Shown piece by piece: positions 1 to 64,000 of a stretch of DNA of 64,000 nt. Below the pieces are notes generated by a model. It made no database searches, was not told the DNA's origin, and saw nothing but the letters and a program-made list of their open reading frames with translations. The DNA is taken from positions 223,777,323 through 223,841,322 of the forward strand of contig CM053140.1 of the NCBI GenBank assembly GCA_028571685.1, written 5' to 3'. The first letter of the stretch is position 1. Each line of letters starts with the position of its first letter. The DNA is from Heterohyrax brucei (taxonomy: Eukaryota; Chordata; Mammalia; Hyracoidea; Procaviidae). A program made the translations under genes and the position numbers.

Positions 1-143
1 AGCACTGAACTTTGTGTGTTTATATTGAACTTTATGTGTTTTTAGAGTACTTCTGCAACATTAGAAACCAGGATGGAATAGTGGCGACATCTCTTTTAAC
101 AGACTAAGGCCCTGTCTAACATATGTATGTCAGGATACTAACC

Positions 144-336
144 CTTGTTGTTGTTACAGGTGCCATCAAGTTGACCCCAACTCATAGTGACTGCTTGTGA
201 CAGAATAGGTTTCCAGACTGTAATCTTCACCAAACTGATCTTTCTCCATGGAGCTTCTGAGTGGGTGTGAACTTCGAGTCTTTCAGTTATCTTCCAAGAG
301 CTTAACCATTGCACCATGAGAGCTCTCTCCTTACCT
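144..336 (-). mobile_element. AfroSINE-type SINE, minus orientation
   Basis: The stretch opens with a GTT-rich run, continues with a 'gtgccatcaagttgacc...actcatagtgac' block (the SINE right end seen in reverse) and closes with 'gagcttaaccattgcacca', the reverse of the tRNA-like A box. This is the usual order of an AfroSINE read backwards. It is tRNA-derived, transcribed by RNA polymerase III when active, and does not code for protein. It is heavily diverged, and no clean target duplication was identified. Confidence 0.7.
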
Positions 337-542
337 CTAGATAAAGAGAGTTTCCAGGGATGAGACAAACAGTCAGGAGGAAAAGAAGTCCCCACAACAA
401 TACCTACCACCAGCCTACCAAGATATACAACCTGCAGAGGGTAAAGTCGGGCCATGAGATGCACCCACTTAACACATTTTGTAAAATCATTATTGTATGC
501 CAGGAATTATACTGTTTGGGTTTTTTGTTTTGTTTTGTTTAT

Positions 543-790
543 TGTTAGCTACCATCCAGTCATTAGCAACTCCTGCCAATCCCATGTACAATGAAGTGAA
601 ATACTACCTGGTCCTGCACCGTCCCCATGATAGGTTGGGATCAGACCATTGTGCTCTATCGGGCTTTCTTTGGCTGATAACTGGAAGTAGATCACTAGGC
701 TCTTCTTCCTACCTATCTCAGTCTGGAAGCTCCACTGAAATGTGTTTAGCTGATGTTTAACAATATACAATTCTCCTCTGACAGGCAGTG
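543..790 (-). mobile_element. Composite SINE body (RTE-related), minus, tRNA head missing
   Basis: Read in reverse, this contains a block near 690-745 ('gtggagcttccagactgaga...aggaagaagagcc...gatctacttcc') that also occurs in the 5' UTR of the full-length RTE at 34304-34370. It then carries an RTE/AfroSINE-like 3' end and a short tail next to the 'gttttgttttgttt' run. The copy near 7938-8200 shows the same body with a tRNA-Gly-like head, which is absent here. I infer a truncated member of a tRNA-Gly/RTE composite SINE family. Confidence 0.6.
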
Positions 791-839
791 GCAAGACAGC
801 AAAAAGGAAACAGCCAATCTCTGTCTTCAAAGAGCTCAT

Positions 840-1395
840 AGCATAATGGGAAAGTCTGACACATTCTTTAAAACCCTATTATAAAATGCTATAGGATTAT
901 AGAGGAATGAACAATCTATTTGGTCTGGGATTGGGTGGAGAAATCAGAAAAGTCTTCAGAGATAGAGATCACTTCAACTTGCCCGTGAGGGATGGCCACA
1001 AACTCATTCCAGGCACACAAGCAGCAGCAGAAAGGGCAGTACAAAGGAAATACAAGCAAAGAGATGCAAAAATATGTGGATGGAGGATCATTGCTGTCCT
1101 ATCTCTTTTTCTAGACTTTTGCCTCCCGGATGCTGCTACTTCTCTCCTTTATGCATCCCTGCCCCTACCTGGAGCTCCTAGGCTGAGTCTTCTAGAGCAA
1201 GTGTCCCATGCTTTGGGCTCACTACCATCATTTATTTCTCTAGAGCTTTTCTCTCTAAAAAGAGTATTATTTACTACTTTCTCTGCTTGCCTCATATCAG
1301 ATAATAGAGGTGAAAGGACCTTCCAATTTATAAAACCATATACACAGTTCATTTTTAAGATATGATTTAAAAAGTCTATCCAACAGCATCATACA
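840..1395. other. Unannotated, no gene supported
   Basis: I see no clear gene or recent repeat. A 152-codon open frame on the plus strand (907-1365) has no recognisable domain and its composition matches the surrounding non-coding DNA. The part near 900-1060 vaguely resembles very old interspersed repeat sequence, too diverged to name. Confidence 0.4.
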
Positions 1396-1399
1396 GAGG

Positions 1400-1675
1400 T
1401 TTCTTCCTCCCATCCCTGTGCACTTGGTCCTTGACTAGTGTTTCTTCTTCCCTAAACTACTTTAAAAGTGACTGAATGGTCTCTTGCCTCAGATGTTTTC
1501 TTCTACTGCACTGCCCACTAAGATTTAGAAAGTCTGCTTTCTAAAATGCAAAGCTGATGCTATACCTTCTCCTGTTTGAAAACCTTCCTTGGCTACAGGT
1601 GCACCGAAGTGTTTAAAGCTTTCATGTCTTGACCATCTTATTTAATACTGCAATCTGCCTTCTCCCTACAGTCCC
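1400..1675 (+). mobile_element. L2 LINE fragment
   Basis: The run around 1545-1670 follows the known L2 3' region in order: a 'aatgcaaagctgatgctat' block, 'cttctcctgtttgaaaaccttcc', 'tggctacagg', then a pyrimidine-rich stretch. It is an ancient, pan-mammalian, immobile CR1-type LINE relic. Boundaries are approximate. Confidence 0.6.
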
Positions 1676-1684
1676 AATGGCTGT

Positions 1685-2640
1685 ATTCCAGGACTGCTGC
1701 AACAAATTATCACAGACTCAGTATCTTATAACTACAGAATTTGTTCTTTCATATGTCTGAAGGCCAGATGTCTAAAATCAATGGGGCAATTGGGCTATGC
1801 TTCTCCAAAGACTCTAGGAGACATTCTTCCATTACTCTTCCAGTCACTGGTGGTTCCAGGAATTCCTTGGATTGGGGTTGCATATTTTCAGTTGTCTGCA
1901 TCTTCACACAGTCTTCTCATCTTCTCTCTTACAAAGACACTTGCCGTTGGATTTAGGGCCTACCTTGGTAATCCACAATGATCTCAAGAATCCAAATTAA
2001 ATGACTTCTACAAAGACCCTTTATTTTTCTCAAATAAGATGACATTCAGAGATTCCAAGGTTTGGAGGGTGTCATGGTTGGAATTGTGTCCCCCCAAAAA
2101 TGTGTGCACCCACGTGGCTGGGATATGGTTCCCAGTATCTTGGGACTGTCCTCCATTGTGTGGTTTTGCTAACCTGTATGTTAAAGGATTAGGGTGGGGC
2201 TGTGAATTCCTGCTGTGGGGGGAGTTTCCCTGGAGTATGGCTTGCCCCACTCTTAATGCTTTTAGTTTGCAAGGAATAAAAGGAAAAAGAAACAAAGGAC
2301 AATTTGAGAACCTTGCTACCATCAAGCAAGCAGCACCGGGAACAGAGCGCATCCTTCAGACCAGAGGTTCTTGCATGAGGATGCTCCCTGGACAAAGACT
2401 GATGCAATACCAGACTCTCCTCCAGAGCTGACAAGGAGAAAGTCTTTCCCTGGAGCGGACACTCTGAATATGGACTTGCAACCTACCGGACTGTGTAAGA
2501 ATAAATCTTTCTTTGTTAAAGCCATCCACTCTGTGGTATTTCTGTTAGAGCAGCCTAGCTGACTAAAACAGAGGGGGACATATCTTTTAGGAAGGCACCA
2601 GGAAGGCCACCACACACCTGATCCTGACCTATCTCTTTTA
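1685..2640 (-). mobile_element. MLT1-like MaLR LTR, minus, split by a younger LTR
   Basis: The order 'ctgctgcaacaaattatcaca', 'ctacagaatttgttctttcatatg', 'ctgaaggccagatg', a C/T-rich centre and 'attccaaggtttggaggg' matches an MLT1-type (ERVL-MaLR) LTR in reverse. It is interrupted by the LTR at 2070-2570, and the duplicated GAGGG lies in its end sequence. No internal retroviral genes are present. Confidence 0.6.
2070..2570 (+). mobile_element. Solo MaLR/ERVL-like LTR with 5-bp target duplication GAGGG
   Basis: The element begins TGTCATGG and ends ACTAAAACA. It contains an 'agaataaatctttctttg' polyadenylation region and is flanked by GAGGG at 2065-2069 and 2571-2575. A 5-bp duplication and TG...CA ends are typical of ERVL and MaLR LTRs. 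Its closing 'ggtatttctgttagagcagcctagctgacta' resembles the MLT1 right end. No internal region remains, so it is either a solo LTR left by recombination or a relic. It is the reference copy for about ten related LTRs in this window. Confidence 0.8.
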
Positions 2641-2654
2641 TTTATAGCATGTAT

Positions 2655-2686
2655 GGTGGCACTTGGCTGGCTTGGATGATCTAGCA
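2655..2686 (+). mobile_element. Possible tail-only SINE micro-insertion
   Basis: The string 'tggtggcacttggctggctt' matches the right end of the 'ggcacttggctggc' SINE subfamily and nothing else of the SINE is present. TAGCAT occurs just before and just after it, a possible short target duplication. The duplication is too short to be decisive. Confidence 0.45.
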
Positions 2687-2734
2687 TACTTTATAATTTT
2701 TTTATTAATTACAATTATTTTTTTATTGTCTGTC

Positions 2735-2850
2735 TTTATCTGCAAAACTACAAACTTCACAAGGCTCAGTTTTTTATTGTTATTAATTGCTTTGTTTCAA
2801 GCACCTAAAACAGTGTGTAACGCAATGTAGAAACTTAACAAATACATTTT
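2735..2850 (+). mobile_element. L2 3' end fragment
   Basis: The order 'gtctgtctttatctgcaa...acaaacttcacaaggctcag' followed by 'caagcacctaaaacagtgtgtaac' and 'aacttaacaaataca' is the eroded L2 3' terminus ('gcctagaacagtgcctgg...caataaat'). It is ancient and non-coding. Confidence 0.55.
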
Positions 2851-2896
2851 AAAGTGTTAGATGATTCTTCTACCTTATTATTTTGCCTAGAAACAG

Positions 2897-3099
2897 TCCA
2901 GGAGCCGTGGTGGTACAATTAAAGCTCTTGGCTGCTAACCAAAAGTTTTTTAGCTCAAACTCACCAGCTGTTCCATGGTAGAAAGATGTTGCAGTCTGCT
3001 TCTGTAAAGATCACAGCCTTGGAAACTTAATATGGAAGTTCTACTCTGCTCTATAGGGTTGCTATGATCAGAATCAACTCAATGGCAGGCAGTGGGTCA
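2897..3099 (+). mobile_element. AfroSINE, plus orientation
   Basis: It begins 'aggagccgtggtggtacaatt', the SINE 5' end with the A-box region, runs through 'ggctgctaaccaaaagtt' and the long-form block 'tgcttctgtaaagatcacagcc', and ends 'gggttgctatgatcagaatcaactcaatggca'. This is a nearly complete but diverged copy. Confidence 0.8.
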
Positions 3100-3474
3100 G
3101 AACAATCTTGAGGTAAATACTGACAGAAAGAGTAACATATTATACAGGGTGGAGTTTGAAATTGAAGACTTGCATTTAATCCAAATCTTTCCAGTTTCTA
3201 ACTGGATAACATCCAGTGAGTCATATTGCATTATTCAGTTGTGTATAATCATAGAACGTGTGCATAGGATGCACACAGTGATTCCTATATAGCACAGTTG
3301 CAAAGAGCACAGGAAAAATAAATCAACAGAAAAAAAACCCAAAAGTTATAAAGTCAATATAATTAATAATCAAGGACATGACAACAGCTATTTTAAATAA
3401 ATACAGATTTTGGGCTTACAAGTCTGTTACAACGGGTCAGCTTTGCTTCAGTGCAAAAGTAGCTATCAACAATG

Positions 3475-3885
3475 CTCAAGGGTACACACAATCTTCATTT
3501 GCCATAGCCAAAATCTGGAAACAAATAAATATCATTTCATCAGTGAATGGATAAACAGTTGTGGTACACCTCTACAATAGATTACTACTTTGCAATAAAA
3601 TACTTTATGGGGCAGTTTTTCTCTGGCCTCTAGGGTCATCATGAGTCAGATCTGACTCGACAGCACTGGGTGTATGTGTGTGTTGCAATAAAAATTAATA
3701 GACCACTGAAATATACAATAAAATGGATGTGTTTCAAGAACATTATGTGAAAAAAAGCTAGTTGCACAATGTTCTATACTGTATGATTGCCTTTACATAA
3801 AGTTCTGAAAAGGCAAATCCCTAGTGAAAGAAAGTAGAAGCATATTTTTGGTTCACAGGGAAGTAGGAGCGAGAGCATCAACTGT
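3475..3885 (+). mobile_element. Old L1 3' UTR, plus, split by a SINE tail
   Basis: Blocks such as 'aaatctggaaacaaataaat', 'gtgaatggataaacagttgtgg', 'tagattactactttgcaataaaa' and, after the interruption, 'atggatgtgtttcaagaacattatgtga' and 'actgtatgattgcctttaca' are in the order of mammalian L1 3' sequence. It hosts the micro-insertion at 3601-3682. Confidence 0.7.
3601..3682 (+). mobile_element. 5'-truncated SINE tail, 82 bp, with 11-bp duplication
   Basis: Only the right part of the SINE is present ('tttatggggcag...agggtcatcatgagtcagatctgactcgacagcactggg' and a TG-rich tail). TTGCAATAAAA occurs at 3590-3600 and again at 3683-3693, immediately flanking the insert, inside L1 sequence that continues on both sides. 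This supports true target-primed insertion of a truncated copy. Confidence 0.8.
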
Positions 3886-3905
3886 GAAGAGGTCTGAAAG
3901 AACTA

Positions 3906-5169
3906 CGAGGTCTGACAACTAAATTCCTGAACTTGCCACCATGTACTTACCTTGGCAGCATTGTACGAACAACTGGGTAAAGCTTCATAACTTTGGTATA
4001 TCAATGTCTCACAACTGTGCTCATGTCAATTTGAGGCTCTGTCTTGCTGAGTGGTGTTCATTATTGTGTGTTTTTGTGTGCTGTTGAGAGAATGTTGGAA
4101 CTTCCTTTAGAGTAACAAAATACCACTAAATTTATGGTTAAACTTGGCAAGAGTGGAAATGAAATCAGAAACTTGTTAGTCCGTGTTTACAGAGATAATG
4201 CTGTGAAGAAAATATTGATCAAATGTTTTTCTAAGGGGAAAGTGTCAATGATGAAGAGAGGTCAGGGCAGTCAATAACAAGTGGAACTGATGAAAACATT
4301 GCAAAAATTTGTTGACTTGTGTATCAAATCATCAGCTGACTGTGAGAAGCATGGCAGACCAAGTAAACATTGATAAAGAGACAGAAAGTTCTTAACTGAA
4401 AATCTTGGCATGAGAGAGGTATATGCAAAAAAGATCCCTAAGGAGCTCACCAATGAACAAAAGCAAAAGAGAGTCAAAGTTTTCCAAGATGTTTTTGAGA
4501 GGCAAGATGATGCTTGGGGCCATGTTATCACTGGTGATGAAACATGAGTGTACCAATATGACCTTGAAACAAAGCATCAAACTGCGCAGTGTAAGTCGGC
4601 GAATTCTCCGTGACCAAAAATGTTTGTCAGTCCAGTCAAGAGCCAGAATGCTATTGCTAAACTTTTTTTTTTAGTATCAGAGGGATTGTTCATTATGAAT
4701 TTGTATCACTTGTAAAGTTAATCCAGTTTATTGTTTGGAATCACTGAAAAGTCTGCATGAAAAATTTAGATGAAAATGACTGGAACTTCTCGCCAACAGC
4801 TCAAATGGCTTTTGCATCACAACAATGCACCACATCATATGGCACTGTCTGTGAGGGAGTTTCTAGCCAGTAAACAATAACTGACCTACCCCCAATGACT
4901 TTTTTCTTTACCTGAAGATAAAGGTAATATTGAAATATTGAAAGGAAGACATTTTGATGACATTCAGGGTGTTAAGGGAAATACGATGAGAGCTCTGATG
5001 GTCATTCCAGAAAAAGAGTTCCAAAATTGCTTTAAAGATGGATTAGTTGCTGGCATTGGTACATAGCTTCCCAAGGGTAATACTTCAAAGATGATCATAG
5101 TGATAGTCATCAATGAGGTATGTAGCACTCTTTCTCAAGTGAGTTCATGGATCTGTTTGTTAGACCTCA
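3906..5169 (+). pseudogene. Full-length mariner transposon with dead transposase
   Basis: A 1264-bp element has inverted ends ('cgaggtctgacaactaaatt' at the left, its degenerate complement at the right) and TA on both sides (3904-3905, 5170-5171), as expected for Tc1/mariner. The interior encodes a mariner transposase relic in several frames: a helix-turn-helix-like N-terminal region near 4130-4420, a GDET block at 4533-4544 and a PND block near 4900. The codon after GDET-like sequence is TGA at 4545-4547. The block usually read as HDN shows asparagine in place of the second catalytic aspartate at 4821-4823. Frameshifts are frequent. It cannot encode an active transposase. Confidence 0.85.
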
Positions 5170-5288
5170 TATTTGGAGTGACAAATACATTCAATGTCAT
5201 AATTGGGATGATTATTACAAAACTGCTCATATTTTTAAAAACTCTTCAAACTCTCTACTTTAAAAAACAAAAAATCCATGTTGCTGTT

Positions 5289-5731
5289 TGTTGCCAAACC
5301 AAAGGAAGTTTGTTCTGCCTGTCACTGCCTGCAACCAAAATTCATAGATGGAGGATCAAGGTGCAAGCAATGCTTTCTTAACAGATAAGCACGCAAACCT
5401 GAGAAAGAGTGAAAATAGCTTCTCCAAGACTGTCCCACTTGGGTTACAATTCCAGTGGTTTTCTTAGCCAGATTTCAAAGGGATTGGCACCTGAAGATTG
5501 TCACAGAACAATAATAGTGAGTCACAAGATTCCATTACATTTTATCAAACAGTGTGAATTATCCTAAATTTCATTATCTCTCTGAGATCTTGGAATAATC
5601 AATTACTACCCTGGAGATGGGAAGAGGAATGCAGCCCTCCCCATCCAGTTTGGAGGTGATGATTAGGGCAGGAGATGGAATATAGTTTAACAACCTAAGT
5701 GACTTTTATTAGATTCTTATATTCACTAACA
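5289..5731 (-). mobile_element. ERV LTR, minus; second copy at 28400-28837
   Basis: The reverse complement aligns by eye along its whole length with 28400-28837. Shared blocks include 'gtcacttaggtt', 'taattcacactgtttgata' (allowing changes), 'aaaccactgga', 'gtgacaggcagaa' and the terminal 'tttggcaaca'. TG...CA ends are visible. No internal genes flank it. The class is not certain from the LTR alone. Confidence 0.65.
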
Positions 5732-5734
5732 GAT

Positions 5735-5876
5735 TGAATGATTCTGACTCATAGTGACCCTACAGAACACAGTAGAACTGTCACATGGAGTTTCCAAGGA
5801 GCAACCAGTGAATTCAAACTGCCAGCCCACTTGATTAAGCATCAAACTCTTAACCACTGAGCCACCATGGCCCTTT
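5735..5876 (-). mobile_element. AfroSINE, minus orientation
   Basis: It reads 'gattctgactcatagtgaccctacagaac...gtagaactgtcacatggagtttccaaggagc' and ends 'aaactcttaaccactgagccaccatggcc', a reversed AfroSINE with its tRNA-like head at the right. It abuts the end of the ERV LTR at about 5731. Confidence 0.75.
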
Positions 5877-5929
5877 ACTTCAGAAAAATTGAGAGCACAC
5901 TTTCAAAGTAGATTTTAAAAGAATCAATT

Positions 5930-6520
5930 ACAGAGATCTTAAAAATTAACCATTTGAGAATTGAAAGACTCCATGTTATTGCTGTTGTGTGACAGTTGGG
6001 CTAAAAACCACAATGGACACAGTTGAAAACTGAATCAGTAAGTTGGAGGATAATGAAGGAGGACTGTGTCAAAACATTGCCTAACATTTAAATAGTGAAA
6101 ATAAGGGTGTAGTTAAGAAATTAACAAAGAAGACGTGAAAATTTTAACTTTATTCTAATAGGAACTCCAAGTGTAGAAAACAACAGAAATGGTCTCCTGT
6201 AATTTTGAGAATAGGTCTTGTTTTATTATTTTGATTAATTACTTCCTTTAAATGACAAAAAAAACTAATCAGTAAATTCAAAACACAAGAAGTAGACTCA
6301 TGGAAATATTTGCAAATATGTGACAATGTATTAGCATTTATAATACTTAAAAAGCAACCTCAAATCCGTAAGAAAAAGCCAGCCAATTCAACAGAGAAAT
6401 GAGAAAGGGGAAAAGACAATTTGTCAAGCAAGTCTATGAAAATATGCTCACTTTCACAAGTGATGAGAGGAAATAAAAAAGAAAGCTATTATAATAAGAC
6501 ATTGTGAAACCTGTGAGACA
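5930..6520 (+). mobile_element. Ancient L1/HAL1-derived sequence
   Basis: Near 6020-6060 'gttgaaaactgaatcagtaagttggagg' resembles the coiled-coil region of L1 ORF1. Around 6350-6480 the order 'tcaaatccgtaagaaaaagccagcc...tgaaaatatgctcactttcacaagtgatgagagg' resembles the L1 ORF2 C-terminal region. The direct step from ORF1-like to late ORF2-like sequence may mean a HAL1-like element or a deletion. Confidence 0.45.
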
Positions 6521-6578
6521 TGGAACTTGACTGAACCATTTAATTTTCTAGATCCTACAAGTTTTCTGGCTTTGGCAA

Positions 6579-7104
6579 TGTCATGTACTGAATTCTGCCC
6601 CCCCAAATATAGGTGTAGCCATGTGTCTGGGCCATGATTTCCAGTATCTTGTAGTTGTCCTCCATTTTGTGATTTTTCCTATGCTGTATGTTAAAGGATT
6701 AGTGTGGGACTGTAAATCCCTCCATAGGATCACCTCCCTGCTCCACTGTAAAGAGAGTTTCCCTGGAGTATGGCTTGCACCACCCTTAATCCTTTTGTCC
6801 CACAAGAAATAAAAGGAAAGGGAAGCAAGTAGAGAATGGGGAACTTTACACCACCAAGAAAGCAGCACCAGGAGAAGAGCGCATCCTACAGGCCTGAGGT
6901 TTTTGTGTCAAGATGCTCCCTGGACAAAGACTGATGCAATACAGGACTTTCCTCTAGAACTGACAAGGGGAAAAGCTGTCCCCTGGAGTGGACATCTTGA
7001 ATTTGGACTTGTAGCCTACCAGACTGTGTAAGAATAAACTTTCCTTTGTTAAAGCCATCCACTCGGTGGTATTTCTGTTAGAGCAGCACTAGCTGACTGA
7101 AACA
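6579..7104 (+). mobile_element. Solo MaLR/ERVL-like LTR with duplication GGCAA
   Basis: The element starts TGTCATGTACTG and ends GACTGAAACA. GGCAA lies immediately before (6574-6578) and after (7105-7109). It shares the whole block order with 2070-2570, including 'tatgttaaaggattagtgtgggac', 'agagtttccctggagtatggc', 'gcagcaccaggagaagagc' and an 'aataaactttcctttg' polyadenylation region. Confidence 0.85.
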
Positions 7105-7147
7105 GGCAAGGTGTAGTCCTTCCAATTTTCTATAGCTTGTTTTAGTA

Positions 7148-7175
7148 GGACAGACTCGACGGCACTTGGCTGGCA
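7148..7175 (+). mobile_element. 28-bp SINE-tail micro-insertion with 8-bp duplication
   Basis: The insert consists only of the last bases of the SINE ('gactcgacggcacttggctgg'). TTTTAGTA is present at 7140-7147 and again at 7176-7183. This is the shortest convincing tail-only insertion in the window. Confidence 0.7.
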
Positions 7176-7387
7176 TTTTAGTAAGAAGTATTTTTCTTTC
7201 TCTGACAGTTTTCCATCTTACACAGGTTCTGACTTTCACATGTTTTTACTGTATATTTTTTGTTCCATCATATTTTCAAATAAAAACAATATAATAAATG
7301 GGGCATACTTAGATACTATGGAGTATTGAAAAGCTATCAAAAATCAAAGTATGAAAATGTTTTGATTCCTCAAAGTCACTTCTGGGA

Positions 7388-8200
7388 ATCTGTTGTTGAT
7401 AGTGTTGTTAGATGCCATCAAGTTGACCTCTGTATTAGTTATCTAGTGCTTCTACAACAGAAATACCCCAAGTGGATGGCTTTAACAAAGTGAACTTTAT
7501 TCTCTTAAAGTCTCAGAGGCTAGAAGTCCAAATTCAGGAGGGCAGACACAAAGGAAAGATTTCTCTCTCAGCTTTGAGGAAAGTCCTTGTCATTAGTCTT
7601 TCCCAGCCAAGGAGCTACCCTGTGCAGGGACTTCAGGTCTATAGCAGGCACTATTCTCCTGGCTCATGTGGTATGACTTCTCCATGTCTCTCTTCTCACT
7701 TTCCTCTTTTATATCTCAAAAAAGACTGATTTAAGATACAACCTAATCATGTGATTGAGTCCTGCCACGTTAACACAACTGCTGCTAATCCCACCTTATT
7801 AACATCATAGAGGCAAAATTTACAACACAGATGATTCACATCAGATGACAAAATGGTGGACAATCACACCATACAAGGCATCATGGCCAGGCCAAATTGA
7901 TACACATTTGGAAGGGGGCACAATTCAATCCTTAACAGTTCATGACTCATGGTAACACCATGTACAATGAGATCAGACAGATGTGACCCATTGGCTCATT
8001 TTCAGAAGTAGATCACCAGGCCTTTCTCCCTAGACTAATTTAGACTGGAGCTCTGCTGAAACATATTCATTATCATAGAAGTACACAAGCCTCCACTGAC
8101 AAAACTGCAGTGATTATGCATGAAGTTCATTGGCCAGTGTTTCAACCCAGTTCTCCCACAGGAAAGGCAAGAATTCTACCACTTCCCTCTCTAGGGATGT
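7388..8200 (-). mobile_element. tRNA-Gly-headed composite SINE, minus, split by an LTR
   Basis: The parts are 7388-7430 ('gttgttagatgccatcaagttg', the RTE-like tail) and 7938-8200. In the second part 'agaagtagatcaccaggcctttctccctag...ggagctctgctgaaaca' matches the RTE 5' UTR in reverse. The right end, 'attggccagtgtttcaaccc...aggcaagaattctaccact' at about 8127-8185, is the reverse of a tRNA-Gly-like sequence (compare 'gtggtagaattcttgcct'). The LTR at 7431-7937 separates the parts. I infer a SINE with a tRNA-Gly head and an RTE-derived body and tail. Confidence 0.6.
7431..7937 (-). mobile_element. MaLR/ERVL-like LTR, minus, inside a SINE
   Basis: It begins 'tgtattagttatctagtgcttctacaac' and ends 'gggggcacaattcaatccttaaca', the reverse of the family ends. 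The reversed polyadenylation region ('aagtgaactttattctctt') lies near the left. The middle differs from the 2070-type copies, so this is another subfamily. No clean target duplication is visible. Confidence 0.7.
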
Positions 8201-8580
8201 ATCTTCAAGAAATTTTATCTATAGATACATAGATAGAATAAGGACCACATATAAGAGCAAGAAGTTGGAAACAACATAAATGTCTAATAGAGCACATTTT
8301 ATACTGTAAAATACTAGATCTGAACATATGTTACATTTGTGAAATATAAAAACTAAGTATTACAGCATTACACAAACGCACACTTACACACGGTGTGCTC
8401 TGAGTAACATTAACAGAAAGATAGACAGGTAAACTATACACATATACTAATGCATGTAGGGACAGTGTGGAACAGTGTTTGCTACCATGTTAAAGTGGCA
8501 ACGAGAAATGGAGTTGTGATAAAGGAGATTTTTCTCATTTTGTTCTATTTGCTAATTAGTAATTCTTCTCCCATGAGGTT

Positions 8581-8745
8581 CTAGAGCCCTGGTGGCACAG
8601 TGGTTAGGAGCAATGGCTACTAACAATAATATTAACAGTGTGAACCCATCAGATGCTTTCTGGAAACTCTGTGGGACAGTTCTTCTCTGTCTTACAGAGG
8701 TTGCTATGAGTTGGAATTGACTCAGTGGCAATGATTGGTCGGTTG
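8581..8745 (+). mobile_element. AfroSINE, plus orientation
   Basis: It starts 'agagccctggtggcacagtggtta', where TGGCACAGTGG is a good A-box match, and ends 'ttgctatgagttggaattgactcagtggca'. It is close to full length, with part of the B-box region changed. Confidence 0.85.
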
Positions 8746-8807
8746 TATGAAGTTCTAGATGAATAAGAACTCACAGCAACAATGGCAAAGAAAATTATAG
8801 CACCAAT

Positions 8808-9005
8808 TACTATTGTTGTTGTTGTTATGTACCATCAAATTGGTTCCAACACAGCAATCCTATGTACAACAGATTGAAGCATTATCTGGTCTTGCATCAT
8901 CCTCACAATCATTACTATGTTTGAGCACATTCTTGCAGCCGCTGTGTCAATTCATCTTGTTGAAGGTCTTCCTTTTTCATGGACCCTCCACTTTACCAAA
9001 CATTG
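8808..9005 (-). mobile_element. RTE LINE 3' end, minus, 5'-truncated
   Basis: It opens with a GTT tandem tail and 'atgtaccatcaaattggttcc', then 'cctatgtacaacagattgaagc', 'tgcatcatcctcacaatcattactatgtttgagc', and 'cttgttgaaggtcttcc...tactttaccaaaca' type sequence. This is the same order as the RTE 3' end at 19775-19990. Only the non-coding 3' end and the last part of the ORF are retained. Confidence 0.7.
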
Positions 9006-9600
9006 TATCTTTTTTTATCACCAAATTGTCAGCAGAACTTATGCTTGAATCTCCAAACTACAGTTCTGATACACAGTGTTTATATCAGGTTTAAGGGGCC
9101 TCTTCCTTCTGCTAAGCCCAAATCTGTATTTACAGTTGGCCATAAGAGGTATATGAGACAAGAGATGAGAATGCCTGAGAGTGTTGAAAGAAATAAAGAG
9201 AGAGAGATAGCTCTCAATGGCAAGTGCTTCTCCTGTAGTCTTGTCCTATTATCTCTAAAGTCCACTTAGAAGGAGAAGACAAAAGAGAAAGACTAAAAGA
9301 GTGACATGGCTCTGAGGTTAAGATGAATTAGAAAAAAAAGAAGCAGAGCAGAAAGCCACGTGCCTGACCTTGTGGGACCTCTCCCCAGGATTAAATGTGA
9401 CATTGTCACAGCATTATAATCACATTAGTATACCTCCTCTGTGGGTGTGAAATAAGAAACAAGTTGTAGAGAACTTCCCCTTAGAGAGAAAGGCTAACTG
9501 AGGGCTTCTCTTCTCCCTTAATTCTACATTCCCATACAGGAGTGTCTGAAAAATTTGAGGAACAGAGTGAAAAATGAAATGCCTCACTCCTGGTTCAAAA
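9006..9600. other. Unannotated, no gene supported
   Basis: I recognise no repeat or gene here. A 167-codon minus-strand open frame spans 9420-9923 and runs into L1 5' UTR sequence, so it is unlikely to be a gene. Confidence 0.35.
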
Positions 9601-10679
9601 CTCATTAAGAAATTCATGGAGTTGGGGCTAAGACGGTGGAGCAGTTGGACATTTCCTGTGATCTCTCTAACAACAAGGTCTGGGAAGAAAGAATTGATTA
9701 TATATGACATCCTAGGAGCTGTGAACATCAAAAGGAAAACTGAGAAATCAGACTGAGCATCAGGGAAAGAAGAGGAGGTCAAGAAGTACCTAAGAATGGC
9801 CAGATCTGAATAGATGGGACTAGGTACCCACAGGCAGTGGTGACGAGTTGGTGAGTGGAGCAATTGCTTTTGGAGGATATCTTCCTCAATGAGACAGACC
9901 AAGCAACAAGATTGCCTATTCAAGCCTCTAGAATTAGTGAAAGGCAGGATTCAAGCCTCAAAATTTAAACAGATTGTGCCTAATCTGCTGTGTGAAGATC
10001 TAAGTCCTTCAGGATAAACCTAGCTAGCTCCCTTTTCCCAGCACTTTCCCCTTACCTTTTCTGCACTGGCTCCAGAGTCTCCTGCCATTATTAGGGCCAG
10101 AAATAGGACTCCTTACGTGCACCCTAGGACATTCTGCTCAACTCATAGAGGGAACAATTTAACAAACAAGAGGAAAAAGAAATGAATAGAATCATCTACT
10201 GGCTCCCCTAAGCCAGGAATTCAGGGAAGAAGCAGTTCCTTTGCCTAAGTTCAGGCATAAGGGGACACACCTTTCTCACACTCACTGATGGCTGTCAGCA
10301 CCCTGCTTTTCTCACCACAGGCAGCCATACACCTGTGTCTATACTAACTACCCCTGTCTATCTAGGACCATAGGGAGAGTTTGAACTATATGCTTGGTAA
10401 CTGACTACCTAGACACCTGAGTTGAATACTATAAGAAAGGTAAACGGACATCTGGGCTCACCTGACTAACCATCAGTGAAAGGATGTTACAGCCTCACAG
10501 CCACCAATAATCAAACTAGCTCACAAGACCAGACTATTTGTTCTTTTCAAAACAAAACAAGGAGATAGAACACAAGAGACAAACATAAATAAATATAACA
10601 ACTTACATGAGTTGGATTGGCTTGGAGACAGCAGTTAATATCAAACCACTTAAAGAGGCAGACCACCATGGCATCAGAA

Positions 10680-11540
10680 AGCTCCCAAAACAAAGAATCA
10701 AGAAATTTTCCAGATAAAGTATAACTCATGGAATTATTGGAGGCACACTACAAAAAGTTAGTATTTAGAGCCATTGCAAAGATCAGAAAGGACATCAAGC
10801 AAAAGCAGCAAGGCATAAAGACAAATTAAATAGGCTGCAAGAAAGCATAGAGAAACACCATGCAGAAATTCAGAAGATTAAAAATAAAATTATACAGTTA
10901 GTTCAACAGAAACTCAAAGCTGCAGAGTTGGGGCACTGGAAGCCAGAATTAATGAAACTGAAGATAAAACACTTGACACTAACATACGTGAGGAAAAATC
11001 AGACAAAATAAATTTAAACAATGAAGAAATGCTAAGAATTATGTGAGTCTCTATAAAGAGGAATAACTTCCAAGTGATTAGAGCAAAAGTGGGGATAACA
11101 GAAAATACAAGGAGAATTGTTGAAGATTTGTTGACAGAAAACTTCCCTGATACCATGAAAAGTGAGAAGATACCTATCCAAGATGCTCTTCAAAATCTAT
11201 ACAAGGTAGATTCCAAAAGGAAGACACAAAGAAATATAATAAACTTGCCAAAACTAAAGAAAAAGAGAGAATCTTAAAGGTGGCTAGGAATAATAATAAA
11301 AAAAAATCTACAAAGAAGAAGCAATAAGACTAAGCTCAGACTACATAGTAAAATCTATGGAGGCAATAAGTCAATAGGATAACATATACAAAACCTTGAA
11401 GGAAACAAATTGTTAGCCAAAAATTATATATCCAGCAAAACTGTTTCTCAAATATGACAGCAAGATAAGGACATTTCCAAATAAACAGAAGACAGAGAAT
11501 TTGCAAGAAGTAAGCAAAAGACACAGGAAATACTAAAGGG
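10680..11540 (+). pseudogene. L1 ORF1 relic
   Basis: ORF1p is the trimeric RNA-binding protein of L1. The lysine/glutamate-rich coiled-coil region lies around 10780-11040. A recognisable central segment at 11074-11277 (reading IRAKVGITENTRRIVEDLLT early on) corresponds to the region before the RNA-binding domain. The C-terminal part near 11400-11500 ('ccagcaaaactgtttctcaaatatgacagcaag') is in other frames. Stops and frameshifts are frequent. Confidence 0.65.
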
Positions 11541-11984
11541 AATCCTTTGATTTGAAAATCAATAGCATCAGTTAATAAACCCAAGGCTGGAATGCAGGAT
11601 AGAGCAACCAGATAGGAAAAATCACAAAAATAAATCAAAGTTAAAACACTCAAAATAGTGAAACTGAGATGTCAGTGTGTAAAAGATGATAACATTATAA
11701 CAGAAACAAAGACTAAAAAATGTAGTTATAGATCTTTCATATGGAAAGGAAATCAAGATGATACAAAGAAGTTAAAGACAGGTCTAAATTTAGACAAAAT
11801 ACGGGTATATATTAAGGTAATAAGAAAGGAAGCTAACAATCCTGCACATCAGAAAAAATAAACCGAAAGAAATCTCAGCAAATACAAAATCAATTATGAA
11901 AAGTATGAAAAGAAAACACAGAAAGAAAAACCATCAAGCACAGAAAATTGTGAACTATGCTTAAAAAAGAAATCAAAATGATGG

Positions 11985-13868
11985 CACTAACCAAAATGAC
12001 ATATCTATCAATAGTTACGCTGAATATAAATGGATTAAAAGCACCAGTAAAGAAACAAAAGGTGTCAGAATGGATAAGAAAACATGACCCATCTACATGC
12101 TACCTATAAGAGAAACATCTTAGAATTAAAGACTCAAACTAAAACTTGAAGAATGGAAAAAATAGATATCAAGCAAACAATACTCAAAAAGAGCACAAGT
12201 AGCAATATTAATTTCTAATAAAATAGATGTTACAGTAGAATCTATCACAATGGATACGGAAGGACACTATATAATGATCAAAGACTCAAACGGTCAATAC
12301 ATCAGGAAGACAACCACATTAAATATTTATGCACTAAATGATAAGGCTCTTAAATAAGTAAAATGAACTGTAACGGCACTGAGAAGAGAACTAGATATCT
12401 CCACAACAATAGGAAGAAATTTCAACATACCACTTTTGGTGAAGGACAAAAATCAAGAAAGAAGCTCAGTAAAGATAGGGAAGATCTAAATGACACAATC
12501 AAGCAAGTTGACCTCATAGACTATGGAACATTCCATCCAGCAGCAGCCAAGTATAGTTTCTTTTCCAACACACATGGAACATTCTCCAGAATAGACCACC
12601 TATTAGGCCATAAAATAAGTGTTAACAAAATTCAAAGCTTTGAAATATTGCAAAACATCTTTTTAGACCCTAAACCAAAGAGTAAAAATCAGTAACAGAA
12701 AAAGCAAGGAAAAGAAAATCAAACACATGCAAACCGACAGCAGCTTGCTAAAAAAACTCCTGGGCTGTACAAGACATCAAAGATAGAATGAAGAATTCCA
12801 CAGAATCAATCAAATAAAAACAAAAACACATTCTATCAGAACTTTGGGGACACAATAAAGGCAGGCAGTGCTCAGAGGTCAATTTATTTAAATCAAAGTA
12901 CACAACCAAAAAGAAAGGGCCCCAATCAAAGCATTAACACTACAACTCGAATAAGTAGAAACAGCAACAAAAGAACCCCTCAGGCATCAGAATAAAGCAA
13001 GCAACAAAAATTGGAGCACATTTAAATGAATTAGAGAATAGAAACATGGTTCGAAGAGTTAACAAGACCAAAATCTGGTTATTTGAAAAGATAAATGAAA
13101 TTGATCAACCACTGAACAAAGTGACAAAAGAAAAACAGGAGAGGAACAAATTATCCAAATAAGAAATTAGACATGTGATGTCTTAGGCTGGGTTTTCTAG
13201 GGAAGCAAAACCAGCAACACTCATATGCACAAAGAAAGATTTACATACAAAGTACAAGGGAAGACGTATATATAGAGAAAACAGCTCATGCCATTGCAGA
13301 AGCTGAACATCCCAAGTCCCAGCACAAGCCTCACATGGCCATGGGAGCTGGTGAACTCAAAGTAAGCAGGTCAGAGACCAGAGTTCTATATTAACTGTGG
13401 TGTAGGTCGGTGGATCCCAAGCTGGCGGCGAGACGGAGCTGCAGAGGCTGGCGAACGCAGATCGGCAGGTCAGGGGACAGGACTCTCAAGTGCCAGCTAT
13501 AAGGGTTGATGAATCTAACAGCTGCTAGTTCTGGTCCAGGAACCAGATGCCAGAAGAGAGGAAGAGTGGCTGGCTACATGAGCAGACTGGCAGTAGGTGG
13601 TGGACTGCAGAGTGGCGAGAGCTGAGAGGCAGGAAGCCACCACAGGTCCCATCCTGCCACTTGATACAGCAGCCAAACATGGAGTAGCCAAGTTGACATA
13701 ATCTTGACCACCATAGGTGATATTGCAATAGACCCAACCAAAATTTTAAAAAATCATTAACAGAATACTATGAAAAATTTGTACTGTAAGAAATTTAAAA
13801 ACCTAGAGGAAATGGACGTATTTACCGTCTCACTCCAACAAAGCTGGCATTAATAAAACAACAATAAC
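11985..13868 (+). pseudogene. L1 ORF2 relic: endonuclease part, split by an LTR
   Basis: From 11996 the translation gives fragments of the L1 endonuclease N-terminus (TYLSIVTLNINGLKAPVKKQ-like, with changes). The 12363-12695 frame contains a FHPAAAKYSFFSNTHGTFSRIDH stretch, the conserved substrate-contacting end of the endonuclease domain (only part of it is quoted as a landmark). After the LTR at 13179-13716 the linker before the RT domain resumes ('cattaacagaatactatgaaaa'). The RT itself is absent. Confidence 0.7.
13179..13716 (-). mobile_element. MLT2-like ERVL LTR, minus, inside L1 ORF2
   Basis: It begins 'tgtcttaggctgggttttctag' and ends with the reverse of 'ttatgtcaacttggctactcc', a landmark shared with MLT2-type LTRs. 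The flanks carry GTGA(T) at 13175-13179 and 13717-13721, and L1 ORF2 sequence resumes exactly after it. The exact start shifts by one base depending on whether a 4- or 5-bp duplication is taken. Confidence 0.65.
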
Positions 13869-14034
13869 AAATACTAATAATAAATATTGGAGAGGCTATG
13901 GAGGAACTGGAACACTCATATACTGCTGATGGGAATGTAAAATGGTACAACCACTTTGGGATTTGATTTGGGGCTTTTTTAAAAAGCTAGAGATAGAAAT
14001 ACCATAAAATCCAGCAATCTCACTTCTTGGACTA

Positions 14035-14596
14035 CAGGATCCTACAATTAAGTCTGTGAACTTAATTGTTCTAAGTGCTACATATTTCATTTACTAAATA
14101 TTACTACAGTCACATTTGAAGTACTCCTCTTAGGAAGCTATGCACTGACACCAAGGCCTAGTTCTCCCTTCAGAGCTTTGGAACACTTTCTGAAATGGCT
14201 GTTGCTCAGGTGGGACAGTGGCCAGTGTGTGAACTTAATTGTATAGTTGTCTGTGAGGATGTTTTTAGCCAGTAAACAAATAACTGCAGTAAAACGTGCT
14301 CCCTACTCACCTGATCTGGCCCCCAATGACTTTTTTCTTTACCTGAAGGTAAAGAAAATATTGGAAGGAAGATATTTTGATGACATTCAGGATCTCAAGG
14401 GTAATATTATGACCCAGCTCTGATGGCCATTCCAGAAAAAGAGCTCCAAAATTGCTTTGAAGGGTAGACTAGGTGTTGGCATCGGTGTATAGCTTCCCAA
14501 GTGAAATACTTCCAAGGCGACCATGGTGATATTCAGCAATGAGGTATATAGCACTTTTTTCTAGGATGAGTTTGTGAACTTAATTGTCAGTCCTCA
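14035..14596 (+). mobile_element. Non-autonomous mariner, copy 1, in an L1 3' UTR
   Basis: A 562-bp element is flanked by TA (14033-14034, 14597-14598). The left about 190 bp ('gaagtactcctcttaggaagctatgcactg') is an inverted copy of the right arm ('cagctctgatggcc...aaatacttcc'). Next is an internal end-like motif ('gtgtgtgaacttaattgtatag'), then a transposase 3' segment starting 'tgtctgtgaggatgtttttagccag'. It has no transposase N-terminal half and would depend on another mariner's transposase. The two other copies have the same junction. Confidence 0.8.
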
Positions 14597-15002
14597 TATA
14601 TCCTAGAGAAATAAAGATTGTCACATGAATAGATGCATGCACAACAGTGTTTATCACAACTGTCCACAATAGCAAAATCATAAAATCAGCTTAGGTGCCC
14701 AACCATGAATAAATGGATAAACAAACTACAGTTTATTCACACAAAGACATCATGCAATGATTAAAAAAACAAAAACAAAAAAAAACAAAAACATGAATTT
14801 GTCAAACGTCTCACAACATGGAGAAATCTGGAAGGCATTATGCTGACTGAAATTAGCTGTGAAAGGACAAATATTGCCAGGGACCATTATTATAAAGATT
14901 CAAGAAAAGATTTAAACACAGAAGAAAACAGTCTTTGATGGTTAAGATGGTGGGGAGTGAGGGAGAGGGATATTTACTAACTTGATGCTAACTCAAAAAA
15001 AA

Positions 15003-15166
15003 AAACAAACCCATTGCTACTGAGTCAATTCCAACTTATAATGACCCTATAGGACAAAGTATAACTGCACCATAGAGCTTCCAAAGAGCATGAGGTGGAT
15101 ATGAACAGCTGACCTTTTGGTTAGCAGTGATAGCACTTAATCACTATGTAACCAGGATTCCAATTT
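15003..15166 (-). mobile_element. AfroSINE, minus, in an L1 3' UTR
   Basis: It reads 'aaacaaacccattgctactgagtcaattcc' to 'taatcactatgtaaccaggattcc'. 'ctgaccttttggttagcagtg' is the reverse of the usual B-box flank. It is nearly full length and inserted in the 3' UTR of the L1 at 9615-16112. Confidence 0.85.
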
Positions 15167-15488
15167 GATACTAGGCAAGAATTATCTTAGGTAAAGACAG
15201 GGAAAATACATAGTAGAGGAGAAGTCAGCACAACTGGACTAAACCAAAATCTAAGACATTTTCTAAATACAACCAAACACTTTGGAGGAGAGGGAAGACA
15301 GGGCAGGGATCTGGGGAACCATAGTATCTGGGGACCATAGGTTAACTGCCACAACAAAATTTATTAAGAAAATGTCTTGCCTTCCACTCCAGGGAATGGT
15401 GGCTGGTGTCTTAAAATCTAACAAGCAATCATCTAAGAAGCATCAATTGGTCTCAACTCAGCTGGAACAAAAGACAATGAAGAACATC

Positions 15489-15520
15489 AAGCCAAGCCAA
15501 GTGCCGTCGAGTCGGATCCG
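15489..15520 (-). mobile_element. About 30-bp SINE tail inside an L1 3' UTR
   Basis: The segment 'gccaagccaagtgccgtcg' followed by 'agtcggatccg' is the reversed SINE right end. L1 3' UTR text ('gaagaacatca' ... 'aagacataag') continues on either side, as judged against other L1 copies here (22975-23100). Only about 3 bp (AAG) could be duplicated. Confidence 0.6.
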
Positions 15521-16112
15521 AAGACATAAGAAAAATAAGAGCCTAAGAGACAAAGCTTGGCAAGAGAAAAAAGGGCTGCATAAACCAGATACTACAGTAC
15601 CATGAGACTGGAGGAACTAGATAGTGCCTGGTTACTACCAGTGCCTCATCTTACAGGGAACTCAGCCAAGAGTCCTCGATGGAGCAGGAGAAATGCGGGA
15701 TGCTGAACACAAACTCCAGTAAAAGGACCAGACTTGATTGTCTGACAGACTGGAGAGTCCCCAGAAGACATGGCCTCTGGAATCTCCATTAGGCTGGAAC
15801 TGAAACCATTCCAAAGGCAACTCCTCAGACCAAGATTGAACTGGTAAATGAGACATAAAATGATACTGATGAAGAGTGTGCTTCTTGACCTAAGTAGATA
15901 CAGGAGACCACCTACCACCTGGGCAGTTCCTGTCCAGAGGTTAGATAAGAAAGCAGAGGGGAACAGGGCAGCATGGGAAAAACAGTGTGAAGAGGAGGTG
16001 TGTGCTATTACAACATGGGACAGAGCAGCTACGGTCACATAATAAAGAGAATATAGATTTCTGTCTGGGAAACCGATGAAATGTAAACTTTCAACTAAAA
16101 GTCAATGTAAAA

Positions 16113-16935
16113 AAAGAAAAGGAATTTCTGAAGCACAGCAGCAGAGCATTTAACCAAGCTTGGGGCCCTTCTGAGTACTGGGCTCTGTGTGACTGCACAG
16201 ACTACGTGTCCATGTAGGTGGCCCTCTTTGCTGCACGTTTGTCTTTTAAAACATTGGGTCTCACATGCAATACTTCCACTGAATGGATATGCCTGAAGGA
16301 AAGAAAGTGAGAGCATGACGCTGGGTGGTGATGCTTTCTTAGCAACACTGTCTCTATGGATCTGTATCACTCAAGAATCCCAACAGAAACAGACACTCCC
16401 AGAAAAGTGTGGCAGCGTTAAGAGAAAGTAGGAAGCCACTACCATTTCTAAGGTTTGAAAAAGCAAGAGACGGGAGTAGACACTAGAACTCCAGAACACT
16501 TCCAACTGTAAGAGAAGAGGAAATGAGAACTGCCGTGAGTAGAGTGAGAAGACCCCGCCAACCAAAGGTCCTGCAAAATAGGAGCCAGGCGAAATATCTC
16601 AAGGTTTCCTCTGGTCTCCTGTTAGTTCTCCCCGCTGGTGGAATCAGAAACCAAAGAACAAAGTAGCTGGTTGATGACCATAAGGGTTTGCCTTCAGGGC
16701 ACAGAAACATTGAAAGTGGACCCGGAGGGACAAATGGAAAATACCCAGCGTGGTATTCCCTGAAACCACTTATGGAAGCAGGGGGTGGTTTGCCCTCAAA
16801 AGCTTCTGAAAAAAAGGAATGAAAAAGAACATCAGGGTAACTTTCTGTCCATACCAACCACAATATACCTCATTCTCTTTCCTGTCTCAGCTTACAAGGT
16901 GGATTGTCCAATTTAGGTTACCCTTGAGGGTTATA
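16113..16935. other. Probable old interspersed repeat, unnamed
   Basis: From about 16380 to 16790 there is a block order ('aaaggtcctgcaaaataggagcc', 'ctctggtctcctgttag', 'gctggtggaatcagaaacc', 'gggtttgccttcagggcacag', 'ggagggacaaatggaaaatacccagc') that I recognise as a common mammalian repeat type but cannot name reliably. No gene is supported; the 126- and 130-codon open frames are incidental. Confidence 0.4.
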
Positions 16936-16937
16936 TA

Positions 16938-17140
16938 TGGTTATTGTCATTATTATGTGGCACTGAACTGATTCCAGCTCAGACACCCTATATGACAGAG
17001 CTAAAATTGCTCCTCAGGGTTTCCTAGGCTCTAATCATTCATTACAGAAGCAAATCATCAGGTCTTTTCTATGAAGCCACTGGAAGGTTTGAACTGCTGA
17101 CCTTTGGGTTAGCAGCTGAGGGCTCAACTGTCCCATCATT
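16938..17140 (-). mobile_element. AfroSINE (long form), minus
   Basis: It contains 'ctcctcagggtttcctaggctctaatcattcattacagaagc' (the extra central block), 'gaactgctgacctttgggttagcagctgagggc' and a right-hand tRNA-like end. It is diverged but continuous. Confidence 0.75.
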
Positions 17141-17945
17141 CTACTATGAATATAATAGAATGCCGACAACCTAAAGGAAACTGAGACGTGAACTACAAAA
17201 ATTGTTATAAATGGGAATGCCCACCCAAGTAAACATGATTTTAGGGATCTCTCAGTTAGCAGGACCTGTTTAAGAAGTATTTAAGATACATGGGTAGCAG
17301 AGATTCCCAGTAGGGGATTACAGAGAAGAGCAGTCAGTTAAACAATTCCAGGGGTTTGAGATCACTCTGAATCCTGTGAACACTGGCAATGTTCCCCTAT
17401 GTTGGTAACATTTTGTGCTGAAAAATCTAAAGCAATTATTTTTGTCCTCCCAGGCTTCCGAGTACCTGCTTCAGTCAGATGGAAAGGTTAAAACAGGAGT
17501 TAAATGCCCTTTTGTCACCATGAGGGCAGCCTTACACTGGATGAAAGTGTTCCTCGAAGACAATTCACTCAAGCCTTTTCGCAGCTGGGTGATAGAGGTG
17601 GTCAGTTGAGGCACTCACAAACAGCAGTTGGGCAAAGAACTGGAGACAAGAACATCTGAAATCAATATCCTTTGAAAAATAAAGTACAGCTCATTGCGTT
17701 CCTATTGTAATTTTACTTTGCTTCTGCTTTAGCCAGGAAACAATAATGACAGTTGAAAAACATTTATTTACTCATTCTTCCTCTTGTTTTGATGCATTTA
17801 TTTATTGCCTTTCCATCTCTGACTGTATGTGGAACATTTTTATAATAAAAACAAAGGGAAAACGTTTCACTATAATGTTATCCTCTAGCTGCTTGATCAT
17901 AGGCAAATCATGTCATAGAAAAATAGCCACACCTTTCAATTTTGG
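17141..17945. other. Unannotated, no gene supported
   Basis: Mostly unique-looking sequence. The 17415-17609 open frame (64 codons) and the 17746-18033 frame (95 codons, running into a SINE) show no domain I know. No splice-flanked exon is evident. Confidence 0.35.
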
Positions 17946-18020
17946 AGCAGCTTTTGGGTTCAAACTGCTGACCTTTTGGCTAGCAGTCCAGCACTTAACC
18001 ACTGTACCACTGGGGCTCCT
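17946..18020 (-). mobile_element. AfroSINE 5' part, minus
   Basis: Only the tRNA-like half is present: 'gggttcaaactgctgaccttttggctagcagtcc...cacttaaccactgtaccactggggctcc'. The 3' half with the RTE-like tail is missing. Confidence 0.8.
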
Positions 18021-18179
18021 TTTAGAAAGATGATAGATAACAATAGATTTTTGTGAGATGTTTTATAGTTTTAAAACATGCATATCTTAATACTTTTGAC
18101 CCTCACAGTAGTGTCGAGATCATGCAGCTGATTAGACCCCAAATGACCCACCTGATTCAGGTTCCAGAGATCAACTAGT

Positions 18180-18700
18180 AAGTTCAGTCTCCCATGTGGC
18201 AAACTGGGATGCCCCTCCCCCAAAGCACATAAAGATGCATCCTTTTTAGTAGCAAATGATGGAAAAGTTTATTAAGGGAAAGTACATTCCAAAGAGGGGA
18301 CCAGTCAGTCTCCATGAGTGGAAAAAAGACCCAGTATACATTTTCGGGGAAGAAGGTTTCTATTGGCAAAAGCAAGGGGTGACATCATAGGTGGGAGGGG
18401 AGGTAGTAATTTGATTTTTGATTGGATTTGAGGCTACTGTAGCCACTTTACAATTGCCAGGAGGAACTGTTGTATTTGCATTACAACTCCCAGGCATAAC
18501 CCATGTCTGCATCACAGACTGCCAGGGAGAGCTGTTGATATGCGGCCGATCAGGTTCCCCTGGCAACGTTATCAGTACTGTGTGTGTTGTATAATGCAAA
18601 CAAAGGCCTTTGTTATCCCTAGAAAATGTTAGATTCTGGAGTAAAATATGTTAGTGTGTGATGGCAGAGATCAAGTTCCCTAGCTAACCTTGACAGTAAC
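18180..18700 (-). mobile_element. Possible retroviral LTR, minus (uncertain)
   Basis: The left end has 'ggaaaagtttattaaggga', the reverse of a 'cccttaataaactttt' polyadenylation-like signal, and the following 400 bp are moderately GC-rich, without repeats I can name. LTR ends and a duplication were not found, so this may simply be unique DNA. Confidence 0.3.
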
Positions 18701-18940
18701 ACTGGGAAGTAGTACTACATGTCTTTCTCCTTTTAAATGGGAAGTTTTGAAATGAGGATTAAACTTCAGACGTTTAAAATGACAGCATGGTCTCCCTTTT
18801 AAAAAAAAAGAAAAATCACATTTTCAAGATGGGAAAAGTAGGATGAAAGTGACCGTCTTATGATGGCTTGAACAAACAGAATCTTTTTCTCTCAACCCAG
18901 GAGGCTGTGTTTTGTTCTTAGTCAGTTCTGGTGAAAGGCC

Positions 18941-19537
18941 TGTTAGGGAAAAAATTGTTGTAAGGAAAAAGATCTTTTTACAACTTTCCTCTAGTTACCC
19001 GCCCCCGAGCACTCAGCCCATACATTCCTGACTGTTGAACGAAAATGGGAAGGGCCACTTCCCTAACCACCAGAACTAGTTTTAGAAACAACAGGACAAT
19101 ATAGAACCAATCCCCCTTCAGAGTTCCAGGAACTTACCCAAAAAGGCTGGTTTTGGGAATAACAAGAAGGAACTTACCCAAAAAGGCTGGTTTTGGGAAT
19201 AACAAGAAGGAACTTACCCAAAAAGGCTAGTTTCAGAAATACCAGGAAGTAAATGCACCCGAAATATCCGCCTTAGCCCTGAGCTAATACAAACCAACCC
19301 CACGCGGAACCTTCCCCAACCCCACCTCCCCCAAGAATGTAAGACCCTGCCTTTATATACTCTGTACTTTTCTTGTTCGGGGCCCATTCCCTCTACTCTG
19401 ACAAGAGTATGGATTGAGCCCCAGCGCGCTGGAATAAAAGCCTCTTGCTGTTGCATCAAGCTGCAGACTTCATGACCGATTGGGGTTACGCCGTCACCTG
19501 TGACTTGAGGAGGGGTCTCCCCTGTTGGGGGTCTTCA
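18941..19537 (+). mobile_element. Gammaretrovirus-style (ERV1) solo LTR with GGCC duplication
   Basis: A 597-bp LTR begins TGTTAGGG and ends GGTCTTCA, flanked by GGCC at 18937-18940 and 19538-19541 (4 bp is usual for gammaretroviral insertions). U3 holds a 40-bp sequence repeated three times (about 19128-19247). A 'tttatatactctg' TATA-like region and 'ggaataaaagcctcttgctg' polyadenylation region follow. The U5 end ('gggggtcttca') is typical of this class. No viral genes or primer-binding site follow, so it is a solo LTR. Confidence 0.85.
19128..19247 (+). repeat. 40-bp repeat x3 in the LTR U3
   Basis: 'aacttaccca' recurs at 19131, 19171 and 19211, a 40-bp period. The first two units appear identical and the third has several changes. 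Repeated U3 blocks in gammaretroviral LTRs are often enhancers. Confidence 0.85.
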
Positions 19538-19774
19538 GGCCCTTGTCATCAATCTTCCCTTGAGTCTAGAAGTTTCTTGGCAGTGAGTTCCCAGGTCCAC
19601 AGGACACATTCTTAATTTAGCTCTTCTTGCTTGATGGTAAAAAAGTCCCCCTCTTTTTTAGTCCATTCTCTTCTTTATATTGCAAAACAAATTGGCTCAT
19701 TTTACAGCCTAATTCCCTAGCTTGTATCCTGCCTCATTAACATAGCTACAACTATTCCTGCCTCAGTAACATCA

Positions 19775-22510
19775 TGTTGCTGTTGTTGTTAAATGCCGTC
19801 AAGGGAGGCATGACTCACAGAGACCCTATGTACAAATGAATGAAACGTTGTCCAATCCTGCATCATTCTCACGATTGTCATGCTTGAGACTATTGTTGCA
19901 TCTGCTGTATCAATCCACCTAATTGAGGGTCTTCCTCTTTTTGTTGACCTTCTGCTTTACCAAATATGGTATCCTTCTGCAGGAACATACCCCTTCTGAT
20001 AACATCCAATAGGAGAAGAAGTCTCACCGTTCTCCATTCTAAGGGGCATTCTGGCTGGATTTATTCTAAGGCACATTTGTTTGTTCTATTGGCAGTCCAT
20101 GGTAAATTCAACATTCTTTGCCAACACCATAATTCAAAAGCATCAATTCTTCTTTGGTCTTCCATATTTATTGGCTAGCTTCTGCATGCACATGATACAA
20201 CTGAAAACACCAAGGCTTGGGTCAGACAAATCTTAGTATTTAAGGTGACATCTCCACTTTTTAACACTTGCAAGAAGTTGTTTGCAGTGAATTTGCTCAA
20301 TGCAATGCATCCTACAATTTCTTGACTGCTGACTCCCTGGTTGTTGATTGTGGATCCAAGTAAAATGAAATCCTTAATACCTTCAATATATTTTTTCCCA
20401 TTTATCACAATATCGTTTGTTGGTCCAGTTTTGAGTACTTTAGTTTTCTTGATGCTGAGATGTAATCCATACTGAAGGGTGTGATCTTTGATCTTCATCA
20501 ATAAGTTAAGTCCTTTTAACTTGCAGCAAGCAACATTATATAATCTGTCTATCACAGATTGTTAATGAGTCCTCCCTTAATCTCGATGCCCCATTCTTCC
20601 TCATGTACTAAAAATTCTCAGAATATTTGCTCAGCATGCAGAATGAACAAATATGGTGAAAGGACACAACCCTGACTCACATCTTTCCTGACTTTAAAAC
20701 ACACAGTATCCCTCTTGTTCTGTTCAAATGGCTGCCTCTTGATAGATATACAAGCTCCTCATAAGCACAATTAAGTGTTCTGTAATCCTCATTCTTTGTA
20801 ATATTAGCCATAATTTGTTGTGATCCACACCGTGGAATCTCTTCGCTTTATCAATAAAACACAGGTAAACATCTTTCTGGTATTGCATGCTTTCAGTCAG
20901 GATCCATCTAAGATCAGCAATGATATTTGTGGTTCCAAATCATTTTCAGAGCTTAAATTTCTGGAAGTTCTCTATGGATATACTGCTGCTACTGCTTTGG
21001 AATTATTTTAGCAAAATTCTTCTTGCAAACGGTACTAATGTATTGTTGAATAATTTCCACATTCTGTTGGATCACCTTTCTTGGATATAGGTATAAATAG
21101 TTATCATTTCCAGTTGGTTAGCCAAGTAGCTGTCTTCCAAATTTCTTGGCATAGATGTGGTTAGCATTTCCAGTGCTGAATCTTATTGTTGAAACATCTC
21201 AGTTGATATCCACCAAAGCCTGAAATCTTGTTTTTCTCCACTGCCTTCAGTGCAGCTTACACTTCTTTCTTCAGTACCATCAGTTCCTGATTATATGCTA
21301 CCTCCTGAAATAACTGAACATGAAACAGTTTGTTTTTTTTTTTGACACAGTCACTCTGTGTATTCCTTCCATCTTCTTTTGACACTTCCCGTGTAGTTCA
21401 GTATTTTGCACATAGAATTCTTCACTATTGCAAGTTAAGGTTTCAGCTCTTTCTGCTTGGGAAACACCAAGTATGATCTTCTCTTTCGGTTTTCTAACTC
21501 CAGGTCTTTGCACATATCATAACTTTGTCTTCTTGAGCTACCCTTTTATACCTCCTGATTAGTTCTTTTCTTACCTCATCATTTCTTCTGTTCGCTGTAG
21601 ATACTGAACATTCAAGAGCAACTTTCAGCATCTCTTCTGATATCCATTTTGGTCTTTTGCTTCTTTCCTATCTTTTTAATGATCTCTTGCTTTTTTCATG
21701 TGACACCCTTCATGTCTTTCCACACCTCTATTATTCTCAGTTCATTGGTGCTCAATGCATCAAATCTATTCTTGAAATGGTCTCTAAATTCAGGTGGGAT
21801 ATGCTCAAGGTTGTATTTTGGCTCTTGTGGATTTGTTCTAATTTTATTCAGCTTCAGGTTTAACTTGCATATAAGAAATTAACTGTCTCTCCAAGGTGGC
21901 CTGTGGCCTTGTTCTGACTGATAATATTGAGATTTTTCATTGTCTCTTTCCACAGATGTAATCAATTTGATTCCTTTGTATTCCATCTGGAGAAGTCTAT
22001 GTGTAGTTACCGTTCAAGTTGTTGAAAAAAGATATTTGCAATGAAATTGTTGCTCTTATAAAATTCTATGTGCTCTCCAGCACAATTTCTATCACCGAAG
22101 ACGTGTTTTGCAGCTGCTGATCCTTCTTCTCTGTTTCCAACTTTAACATTCTAACTACCAGTAAATATCAATGCATCCTGATTGCACGTTTTATCAATTT
22201 CAGACTCTCAGAAGCTGATAAAGCTTTCCATTTCTTTGTCTTTGGCCTTAGTGGTTGGTATGTAAATTTGAAAAAGACTCTACTAGCTGGTCTTACTTGT
22301 AGGTGTAGGGATATTATACTATTATCAACAAAGTTGTGCGTTAGGATAAATTTTGATACGTTCTTCATGGTAATGAAAATCAATTTCTCTTCAATTTGTC
22401 AATCCTGGTATAGTAGATTATATGATTGTCTGATTTAAAAATGACTAGCACCAGTCCATTTCAATTCACTAATGCTTAGGATGCCAATGTTTATGTCTTC
22501 TATTTCATTT
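19775..22510 (-). pseudogene. RTE (BovB-like) LINE, minus, 5'-truncated and broken
   Basis: The 3' tail is at the left ('gttgctgttgttgtt' then 'aaatgccgtcaag'). The ORF runs right to left. A 126-codon piece at 20175-20555 reads as the C-terminal part of the RT region (KIKDHTLQYGLHLSIKKTKV early on). Pieces farther right correspond to the central region and to the N-terminal endonuclease near 22170-22480 (for example 'cagtccatttcaattcactaatgc', the reverse of an early ORF block). It stops at about 22510, against an L1 tail, so the 5' UTR is missing. Many stops and shifts make it inactive. Confidence 0.85.
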
Positions 22511-22955
22511 TTTTACTGTGTTTAAGTGAAACTTTACAATTATGGTCAGTTTCTCATATAAAAACTTACACACACTTCCTCATGTGACCCTAGTTACTCT
22601 CCTCACACTGTGGCAGTGCTTTCCTCCCCCCCAACCTGTGTTTCTCATGTCCATTTGACCAGCTTCTATAGCCTTCTGACATTCCCTCACACCTCTGAGC
22701 AGGAGCTGTCCAGTTACTCTTTTATATGTGTCCAATCCGAGAAGCACATTCTTCATCAGTATCATTTTATGTCTTATATATCAGCTTACTTTTTGTCTGA
22801 AGAGTTTGCTTCCAAAATGGTTTCAGTTCTGGATTAACAAAGAGTTTGGGGACCATATCTCCCAGGGACCCTTCAGTCTATCAGATCTGTTTACTAGCTT
22901 TCAAAATCTGCTTCCCACATTTGATGAGAAAATGTTTGCGTCTCACTTGAGTGAG
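22511..22955 (-). mobile_element. L1 3' UTR terminal part, minus
   Basis: It begins with a reversed tail ('ttttttactgtgtttaagtg') and runs through 'gaagcacattcttcatcagtatcattttatg' and 'ggaccatatctcccagggac'. It is probably the end of the minus-strand L1 that resumes at about 23670. The plus-strand L1 tail at 22956-23627 separates the two parts. Confidence 0.65.
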
Positions 22956-23626
22956 TGGCATCTGGGTTCTTAAAAGCTAGGAAGCAGCCATCTAAGAAAC
23001 ATCAACTGGCCCCAATCTTCCTAGAACAATGGAGAATGAAGGGCATAAAAGACATGAGGAAAGTATCAGCCCAAGAGACAGAAGGGCCATATGATGTGGA
23101 GATTAGATCAGCATAAGACCGGAGGGACTACATGGTGCCTGGCCACCACCAGTGACTGCCCTGACAGGGATTACAATTTAGAGGGCCTGACATAGCAGGA
23201 GAAAAATTGGTGTGCAGAACTAGAACTCTATTAAAAGACCAGACTTGATGGTCTGACATCCTGGAGGGCCCCCTGAAGACATGGCCCCCAGACTCTCTAT
23301 TAGCCCAGAGCTGAAACCAGTCCCAAGACTAACTTTTCAGGCAAAGATTTCACTAGATTACATAACGTAAAATGATACTGGTGAAGACTGTGCATCTTGG
23401 CTTAAGTAGACATATGCATCAGTCTAACTGAGTGGCTCCTGTTCAGAAGTGAGGTGACGGGATGATGGTAACAGAAGCAGGTTGAATGGACAATAGGACA
23501 CATAGAGTGGAAGGAAGAATGTGCTGTCAGGGTAAAGAGAGCGGCTAGAGTTGCACAGCACTGTGGGTAGGGGGGTTTATATGACAAATTTACTTAGATT
23601 GTAAACTTTCACTTAAAACACAATAA

Positions 23627-23630
<4 letters not shown>
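22956..23630 (+). mobile_element. L1 3' UTR insertion, plus, inverted relative to its neighbours
   Basis: It starts 'gtggcatctgggttcttaaaagctagg' and runs through 'ggagggactacatggtgcctgg', 'aaaagaccagacttgatggtctgac' and 'gtaaactttcacttaaaacacaataag'. The first 445 bp before it are homologous but in reverse, giving a head-to-head inverted pair. It ends in a TA microsatellite. Confidence 0.75.

Positions 23631-23669
<39 letters not shown>
23631..23669. repeat. (TA)n microsatellite
   Basis: About 18 uninterrupted TA units directly after the L1 3' tail. It probably grew from the element's A-rich tail. Confidence 0.95.
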
Positions 23670-23671
<2 letters not shown>

Positions 23672-25640
23672 TTGTTATGCCGGTTTACCTAGATGTCTTC
23701 TGAGGCCGTGGTCCTCAGACCCCTGAACCTGATATTCTGTCCGTGGATGTGTTCGGTTTTTATTTAGAAAACCTCTAAGCTTTGGGTTTAGTCCATTTGT
23801 GCTGACTTCTCCACTGCTGTGTGTTGTTTTTCCCTTCACCTAAAATAGTTCTTGTCAACTGTCTAATCAGTGAATATCCCTTTCCCTCCCAAACCCCAAC
23901 ACCCATAACTGTAAAAGAATGTTTGCTACTGTGTTTAAACCAATTCTTGAGTCCTCATAATAGTGGTCTCATACAATATTTGTCCTTTTGCAATTGAATA
24001 ATTTTACTCAGCACGGTATCCTTTAGATTCTTTCATTTCATGAGATGTTTCCCAAATTCATCACTGTTCCTTACAACTACACAGCATTTCACTGCAGGAA
24101 TATATCACAGCTTGCTTAACCATTCTTCCATTGAAGGATAAGTTGACTCTATCTTTCTGCTATTGTGAACAGTGCTGTAATGAACATTAGTGTGCATATG
24201 TCTATTTTTTGCATATATCTATTTTATGTCTCTAGGACGTATTCCAGGAAGTGAGACTGAGATTGCTGACTCATACAGTATTTCTATTTCTAGCTTTTTA
24301 AGGAGGCACCAGATTGATACCATTTTACATTCCCACCAGCAGTGTAGAAGTGCTCCAGGCTCTCCAACATTTATCACTTTGTGTTTTTTGGATTAATGTC
24401 AGCCATGTTGGGGTGAGGTGGTATCTGGTTGCTTTGACATGGATTTCTCTGGTGGCTAATGATAGGGAGCATTTTCATATGCATCTGTTAGCCACCTGAA
24501 TATCTTCTTTGGTGAAGTGACTGCTCATATCCTTTGCCCATTTTTCAGTTGAGTTATTTGTCTTTTTTCTTTTTGAGGTTCTGCAGTACCTTGTGGATTA
24601 TAGAGATTAGATGCTGATTAGATTCATGTTAGCCAGAATTTCTTTCCCAGTCTGTAGGTAGTCTGTTTACTCTTTTGGTGAAGAATTAGATAAGCATGTG
24701 TTTGGGTTTTAGGAGTTCCCAGTTATCTCTTTTCTCTTCTGGTGTTTGTGTATCATCAGTAATTTTTTGTGCTCTGTTTATGTCATATATTAGGGTTTCC
24801 AGTGTTATCTCTATTTTTCTCCCATGATCTTTATTGCTTTATATTTTATGTTTAGGTCTTTGATCCATTTTGAGTTGTGTAATATGGATCTTGTTTCACT
24901 TTTTTACAGCTGAATATCTAGTTGTGTCACTGTCATTTGTTAAAAAGACTTTTCCACAGTTTATGGACTTTCAACATTTGTCAAACATCTGATGTTCTTT
25001 ACCTGGTCCTCTTCCTTATCTCTTACAGAGCTCTAGACATTAATCTTTTGTATGTACTTTCAATAACTTCAGGAGGTCCTCTTCATCTGTAAATTTTTTT
25101 TGATTCTTTGTTTTGGGAATTTTATGCAGCCATCGTGGTCTGCTTCTTTAAATGATCTGACATTAACTGTTATCTTTGAGCTGTCACAAAGTCATTGCAA
25201 CTTATTTGTGTTTGCTTACTGTGTTCTGTGTTTATTTTGTTTTTAAATTTCCAAGTAGACTGATCATGTTAGCTGGTTTGAGTATCTGAGCCTTAGAAAT
25301 CCTAACATCCTGTGACCAGGTGGTGAGAGCTGTTTCTAGGCACTCAAGTCCATGTGTCAGTTTACTCCTCTCATTTGTGTTCAGCTTGGGAGACCAGGCG
25401 GTCGGCCACCAGGTGTGTACTGCCTAGTCTTTCCTGCAGTTCTAACTGGGCAAGGGTGATTAGTGTAGGCACAATTTACTTGTTGCATGCACTGAGACAA
25501 GTAGAGGGCTGATGGCACCATTTGTTAAACTGTTCCCTCTCCCACTCTGGGACAGTAGTTTGGGACACACATAAGCAGCCTCACTCATAGCCCATGTACA
25601 GCATCAGAATTTGGTATCTAGTGCAGTGCAGAGAAGGGAG
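23670..25640 (-). pseudogene. L1 element, minus, with internal deletion
   Basis: The 3' UTR (about 23670-24000) is followed by the ORF2 C-terminal region reading right to left (24000-25010: 'ctgtaatgaacattagtgtgcatatg', 'cccaccagcagtgtagaag', 'gatagggagcattttcatatgc'). From about 25070 it becomes ORF1-start/5' UTR sequence ('ttttgattctttgttttggg', also found near 10680 and 52410). Most of ORF2 and ORF1 are missing. It is older than the copy at 41803-49008. Confidence 0.7.
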
Positions 25641-25804
25641 AGGGAGCACTGAACGAACCTGAGAGACGTTTAGCTTGAAGGAAAGTTTTAGATCCCTACA
25701 AATCCGTAAGTACTTAGCTTTTGACATTCCATTAGGAATCATATGTGATTCCAAGGCTCAGCTTCTACACTCAGAAAGATGCTATCTGAATGCTTTTGGG
25801 TAAC

Positions 25805-26030
25805 TTCCAAACTGGGTGGCTCTTCTTTAGCAAGATATCAGACAATGTTCCGCTGCTATTCACAAGATTTTCACTGGCTAGTATTTTTCAGAAACAGACC
25901 GTGAGATCCTTCTTCCTAGTGAGACTTAGTCTAGAGAATCAGCTGAAACCAGCCTATCATGACTGACCATGTTGCTGTAAACTGGCATAGCTTCCAGCAT
26001 CATAGCAACACACATGCCCCCACAGCAGGA
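25805..26030 (-). mobile_element. RTE 5' UTR fragment, minus
   Basis: Read in reverse this follows the order of 34270-34490 (5' UTR of the full-length RTE): 'gctgaaaccagcctatcatg', 'ccttcttcctagtgagacttagtc', 'atcagacaatgttccgctgctat', 'aacttccaaactgggtggctc'. No ORF is present. It could be a piece of a full element or of an RTE-derived SINE. Confidence 0.6.
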
Positions 26031-26034
26031 CCAA

Positions 26035-26205
26035 CAAAGAGATACATGGTAGGTTAACATCATATATATTAGGATTTATAACATGCAGGTAATTATGTAA
26101 GATTACAAAATGGAGAACAACCACACAATACTAATAATCATGTTTTAACTAACTTTATACCTATTTTGTGGGGTCACCATTCAATCCATAATAGTGACTT
26201 TCCTA
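26035..26205 (-). mobile_element. MaLR-like LTR end, minus, fragment
   Basis: Blocks 'tattaggatttataacatgcagg', 'acaaaatggagaacaaccacacaata' and 'ggggtcaccattcaatccataa' parallel the right part of the reversed LTR at 7431-7937. The other half is not present. Confidence 0.45.
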
Positions 26206-26985
26206 AGAGCATCCAGGTTAACTAGAAAAACAGATAGAATTGATATAATTTAGATACAATCATAGTAAACCTGCAAGGTAATTGGTGAAACACAAAACAT
26301 AAAAAGATATTCTAAATTTTAATATTTTTTAAAATAATGTTGCTTGGCCATTATGAAATTTAAGTAGCATGGTAGAAGTCAGAGATAAAAGCAATAAATC
26401 ACCCAAAATTCTACTTGCTAGGTATAATCAGTTGATATTTAGTAAACATTATTTTAGACAGATATCTAAATCTTTGCTGGTATAGAGATGGCTGGATGGT
26501 TATATACATAACTGAAAATAAGTTTATAAGATGTAGTAATAGAAACTACTTTAATAACAATATAAAATTTAACCGTTACAAGTGTTTTTGCATCAAAAGA
26601 TATAATAGTTCCTAAAGGAGCATTCTAATGTCAAGAACAAAAACATAACAAACGCATTAAGAAGTTGGAGCCATTATATTTTGTTTTAACTAGTCTTTTC
26701 AATTTAATAGTACATTACAAAACATGAGGTTTTAGCAATTACATGCCTCCTTCTATCCCCTATCTTCTCATCTCCCGATTATTGTTTTTGTGTTGCTTTT
26801 TGGAAAAGTATACAACAGTTATGTTTTGCAAGCCCAACACCCTAAATTGTTTATTCTTAATTCTGTATCAAAATAGATGCAGTGACTATCACTTACTCTT
26901 TGTGTGACCCCATGTCAATTTCATGAATATTTTTGTTCATTTCATGTTTATTTTTGTTGTTAAGATTTTTTTCAAGAAAGGATTT
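26206..26985. other. AT-rich unannotated DNA
   Basis: There is no gene and no clear young repeat. Part of it may be very old L1 3' UTR, but I could not confirm this. Confidence 0.35.
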
Positions 26986-27140
26986 TTGTTGTTGTTGCTG
27001 TTAGTAGCCGTTGAGTCATTCGGACTCTTAGAGATCCTGTGTATAACCAAGCAAAGCACTGTTCTGTCTTGTACCATCCTCACAATTGTTGCTGCGTTGA
27101 GACCATTGCAGTTACCATGTCAAGGAAGAATAAGTAGTAC
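26985..27140 (-). mobile_element. RTE 3' end, minus, short
   Basis: A GTT-type tail ('gttgttgttgctgttagtag') is followed by 'ccgttgagtcattcggactc', 'aagcactgttctgtcttgtacc' and 'atcctcacaattgttgctgcgttgagacc', in RTE 3' order. It is a 5'-truncated copy of about 150 bp. Confidence 0.7.
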
Positions 27141-27980
27141 CATTTTCCCTGATAGCTTCATGTTTTAGAAGGTTTCACTCTTGTCTTTCAACATTAATAA
27201 TAACTTATCTGGGTATAATATTATTTGAACTCACCTTCCCTTAGAACTTGGTAGAAATTCTCAATTGTCTTCAAGTGTAGAATGTAGCTGTGTCTTAGTC
27301 CAACCTGAGGGGTCATATCTATGTAGGCAACTTGTTCATTGTCTGAGAGCCAAGAATAATTGCCTCCTTTACATTCTAACCAGGATTATGTTGTCAATCA
27401 TTGTGAATAATTTTCCCTGCTACCTGATGGGTTTTCTAAAATGTATATGAGTTCCATTCTTCCTTAGTTTAGGAACCTTTTGTTTATCTTATTTCTAAGT
27501 GGTTTTCCTATTCTATTTGTTTGGTTCTCTATTTTAGGAATACTTATTGTACCTCTTTTTGATCATTTTTGTCAGTCAGTTTATAAAACAGTTGAGTATC
27601 TTATGTATGTCAAATAATGTTTTTGAAGTTGATTATATCAAGTGACAGTATCACTGACCCCAAGAAACTTGCATCCCAGTCTCTTTATATGTATATATAA
27701 TAGTGAGATAGTGAAGAAGGAATATAAATATGTAAATAAATATCAGGATGACAAAATGAGATAATGTGATAGAGAATGTCTTGAGATCTGAAAAACAAAG
27801 ATGTAGCTGTGTGAAGGTCTGAAAAAGAAGATATCAAGTCAAAATATAATAAGTACAAAAATCTGAGTCTGAAATGTTGTGAGTTAGAGGAAGAGAGAAA
27901 AAACCAGTGTGTTTGGATCATAATGAACAAGGGTAGTTACAGATGAGGTAGCAGAAATGGAGTGCTATGGATTAAATTTT
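27141..27980. other. Unannotated, no gene supported
   Basis: AT-rich sequence without recognisable coding or recent repeats. Short open frames here carry no known motifs. Confidence 0.35.
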
Positions 27981-28165
27981 GAGAGTCTTGGTGACACAGT
28001 GGTTTAAGCACTCAGCTGTCAACTTTAAGGTTAGTGATTCAAACCCATGGGAGAAAGATGTAGTAGTTTACTTCCATAAAGATAACAGCCTTGGCTATAA
28101 GGCACTTCTACTCTGTCCTATAAGATTGCTGTGAATCAGAATTGACTCAATGGCAATGGATTAGT
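27981..28165 (+). mobile_element. AfroSINE, plus orientation
   Basis: It begins 'agagtcttggtgacacagtggttta' and ends 'gctgtgaatcagaattgactcaatggcaatgg'. It contains the long-form middle ('tagtttacttccataaagataacagcc'). Confidence 0.85.
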
Positions 28166-28216
28166 TCAGTATTAGTAGGATTATTCTAATTTTATAATTC
28201 CATGACCTTATCCTGA

Positions 28217-28399
28217 GTTCAAGGAGTCCTACTGACACAGTGGTTAAAGCACATGGCTGCTAACTGAAAGGCTGGAGGTTTCAGCCTGCCAGCCAATCCA
28301 TGGAAGAAAGATATGGCACTCTGCTTTGTACGGGTTTATATTTACATAGCTTTAGAAATGCTATAGGGAAATCGTACTCTGTCCTATAGTATCACTGTT
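28217..28399 (+). mobile_element. AfroSINE, plus orientation
   Basis: It begins 'aaggagtcctactgacacagtggtta', with 'catggctgctaactgaaaggctgg' downstream. The right end stops early ('ctctgtcctatagtatcactg') because the LTR at 28400 replaces the tail. Confidence 0.8.
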
Positions 28400-28837
28400 T
28401 GTGGCAAATGTAAGAAGCTAACAAAGGTCACTTAGGTTATTATGCTACATTCCATCTTCTGACTCAATTACCACCCTCAGACTGGACTAGCAGGTCTATA
28501 TCCCTATCCCTATCTCTGACGAAATAGAATTAAGACCTCAGAGAGAGATAATAAAATTTTGGGTAATTCACACTGTTTGATAAGATGTAATGAAACCTTA
28601 TAATGTAATAAAATCTTGTGAATCCTGAGTATTGTTCTGTAACAAACACCTACCTCTTTGAATTCTGGCTATAAAAACCACTGGAAATGTTATGCAAATG
28701 GGACAGTTTTTTGAGAAATGATTCTCACTTTCCTCCAGATTCACTGGCTATCTGCAAATAAAGCACTGAACCTCATGCCGCCTCTGAATTTTGGCTGTCA
28801 GTGACAGGCAGAATGAACTTGCTTCAGTTTGGCAACA
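28400..28837 (+). mobile_element. ERV LTR, plus; partner of 5289-5731
   Basis: It begins TGTGGCAAATG and ends TTTGGCAACA. A 'ctataaaaacc' TATA-like box near 28670 and an 'aaataaagcac' polyadenylation signal near 28758 lie in the correct order. It aligns end to end with the reversed copy at 5289-5731. No internal region follows. Confidence 0.7.
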
Positions 28838-28907
28838 CTGAGAGTCAGAATCGGGTTTGTTTTTTTTATTCAGTTTGGTCTCTTCCCACTGCTTGCTACT
28901 CTTGATT

Positions 28908-28970
28908 GCCAGCCGGCCGGATCCAACTCATGGCGACCCTAGGGGCCAGGGTAGAACTCTGGGGTCAGTT
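28908..28970 (-). mobile_element. 63-bp SINE tail with 12-bp target duplication
   Basis: The insert opens with the reversed SINE right end ('gccagccggccggatcc') and continues into 'aactcatggcgacccta...gtagaactctggggtcag'. CTACTCTTGATT occurs at 28896-28907 and 28971-28982, a perfect 12-bp duplication. The tRNA-like half was never copied. Confidence 0.85.
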
Positions 28971-29039
28971 CTACTCTTGATTAATGTTGCTAAAACACTA
29001 ATTTCATCATGCTATTCTCAATTCTGACATAAAAAAGAT

Positions 29040-29178
29040 GTATGAATTTTGGCAAATTACTCCACCTTTCAAAGTCTCAGTTTCTTTATGTGTCAAATGA
29101 AATAGAAATAATTGAGGTGGAACATTTGCTCAGCGCCTGGCACATGAGTATTTAGTAAATGTTAGCCTTTTTATTATT
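29040..29178 (+). mobile_element. MIR fragment
   Basis: The order 'ttttggcaaattactccacc', 'gtctcagtttctttatgtgtcaaatg' and 'cagcgcctggcacatgagtatttagtaaatg' is the MIR core and 3' end. It is ancient. Confidence 0.7.
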
Positions 29179-29236
29179 ACTGGTGCTATTAGTAGTATTT
29201 TCATTACTATTATTAGTGGTGGTGTGGGAAAGAGGT

Positions 29237-29443
29237 AAACCAAATGCACTCCTGTTGAGTCACTTCTAACTAGTAGAAAAACTCCATAGGACAGAGTAGA
29301 ACTGTCTCATAGGATTTCCAAGGCTGTAAATGTTTACAGAAGTAGACTGCCATGTCTTCATCCTGCAGAGTAGTTAGTGGATTCAAACCACAAATGTTCT
29401 GGTTAGCAGTCAAACACTTTAACCACTGTACTGCCGGGGCTCT
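29237..29443 (-). mobile_element. AfroSINE (long form), minus
   Basis: It reads 'aaatgcactcctgttgagtcac' to 'cactttaaccactgtactgccggggctct' and includes the central block 'caaggctgtaaatgtttacagaagtagactgcc'. It is nearly complete. Confidence 0.85.
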
Positions 29444-29985
29444 TTGAGATAGAGGTAGCAGTCTCTAATGTCATTTTAATGACTGACAATTAAGGCTGCT
29501 GACATCACCTATTGTAGAGAACATTAGGAAAGGAATCTTGAGATCTGAGTTACAAAACTAGTGCTAATAACTATGTGAACCCAAGACAGTTGCTTAGCCA
29601 AGAGCCGTCGCTTAATGTCCCCAAAATTCAGCTCCTCAGTGGGGAAATTCCTGGCTCCATCTTTGTCATTATTCTGATACTCAAACAAATCACTGTAAGA
29701 ATATTCTTAAAATGCATGCACAAGTGTATACACACACACAGAGACACATACAAACAGCAGATACTTAAGAAGAATTTGTCGAGTGACAAAATGTTATATT
29801 GATGACTACTGACAGAAATGGGCTTTTACGAAATAAAAGCAAAAATTCATCATAGAAAAGGCATTCATTCCTACCAAGTCACCTTCTAATGCAAATCACG
29901 AAGTTTAAAACTAAGAGTTCAGAGGCGTATGCAGAAGCAGATTCCAAAACCACATGATGACACAAAGTTGTGTTTATTTGTATCA
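29444..29985. other. Unannotated, no gene supported
   Basis: A short CA-rich run sits near 29727-29750. Otherwise no repeat or gene is recognised. Confidence 0.35.
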
Positions 29986-29989
29986 CTGA

Positions 29990-30466
29990 CTCTCATGTAT
30001 TGAATGTATTCCCTAAAAAATCTGTAACAGTTTGGCTGTGCCATAACTCCTGTTATTATGTGATGTTTCTCCATGTATGATGTTAATAAGAGTGGATGGC
30101 AGCAGTTGCATTGGTAGAGTAAGATTCAATGTGTAAATTTACTTTCTGCCTTGAAGCAGTCCCTTGAGCTATAAAGGGTAAAACCTGGCAGAGAGATTTG
30201 GGAACCTCACACTGTCAAGGAAGCAGTAGCAGGAGCAGAACGCCTCCATCAGACCTGAGGTTCCTACGCCAAGTTGCTCCCTGACCAAAGACTGATGCAA
30301 CACAAGGACTTTCCTACAGAGCCGACAAGGAGAAAAGCCTCCCCCTGGAGCGGACATCCTGAATTTGGATTTGTAGCCTACCGAACGGTGTACGAATAAA
30401 CTTGCCTTTGCTAAGGCCATCGTCCTCGTGGTATGGCTGTTAGAGCAGCACTAGCTACTAAACCAT
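29990..30466 (+). mobile_element. MaLR/ERVL-like solo LTR, plus
   Basis: The right part matches the 2070-type family: 'ctcacactgtcaaggaagcag', 'agacctgaggttcc', 'ccaaagactgatgcaac', 'aggagaaaagcctccccctggagcgg', 'gaataaacttgcctttg' and 'gttagagcagcactagctac'. The left part is more diverged, so the start is approximate. Confidence 0.75.
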
Positions 30467-31690
30467 TGACGCTGCTGTTAAACATCCAAGGGAGAAATCA
30501 GAAATACTATGATTGAAAATAACCAAAAGGTTGAAAAGGAAATTATGTATGTATTTGCTAGGTTTTCACACTGACAATAGCCTATATGCTATGTGTGGTG
30601 GTGGGGTGATTACATGGCAAATGCAATCACTTAGAGGAAAAATTGGAAAGGGTGATTGCTGTCACATTACAAATCCAATATAGTCATATCCAGTCTCTTC
30701 TAAACAACTTCAAATAAAATTCACACATGCACACACATGTAAATTCATGCACATTTTGTGCTACCAAGCTAAAATAGCAATCAACAGAGCTTTAATTAGG
30801 CAGCTTGATGGTCTGTGGATAGTATCACAGGCTGGATGTGAAGGAGCAATGGTTTGAAAAAAGGCGAGACCAGACAGTAAGGCAGACAGAGACTTCACTA
30901 TGGACCATGGAAGGCAGATGAGCTAAAGGTTTTCTGAAGATTATAAGGAAATTTCAGGTGAATTCAAGCGAACAACATCCACAAAAGACAGCAAGAGGCA
31001 AATGTAACATGGAGCTGGATGTGGGGGGGGGGTGGGTTATGGATAGGAAGATGGGGTGGAGTATGGGAGTTGGGAGCTAGAAGCAGGTAAATAAGGGAGA
31101 ACAAATGAAGAGGGTAAGAGAAGTTATTGTAAGTGTGGGTATATGCTGGGAGTTCAGGCAACAGGATCTTTGTTTCTTTCTTGGATTGAAAAACTGAAAT
31201 TTATCTATCTTCCATTTGTGTGTATGTGTGTGTATGCGCATGCGTGTGTGTGTGTTTTCCAGGATGTTCTCTCATTAACCGCATATTGTTGTCACTTTAC
31301 GTACACTTCTTGGCATTCTCAATCCTCTCCAGAGACTTATATGGCAATTGCTTCTTGTTTTTGTTAGATGCCACTGAGTCAGTTACAAACCTGTAATTTC
31401 CACCCAGTCCTATCTCCTAAACAGCAGACCCATCTACCTGCCTACCAAACATTTTCACTGATATGTCCTGCAGCACAGTGTTTGTAGTGCTAGAGAGTTA
31501 TACTTTTCTTCTAGTCTCCTTGTATCTTCTATCTCAGGCCATCACGATCCACCTGATTACTCAAAGATGTGCCTTGGCTCTTCCACATGTCCACATGTCC
31601 ACTAGGTCACAAATGCATTAACCTGCAATTGCTGACTTAAATGTTTTTCTCCGTTGCTTGTCTATGAACTACTCAAAAATAACCATACAT
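30467..31690. other. Mostly unannotated DNA with a TG-rich run
   Basis: A (TG)n-rich microsatellite lies at about 31205-31256. The 31355-31400 stretch ('gttagatgccactgagtcag') may be a small SINE/RTE tail remnant. No gene is supported. Confidence 0.35.
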
Positions 31691-31699
31691 ATAGCATGT

Positions 31700-31735
31700 C
31701 GGATCCAATTCGACGGCACTTGGCTGGCTTGGCTA
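31700..31735 (+). mobile_element. SINE tail fragment
   Basis: 'gtcggatccaattcgacggc' followed by 'acttggctggcttggc' is the right end of the SINE subfamily, alone. I could not find a duplication. Confidence 0.6.
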
Positions 31736-31739
31736 CTGG

Positions 31740-32285
31740 TGATTACTGAATACACCCCAAAGTTTTACTGGGAGAGTAAATGGCTCAGAGATGAGTTCAC
31801 TGAGGATGAATTGACCTAAATTCCCTCATGAAGAACAGGCAGGTTTGCAAGAAACCCTTCTGCTCTCATTCATTTTATCTACTTATCAACAGACAACAAG
31901 ACTGTGAAACCTGTCTCTGAACTCAATCCTCCACCAGAATCCACGTACTTACATGCTATGAGGACAGCAGTACCCCACTGAGTGTAGGATAGCCAGGAAG
32001 TCTGGCTCACGTCAAAATCCTAAGGAACACAAAGTTCTCCTGCAGAACTCAGAAAGGAAAAATACCTGAGGAGTTGTTAACCCAGAGACTGGACTGAAAA
32101 GGACACCGATCTATGGTTTATTTGTAAAATATCATTGTGTTTAAAGATACATTTAGCTGAGCAATCATACAGGTTGGCAGTTGATTTGTATTCCTGTCAA
32201 CACACAAATTTGTCATTTGACCCAAGAGATATAAATTCACTTTTTTTCTGTCAAAATGCAATCATCTAATGAAAGAATTAATCAC
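31740..32285. other. Unannotated, no gene supported
   Basis: No recognised repeat, RNA or coding signal. Confidence 0.35.
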
Positions 32286-32813
32286 TGTCAGGGATTTAAT
32301 TGTGTCCCCCCAAAATATTTGTCAACTTGGCTAAGCTATGATTCCCAGTATTCTGTCATCACCGTTTTGTCATCTGATGTGATTAATATGTGTTATAAAT
32401 CCTAATCTCTGCCTGTGGTTAACGAGGCAAGATTAAACTATGTTAAGGTGGTTTAGGGTGGGATATAACACCCTTACTTAGGTCACAGCCCTGATTCAGT
32501 GCAAAGGGACTTTCCCTGGGGTGCAGACTGTATTGCTTTTTTATCTTGTAAGAGATAAAAGGAAAGGGAAAAAAATAAAGAGATAGGGGACCTCACACCA
32601 CCAAGAAAGCAGCACCAGGAACAGAGAAAATGCTTTCTACTTGGGGTTCCTGTGTGGACAAGCTCCTAGACCAGGGAAAGATTGATGATAAGGTCCTTCC
32701 CCCAGAGCTTACAGAGACAGAAGACTTTTCCCCTAGAGTTGGTGCCCTGAATTTGAACTTCTGGCCTAGTAGACTAAGATAACTAATTTCTCTTTGTTCA
32801 AGTCATCTGCTTG

Positions 32814-33166
32814 TGTTTTAGTCAGTTAGGGCTGCTGTAACAGAAATAACACCGAGTGGATAGCTTTCACAAAGGAAGGTTTATTCTTACACAATCTGGT
32901 AGGTTGCAAGTCCATATTCAGGGTGTCCACTCCAGGGGAAGGCTTTCCCCCTGGTCAGCTCTGGAAGAAAGTCCAGTATTGCATCAGTCTTTGTCCAGGG
33001 AGCATCTTGGCACAGGAACCTCAGGTGTGAAGGACGCGCTCTTTTCCCGGTGCTGCTTTCTTGATGGTAACAAGGTTCCCAATTCTCTGCTTGCTTCTCT
33101 TTCCTTTTATCTCTTGCAGGCTGAAAGGATTAAGGGTGGGACAAGCCATACTCCAGGGAATATGAC
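32814..33166 (-). mobile_element. MaLR-like LTR, minus, truncated
   Basis: It begins TGTTTTAGTCAG and continues 'ttagggctgctgtaacagaaataac', 'tggtaggttgcaagtccatattcag', 'ggagcatcttggcacaggaacctcagg' and 'gattaagggtgggacaagccatactcc'. The U3 half is absent: it ends at the L1 3' UTR. Confidence 0.75.
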
Positions 33167-33167
33167 T

Positions 33168-33925
33168 TCCTACTTCCTACTTCCACACTGGGGACTGTTC
33201 TCTCAGGGGACATCAAAGCCATTTGGCATAACTATCCTATTCCTAAGAGAGTCTTCTCCACCCCATATTGGTAACTGGCATCTGGGGTCTTAAAAGCTAG
33301 CAAGCTGCCATCTGAGGTACACCAAATGGTCCCAACTCAGCTGGAACAGATGGTCACCAAGGACAAAAATGACATGGGGAAAGAGAACCCAAAAGACAGA
33401 AAGACTGATGTGAATGGGTGACTACATCACCATGTGACCAGAAGAACCAGATGGTGCCTGGCCACCACAAGTGACAGCTGTGATGGACTCACAAAGTTGA
33501 GTCCCAGTGGCAATATGATACTAAAAGGGGGTGCACCCTGAGAACTCCACTAAAAGGCCACAATTGATGGCCCCTAGTACTGATGCTGACCCTGGTCATA
33601 AATCATTACTAAGGTCAACTTTTCAGACAGGAACAGATTGGACTCAGCAACACAGAGTGACCATATTGTGTATACTTTATGGCTCTATGCATCTATAGGA
33701 TGTCCTACTGGCCTCTTACTAGAGAGGAGTGGAGAGGGTGCAGAAGAGGGAATGGGAGATTGTTAAGAGGATATGACATATGTGGAACAGAAAGGAGGAG
33801 TGTGCTTTCACCAGGCAAGCAGAGCAGTAGGAGGTGCACATAGGTGGGCATATGAATTTAAACTGGCTTGTACACATTCATCAATCACAATAAATAAATA
33901 AAATAATAATAAAAAATTGAAAAAT
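33168..33925 (+). mobile_element. L1 3' UTR, plus, 5'-truncated
   Basis: It runs from 'actggggactgttctctcagggg' through 'actggcatctggggtcttaaaagctagcaagctgcc' and 'agaaccagatggtgcctggccacc' to an A/T-rich tail ('caataaataaataaaataat'). The order agrees with the reversed 3' UTR at 41803-42834. Confidence 0.75.
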
Positions 33926-34057
33926 TGTTATAGCACACTAGCTAACTAAGAAAAATCACTGAAACTTGTGGCTGGAATAGAGCTGTGCAAGTTATGTAAT
34001 CTAGTATTTCTTGTAACCGGGTTTACTTTTTGTAATAGGTGCAAGGCTGATTGTGTT

Positions 34058-34205
34058 GATTGGGTATCTTAGCTGGCAGCAGACTGTTGTGCCATGCAAA
34101 GTTCCAGACTGATTCCAATGATTGGGTATCTAAGCTGGTAGGAGACTGTTCTACCCTGCAGAATTCTGGACTGATTACATTGACTGGGTTTCTTGGCTGA
34201 TAGGA
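34058..34205 (+). repeat. 62-bp tandem repeats in the RTE 5' UTR
   Basis: 'gattgggtatct' begins at 34058 and 34120, and a diverged 'gactgggtttct' begins at 34182, so the period is 62 bp with about 2.4 units. Each unit contains 'agctgg...agactgtt'. Repeated 5' units can act as promoters in LINEs; that role is inferred here. Confidence 0.8.
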
Positions 34206-34629
34206 AGAGTAAAGATAGAGTGAACAGCCCCTACTTGTTTGTCAGTATAGGCCTGCTTGTTGCTGTGATGCTGGTATTTAGGTAGCAGCAGGCTCACTCA
34301 TGGTAGACAGGTTTCAGTTGAGCTTCCTGACAAAGACAGACTAGGAAGAAGGACTGAGCAGTCTACTTCCAGAAAAAGAAAAAAAAAAAAAAAAAAAAAC
34401 TTAGCCAGGGAAAATCTCATGCATAGCAGCAGAACATTGTCAGATACAGTGCCAGAAACTGAGCCCCCCAGATTGGAAAGCACTCAGAAGATGACTGGGG
34501 AAGAGATGTCTCCTGAAAGTGAGGCAACCTTAACGTTGTGGATGGAGTAGAGCCTTCGGGAATCTTCATTTGCTGATGTGGCACTACTCAAAATGAGAAT
34601 AAACAGCTGTAAACATCGATTAATAATCG

Positions 34630-37310
34630 GAACATGGAACGTACAAAGTATGAATCTAGAAAATTGGAAATCATCAAAAATGAAATGGAATACATAAACA
34701 TCAATATCCTAGGCATCCCTGAGCTGGAATGGAGGGGTATTACCCATCTTGAATCTGACAATCACATGGTCTATTACGCTGGGAATGAAAACTTGAAGAG
34801 GAATAGTATTATGTTCATCATCAAAAAGAACGTTTCAAGATCTGTCCTGAAGTACAGTGTTATCAGTGATAAGATAATACTCATACACCTACAAGAGGGC
34901 CAGTTAATTGGACCATCATTCAAATTTATGCACCAACCCCTAAGGCCAAAATTGAAGAGACTGAAGATTTTTACCAGTTTCTACAGTCTTCAACTGATCA
35001 AATGCACAATCAGGATGCATTGATAATTACTGGTGACTGGAATACAGATGTTGGGAACAAAGAAGAAGGATGCCTAGTTAGAAAATACAGCCTTAGTGAT
35101 AGAAATAACGCCAGAGATCACATGATAGAATTTTGCCAGACTAGTGAGTTTTTCATTGAAAATACGCTTTTTAACCAACATGAAAGGTGACTGTACACAT
35201 GGACTTCACCAGACGGAAAACATGGAACCAAACTGACTACATTTGTGGAAAAAGACAATGGAAAAGGTCCATTATCAGCAGTCAGAACAAGACCAAGTGC
35301 TGCCTGTGGCACAGCTCATCAGTTGTTCATATGCAAATTCAAACCGAAACTGAAGAAAATTGGAACAAGTACACAAGAGCCAAATTATGATCTTGACTAT
35401 ATCCCTCCTGAGTTTAAAGACCATCATGAGAGCAGATTTGATATGTTGATCACTAATGGCCAAAGACCAGATGAACTGTGGAATGACATCAAAGACATCA
35501 TCCATAAAGAGAGCAAGAGGTCATTAAAAAGATAAGAAAGACCAAACTGTATATCACAAGAAACTCTGACATTTGCTCTACAACATCAAGCAGCTAAAGT
35601 AAAAGGAATAAAAAGGGAAGTAAAAGTGAATTTTCTAAACAGAAAATTTCAAAGGGAAGCTGGAGAAAACAAAATCAAGTATTATAATGATATGTACAAA
35701 GAGCTGGAAATGGAAAGCTGGAAGGGAAGAACACATTCTACATTTCTCAAGTTATTGAAAGAACTCAAGAAAATATTCAAGCCTCAAGTTGCAATAATGA
35801 AGGACTGATTATACAGGGAAACTTTAGAGAGCATCAAGACAAGATGGAAGGGACACACAGAATCATTATACCAGAAAGAAGTGGCCAAGGTTCAATCATT
35901 TGAAGAGGCAGCATGTGATCATGCACCGATGGTACAGAGGAAGAAGTCAAAGCTTCACTGAAGGCACTGGCAAAAAAACAAGGCTCCAGGAATTGACGAA
36001 ATGTCCGTTGAGATATTTCAGGAAATACGTGAAGTCCTAGAAGTGCTCACTCATCCATGCCAAGAAATTTGGAGGACAGTTACCTGGCCAACTGAATAGA
36101 AAAGATCCATATTTACACCCATTCCAAAAAAAAAGTGATCCAGCTGAATGCAGAAATTACTGAACAATATCATTAATAAAACAGGTAAAATTTTGCTCAA
36201 GATCATTCAAAAACAACTGCAACAGTATATTGACAACATACTGCCAGAAATTCTGGATTCAGAAAAGGACATGGAATCAGGGATATCATTGCTGATGTCA
36301 GATGGATCTTGGCTGAAAGCAGAGAATACCAGAAAGTTGTTTATCTGTGTTTCATTGACTATTCAAAGGCATTCGACTGTGTAGACCATAACAAATTATG
36401 GTTAACATTGTGTAAAACTGGAATCCAGAACACTTAATTGGGCTCTTAAGGAATCTGTATATGGATCAAAGGCAGTCGTGTAAACAGAACAAAGGGACAC
36501 CACATGGTTTAAAGTCAGGAAAGATGTGTGTCAGGGTTGCATCTTTTCACCATACCTTTTCAATACGTATACTGAGAAAATCATCTGAGAAGCTGGATTA
36601 TACAAAGAAGAATAAGCCATCAGGATTGGAGGACAACTCATTAACAACCTGCATCACACAGACTACACCACCTTATTTGCTGGAAGTGAAGGTTTGAAAC
36701 ACTGATAAAGATCAAGGACCACGGCCTTCAGTATGGATTGCACCTCAACATCAAGAAACCCAAATCTTCACAACCAGACCATTAAGCAACATTGTCATAA
36801 ATGGAGAATGAATTGAAATTGTCAAAGGTTTTCTTTTACTTGGTTCCACAAACAATCAATGCCCATGGAAGCAGCAGTCAAGAAATCAAAAGACACATTG
36901 CATTGGGAAAATCTGCTACAAAAGATCTCTTTAAAGTACTGAAAATAAGGATGTCACCTTGCAGACTAAAGAACACCTAACTGAAGTCATGATATTCTCA
37001 ATGGCATCATATACATGCAAAGGCTGGACACTGAATAAAGAAGACAGAAGAATGGATGTCTTTGAATTGTGGTGTTGGAGAAGAATGTTGAATGTACCAT
37101 AGACTGCCAAAAGAACAAACAGTTCTGTTGTAGAAGAGGTACAACCAGAGTGCTCCTTGGAAGCAAAGATGGCATCTTACATTCTTTGGACACGTTGTCA
37201 GGAAGGATCAGTCCCTGGAGAAGGGTATCCTGCCTGGTATAGCGGAGGATCAATGAAAAAGTGGAAGACACTTGACGAGATGGATTGACACAGTGATTGC
37301 AACAATGCCT
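34630..37310 (+). pseudogene. RTE ORF relic: endonuclease and reverse transcriptase
   Basis: RTE elements encode one protein with an AP-type endonuclease followed by a reverse transcriptase, which nicks the target and copies the RNA at the nick. Here the start is near 34634. The first 129-codon piece (34634-35023) covers the early endonuclease, and after a shift the next piece (35002-35190) shows the GDWNTDVGN landmark. Later pieces include 35245-35535 (linker), 36148-36384 (early RT) and 36350-36400, where the FIDYSKAF-like motif A region is visible. The YADD-type site near 36655-36680 is out of frame with its flanks ('cacagactacaccacctt'). Stops and frameshifts run throughout. Confidence 0.85.
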
Positions 37311-37680
37311 TTAAGCAGAGAAACAATTGTGGATATGGTGCAAGACCAGGCAGTGTTTTGCTCTGTTGTCATAGGGTCACTATGAGTAAGAACTGCCTCG
37401 ACAGCACCTAACAGCAACAAAAATAGGTGCAAGAGCAGGATCAGCATCAAGTTTGAAACTAGTGCATATATTTCATTAGCTAGAAAACCAGAGATATGGA
37501 AATATTGAGAAAGATGCTTATCTGCCTCATACTGCATGTATCTTAGAAGAGCTTTGTTTGAAAGGAAAAGAATATCTATTGCAAATAGGAAAGATTCTAT
37601 GAAGTCTATGATAAACCCCAATGTTAAGAACAAAGTTTTTTTAAGGTTCAAAGTGACTTTAAAAGTCACTTGCAGTTTTC

Positions 37681-37835
37681 GAGGAGTCCCTGGGTATCGC
37701 AAATGGTTAAGCACTTGACTACTAGACAAAAGCTTGGTGGTTCAAACCCACCCAGAGACATCTTTAAGTCAGGCCTGGAGACTGTTTCGCAGCCTAGTAA
37801 ACCCTGTGAAACAGTTTTACTCTGAGCAATTTTGT
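37681..37835 (+). mobile_element. AfroSINE, plus, partial
   Basis: It begins 'gaggagtccctgggtatcgcaaatggtta' and includes 'gtggttcaaacccaccc' (B-box region) and 'aaccctgtgaaacagttttactctg'. The RTE-like tail is absent. Confidence 0.75.
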
Positions 37836-38450
37836 ACTTAGTGGCCAGGGAAGTCTTTAGTCTGTGGAAGGCCTGAATAACGCAAGGGGTTAAGACATAC
37901 ATATGGCAAAAGAGTGTTCTTGCTAGAGAGATGGGAAAGTGTAAAAGTGTGAAGATTCTGGGTAGGAAAAACAACAGATTAAGAAATCCACACTTCAGTG
38001 TGATGAGAGCTAAGATGTGAGAGGCAAAATGAAGTTGAAATCTTGAGAAGTTAAACCTTGTAGGGCTACATGACCTCTGAAAAGGACTCCGAACAGTATT
38101 CTAAGTAAGGTGTGAAGGCACTTGGAGGCTTTCGAGCTGAAATGAGGAATTTACACTTCCAAAAGTTACTCTGGAAACTATAAAAGAAAATAGACTACAG
38201 ATGAGGGACAAAATTGAATGAGTTGACCCCTCAAATTTAGTTCAGTTTCTGAACAACTCTGTTGTTGGCCCAAATTCAGTCAGTGATCTAAGGTTTTTTC
38301 TTTTCCTGTGTAAATGAATGAGTTCTTCCTTTATAAAGAATGAAGTAATGCAAGTTATCTCCTCAAGCAGGCTTGAGAGACCTCTTTACTGTAAGCAAAG
38401 AATAAAGACCTAGGAAAAGACCCTCTCCCACAAAAAAAAAAAAAAAAAAA
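37836..38450. other. Unannotated, ends in a long A run
   Basis: No gene is recognised. An uninterrupted A run of about 20 bases at about 38431-38452 precedes the SINE tail. Confidence 0.35.
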
Positions 38451-38452
38451 AA

Positions 38453-38655
38453 CCCACCGCCATGAGGTGGCCGTGAGTCAGATCCGACTCTACAGCACTT
38501 GGCTTTTGGCTAGCCGTAGAGTTGGATCTGACTCATCTTGACCCTAGAGGTCAGAATAGAACTGCCCCATAGAGTTTCTAAGAAGCATGTGACAGATTTG
38601 AACTGCCAACCTTTTGGTCAGCAGACACAGCACTTAACCCACTACAGCACCACGG
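38453..38655 (-). mobile_element. Two SINE pieces, head-to-tail inverted
   Basis: First comes a short plus-strand tail (38460-38510: 'gtgagtcagatccgactctacagc' then 'acttggcttttggc'). Then a minus-strand AfroSINE (38512-38655) runs from 'gtagagttggatctgactcatc' to 'gcacttaacccactacagcaccacgg'. Facing tails suggest one inserted at the tail of the other. Confidence 0.7.
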
Positions 38656-38774
38656 TTTTAGGAAAAGATGGATCTCAAAACTAACTCCTCTGATTAGTAC
38701 TGCCTGGTATGGAAGCCTTGAGACATTGCCGTTTGTGGGCTGTGCCAGTGAAATCTACTTTTAACACGACATTA

Positions 38775-38930
38775 GTAACCTCTATGATTTGAGCACTTAC
38801 TATTGGCCAGACACTGTACATATATTATCTCATTTAGTTTACATCCACTTTATGAGACAAATTTTATTGCCTACATTTCATAGATAAGGAAACTAAAACT
38901 CTGAAGTGTCAGTAACTTCCCAAAGAGCCA
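38775..38930 (-). mobile_element. MIR, minus
   Basis: The order 'tgagcacttactattggcca', 'attatctcatttagtttaca', 'cctacatttcatagataaggaaactaaaactc' and 'agtaacttcccaaagagcca' is the reversed MIR 3' half and core. Confidence 0.75.
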
Positions 38931-38933
38931 TGG

Positions 38934-39440
38934 TGCCATGGATCGAATTGTGTCCCCCTCAAAATAGGTGTAGCCATGTGACCGAGCCATGACTCCCTGT
39001 ATTCTACAACTGTCCTCCATTTTATGATTTTGCTGGACTGTATGTTAAAAGATTAGGGTGGGACTGTAAATCCCTTTATAAGATCACCTTCCTGCTCCAC
39101 TGTAAAGGGAGTTTCCCTGGAGTATGACTTGCCCCACCCTTAATCCTTTAATCCTACAAGAGATAAAAGGAGAGAGAAGCAAGCAGAGAATCAGGAACCT
39201 CACACCATCAAGAAAGCAGCACCAGAAGAAGAACGCATCCCTCAGACCTGAGGTCCTGCACCAAGACGCTCACCGAACAATACCGGACTTTCCTCCAGAG
39301 CTGACAAGGGAGAAAGCCTTCCCCTGGAGAGGATACCCTGAGCTGGACTTGTAACCTACTGGACTGTGTAAGAAAAAACTTTCCTTTGTTAAGGCCATCC
39401 ACTCTGTGATATTTCTGTTAGAGCAGCACTAGCTGGCTAA
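38934..39440 (+). mobile_element. MaLR/ERVL-like LTR, plus
   Basis: It begins TGCCATGGATCG and ends 'gagcagcactagctggcta', lacking the last ACA. Internal blocks match 6579-7104 closely ('agggagtttccctggagtatgac', 'gaaagcagcaccagaagaagaacgc'). Confidence 0.8.
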
Positions 39441-40640
39441 TTTCTCTTTAATTAGAAGGAAAATTATAAAGAAAATTTTTTTAAAAGTGTGAGCTCTAGG
39501 TAAAATCACTAAAAGTTTGTATCAGGTAATACTAGTCAATGAAAAAGTAGAATACAAAAGTAGAATATGAAATCACATACATTCTATAAAGATATTTATG
39601 AAAAATATCTACATATCTGAGTATGCATTGAAGGAAATATTGTAAAATAACTTGGGGAGGCAGTGGGATTGTGGTGTAATTTTTCTAATGTCATGAATAT
39701 TAATAATAACATATGAAAAGTAAAAATATAATAAAATTGTTAGTCTTAATTTACTGCACTAATTAGAATCAGAATTCAAATGCCAGCATGTGTAGCCTCA
39801 ATGTAAAATCATTTTAGATCTCCAAGGATATAAAAATATTTTTAACTTCCACATCAGACTGATTCATAATGTTATATCTTTCCCTTTATCCTGACTTCAA
39901 AGGCCACAGATGAAAACCTAAAGGTCTTTAAGGGCTGCCTGTTATATGAGCTTTATAAATATTGGATATCAAGTATCATGAATGATATGTGTATAAATCT
40001 ACATCTAATTGATGTGGCAGACAGGGCAGACAGCCATCTGGCTCAGATGATACTCCTGCAAGTCTAGCCAAGGTGGAGAGTCACCCCAAGAGGCTGCAAA
40101 ATGAAACTTGTTTTATCTCTTTTCATCTCCCTCCATCCCTTCCTCTCACTGGTCCCTTTCAGAGAGGGAGCTCGCAGAGAAGAGAAGCACTCTTTTCTAG
40201 AGACCTCCCTGAAGAGCTGTCTGCAGATCTTCTTGCCATTCACTGAATATTCATGGAAATTTCCTGAATATTAATATTTATGACAATTCCCTGAATATGT
40301 GTCTGGTGTGTGACTGTGAACAAATCACAGAAATTACTTTCTTTGAGTTGTCACACTTAGATCAAATTTGTATACTTCAGGGAGAGCTATTGAAAGCTGA
40401 GGTATAATAAGAAGCCTCATGTGACCCTCCAAATGTAATTCATCTTCCTTAAGGGCATTTTCTTGTAATTAATGATGATGTGTCTAAAATTTGGGCTGAG
40501 GAAAGCTCATTTAGCCTCTTTTAACCACTACATTATTAGTTAATACCTCCTTGAATCAAAGATATGGGGATTCTAGTCTGAGTTCATCATTCCAACAAGA
40601 AGAAAAGAATCCAAAGGGGCATCAAAGAATGGGATAGTTG
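39441..40640. other. AT-rich unannotated DNA
   Basis: 39530-39720 resembles an old L1M 3' UTR ('attctataaagatatttatg...ttggggaggcagtggg'), but this is weak. The remainder shows neither gene nor named repeat. Confidence 0.35.
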
Positions 40641-41008
40641 TCAGTTGTCTCTCAGTTGGCTCCCACTGATGGCAACCTTATATGTAAACAACGAAACATT
40701 TCACTGTTCTGAGCCATCTACATGACTTTTGATACGTTGGAGCCCACTGTTGCAGATGTTGCAACAATCCAGCTCATTTAGGGTTTCTCTCAGTTTCCCT
40801 GACCTTCTACTTTGGCAAAGATGATGTCTTTTGTAGCAATTGCTCTTTTCTGAAGACCTGTCCAAAGTAAACAAGTACCAGCACCCTTTTTTCTAAAGAG
40901 CTTTATGGATATATTCTTCTAAGACTACTTTGTTAGTTGATTTGGTGGTCCACAGTATAGTTAAAATTCTTCACCAGCAGAAGAATTTGAATGCATTGAT
41001 TCCTGTTT
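40641..41008 (-). mobile_element. RTE 3' end, minus, cut by an LTR
   Basis: The order 'agttggctcccactgatggc', 'aacgaaacatttcactgttctg', 'tggagcccactgttgcagatg' and 'accttctactttggcaaag', then 'agaatttgaatgcattgattcc', matches 19775-20160. The LTR at 41009 interrupts it. Confidence 0.6.
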
Positions 41009-41529
41009 ATCGTGGATTAAATTGTGTCCCCATAAAAGTAAGTGTAGTGATGTACCTGGGCCGGATTTCCAGTATTTTGTGATTGTCCTCCATTCTGTGA
41101 TTTCCCTATGCTGTATGTTAAAGGATTAGGGTGTGACTGTAAACCCCTTCATAGGATCACCTCCCCATTGCACTGTAAAGACAATTTCCCTGCTGTATGG
41201 CTCGCACCACCCTAAAAACTTTCACCCTGCAAGACGTAAAAGGAAAGCAAAGCAAGCAGAGAATGGGGAACTTTACACCATAAGAGTGCAACACCAGGAG
41301 AAAAGTGCATCCTTTAGACCTGAGTTTCCTGCAACAAGATGCTCCCTGGACAAAGACTGATGCAATACAGGACTTTCCTCCATAGCCGACAAGGGGGAAA
41401 GCCTTCCCCTGGAGTGGACATCCTGAATTTGGACTTGTAGCCTACCTAATTGTGTAAGAATAAACTTTGCTTTGTTAAGGCCATTCACTCATGGTATTTC
41501 TGTTAGAGCATTACTAGCTGACTAACACA
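41009..41529 (+). mobile_element. MaLR/ERVL-like LTR, plus
   Basis: It starts near 'tatcgtggattaaattgtgtcc' and ends 'ttactagctgactaacaca'. 'aagaataaactttgctttg' is the polyadenylation region. It is inserted in RTE 3' sequence. Confidence 0.8.
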
Positions 41530-41544
41530 CTCTTGTATCTTCCT

Positions 41545-41802
41545 TTTTTTTAATTGTAATTAAGTGAAAGTTTATAATTCCAGTCAATCTCTCTGCAAAG
41601 GCTATATACAATGTGAGTCTAGTTACTCTCCCTGCAATGAGACAACTCACTCTTCCTCTTTACCCTGTGTTCCCCATGTCTATTCAGCCACCTCCCGTCT
41701 TTCGTCTTTCTCATCTTCCCTCTGGACAGGAGGTGCCCACTTAGACTCATGTATTTACTTAAGCCAAGAAGCACACTCTTCACCAGTATCTTTTTGTGTT
41801 GT
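41545..41802 (-). mobile_element. Old L1 3' UTR, minus, first part
   Basis: 'ttaagtgaaagtttataattcc', 'gactcatgtatttacttaagcc' and 'aagaagcacactcttcaccagtatc' match the reversed L1 tail at 22511. The rest of this old copy resumes at 49009-49178, after the 7.2-kb L1 that inserted into it. Confidence 0.7.
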
Positions 41803-42834
41803 ATTTATTTTTTATTTTTTAATTTTTATTTAACATGACTGAGTGAAAATGTACATTCACGTATAAACTTACATGCCCACCTATATGCAGCTTCCGTTGC
41901 TCTCCCTGTCCGGTGACTGGACACTATTCCTCTCTGCTCCATACATGTCTCATCCTCCCAACAGCCTCCTTTGCCCTACTCTCCAACCACTCTCCTTCCT
42001 CCAGCCAGAGGTCAGCAAGATGATATCCTATAGATGTATAGAACCATAAAGTGCTTCCAATACATGGCCACTCTGCATTGCCAAGCCCAATCCATTCCTG
42101 TCCAAACAGTGGACCTTTGTTATAATTTACAGGAAAGGGCAGCATCAGGGCCAGGGGCCATGCTCTCAGAGGAACCCCAAAATCGTTGGACCATCAATTG
42201 AGGACTTGTAGTGGAGGTCTCAGGATGCACCCCTTTTTATTCGTGTGTTGCCAGTGAGACTCCTCTCTGTGAGCTCCATCGTGGCTATCACTGGTGGTGG
42301 CCGGGCACCAGCCGGTTCTTCTGGTCCCAAGTCGATGTAGGCACCCACTTTTGTGGGTCTGTCTGTCTTCTCAGTTGTCTTTACTGCATGTCATTTTGGT
42401 CCTCGGTGAGCATCCATTCCTGCTGAGTTGGGACCATTTGCTGTGTCCTCGGATGGCAGCTTGGCAGCTTTTAAGACCCCAGATGCCACTCACCAATGTG
42501 GGGTGCAGAAAGCTCTCTTAGCAAAACGCTAGTTGTGCCAATTGCCCTGGAATTTGCCTAAGACCATGGTCCCCCGCCCTCCGCCCCAGCTACTCTATCC
42601 TTGCAGTATTGAGTTAAGATGGAAGGAATACTCAAGTTATGCTGAAGTCCACTTAATGTTGTTCTTGTTTCTAATGTGTGCTATGACCGCTTTCTCCCAA
42701 CTAGATTTCTAGTAACTATCTAAACTAAACCCTCCCCCCCTCACCCTCCCTCCCTCCCCTCCCCTCCCTTGTAGTTGTCAAACAGTCTTTTCTTCTATAC
42801 ACAAGTCTATTTTTGAGGTCTTATCGTAGAGGTC

Positions 42835-45800
42835 TCATACAGTATTTGTCCCTTGTGGCTGACTACTTTCACTCAACATAATGTCTTCCAGTTGAAACCA
42901 GGTTAGGAGATGTTTTCTGGAATCATCGTTATTCTTTATCATTGCGTAGTGCTCCATTGAGTATATGTACCATAGTTTACCTATCCACTCTTCTATTGTT
43001 GGGCATCTGGGTTGATTCCATCTTTTTGCTATTGTGGACTGTGCTGCGATAAACATTCTGGTGCATGTGTCCATTGGTGTGAAAGGCCTTGATTCTGTAG
43101 GATACATTCCAAGTAGTGGAATGACTGGATCAAATGGTATATCAACATAAATTTTTTTAAGGAAGCGCCAGATTGCCTTACAAAGAGGCTGGACCATTTT
43201 GCAACCCCACCAACAGTGTAGGAGGGTTCCACTTTCTCCACAGCCTCTCCAGCATTTGTTGTTTTGTGTTTTCTGGATCATGGCCAATCTTGTTGGGGTG
43301 AGATGGTATCTCATTGTTGTCTTGATTTGAATTTCTTTAATAACTAAAGATCGTGAACATGTCCACATGTGTTTTTCGGCTGCCTGGATCTCCTCTTTAG
43401 TGAAGTGTGTGTCCATCTCATTTGCCCATCGCTTAATTGGATGGCTTATCTTCTTCTTATTGATATTTTGTAGTATCTTATAGATTATGGAGATCAGGCG
43501 TCGGTCCAACATAGAGTTGCCAAATATTTTTTCCCATTCTGCAGGTGTTCATTTAATTCTATTAATAAAGTCTTTGGATGAGCAAAAGTGTTTGATTCTT
43601 AATAGTTCCCATTTATCTATTTTCTCTTCTGTTGATTGAGGTATCTTTGACAGATTTTGGCGTCTGTCCTCATTGTGTATTAAAACTTCCATTGTTGTTC
43701 CTACCTTTTCTTGGATGAGCTTTCTCGTTTTAGGTTTGATATTTAGGTCTTTTATCCAGTTGGAGTTGGTTTTTGTATAAGGTGTAAGATATGGATCTTG
43801 ATTCAGTGTATTGCAGATGGATAACCAATTTTGCCAGCACCATTTGTTGAAAATACTGTTTTTACCCCAGTTTAATGTCTTAGGGCCTTTGTCGAATATC
43901 AGCTGATCATAGGCAGATGGTGTCATCTCTGGGGTCTCAGTTCTGTTCCACTGATCGATCTGTCTGTTCTTGTACCAGTACCAGGCTGTTTTGACCACCG
44001 TGGCAGTGTAGTATGTTCTAAGGTCGGGTAATGAGAGACCTCCCAGTGTGTTCTTCTTCTTTAGTAGTACCTTACTTATCCGGGGCTTCTTTCCTTTCCA
44101 AACAAAATTGGTGATTTGTTTCTCCATCTCATTAAAAAATGATGCTGGAACTTGTATTGCGATTGCATTATATAAATAAATTGCTTTGGGTAAAATAGAC
44201 ATTTTCACAATGTTAAGTCTTCCTATCCATGAGCAGGGCACGTTTTTCCATTTATCTAAGTCTCTCTTAGTTTCTTGTAGTAAGGGCTTGTAGTTCTCTT
44301 TGTACAGGTCTGTTGTTTCTCTGGTAAGATAAATTCCTAGGTACTTTATCTTCTTAGCGGCTATTGTAAATGGTATTGATTTGATAATTTCCTCCTTAAC
44401 AGTCTTGTTGTTGGTATAAAGGAATCCTACTGATTTACTTATGTTTATCTTGTATCCTAAGACTTTGCTGAACTCTTCTATCAGTTTGAGTAGCTTACTT
44501 ATAGATTCCTTGGGGTTCTCTGCATATACAATCGTATCATCTGCGAACAGGGAGATTTTAACTACGTCTTTGTCAATGCAGATGTCCTTTATTTGTTCGT
44601 CTTGTCTAATTGCTCTGGCTAGAACTTCTAGCACAATGTTGAATAGGAGAGGTGAGAGTGGGCATCCTTGTCTAGTTCCTGATCTCAAGGGAAAGTCTTT
44701 CAGTCTCTCTCCATTCAGGATGATGTGGGCAATTGGCTTTGTATAAATGGCCCTTATTGTGTTGAGGAATTTGCCGTCTATGCCCATTTTGCTAAGAGTA
44801 TTTAGCACGAATGGGTGTTGGACTTTATCCAATGCCTTTTCGGCATCAATGGACAAAATCAGGTGATCCTTGTCTTTTGTGTTATTTATGTGGTTAATCA
44901 CATTAATTGTTTTCCTGATGTTGAACCAGCCTTGCATCCCTGGAATGAATCCCACTTGGTCATGATGGATTACTTTCTTGATATGTTGTTGTATTCTATT
45001 GGCAAAAATTTTGTTGAAGATTTCTGCATCTAGGTTCATGAGTGATATCGGTCTGTAGTTCCCTGTCTTTATTGGATCTTTCCCTGGCTTAGGTATGAGG
45101 GTTATGCTGGCTTCATAGAATGACTTTGGGAGTACTCCATCCCTTTCTATATTGTGAAATAGTCTCAGTAGTATTGGGGATAACTCTTCTCTAAATGCTT
45201 GGTAGAATTCTGCCGTGAAGCCATCTGGGCCCGGACTTTTTTTGGTTGGCAGTGTTTTGATGACCTTTTCAATCTCTTCCTTTGAGATGGGTTTATTAAG
45301 TTATTCTGCTTCACATTGTGATAATTTGGGTAGGTGATATGAGTCAAGGAATTTGTCCATTTCCCCTAGGTTTTCAAATTGGGTCTTTCATACTATTCTG
45401 TTATGATATTTTTGATTTCTGTTGCATCTGTGGTTACAACTCCCCTCTCATTTCTAATTTGGGTTATTTGTTTCCTTTCCTGCTTGTCTTTAGTAAGTTT
45501 AGCCAGTGGTATATCAATTTTGTTGATCTTTTCAAAAAACTTTGGGTCTTTTCAATTTTTTCAATTGTTTTTCTATTCTCTAATTCATTTAGCTCTGCTC
45601 TAATCTTTATGATCTCATTTCTTCTGGTGCCCGAGGGGTTCCTCTGTTGTTCTCTTTCCACTTGTTCAAGCTGTAGAGTTAGTTCCTTGATTTGTTTTTT
45701 TTCTTCCTTCTAGATGTGTGCATTTATGGAGATAAACAGACCTCTGAGCACTGCTTTGGCTGTATCCCACAGGTTTTGGTAAGAAGTGTTTTCGTTCTCA

Positions 45801-46628
45801 TTGGAATCCATGAATTTCTTTAATTCATCCTTGATTTCCTCTATAACCCATGTTTTTTTGAGCAAGATGTTGTTCAGTTTCCGAGTTCCACTTTCCATCT
45901 ATGTTTTTTGTGCTATTGATTTCAACATTGATGGCTTTATGATCTGAGAAGATGCTTTGCAGTATTTAAATGGTGTGGATTTTGTTGAGCATTGCATTAT
46001 GGCCTATCACGTGGTCAATTCTGGAGAATGTTCCATGGGCACTGAAGAAGAAGGTGTAGTTGTCTGCTGATTAGTGGAAAGTTCTGTATATATCAATGAG
46101 GTTTAGTTGGTTAATTGTGGCAATGAGGTCTTCTGTATCTTTACTGAGCTTTTTTCTAGATGATCTGTCTAGTGATGAGGGTGGAGTGTTAAAGTCTCCC
46201 ACTATTATTGTGCAGTCATCTAACTCTCTTTTGAGCATAGTCAGTGTTTCTTCGACTTATTTAGGTGCTCTGGCATTAGGTACATAAATATTTAATATAG
46301 TTAAATCTTGCTTGTGTACTGAACCTTTCGGCAATATATAGTGTCCATCTTTGTCCACGATGGTGGATTTGACATTAAAATTGATTTTGTCTGAGATTAG
46401 AATTGCCACCCCTGCTCTTCTTTGTTCATTGTTAGCTTGATATATATTCTTCCATCCTTTAATTTTCAGTTTGTTCCTGTCTTTAGGTCTCAAGTGAGTT
46501 TCTTGTAGACAACATATGGATGGGTCGTGTCTTTTGATCCAAGATGTCACTCGGTGTCTCTTTACTGGAGCATTAAGTCCATTCACATTCAATGTAATTA
46601 TTGATAAGTATGTGTTCACTGCTGCCAT
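42835..46628 (-). pseudogene. L1 ORF2 relic: endonuclease, RT, Cys motif
   Basis: ORF2p nicks DNA and reverse-transcribes L1 RNA. The start is ATG at 46628 (MAAVNTYLSIITLNVNGL). The first 123 codons and the next frame around 46100-46250 include the endonuclease GDFNTP landmark. The 45039-43549 piece (496 codons) is the RT: a [10 protein letters not shown] motif A at about residues 63-72 and FADD at residues 165-168. A 225-codon piece (43512-42835) carries the C-terminal C-X3-C-X7-H-X4-C motif (C87, C91, H99, C104). Stops and shifts between 45040 and 46260 and near 43540 break the frame. The usual DAEKAFDK has Leu for Phe. Confidence 0.9.
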
Positions 46629-47051
46629 TGTGAAATGTTTATTTTTATGTTGATGTTTTCTCTGTTGTTCTTATTAGTCTGTTCTGGGACACTCTTTTTT
46701 GTGAGTTGATTTTTCACCTTTTTTGAGAGCTGGTTTTCTAGTTGTTGAGACTCGTGTGTTAGATTTCTTGAAATGGTATGATACATCTTTGTTGTGCTTT
46801 ACAGCTGCCCCGATGAACCCCCTTAATAAACTATTTATAAACCCAATTTTAATTACTACCAGTCTTGTCATCTTCCTCTCCATCTGGAAGGACTATAACG
46901 ACTGTAGTACATCCCTCTTTTTATTATGATGACACCATAATTTTCATGATGATCTCTGGATTGCTTCTTTCCAAATCAAAGCTGTGATTTACTTTGGAGC
47001 CTTCCCTAAATGAGTAGAGTATTGAGTTGTGTGTCATTCTAATATATAAAG

Positions 47052-47961
47052 TTAGTGGTTTTGTTCTTCTAAGACAAAGCCAAGAATTTCTTTCAGTATT
47101 TCTTGTAGTTTGGGTTTGGTTTTTACAAAGTCTCTGAGTTTCTGTTTATCTGGGATGTCTTAGTTTCATTTTCATATTTGAAAGATAGTTTTGCAGGATA
47201 TATAATTCTTGGTTGGAAGTTCTTCTCCTTTAAGACTTTGAATGTGTCATGCCACTGTCTCCGTGCCAGGATGGTTTCTGCTGAGAAATCAGACAAGAGC
47301 CTACAGGGTTTCCCTCTGAATGTTAGCTTTGTCTTGAGTCTTGCTGCCTTTAAGAGTTGATGCTTGTGTTTCATTTTGTTAAGCTTGATTATAATATGTC
47401 TTGGAGTCTTTCTTTTGAGATCTATATTGGGTGGCATACGATATGCATCTGAGATGTCTATATTCTCTTCCTTCATGGTTTCTGGGGAGTTTTCTTTCAG
47501 CAGCTCAGCAACAATACTCTCTGTGTTCTCAGATGTCTCACCCTGTTCAGGGACTCCAATTAATCGAAGGTTGTTCCTCTTAACAGAGTTCCACATGCTT
47601 CTTAATGTTTCTTCATTTTTCTTGTTTCTTTTTTCTGATTTCTGCTCATAGACGCTGGCATCAGTAGCTCTGTCTTCCAAGGCAGAAATTCTTTTTCCAT
47701 TTATTCCATTCTGTTTTCTTGGCTTTGCATGGAAGTTTCTATGTCTTTGATTTTCTTCTTGATCTGTTGGATTTCAGAGTACTGGTGTTCCATCAGATCA
47801 AACAACTTGCTTAATTTTTCATTTTGTTCTGCTGCATTTTGTATAAGGTCTAGAAGGGCTCTGTATACAATCAATTTGTATTTACTTCATCATGCTTTCA
47901 TAACAGTTTCTTCATCTGGAAAACTCCTTGGTTGCTTTGTTTGGAAGCCTTCTAAAGCCAT
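47052..47961 (-). pseudogene. L1 ORF1 relic
   Basis: ORF1p is a trimeric RNA-binding chaperone. The start is CAT/ATG at 47961 (MALEGFQTKQ), followed by an in-frame stop after about 23 codons. The coiled coil spans about 47680-47880. The RNA-binding and C-terminal domains form the 185-codon piece 47680-47123 (with ARLKTKLTFRGKPCRLLSDF and PAKLSFKYEN landmarks). A frameshift near 47157 moves the true C-terminus to another frame, ending at a stop at 47052-47054. Confidence 0.8.
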
Positions 47962-49008
47962 GAGTGGTTGCTTGTATGCCACAATTGTCTGTTGCTTTTT
48001 GGGTCCCATGTGAGTATATAGAGGCTGGAAGAGGTACTGTGAGGATGAATTGCAAATGTTTCTCTAGGCTGTCTTCAAATGTAAAGCAAAAGGTATGTGA
48101 CCAGTTCACAAGTCAGTTAGGTTTTCAGGGGTAGAGGTCCCTCTTCTCAACTGACAAAGTAAGTGCCACTATATCCAACCCCAGATGATAACAAACTAGT
48201 TCAGAATACAGCAATGCTACTGCTTTGTTGGCCTCTGCTGACAGGGCCTAGCCTTAGCCAACACTGTGTCGAGTACTGGTTTTGTGATAGTAAAGCGCTC
48301 TCCTGTGGGCAGGCTTTGGCTCCCAAGCTAAGAATTAGGTCCCGCTGCGGCCACCGTATCCAAGATGGCGACCTCCACACAGGCAGCAGGCAGAGGGGCT
48401 AAAGGCGCCGAGAGGTAGTGATTCCTCTGCTTCTGTTGCAGGGCCCCCAACATGGGCAGCACTGTGCAAAATCACTACTTTTCTGTTGGAGAAGAGCTGT
48501 CCCGTTTGCAGGCGCTGTCTCCCAGGCTAAGAACGAGGTCCCGCTAAAATCTCAGTACCAACATGGCATCCTGCACAGTGACTCTGAAGTTCCGCACAAG
48601 CCCCGCTGAGGCAGCTACAAAACGAAAGGGTCAAAGTGGCTAGATTAACAGATTCCTGAGCCTGGCTCTCAGAATATGGGAAGTTTGCCTGCCTATCCCC
48701 CCAGCAGTGTGTCTGAGTCCAGCCGCCAGGCAAGACCAAGCTCCGCTCACCAGCCCAGACAGAGGAAAAAAAGTCAAAATGGTGCATTTACCTTCCGTCC
48801 ATGAGAGCCAGGGCTAGCCAGGAGCAGGAGTCAGCGAAAGAGAGGAGATTTTTCGCTGAGTGGTATGAAGTCCCAATTAACAGCTCTGTGCCCTGTCCTG
48901 AGGCTGATTAGGTGATCAGAAGGCTCTGTTTGATTGTCAATTCAGCTCTTGGTTTCCAGAGAGATATAAGGAGACGTGTGCTTAGTCCGCCCTCTTGACT
49001 CCGCCCCC
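47962..49008 (-). promoter_or_regulatory. L1 5' UTR with about 199-bp repeats
   Basis: This GC- and CpG-richer region upstream of ORF1 should hold the internal L1 promoter. 'tcccaagctaagaattaggtcccgct' at 48321 recurs as 'tcccaggctaagaacgaggtcccgct' at 48520, and 'gccaacactgtg' recurs as 'gcagcactgtg'. The period is close to 199 bp, with about two units between 48240 and 48640. Confidence 0.65.
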
Positions 49009-49178
49009 TTTATGTTTTATATTATAATCCAGTTTAATTTTTGAATGGAGAGTTTGCCTTAGGAATGGTTTTAGTTTGGGGGTGGTAGAGAGTCAGGGAG
49101 AGAAGGTACATGTCTTCTGAAGGACTTATGGTCTGAGAGAGACCATTAAGTCTGGTGTTTTTATTAGAGCTTAAGCTC
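49009..49178 (-). mobile_element. Old L1 3' UTR, minus, second part
   Basis: 'gagagtttgccttaggaatggttttagtttggg' parallels 'gaagagtttgcttccaaaatggtttcagttctgg' at 22800. It is the continuation of 41545-41802. The mariner at 49181 inserted at a TA in it. Confidence 0.6.
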
Positions 49179-49180
49179 TA

Positions 49181-49693
49181 TGAGGACTGCCAATTAAGTT
49201 CATGAACTCACCCTAGAAAAAGTGCTACATACCTCACTGCGAATATCACTATGGTCACTTTCGAAGTACTCCCCTTGGGAAGGTATGCACTAAGGCCAGC
49301 ACCTAGTCAATCATTCAAAACAATTTTGGAACTCTTTACGGAGTGGCTGTTAAATACAGTAGCAAGTTTGTGAACTTAATTACATTGTTGTCTGCAAGGG
49401 AATTTTTAGCCAGTAAACAAGTGTATTAGAACACCATCCCTACTTACCTGACCTGGCCTCCAGTGACTTTTTTCTTTACTCAAAGAGAAAGGAAGCATTG
49501 AAGACATTTTTATGACATTCAGGACTTCAAGGATGTCTGATGGCTCTGATGGCCATGACAGGTGGACTAGGTACTGGCATTGGTGCATAGCTTTCCAAGG
49601 GGAGTACTTCAAAGGTGACCATAGTGATATTCAGCAATGATGACTGTAGGACCTTTGCTAGGATGAGTTCACAAACTTAATTGGCACTCCTCG
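49181..49693 (+). mobile_element. Non-autonomous mariner, copy 2
   Basis: A 513-bp element with TA at 49179-49180 and 49694-49695. The left arm starts 'tgaggactgccaattaag' and is an inverted copy of the right arm. The internal motif 'gtagcaagtttgtgaacttaatt' is followed by 'gttgtctgcaaggg' and a transposase 3' part. It has the same layout as the copies at 14035 and 61482. Confidence 0.85.
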
Positions 49694-50060
49694 TATGTGT
49701 GTGTGGGTCTGTGTGTGGGTGCATGTGTATGTGTATCTCTGAATATATTCATTTTCCTATTCCAAGCCACCTGTCAAATGCTTACAAATCCCCTCTGCTG
49801 TGTACTTTTTACAGATGAGTGCTGCCAACTCTCTAAAAGTCCATTCTGCATCTCTAAATATCTAATGTATCTGACTACCACTTGAACCACCATGCATGCA
49901 ATTGTATTGATAATAGTGTTTCATTTTTAATGTAATTTTAAGAGTAAATGAGAATACTACAAAATCTCTGAGCTTAGTATCTGGCACATTTTTAGTTAGT
50001 ACTCTTAATTTCATTAGTACCTACTTTATAAATGCAGCCATCAACAGAAACAACAAAATT
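49694..50060. other. TG-rich run and unannotated DNA
   Basis: A TG/TGTGTG-rich microsatellite spans about 49694-49735. The remaining sequence has no gene. Confidence 0.4.
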
Positions 50061-50576
50061 TAAAATAAATTCTTTATGTTTTTTCCTTCTTTTTTATTTT
50101 ATTTTTTTATTGTGATTACGTGAAAGTTTACCATCCAAGTCAATTAGCCACTCAAAACCCCAAGCACCCATCTCTATGCACCTCTGTCTGCTCTCTTCAC
50201 CCTGTGACAACACACTCATCCCTTCCTCTCTTTACTTCCAATATCCACTCAACTGAAACCTGTCTCCTCCTCCTCTCCCCTCTAAAAACAGACCAGACTC
50301 AGGTATATACATATTAAACTATAAAGCCCATACACCACCTGTATCACTCTGTGTCCCTTAGTCCAGTCCAATCTTTGAAGTATTGGCTTCAGTACTGTTT
50401 CAGCTCTGGGCTAACAGCAGGTCCAGGGGCTATGTTCTCAGGGAATCTTTTAGGCTATCAGACCATCCAGTCTGTTCATTATTTAATAGAGTTCTAGATC
50501 TGCACACTCCTTTTACTCATGCCACATCAGGAATTAGACATTATGTTCCCTGACAGGGCTGTCTTTGGTGGTGGCC

Positions 50577-51115
50577 TGTGTATATGTCAATGAGGTCTCA
50601 TTGGTTAATTGTGGCAATAAGATCTTCCGTGTCTTTGCTGAGCGTTTTTCTAGGTGATCTTTCCATTACTGAAAGTGGAGTGTTGAAGTCTCCAACTATT
50701 TTTGTGGAACGATCTATCTCATTTTTCAATGTAGTCAGTGTTTGTTTAATGTATTTAGATGCTCTAGTATTGGATGCATAAATATTTAGTATTGCTAAGT
50801 CCTGCTGGTGTATTGAATCTTTTAGCAATAAGTAGTGACTATCCTTGTCCACAATGGTGGATTTACATTAAAATCTATTTTATCTGAGATTAGTATTGCC
50901 ACACCTGCTCTTTGTATATTGTTAGCTTGGTATATGTTATTCCGTCCTTTAATTTTCAATTTGTTTGTATCTTTAAGTCTAAGGTGTGTTTCTTGTAAGC
51001 AACATATAGACAGGTCGTGTCTTTTGATCCAAGATGTCACTCGCTGTCTCTTTACTGAAGCGTTCTGTCCATTTACATTCAGTGTTATCATTGATAGTAT
51101 GTGTTTAATACTGTC
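50577..51115 (-). pseudogene. L1 ORF2 endonuclease fragment
   Basis: The first piece (51091-50822) reads ITLNVNGQNASVKRQRVTSW early on. The second (50852-50598) contains GDFNTPLS, the endonuclease catalytic landmark, and ends DTEDLIATINQ. They are in different frames. Nothing of the RT follows. Confidence 0.85.
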
Positions 51116-51529
51116 TTTTTGATGAATTTGATTTTGTGTTAATGTTTTCTATGTCACCTTTAGTATTCTGTTCTGGGTCATTTTTTATGACTTAATTTTG
51201 CATATTTTTCAATGTTAGTTTTGTGATTGTTGAGACTCCTGTATTATGTCTCTTGTTTTTTTATGTTGCATTGTTATTGTGCTTTGTGGCTACCCTTATG
51301 ATCTCCCTTACTATTCTAGGTTTAAACCCAATTTTAACTTCTATGTGTCTTATTAACTTTGTCTCCAACTGAAAGGAATATAACTACCATAGCATATCCC
51401 TCTTTTTAATGTGATAGTATCTTAGTTTTCATGATATGATCATTGGTTCTCTTCTTTTAATGTTGTGCTATGATTGACTTTTGTGCCTTCCCTAACTGAG
51501 TAAGTTTCTGGATGCTGTGTCCTGCATTG

Positions 51530-52440
51530 CCTCCTTAAATATACACTTAATGGTCTTGTTTTTCAAAGCAAAGGACTTCTTTTGGTAGCTTTGGTTTGGT
51601 TTTTACAAAGTCTCTAAGTTTCTGTTTGTCTGCAAATGTCTTAATATCATTTTTATATTTGAAAGACAGTTTTGCAGGATATATAATTCATAGTTGGAAG
51701 TTTTTCTCCTTCAAGGCTTTGAATGTGTCATCCCACTGCCTCTGTGCCAACATGGTTTCTGCTAGGAAATCAGATGAAAGCCTATAAATAAGGCTTCTTT
51801 CTGAATGTTAGCTTTGCTGTGAGTCTCACTGCTTTTGAAAGTTTCTGCTTATGTTTCATTTTATTAAGCCAGATTATAATATGTCTTGTTGTCTTTCTTT
51901 GGGGGTCTAGTTTTTGTGGTGTTCACATATCTTGGATATCTATGTTCTGTTCTTTCATTATTTCAGAGAAGTTTTCTTTCAGCAACTCAACAACAATACT
52001 CTCTGTGTTTTTAGCTATTCTCACCTGTTCAGAAACTACAGTTAATTGTAGATTATTCCTCTTGTAGATTATTCCTTTCTTAATATTTCTTTATTTTTCT
52101 TGTTTCTTTTATCTGATTTCTCCTAATAAATGCTCGTGTCAGTTGCTCTGTTTTCAAGGTTACTAAGTCTGACTTCTAATTTGCAGGTTCAGCTCTTTTG
52201 GCTTTGAATTGAATTGTCTAATTTTGTAATTTTGTTATTAATTTGTCAGATTTCAGAATGTTGATTGTCTATCAGTTTCAATAGCTTACTTGATTTGTCA
52301 TTTTGCTCTGCTACATTTTGTTTAATCTCTAGGAGAGCTCTCTGTATAATTCTTTTGTCCTTGACCTCCAGTAGTTACAGAAGGGTTTCTTCATCTGGGA
52401 AGTGTTTTGATTCTTTATTTTGGGAGTTTTCTGGAGCCAT
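51530..52440 (-). pseudogene. L1 ORF1 relic in the deleted L1
   Basis: Starting near 52440 ('catggctccagaaaactccc' in the element's direction), it includes the coiled coil (about 52100-52350) and the RNA-binding and C-terminal domains (about 51560-51850; reverse of 'tttgcaggatatataattcatag'). It is broken by stops and shifts. Confidence 0.7.
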
Positions 52441-53511
52441 GGTGGGGTGTGTCTTTAAATATTGGCAATGGTTTGTTGTTTTCAGGACAGCTAAGAGGCT
52501 GTTTAGTTTCTCTGGTGTTGCCTCAACAAGAGATGATGTGTAGTTCTGAAAAGGGAGTTGGTCACCAGCAACCTCTGTGTACTCTAGTGACTGGCCCTTT
52601 TGGACTCTCTGGGGTGGTGGGCTCTGCCTCCTGGCTGGCAAAGACACCACCCTTCTTACAGAGTCACTAGGGGGCCGTCAACTGACCCTATGGTGTAGGT
52701 CAGCAAAGGCTGGAAGAGATGCAGTTGGGCTGCACTGCAGTTGTTTCTCCAGGCAGTCTTATTTTAAAAAGCTAAAAGCTATCTGACAGCTGCCGAAATT
52801 AGTCAGGTCATCAGGTGTCACAGGCCTCTCCTTTCAGCTGACAATTGTGGTGCTGCTTTGGCTGTGGCTACTGCCCTGTTGGATGCTACCTCTAAGGCAA
52901 CACTGAGGTAAAGATAGACTTTCTGCTGGAAAAGCTCTCACCAGACTGTCACTGCCTCCCAGCCTGGGAATTAGCCCTGCTGTCGCCTCTGTCTGGGTAA
53001 TGCCGTCTCACAGCCAAATAAGATAGCATCCTGGTTAAGCTACCCCTCCTGCTGTGAGACAACAAAATCTATGGTGGCACTCTGTAAAGAGAGGGCAGAG
53101 GGGCTGTGGTCCCCTCAGTTCACAGCTGGGTTCTCAAAACATGGTTATTCTACACACTGCCTCTCCACTGCAGCACACACTGTTTACTTCAGTACTGTGG
53201 CTCAATGTAGCTTCTGGTTCATGCCCATCACCCCCTACCAACCAACAAAAGGAAAAAAGTTAAAAGCACCAGTACCTTCAGTATGATCGAGTGACTAGTC
53301 AGCAAAAGCAGTGCTGAGTGAGAGAGAGGAAATTTTCTGTTTTGTGACATGTAGTCCAAACTGACAGCCCTATGCTGTGTCCTAGGGCTCAGTGGGCATC
53401 TAGAAAGCTCTGTTCAGTTATCAATCCAGGCCTTAGTTTTCAGAGGGAATTAAGGAGATCTGTGTCTAGTCCACCATCTTGTCTCTGCTCCCCTAAAATA
53501 AATTCTTTATG

Positions 53512-54068
53512 CTCACTCCTAAAGATGTTCTACTCTTGTTTGTCATTTTTTTGCAGTGGCTGCACAAGCCTTAACCATTAGTGCCAAATCTTTGGTTTAT
53601 TTTCTCTTGCATCTCAGCTCTATTCTCTCACAACACTGTCCTACTTGGGTTTTCTATCTGCAGGCTCTACCCACTTCAGCATAAGCTAAAGCCAGATCTC
53701 AAGGAATCTTTCTAAAATATTCTGATCATGTAACTCCATTCCTCAAAAATTTTTTCATGATTCCTCCCTGCTAATAGAAAATTGCTCACATTCCTCCTCC
53801 TAACATTCCAATCTCTACTTTACATGACTTTGATTTTTCCTTCCCTGTTGGGTATCACTGACTCCCCTAAACATCCCTCAATTGCAAGAGAAGAACATTA
53901 CTCTTAATGGCTGAACACACTGTGAAATGTTCTTCTAGTCTGATTAGTTGCCCTACTACCACTTATTTACTGCACATTCTTCAGCAAGCCTTTCTAATCT
54001 ATCATAGATCTTGCAATCAAGGTTTCTTTTATAAATTAATATTTTGATTTATTTTTGTTGATTTTCTT
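53512..54068 (+). mobile_element. L2 LINE fragment and flanks
   Basis: The 53640-53860 block ('tctttctaaaatattctgatcatgtaactcc', 'ctaatagaaaattgctcacattcc', 'aacattccaatctctactt') follows L2 order. The remainder is unassigned. Confidence 0.55.
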
Positions 54069-54069
54069 T

Positions 54070-54254
54070 TTGTTGTGTTGTTGGTTTGTGACCTCAGAGA
54101 GACCCTATCTTTTACAGAACAGAATTGCTCTATAGGGTTTTCTTGGCTTTAATCTTTACAGATGTAGATCTCCAGGCCTGTTCCGTGATGCTGCTGGATA
54201 GGTTCTAACCGCCAACAATTTAGTTATTAGCTGAGTGCCATCCAGGGACCTTAG
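54070..54254 (-). mobile_element. AfroSINE (long form), minus
   Basis: 'ttgttggtttgtgacctcagagagaccc', 'gggttttcttggctttaatctttacagatgtagatc' and the right end 'gctgagtgccatccagggacc' define a diverged reversed copy. Confidence 0.7.
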
Positions 54255-54353
54255 AACTTTAATTTTTTAACCAGAAAATTCACTTGGCAAGCAAATAGCA
54301 TCTATAATTATGTTTCATGTTTTCATGAGAAGTATTAAGTTGATTATAAACAC

Positions 54354-54876
54354 TGTCATGGATTGAATTGTCACCCCAAAAACATGTGTAGCCATGTACC
54401 TGGGCCAGGATTCCCTGTATTCTATGATTGTCCTCCATTTTGTGATTTTGCTGTGCTGTATGTTAAAGGATTAAAGTGGGACTGTAAATCCCTTCATAGG
54501 ATCACCTCTCTGCTCCAATGTAAAGGAAGTTTCCCTGGAGTATGGCTTTCACTATCCTTTATCCTTTCATCCTACAAGAGATAAAAGGAAAAGGAAGCAA
54601 TCAGAGAGTGGGGAACCTCACAACATCAAGAAAGCAGCACCAGGAGAAGAGCATGTCCTTCAGACCTAAGGGCCCTGTGCCAAGATGCTCCCTGGACAAA
54701 GACTGATGCAACACCAGACTTTCCTCCAGAGCTAACAAGGGGGAAAGCATTCCCCTGGAGTGGAAATCCTGAATTTAGACTTGTAACCCACCAGACTGTG
54801 TAAGAATAAACTTTCCTTTGTTAAAGCCACCACTTTATGGTAATTCTGGTTAGAACATTATTAGCTGACTTAAACA
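54354..54876 (+). mobile_element. MaLR/ERVL-like LTR, plus
   Basis: It begins TGTCATGGATTG, contains 'aggaagtttccctggagtatgg' and 'gaataaactttcctttg', and ends 'ttagctgacttaaaca'. AACAC precedes it and also overlaps its end, so the exact duplication is ambiguous. Confidence 0.85.
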
Positions 54877-55326
54877 CTGACCTTAGGCCAAAAGTGCTCA
54901 TATATCAGCAATTTCATATGGTTCAACCTATCAATACAATTTAACATCTCATTTTGCTACTCTTCCATTTTCAATGCTGCAAACATAGAATCTGTTTTTG
55001 TTTACAGAAATCCTCTTTAAAAGGAAAAAAGCCACCAAATTACCCTTGTAGTTATTCTGAGCAGTTTACAGTAAAAGTCTGCTACATGTTAATTTATCTT
55101 TTTCTCAACTTGTTTATCCAATCAAGAATTGTTCCTTGATTCTAAACTCCTTTGAATTTCTCTATTCTTAAGGAACTTGAAAGTAAATTTCTCAGTGTGC
55201 TGAAGTGATGTCTTCCCAACAACATAGCCGTACAGTTAATGGTGGTTAAAGGCTTAAAGAACAAAATCTCAGGGAAAGTATCTGATACGTAAAGGACAGA
55301 GAAGAATATGAAGGATTAAACTACTT

Positions 55327-55467
55327 GGCCACCAGTTGAGAGATCAGCTGCTAATAAAAGTGTTGGCAGTTTGAATCCACCAGCTGCTCTTTAGAAACCC
55401 TGTGCAGCTATACTCTGTCCTATACAGTCTCTACAAGCTTGAATCAACTTGATGACTTTTGCTTTTT
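55327..55467 (+). mobile_element. AfroSINE, plus, partial
   Basis: 'cagctgctaataaaagtgttggcagtttgaatccaccagctg' is the B-box region, followed by 'ctctgtcctatacagtctctacaagcttgaatcaac'. The first part of the tRNA-like head is eroded. Confidence 0.7.
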
Positions 55468-55497
55468 TACTCACATCATACAGGAAGGAGAAATAAT

Positions 55498-55605
55498 GTC
55501 TCAAGACCTTCAATGTAAGCTCCTTGAGAATAGATGCCAACACAATCTCTTTCAGAGTCTAGCACAACACCTAGATGGATAAATACTTTGCAGATTAAAA
55601 TACTG
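55498..55605 (+). mobile_element. L2 3' end fragment
   Basis: 'aatgtaagctccttgagaatag', 'gcacaacacctagatgg' and 'ataaatactttgcag' keep the L2 3' order. Confidence 0.55.
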
Positions 55606-56033
55606 AAATCACAATGCTCTACACCTGACTTACAATAGAACTCCGGGTTTAAAGGTCATCATTGTGTTTCATATTATTTAATTTTTATAATAAATATTCT
55701 TTTGGTTGGTATTCACTGATTCATTCTGTCTTCAGAGTTTGTTTCTATTTGTCTGTTCTTATTAAGTATTCATATATCCATGTTTTTCTAGAATTTTACT
55801 CTGTTTTTCAGCCACTGAGTATCCCAGGCTAATGTATAACATGATGTGTTTCTAAATGGTGGGAAATTGCTTTAGTTCATTGAATGCCTTTTCATAACTT
55901 TTCTGTATGTATTTCACTGATTTTTACACATCACAGTGTTTCTTTCAATACACTGGAGGGCAGGGACCAGGTAGTATTATATTTCTGAAAATTTAAATAA
56001 GCATTTTGTTTTAGCTTTTAACTTAATATATAT
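55606..56033. other. Unannotated, possibly old L2
   Basis: 'ctggagggcagggaccagg' at about 55960 resembles an L2 3' end. No gene is supported. Confidence 0.35.
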
Positions 56034-56045
56034 TCTAATAATTTC

Positions 56046-56097
56046 TCATGGTCGCCAAGAGTTGGATCCAACTCTATGGCACTTGGCTGGCTTTGGC
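56046..56097 (+). mobile_element. 52-bp SINE tail with 12-bp target duplication
   Basis: The insert is the SINE right end only ('tcatggtcgccaagagttgg' through 'ggcacttggctggctttgg'). TCTAATAATTTC lies at 56034-56045 and 56098-56109. Confidence 0.85.
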
Positions 56098-56204
56098 TCT
56101 AATAATTTCAACTATCAAGGTTATTTTCCTTTTAAAAGGAAACAAATCTCTTGTGATGTTACAAGTTATGTATTTTTAAACTGCTATTAAAAAATAAATT
56201 TGAT

Positions 56205-56445
56205 CTCACTCTGCACCTAGGGTTGCCATGAGTCGTATCCGACTCGACGGCACTTGGCTTGGCTGGCTGCTCCAAAAAAAAGCCAAACCAAATGTGTTGC
56301 TGTTGAGTCAATTCTGACTCAGTGACCATATGGGACAGAGTTAAACTGCCCCACAGGGCTTCCAAGGAGCACCTGGTGGATTTGAACCTCTAACTTTTTT
56401 GTTAACTGTTGAGATCTTAGCTACTGCACCACCAGGGCTTCCCAC
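56205..56445 (-). mobile_element. SINE tail (plus) followed by an AfroSINE (minus)
   Basis: The plus tail is 56208-56270 ('agggttgccatgagtcgtatcc' to 'acttggcttggctggc'). The minus AfroSINE is 56280-56445 ('ccaaatgtgttgctgttgagtc' to 'ctactgcaccaccagggcttcc'). The two tails face each other across an A run, as at 38453-38655. Confidence 0.75.
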
Positions 56446-56536
56446 TCTGTTCCAGTGATCTAAAAGAATCATCAACCAGAATTAAAGCTATTGTTTATTG
56501 AACAGTTACAATACACCAGGCACTTCCTAGATACTC

Positions 56537-56702
56537 AAAATCCTGGTGGCAAAGTGGTTAAGTGCTATGTCTGCTAATCAAAAGGTCAGCAGTTTGGATT
56601 TGCTGGGCACCCCTTAGAAACTCTACAGGGCAGTTCCACTCTGTCCCATAGGGTTGCTGTGAATCAGAATCTACTCAAGGGTGCTGGGGTTTTTTTTTTT
56701 TT
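56537..56702 (+). mobile_element. AfroSINE, plus, well preserved
   Basis: 'atcctggtggcaaagtggtta' holds an A-box match (TGGCAAAGTGG). 'aaaaggtcagcagtttggatttg' is the B-box region, and 'gggttgctgtgaatcagaatctactcaagggtgctgggg' is the RTE-like tail. A T run closes it. Confidence 0.9.
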
Positions 56703-56705
56703 CTA

Positions 56706-56750
56706 CTCATATCACTCATGGTGACTCTATAGGGCAGAGTAGAACTGGTT
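56706..56750 (-). mobile_element. SINE fragment, minus
   Basis: 'cactcatggtgactctatagggcagagtagaactgg' is the reversed right part of an AfroSINE, directly after the previous copy's tail. Confidence 0.7.
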
Positions 56751-57838
56751 CCTATATACTATAGTGTAAAATGTATGTTTAACTTTTCTGAGGTTAAAAT
56801 TTAGAAAGGCTAAATAATTCACTGAAAAATGCTGCAGCTATTATGCTTCAAAGCTACAAGTTAAGCTCTGGTTGTTGAGTATAAATCACCATTCTTAATC
56901 ACTACTGTATATTAATCTTCAGGTGTTTCAAGAGTACTGATGGCTCACCTGACTGCAAACTTGGTCTCTGCTTGTGCAGTTGTCCTGGTGTATAACTTCG
57001 GTGCGGGCTGTGACCATCTGGCTCCCTTTGACAATAGAGAAATCATGGGACTGGAAGGGTCCGCATTTATGGATATCCAGGGAAACAAGTGGAAGTTAGC
57101 ACCTCTGTTGTCTCACATGAATTTGTGGACTTCAGAATTAGGAGGTAGCGTTCTGGGGGTACATGAATCTTGAATTTATCATGGTACTGCTCTCTGATAT
57201 TCAAAACATTTTCATTTTTGAACATAGTATGTTTTCTGGGAAAGGAAACTTACCACAAATTTTTAAGATGAAACTTCAAAGAAATGTCTTACTCATGACT
57301 TCACTCTCTTCCAACTCCCTGGAGTTTCTCTTCTTTTACTCTGCAATTTGGATAGTGGAAAAGTTTCAGACACATGTACTGTTTGATATATTTTAAAATG
57401 TGTCTGCCACTAGGCAATGACATTTGGCTCTTAGAAGATAGTCCATTTCTCTGAGAGAAAGGAGAATACTTGTGAGAGAAAGATCAGTGGGTAAATTGTA
57501 TACAATTTGCAACTTTTGTAAAGCTTTTATTAAACTACAGCTGTGTAAAAGAAAGTTTCCATCCAACGTACCTGTAACAGATTATGTAAAGCTTAAGGTC
57601 AACCTGAAACATTCCATATCAAGAATTTATTAGTCCAGGCAGAAAAATTAACACCTGATTTAGTGCCCATGTGTATGATACAGTCAAACACCTAAGACAA
57701 AGAGAAAAGTTAGCAGTCACAGCTTGTTCTTCCTTCCAGTTGTCCTTAACTGGGCTTATATAGAAAGCTGAGCTGTAAGGATGCTCTGTATGGCTGTGCC
57801 CTTTCTCTGAATGAGAGAGAGTGGTAAGAAGTTTTGAG
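56751..57838. other. Unannotated; one odd open frame at 56913-57173
   Basis: Mostly unique DNA. 56940-57173 opens as a 77-codon frame starting MAHLTANLVSACAVVLVYNF after a possible splice acceptor ('aatcttcag' ending 56921). I know no matching family. A run-on stop upstream and the lack of a good donor argue against a simple exon. Confidence 0.3.
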
Positions 57839-57839
57839 A

Positions 57840-58000
57840 TAGAAGAGAAAGCTCAATGGCTGAGAAATCACACAGACTTCATTTGAATTCTGGCCCTGCC
57901 ACTTACTGCTTACTTGTTCTTCAGAGAATTACTTAGTTTGTCTGAACCTCAGTTTCTTTGTCTGTAAAATGGCAATGAGAATGCTATATACTTTATAAAT
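57840..58000 (+). mobile_element. MIR, plus
   Basis: 'ttgaattctggccctgccacttactg', 'gagaattacttagtttgtctgaacctcag' and 'tttctttgtctgtaaaatggcaatgag' are MIR landmarks in order. Confidence 0.85.
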
Positions 58001-58194
58001 TGGGAATATTGTTGTTCTTAACCTCTGCACTACCAGAGCACTATATGGATGGCATGAGAAGTAATAAGAGAGGACATGCAATCACAGCTGTTCACACTTG
58101 TGAAGCCCACAAGTCCACGTGAGACAATAGAGGTGATAACTTCCACTTAGCTTTCTGGATGTCCATAAGCTTGGACCCTTCCAATCCCATGCTT

Positions 58195-58556
58195 TCAAGT
58201 CAGTTCTGACTCATAGTAACCCTATGTACAACAGAACAAAACACTGCTCAGTGCTGTGCCATCTTCATGAGTTCTGTAATACTTGAGCCCATTGTCAGAG
58301 CCACTGTGTCAAATCATCTTGTCAAGGGTCTTTCTCTTTCTTGCTGATCCAGTGTTTCCCAATTATTAAGGATGTTTGCGGCTGTTACCATTTTGAATAA
58401 TGCTACATCGGCAAATGAAGGTCCTGAAAGCTTAACTCCATACACGTCATTCAGGTCAACTCTATTTTGAATACACAGCTTTTTCCAAGTCACCTTTTGA
58501 GTGTCTTCCAACCTGAGGGGCTCATCTTCCAGCACTGATATTAGAAAATGTTCTGA
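58195..58556 (-). mobile_element. ORF-less RTE derivative, minus
   Basis: The left half (58195-58350) is the RTE 3' end reversed ('gttctgactcatagtaacccta', 'tgagcccattgtcagagccac'). The right half (58360-58556) is the RTE 5' UTR reversed: 'ttttgaataatgctacatcggcaaatgaagg' and 'cttttgagtgtcttccaacctgaggggctc' match 34455-34605. The joint falls close to the ORF start, so practically the whole ORF is missing. Confidence 0.7.
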
Positions 58557-58829
58557 TGCCCAAGACCATGCAGTGGATTCCCAAAGCCAGGAGTATCAAA
58601 CACTACCTCACCCCTCAATCTTGCTTTAAGACCTATTAGCTACTTCCACTCACAATACCTCAGCTTCATTTCTTACAGCTTACTTTCGAACTCTAATCAA
58701 TTTTCACTCTACCTTTTCTATCTGATTAATTTTCCCTCCCTAATACTAGTGATCTTGTCAGGTTTCTCATCTGGAACTCAAGGCTTTTCCTCTCTGCTGC
58801 CTCTGTAAAAAGGTTGTACATTTTGGAAA

Positions 58830-59012
58830 CAAATGGGACCTGAATCTATACTTGGACCACTAATTTTCCTCTCTAAGTCTCAGTTTCTTTGTCCATCAAC
58901 TGAAGATTGAAATACTTAACCCACTAAGACTGTGAGAAATAAGTAGGATGATGTATGTTAAGTGGCCCGTAGACACATAATAGGTGCTCAATGAAAGTGA
59001 GTTACATTTGCC
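58830..59012 (+). mobile_element. MIR, plus
   Basis: 'tctctaagtctcagtttctttgtcc', 'agtggcccgtagacacataataggtgctcaatg' follow MIR 3' order. Confidence 0.75.
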
Positions 59013-59144
59013 ATCATAAACATCAAAGCTTGACACAAAATTCTTTTCTTCCAGAACACACGTACTTATTATTGCCAGGTATTTATGTAGTCGTCAGCTA
59101 TAACATTCTCAGTACGAGGGTGGTCGAAGATTTCAATGGACACT

Positions 59145-59257
59145 GATGCTTGAATTCCAGCTCCAGGACTCACTGGCTGTATATAACCTTATGCAAGTTT
59201 CTCAATCTCTGAGCCTCAATTTCCACATCTGTTAAAAAGCACAAATCACGTATGGAT
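59145..59257 (+). mobile_element. MIR fragment, plus
   Basis: 'ttgaattccagctccaggactcactggctgtat', 'cttatgcaagtttctcaatctctgagcctcaatttcc' is the MIR core. Confidence 0.75.
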
Positions 59258-59261
59258 AGTA

Positions 59262-59424
59262 ACAACAACAAAATCATTCCTGTCAAGTTGATTCCTAATT
59301 ACAGTGACCTAAAAAGAAAGACTAAAAATGCTCATGGGGTTTCCAAGAAGCAGCTAGTGGATTTAACTGCCAACCTTTGGGGTAGCAGCTGTAGTTTTTA
59401 ACCACTGTCCTACCAGACCACCAT
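59262..59424 (-). mobile_element. AfroSINE, minus
   Basis: It begins with an AAC-type tail ('taacaacaacaaaatc') and 'cctgtcaagttgattcc', then 'ggggtttccaagaagcagctagtgg' and 'taaccactgtcctaccagaccacc'. Confidence 0.8.
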
Positions 59425-59590
59425 ATGGGTAGTATCAGAGGTAAATAACAGAGGACATACAAACACAGTATGGGATATTAGAAACATACTCCAAAAATAA
59501 TACCTACCAGACCTAGGATAATTGTATCTAGGATGATTTTAATTGTTGGCATATGTTCTGTTCTCCACTTGACCTTCCAAGTATATGAGT

Positions 59591-59655
59591 TTTATATATA
59601 TATATATATATATGTATATATAATGTGTATGTAATATATATTTATATATATGTAA
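59591..59655. repeat. Imperfect (TA)n microsatellite
   Basis: A run of TA units with GT interruptions. Confidence 0.9.
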
Positions 59656-61479
59656 TCTTAAGCTTCTGGAAAATGAGGACCCTATCTTTCATGGTAATTT
59701 TAAAGTAGATAAAGAGGATGCATTCCACTGGAGTGGCTTATTTCATATTTAGAAGTAAGTTAGGGAACAAAGGATGCTACAGTAGAGGTTGTAGAGAAGC
59801 CTAAACAATTATAAAAAGAGAAAGCAGAAAGAGAGGAAAGGAGAAAGTTTCCACCATCTACCCTGTCCTGCAAAAGAGATGGACAGGGACTTCCTATCCT
59901 ACTAATCCAGGGACAAGTCCCTTTTGTCAGTATCTCATTGAAGACAGAGACTCCTTTCTCCAATAACATCATTCTTGCCTAGGCTTTCTATCCTCCAGAA
60001 ATATACCTCAGACAATAGTGGAAGTTTCTGCCTTAGCCTGTTGGGAGGATTTGTAGGAGCACCTGGGCTGAGGAGTTCACTAGAAAAGAGCTATTTTAAC
60101 TCAAAGTCCAAAAGCATAACTCAAGAACAGTAAACCAAAGCTGGAAGAGGGGAGGTGACCGTCTGGGACTGTAATTGGAGCTGGTCCATCATACAACAGA
60201 TGTGGAGGTATTTTCTTCTTTTAAACCACCTTCTCTTGTATACCCTGGCACCTGTAATGATAATCAGTAAAAATATATGAAAATGAAGCTATTGTCAAAG
60301 AGACTTAAGTTTAATAAATTAACTCTCTAGGATAGAGCAGTGGGCTAACAATTAAATGACATAAGTTTAGAGTTTAGTTTCTCCCTGTAAACTTGAGCAT
60401 AGCCCTTGAACTTTCATGTATTTCAAAATTCTCCTCTATCAAAGGATAATACTAGGCTGAAAAGAGTTACGTTCTTCCTGAGTCTGGTATTAACCCAGAA
60501 AACCCGCAGTGATTTACAGATCTGCAGATCCATCATTAATCCTGTTTTTAGGAATCACAACTCCTCTTGAAATTCCACCCACATAATCTTCTAAGGACCC
60601 AGAGCATATCTCCACATTTGTTCTGTGAATTAGTAGGCTCATCTCTGTTGGTCATCCATGATTTTCCTCTTCCTTTGCTTAGGTTCACAGATGATGCCTT
60701 AGGTAGTTGCCATTCATCTAAGGTTACTACAGACTGGCTTCATTGGCTCTGAAGCAACTCTGGTTAAATCACCTCCACTCTGCTAAGGTCACTGACATCC
60801 CATGTTGCTGCTGCAGACTCAAGCACTAATACAGCTGATACACTGGGCTCCCAATGGAGCATGGAGACTTCTTAAGAAGACAGCTCTCTTCTGTACACTG
60901 TTACTATACCCAGTTCACTCTAAGACTCTGGCATGGATCCATTTGGGCTGGGCTGGAGAGGCGTCTGTATCTCTCTGAATAACCCTTTCTCTCCACAGCT
61001 GGCCCTCTGACCCTCAAACAAAAAGTGGGTACTCTGTTTAGGATTAATTCTCTCCTGGGAAGCTCCTGAGCTTCTCATGTGACTAGCATCTCTCCACAGG
61101 GTCACTCCATTATTTAAAAAGGTCTAAATTTTAGGATGATTATCATCTAGATAAAAGCAGGAACACCTGATATGATTAAATGAGATTAAACCACTAATGT
61201 TTTGAGCACAAGTAGTGAAAACAAAATCCAGCTGGAGGAAGTTCAGCATCCTAAAAACTGAGAAAAATAGGCAGTTTCTGTAATTTGAAAGCCTAGGGAT
61301 CATAGCAAACTTCCGCTAGACAAAGTCAGAGACAGGATGAAAGAAGACAGAAAGGACAAAATGATGAAGTGAAGGGAGGAAGGGTGGAAGTCTTTCCTTT
61401 CTCTTTAGACATCCCGTTGTCTTCTTTCTTCTCTATTTTATCCTACTCCTATAATGATTACAGAATTATAGCTTGTCTG
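59656..61479. other. Mostly unannotated, one old MIR
   Basis: An eroded MIR is likely at 60330-60470 ('agagcagtgggctaacaattaaatgac', 'agcccttgaactttcatg'). The rest shows no gene. A minus 70-codon and a plus 61-codon open frame have no known motif. Confidence 0.4.
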
Positions 61480-61481
61480 TA

Positions 61482-62039
61482 TGAGGACTGCCAACTAAGT
61501 TCATGAACTCATCCTAAAAAAAGTGCTACATATCTCATTGCTGAATACCACTATGCTCACCTTTGAAGTACTCCCCTTGGGAGGCTATGCACTGACATCA
61601 GCTCCTAGTCTACCCTTCAAAGCAGTTTTGGAACTCTTTTTTCTGGAATGGCCATCAGAGCTGTCATATTACCCTTGATGCCCTGAATGTCATCAAAATG
61701 TCTTCCTTTCAATATTTCCTTTATCTTTGGGTAAAGAAAAAAGTCATGGGGGCCAGATCAGGTGAGTAGGGAGGGTGTTCCAATACAGTTATTTGTTTAC
61801 TGGCTAAAAACTCCCTCAGACAACTATATAATTAAGTTTGCAAACTTGCTACCATGCCACGGTGTGTAATGACAATTCCAGAAAGAGTTCCAAAATTGCT
61901 TTGAAGGGTAAACTAGGTGCTGGCATCAGTGCATAGCTTCCCAAGGGGAGTACTTCAAAGATGAGCATAGTGATAGTCAGCAATGAGGTATGTAGCACTT
62001 TTTCTAGGTTGAGTTCAAGAACTTATTTTGCAGACCTCA
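61482..62039 (-). mobile_element. Non-autonomous mariner, copy 3, minus
   Basis: A 558-bp element with TA at 61480-61481 and 62040-62041. The left end is 'tgaggactgccaactaag'. The transposase 3' part is reversed at about 61640-61825 ('aaaaagtcatgggggccagatcagg'). The internal motif 'aactatataattaagtttgcaaacttgctacc' and an inverted arm follow. Same junction as copies 1 and 2, in the opposite orientation. Confidence 0.85.
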
Positions 62040-62186
62040 TATATACATGTATAATACATACATATTTCCTTCTGAAACTCTGAAATATCATTTTACTCTC
62101 TTAAGTATTCTAAGTAGAAGGTCAATGCAATTGTCATTTCATCAATATTGCTAATACTATGTAATTTAAGATATCTATTTGTCATA

Positions 62187-62352
62187 AGGAAACCCTGGTG
62201 GTGTAATGGTTAAGAACTATGGCTGCTAAAGAGAAGGTTGGCAGTTCAAATCCAACAGGCACTCCTTGGAAAGTCTATGAGGCAGTTTTACTTGTCTTAT
62301 ACAGTGACTATGAGTCAGAATTGACTGTAATGGGTTTGTTTGTTTCCTTTAA
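62187..62352 (+). mobile_element. AfroSINE, plus
   Basis: It runs from 'aggaaaccctggtggtgtaatggtta' to 'gtgactatgagtcagaattgactgtaatggg' and is nearly complete. Confidence 0.85.
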
Positions 62353-64000
62353 TTTTAATAAGGACTTACTTTTCAGTGTTAAGGAAGTGTTAGTGAGATC
62401 AAAGAATAGTTTATTACTTTTTTCTTATTAGAAACTCCTTCAGTATAAATGTTTGATGCTCTCACTGCAGGTTAGGTAGTTCTTAACAATACCCTCCTGC
62501 TCTGAACACTTTCTTCTTCTCTGTATTTACTTTTGCTGACTCCCAGTACTGCTGTCTCTTTCAAACAGACATACATATGTTATCAAGTGAAAAACTGCAA
62601 GGCACAGTCTCTACTTATTAAAGACTGAAAAGGAGATACATCACTGTAGTTTAATAACTGGGAAAAGTGGAGACAATGCTTGAGGATGGTGTGTTCAAGA
62701 AATACCCATTAATAAATGTGGTAAAGTAGAGGTAAGTTGATGGCCTTTTTGTCAGGGCAGAATTTGACCCAATACAAGGTTTGAGCCAGAAAGGGATGTA
62801 GAAAATGTAATTATATTGTGGAGACTGCAGACTGACTGCAGTAATATAGACCCGGCATAAAATGGGCCTGGGTTAGAGTTGTAGCAAGAGAGCGAAAGAG
62901 AAATGTCATAAAGAACCAATAAGACAGAAGAAAGCCGGTAAAACAGAAGAAAGAACCAATAAGACAGAAGATAAGAAGAAAATGGGGTAAAAACACCAAT
63001 ATTCCCATGGTTTTTTTCAGCCTGCAGTTTTTCTGAAACTCATTTGAGGCAGATTTTCCAGTTGTTCCACTATATCCACTGCCCTTTTCTTCCAATGAAG
63101 AGGATACTTGAGTTTTAGACACACATAACCTAGTCAGAGTACAGATTTATTTTTTCATCTTTCTTCACCTTAGAGATGGTCTTGTGGGATGGAAGTAGAA
63201 GGGATTTCATAACTCTCAGGTCCTCCTCTAAAAGTTAAGTCTGATATTCTCTACTTCTCTTCCCTTTCCTGCTATAGAATGAAAATGTGAAAAAGAGCCA
63301 TAATGGACTGTGCAGTCAAGGTTGCACCCTAGGGATAGTGGTGTAACTGAGGGAATAACCCTGATTTTCCGGAAATGGAGATACTCTACCAGTACTAGTT
63401 CTGCTGTTAAAGTATAAGAGAGCTAAACTGTCTTGCTTGAGTCACTGTTATTTTTCCCTTTTGTTTATTTTTGTGCATACAGTTCGGTGACACCAGCTAC
63501 ATTAATTGTGTTGAGCAATCATAACCAATATCCATTGTCAAATTATTTGACATCTAAATTTTGTGCAACTGAACCAAAATCCTTATTGACACATTTCTCT
63601 ACTTCACAAGTATAAAACACTTTGAAAACAATGAAATTTTAAATTAATTTAAAAATAACAATAAACAATTTGAAAACAAGGAGACGTTATATTAGAGAAC
63701 TCATCTCAGAGATAACACCATCCTATTTTGAAAGGTACCATGATACATGTTACTAGTAATGGGTAAGTCTTAATACCAGTACACCGCACGGAGTCTTTGA
63801 GAGTTAATAGATATCAAAGCTTCAGAAGAGGAGGAAGATACTTTTTCAATAGAAGGAGAAGAATCTGGAGTTCTTGGAGGGTAACCCAAAAGGAAAGGAC
63901 TTGGAGTAGAGATGAGAGTGAGCCAAGAAAAGGAATGCATTTTGCAATGTGAGGTTTTCTCTGTGGTTCCTCAGACACCATCAGTAAAGGATGTGAACCC
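62353..64000. other. Unannotated, no gene supported
   Basis: A small direct repeat of 'aaagaaccaataagacagaag' lies at about 62910-62975. Open frames at 62811-63122 (minus) and 63433-63615 (plus) have no recognisable domain, and the DNA shows no CpG island or promoter-like signal. Confidence 0.4.

Follow-up and report, generated by a model that had tools for sequence, protein, structure and literature searches.

A 28-base retroposon 3' end flanked by an 8-base direct repeat, one of nine tail copies in a 64-kb window

Most LINE copies are truncated, and severe loss of the 5' side is ordinary among them. The RTE1 LINE, which we take to be related to BovB and to be the element called RTE1_LA in elephant, is the partner of AfroSINEs; the target sites of AfroSINEs and of this partner were reportedly analysed by Gilbert et al. 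in 2008 (Gene 425:1). A section of PMC3747384 lists AfroSINE with RTE1 as its partner LINE and gives truncated LINE members as 100-1,000 bases long. A portion of PMC13295347 describes a preference of RTE-type machinery for a T run some ten bases before the duplication start and for a TA step, the Tn-TA signature published there for RTE-type LINEs and their SINEs. For human L1, an excerpt of PMC2912911 reports that duplications of 9 bases or fewer are enriched in 5'-truncated copies made in cis, not in Alu, and orphan 3' transductions in cancer are attributed to an early stop on L1 (part of PMC13009371).

The insertion considered here lies in a window, by which we mean the whole 64-kb stretch of DNA analysed. 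The window has a mammalian and Afrotherian appearance. The parts of the insertion are as follows.

7126..7129, plus strand: TTTT run at -14 to -11 relative to the duplication, resembling the Tn-TA signature
7140..7147, plus strand: 5' target site duplication TTTTAGTA, exact 8-base repeat
7148..7175, plus strand: tail-only retroposon insert, 28 bases, of which 7153-7174 match sibling tails
7176..7183, plus strand: 3' target site duplication TTTTAGTA, exact 8-base repeat

An insert of 28 bases with an 8-base duplication had been reported in an earlier note, and its coordinates proved exact. The insert reads GGACAGACTCGACGGCACTTGGCTGGCA in the window. Over its central 22 bases it represents the 3' end of a retroposon of AfroSINE/RTE type (the names AfroSINE and RTE/BovB are those that we assume for elements in the window), and agreement with the consensus is poor at the outer bases, GGACA and the final A. 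No SINE body was detected upstream by a SINE profile, the upstream sequence being flank and then a solo-LTR-like repeat, and the tRNA-derived head with Pol III promoter boxes that marks an AfroSINE is absent from the insert. It does carry the 3' end common to the RTE-type LINE. When the window was scanned with the 21-base tail, allowing up to 5 mismatches, one exact occurrence was found and five further places at 1-4 mismatches.

To place this insert among its relatives we built a profile from five tails, which gave nine matches at E < 0.01, eight of them outside a full SINE; the match at 38535-38513 (minus strand) is part of a full SINE and was excluded. A SINE profile from five body-bearing copies added 28908, and the resulting set holds nine copies of the 3' end lacking a full SINE body in the 64-kb window, 3601 and 28908 being the only two with some SINE body. 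Weaker SINE-profile matches (E above about 0.005) were dropped, as were two LINE 3' ends (37355 and 58188) and a core fragment, 56713-56747, that lacks the terminal part; in our listing of 20 loci these three are counted neither among the 17 body-bearing SINE loci nor among the nine. The eight siblings of the 7148 insert are:

56046..56097, plus strand: 52 bases, 12-base duplication TCTAATAATTTC
28908..28970, minus strand: 63 bases, 12-base duplication, terminal sequence shortened
3601..3682, plus strand: 82 bases, 11-base duplication TTGCAATAAAA, part of SINE body present
56218..56266, plus strand: 49 bases, within the 3' duplication of the SINE at 56292-56441 (minus strand)
38466..38512, plus strand: about 47 bases (ends uncertain), in the tail of the minus-strand SINE 38510-38658, no clear duplication
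15490..15520, minus strand: 31 bases, absent from three paralogs, no duplication beyond about 2 bases
2655..2680, plus strand: about 26 bases, no convincing duplication
31698..31734, plus strand: 37 bases, no duplication found

The 52-, 63- and 82-base cases named in the earlier note are thus real, with exact repeats of 12, 12 and 11 bases. Two details depart from the earlier note: the off-consensus outer bases of the 7148 insert, and the 63-base copy, which is not a simple tail and lacks part of the terminal sequence. The 56218 copy has a 7-base duplication of its own with one mismatch (CTGCACC at 56211-56217, CTGCTCC at 56267-56273), which the exact-match scan missed. The copies 38466-38512 and 56218-56266 each stand tail to tail with an older SINE, the former lying in the SINE tail and the latter in the target duplication of its SINE, and the core fragment 56713-56747 (minus strand) likewise faces a SINE tail; an insertion preference is a possible reason for such placement. 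The sequence TATAGCATGT at 2643-2652 and 31690-31699 precedes or begins copies 2655 and 31698, either as a common 5' piece or by coincidence. That one tail type has seven copies with no body within 64 kb suggests that such copies are not rare here, in this one window, and, with nine copies in 64 kb as the basis, tail-only copies may plausibly be common genome-wide.

How readily the 8-base repeat arises by chance depends on the geometry allowed. With tight geometry an 8-base direct repeat occurs at 526 of 126,800 window positions (0.4%) and in 474 of 200,000 local dinucleotide shuffles; with loose geometry it occurs at 2,997 of 126,800 positions (2.4%). The duplication expected of an insertion by RTE machinery is present at 7148 with P = 0.002-0.024 according to geometry (0.002-0.004 for the tight one), and the loose-geometry value for 7148 alone is not significant once corrected for nine copies. 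We also measured the longest exact flanking repeat at each of the nine copies against a control of 3,000 random window positions per copy. Three siblings stood out, with 12 bases at 56046, 12 at 28908 and 11 at 3601 (p 0.001 each), and the 8 bases at 7148 gave p 0.019; for the remaining five copies (56208, 31698, 38466, 15488 and 2658 by homology start) exact flanking repeats gave p from 0.15 to 1.0. Exact duplications of at least 8 bases (range 8-12) therefore accompany 4 of the 9 tail copies, for which the loose rate gives P of about 3.6e-5. The set as a whole is thus significant where the single loose-geometry value is not. Considered singly, the duplication at 7148 is probable without being overwhelming; as a member of the set it is strong.

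Independent evidence comes from sites that preserve the state before insertion. The 15490 copy sits in a longer repeat, three paralogs of which lack 31 bases at that point; other gaps nearby in the alignment leave the ends certain to about two bases. At 38466 two other SINEs align across the site with the copy missing, and the uninterrupted form of the 56218 site is seen in the 5' duplication of its host minus-strand SINE. Because pre-insertion references exist for these three siblings, tail-only insertion is real in this DNA; no paralog spanning the 7148 site was found in the window. An imperfect duplication at 15490, ATGTCTTC/ATGTTCTTC, was rejected, since the closest paralog has both counterparts and no insert. 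This copy is a warning that, had there been no paralogs, a fortuitous resemblance would have been taken for an imperfect duplication.

The reading that we prefer, to which we give a probability of about 0.75, is target-primed reverse transcription by an RTE-type LINE that began at the tail and ended after no more than about 25 bases. In this scheme, whose enzyme and order of steps we infer around the observed 3' end, duplication and sibling insertions, RTE-clade machinery (BovB/RTE1-like, as AfroSINEs use) would nick the target near 7140, and an RNA from a SINE or LINE would supply the 3' tail on which reverse transcription was primed. Only about 25 bases would be copied, namely the tail and the 3' arm of a hairpin, before a stop inside the hairpin, and the short cDNA would be joined to the other end of the staggered break, giving the 8-base duplications. 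The 7148 insert is then an extreme case of known 5' truncation. Early-stop copying from the tail, as the earlier note had proposed, fits the kept 3' end and missing 5' side, the duplications above chance across the set, the 15490 insertion seen against three paralogs and the 7-base duplication of the nested 56218 copy. Counting against the mechanism are the lack of a paralog across the 7148 site, the lack of a duplication at 15490 and of a convincing one at 31698, 2655 and 38466, and the lack of a TA step at 7140, where the junction reads G|T. The T run fits better: TTT is found within 8-14 bases upstream of the duplication at 3 of the 5 sites that bear one, 7140 included, vs 12.9% of sampled positions (P 0.017, for 5 sites and a range picked after reading PMC13295347).

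The palindrome GAGTCGGATCCGACTC can fold into a short 3' hairpin, and the 28-base insert starts at the hairpin loop once the duplication is considered. Because the copied piece stops at this loop, stalling in the hairpin is a possible cause of the stop; this is the weakest step, and one that we infer. For 3 of the 9 copies (7148, 31698 and 15490) the alignment begins within the hairpin (consensus 39-54), in each case in the 5' arm at consensus 40-42. The fold of the SINE-tail composite was no more stable than that of shuffles (z -0.55); the 56046 tail exceeded them slightly (z -1.59), and a clear excess was confined to a hand-made LINE 3' end (z -2.88). For covariation we used 19 of 20 SINE/LINE 3' ends, leaving out the LINE end 8800-8855. 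The six-pair stem formed in 81.7% of cells, a value as high in 25 of 500 shuffles; in nine stem cells both sides had changed (17 of 500), and the stem covariation score was reached by 15 of 500. Two of the five stem measures were not above shuffles (pairs changed on both sides, 282 of 500; pair types, 324 of 500), so that covariation would lend the hairpin modest backing from alignment rows that are themselves related.

The earlier note called the insert a SINE tail. That it is a 3' end stands; the SINE label is not proven, given that the 3' end is common to SINE and partner LINE. The core GAGTC..GACT(C/T)GACGGCA occurs in both SINE and LINE 3' ends in the window, roughly the last 35-45 bases being common to RTE-type LINE 3' ends there, and the 7148 insert is too short to reach sequence that distinguishes the two. 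The scrap might accordingly derive from the partner RTE-type LINE by severe 5' truncation, a variant of the preferred explanation and not exclusive of it, which we regard as a tentative possibility. In keeping with this, 6 of the 9 copies start in the part common to both elements (consensus 28 or later), or 7 of 9 if 56218 is started at its duplication, and an 8-base duplication fits the class of 9 bases or fewer described for cis 5'-truncated human L1 in an excerpt of PMC2912911. By that analogy the 8-base duplication would lean slightly towards a LINE source, and the 11-12-base duplications at three siblings would not. Against a LINE source are also the SINE-like sequence further upstream in the 82- and 63-base siblings and the terminal repeats: those of LINE ends with a legible tail are CAA-type, unlike the tail of the 7148 insert, and none is CTTGGCTGG. 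That repeat or near variants of it end seven tail-only copies. Several SINEs end in GGTTT or T runs and one in CAA (162, minus strand), and a CTTGG tail in its own orientation was found at 0 of the 17 body-bearing SINE loci (within 75 bases past the profile match; at least three tails illegible), which leaves the SINE, too, short of being established as the source. Open-frame pieces at 34613-36697 (plus strand), with a 3' end near 37355-37430 and a CAA-type tail, read, we assume, like an RTE/BovB LINE. Pfam gave 0 families at E <= 0.001 for five open frames of the 113 listed, pieces of this LINE among them, and its presumed identity consequently rests on the 3' end. A 583-residue open frame at 43549-45300 (minus strand) presumably encodes a LINE-1-like reverse transcriptase. 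Exact pattern scans of viral_contigs and genome_contigs returned 0 matches.

All seven copies with the CTTGG-type tail lack a body, a pattern that the preferred reading does not explain. The template RNA may already have been short, a processed or decayed 3' fragment copied to completion, a variant that is also target-primed. In its favour a body is present at 0 of the 7 CTTGG-tail loci vs 17 of 20 others (Fisher p 1.4e-4, post hoc, the seven having been collected by tail; the three body-less loci beside the 17 are 56713, 28908 and 3601), but the seven copies range from about 26 to 52 bases and so show no single fixed RNA 5' end, and we consider this unlikely. Taken further, the CTTGGCTGG-tailed scraps could form a separate retroposon class. 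Its members would be promoterless, about 26-52 bases long (to about 80 if the looser siblings are counted), and would consist only of the RTE recognition hairpin plus tail or parts of these; short 3' RNA fragments would serve as templates in trans, and the scraps would not be failed copies of any full-length family. This we think improbable. Capture of filler DNA during repair of a staggered break, with no target-primed copying, would suit the 31-base sibling, which has no duplication. Such capture should take any part of an element, whereas the 3' part is retained throughout the nine copies, though in shortened form in the 63-base one, and exact 8-12-base duplications flank four of them; capture therefore seems quite unlikely, with the reservation that the nine were collected mainly by a tail profile, which favours tails, and that the SINE profile gave one core-only fragment, 56713-56747. 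Finally, the direct repeat may have arisen by chance beside an old, decayed SINE remnant, given that the loose geometry admits 2.4% of positions and nine copies were examined. We hold this to be highly improbable in view of the intact 21-base tail, the absence of an upstream body by SINE profile, a repeat that abuts the insert and the tight-geometry P.

A further consideration is the neighbourhood of the insert. The solo-LTR-like repeat at 6579-7104 (plus strand) has TG...CA ends and a 5-base duplication, GGCAA, at 6574-6578 and 7105-7109, and is matched over a long part at eight other places in the window and over a short part at one. We rejected the 7148 insert as the 3' end of this repeat, which ends at 7104 with its own duplication, the similarity of its relatives stopping at 7104-7105. 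The insert nonetheless lies 44 bases downstream of the repeat in the same orientation, and the tail-only copy 2655 likewise lies 84 bases downstream of an LTR-like copy ending at 2571, in unrelated flank. Because the flanks between repeat and tail are unrelated at 7148 and 2655, the tail is not simply part of the LTR-like repeat. No tail was seen within 130 bases after the 3' end at five of seven other LTR-like copies, and the copy ending at 7430 (minus strand) has an RTE-type tail immediately after it. A tail-like stretch near 7403-7431 was rejected as a tail-only copy, as it reads as part of an RTE 3' end whose other part lies near 7937-7990; a second LTR-like repeat, at about 7432-7937 (minus strand), appears to split the 3' end of this RTE-type LINE. 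Two of nine tail copies within 130 bases downstream of an LTR-like repeat were obtained in 30 of 20,000 random placements, or 70 of 20,000 with strands kept, in a post hoc test whose distance was set by the length of flank inspected. This proximity counts against early-stop copying at random sites, since random insertion does not account for the clustering.

Among the matches listed in the open-access literature, titles and abstracts held no description of insertions confined to the final 20-50 bases of an RTE-type SINE. Insertions so short likely fall below most repeat annotation and would be counted as unique DNA. If they are common, many small duplication-bearing insertions have been added to the genome, tail scraps record the stop points of the RTE reverse transcriptase on its own template, and the role of the 3' hairpin becomes testable from genome data alone. 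Two loose ends are of most interest: every CTTGG-tailed copy is a scrap, and two of these copies lie a short way downstream of one kind of LTR-like repeat.

Compared with AfroSINEs and RTE1, the 7148 insert has in common the LINE-type 3' end and the target duplication; it differs in having no SINE head or body, and its tail is CTTGGCTGG vs the CAA, GGTTT or T-run tails of other legible copies here. L1 carries poly(A) tails and uses TT/AAAA sites, in which it differs from the insert. Its 5'-truncated copies and orphan 3' transductions are alike in starting at the RNA 3' end and stopping early (parts of PMC2912911 and PMC13009371), but somatic L1 insertions are longer, with medians of 335 bases for orphan transductions and 390 for solo-L1 in the latter. 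The tailless retropseudogenes of Noll et al. 2015, as described in a portion of PMC5322556, are likewise short duplication-flanked pieces with ends related to RNA structure; there the 3' end is lost, whereas in the 7148 insert only the 3' end is kept.
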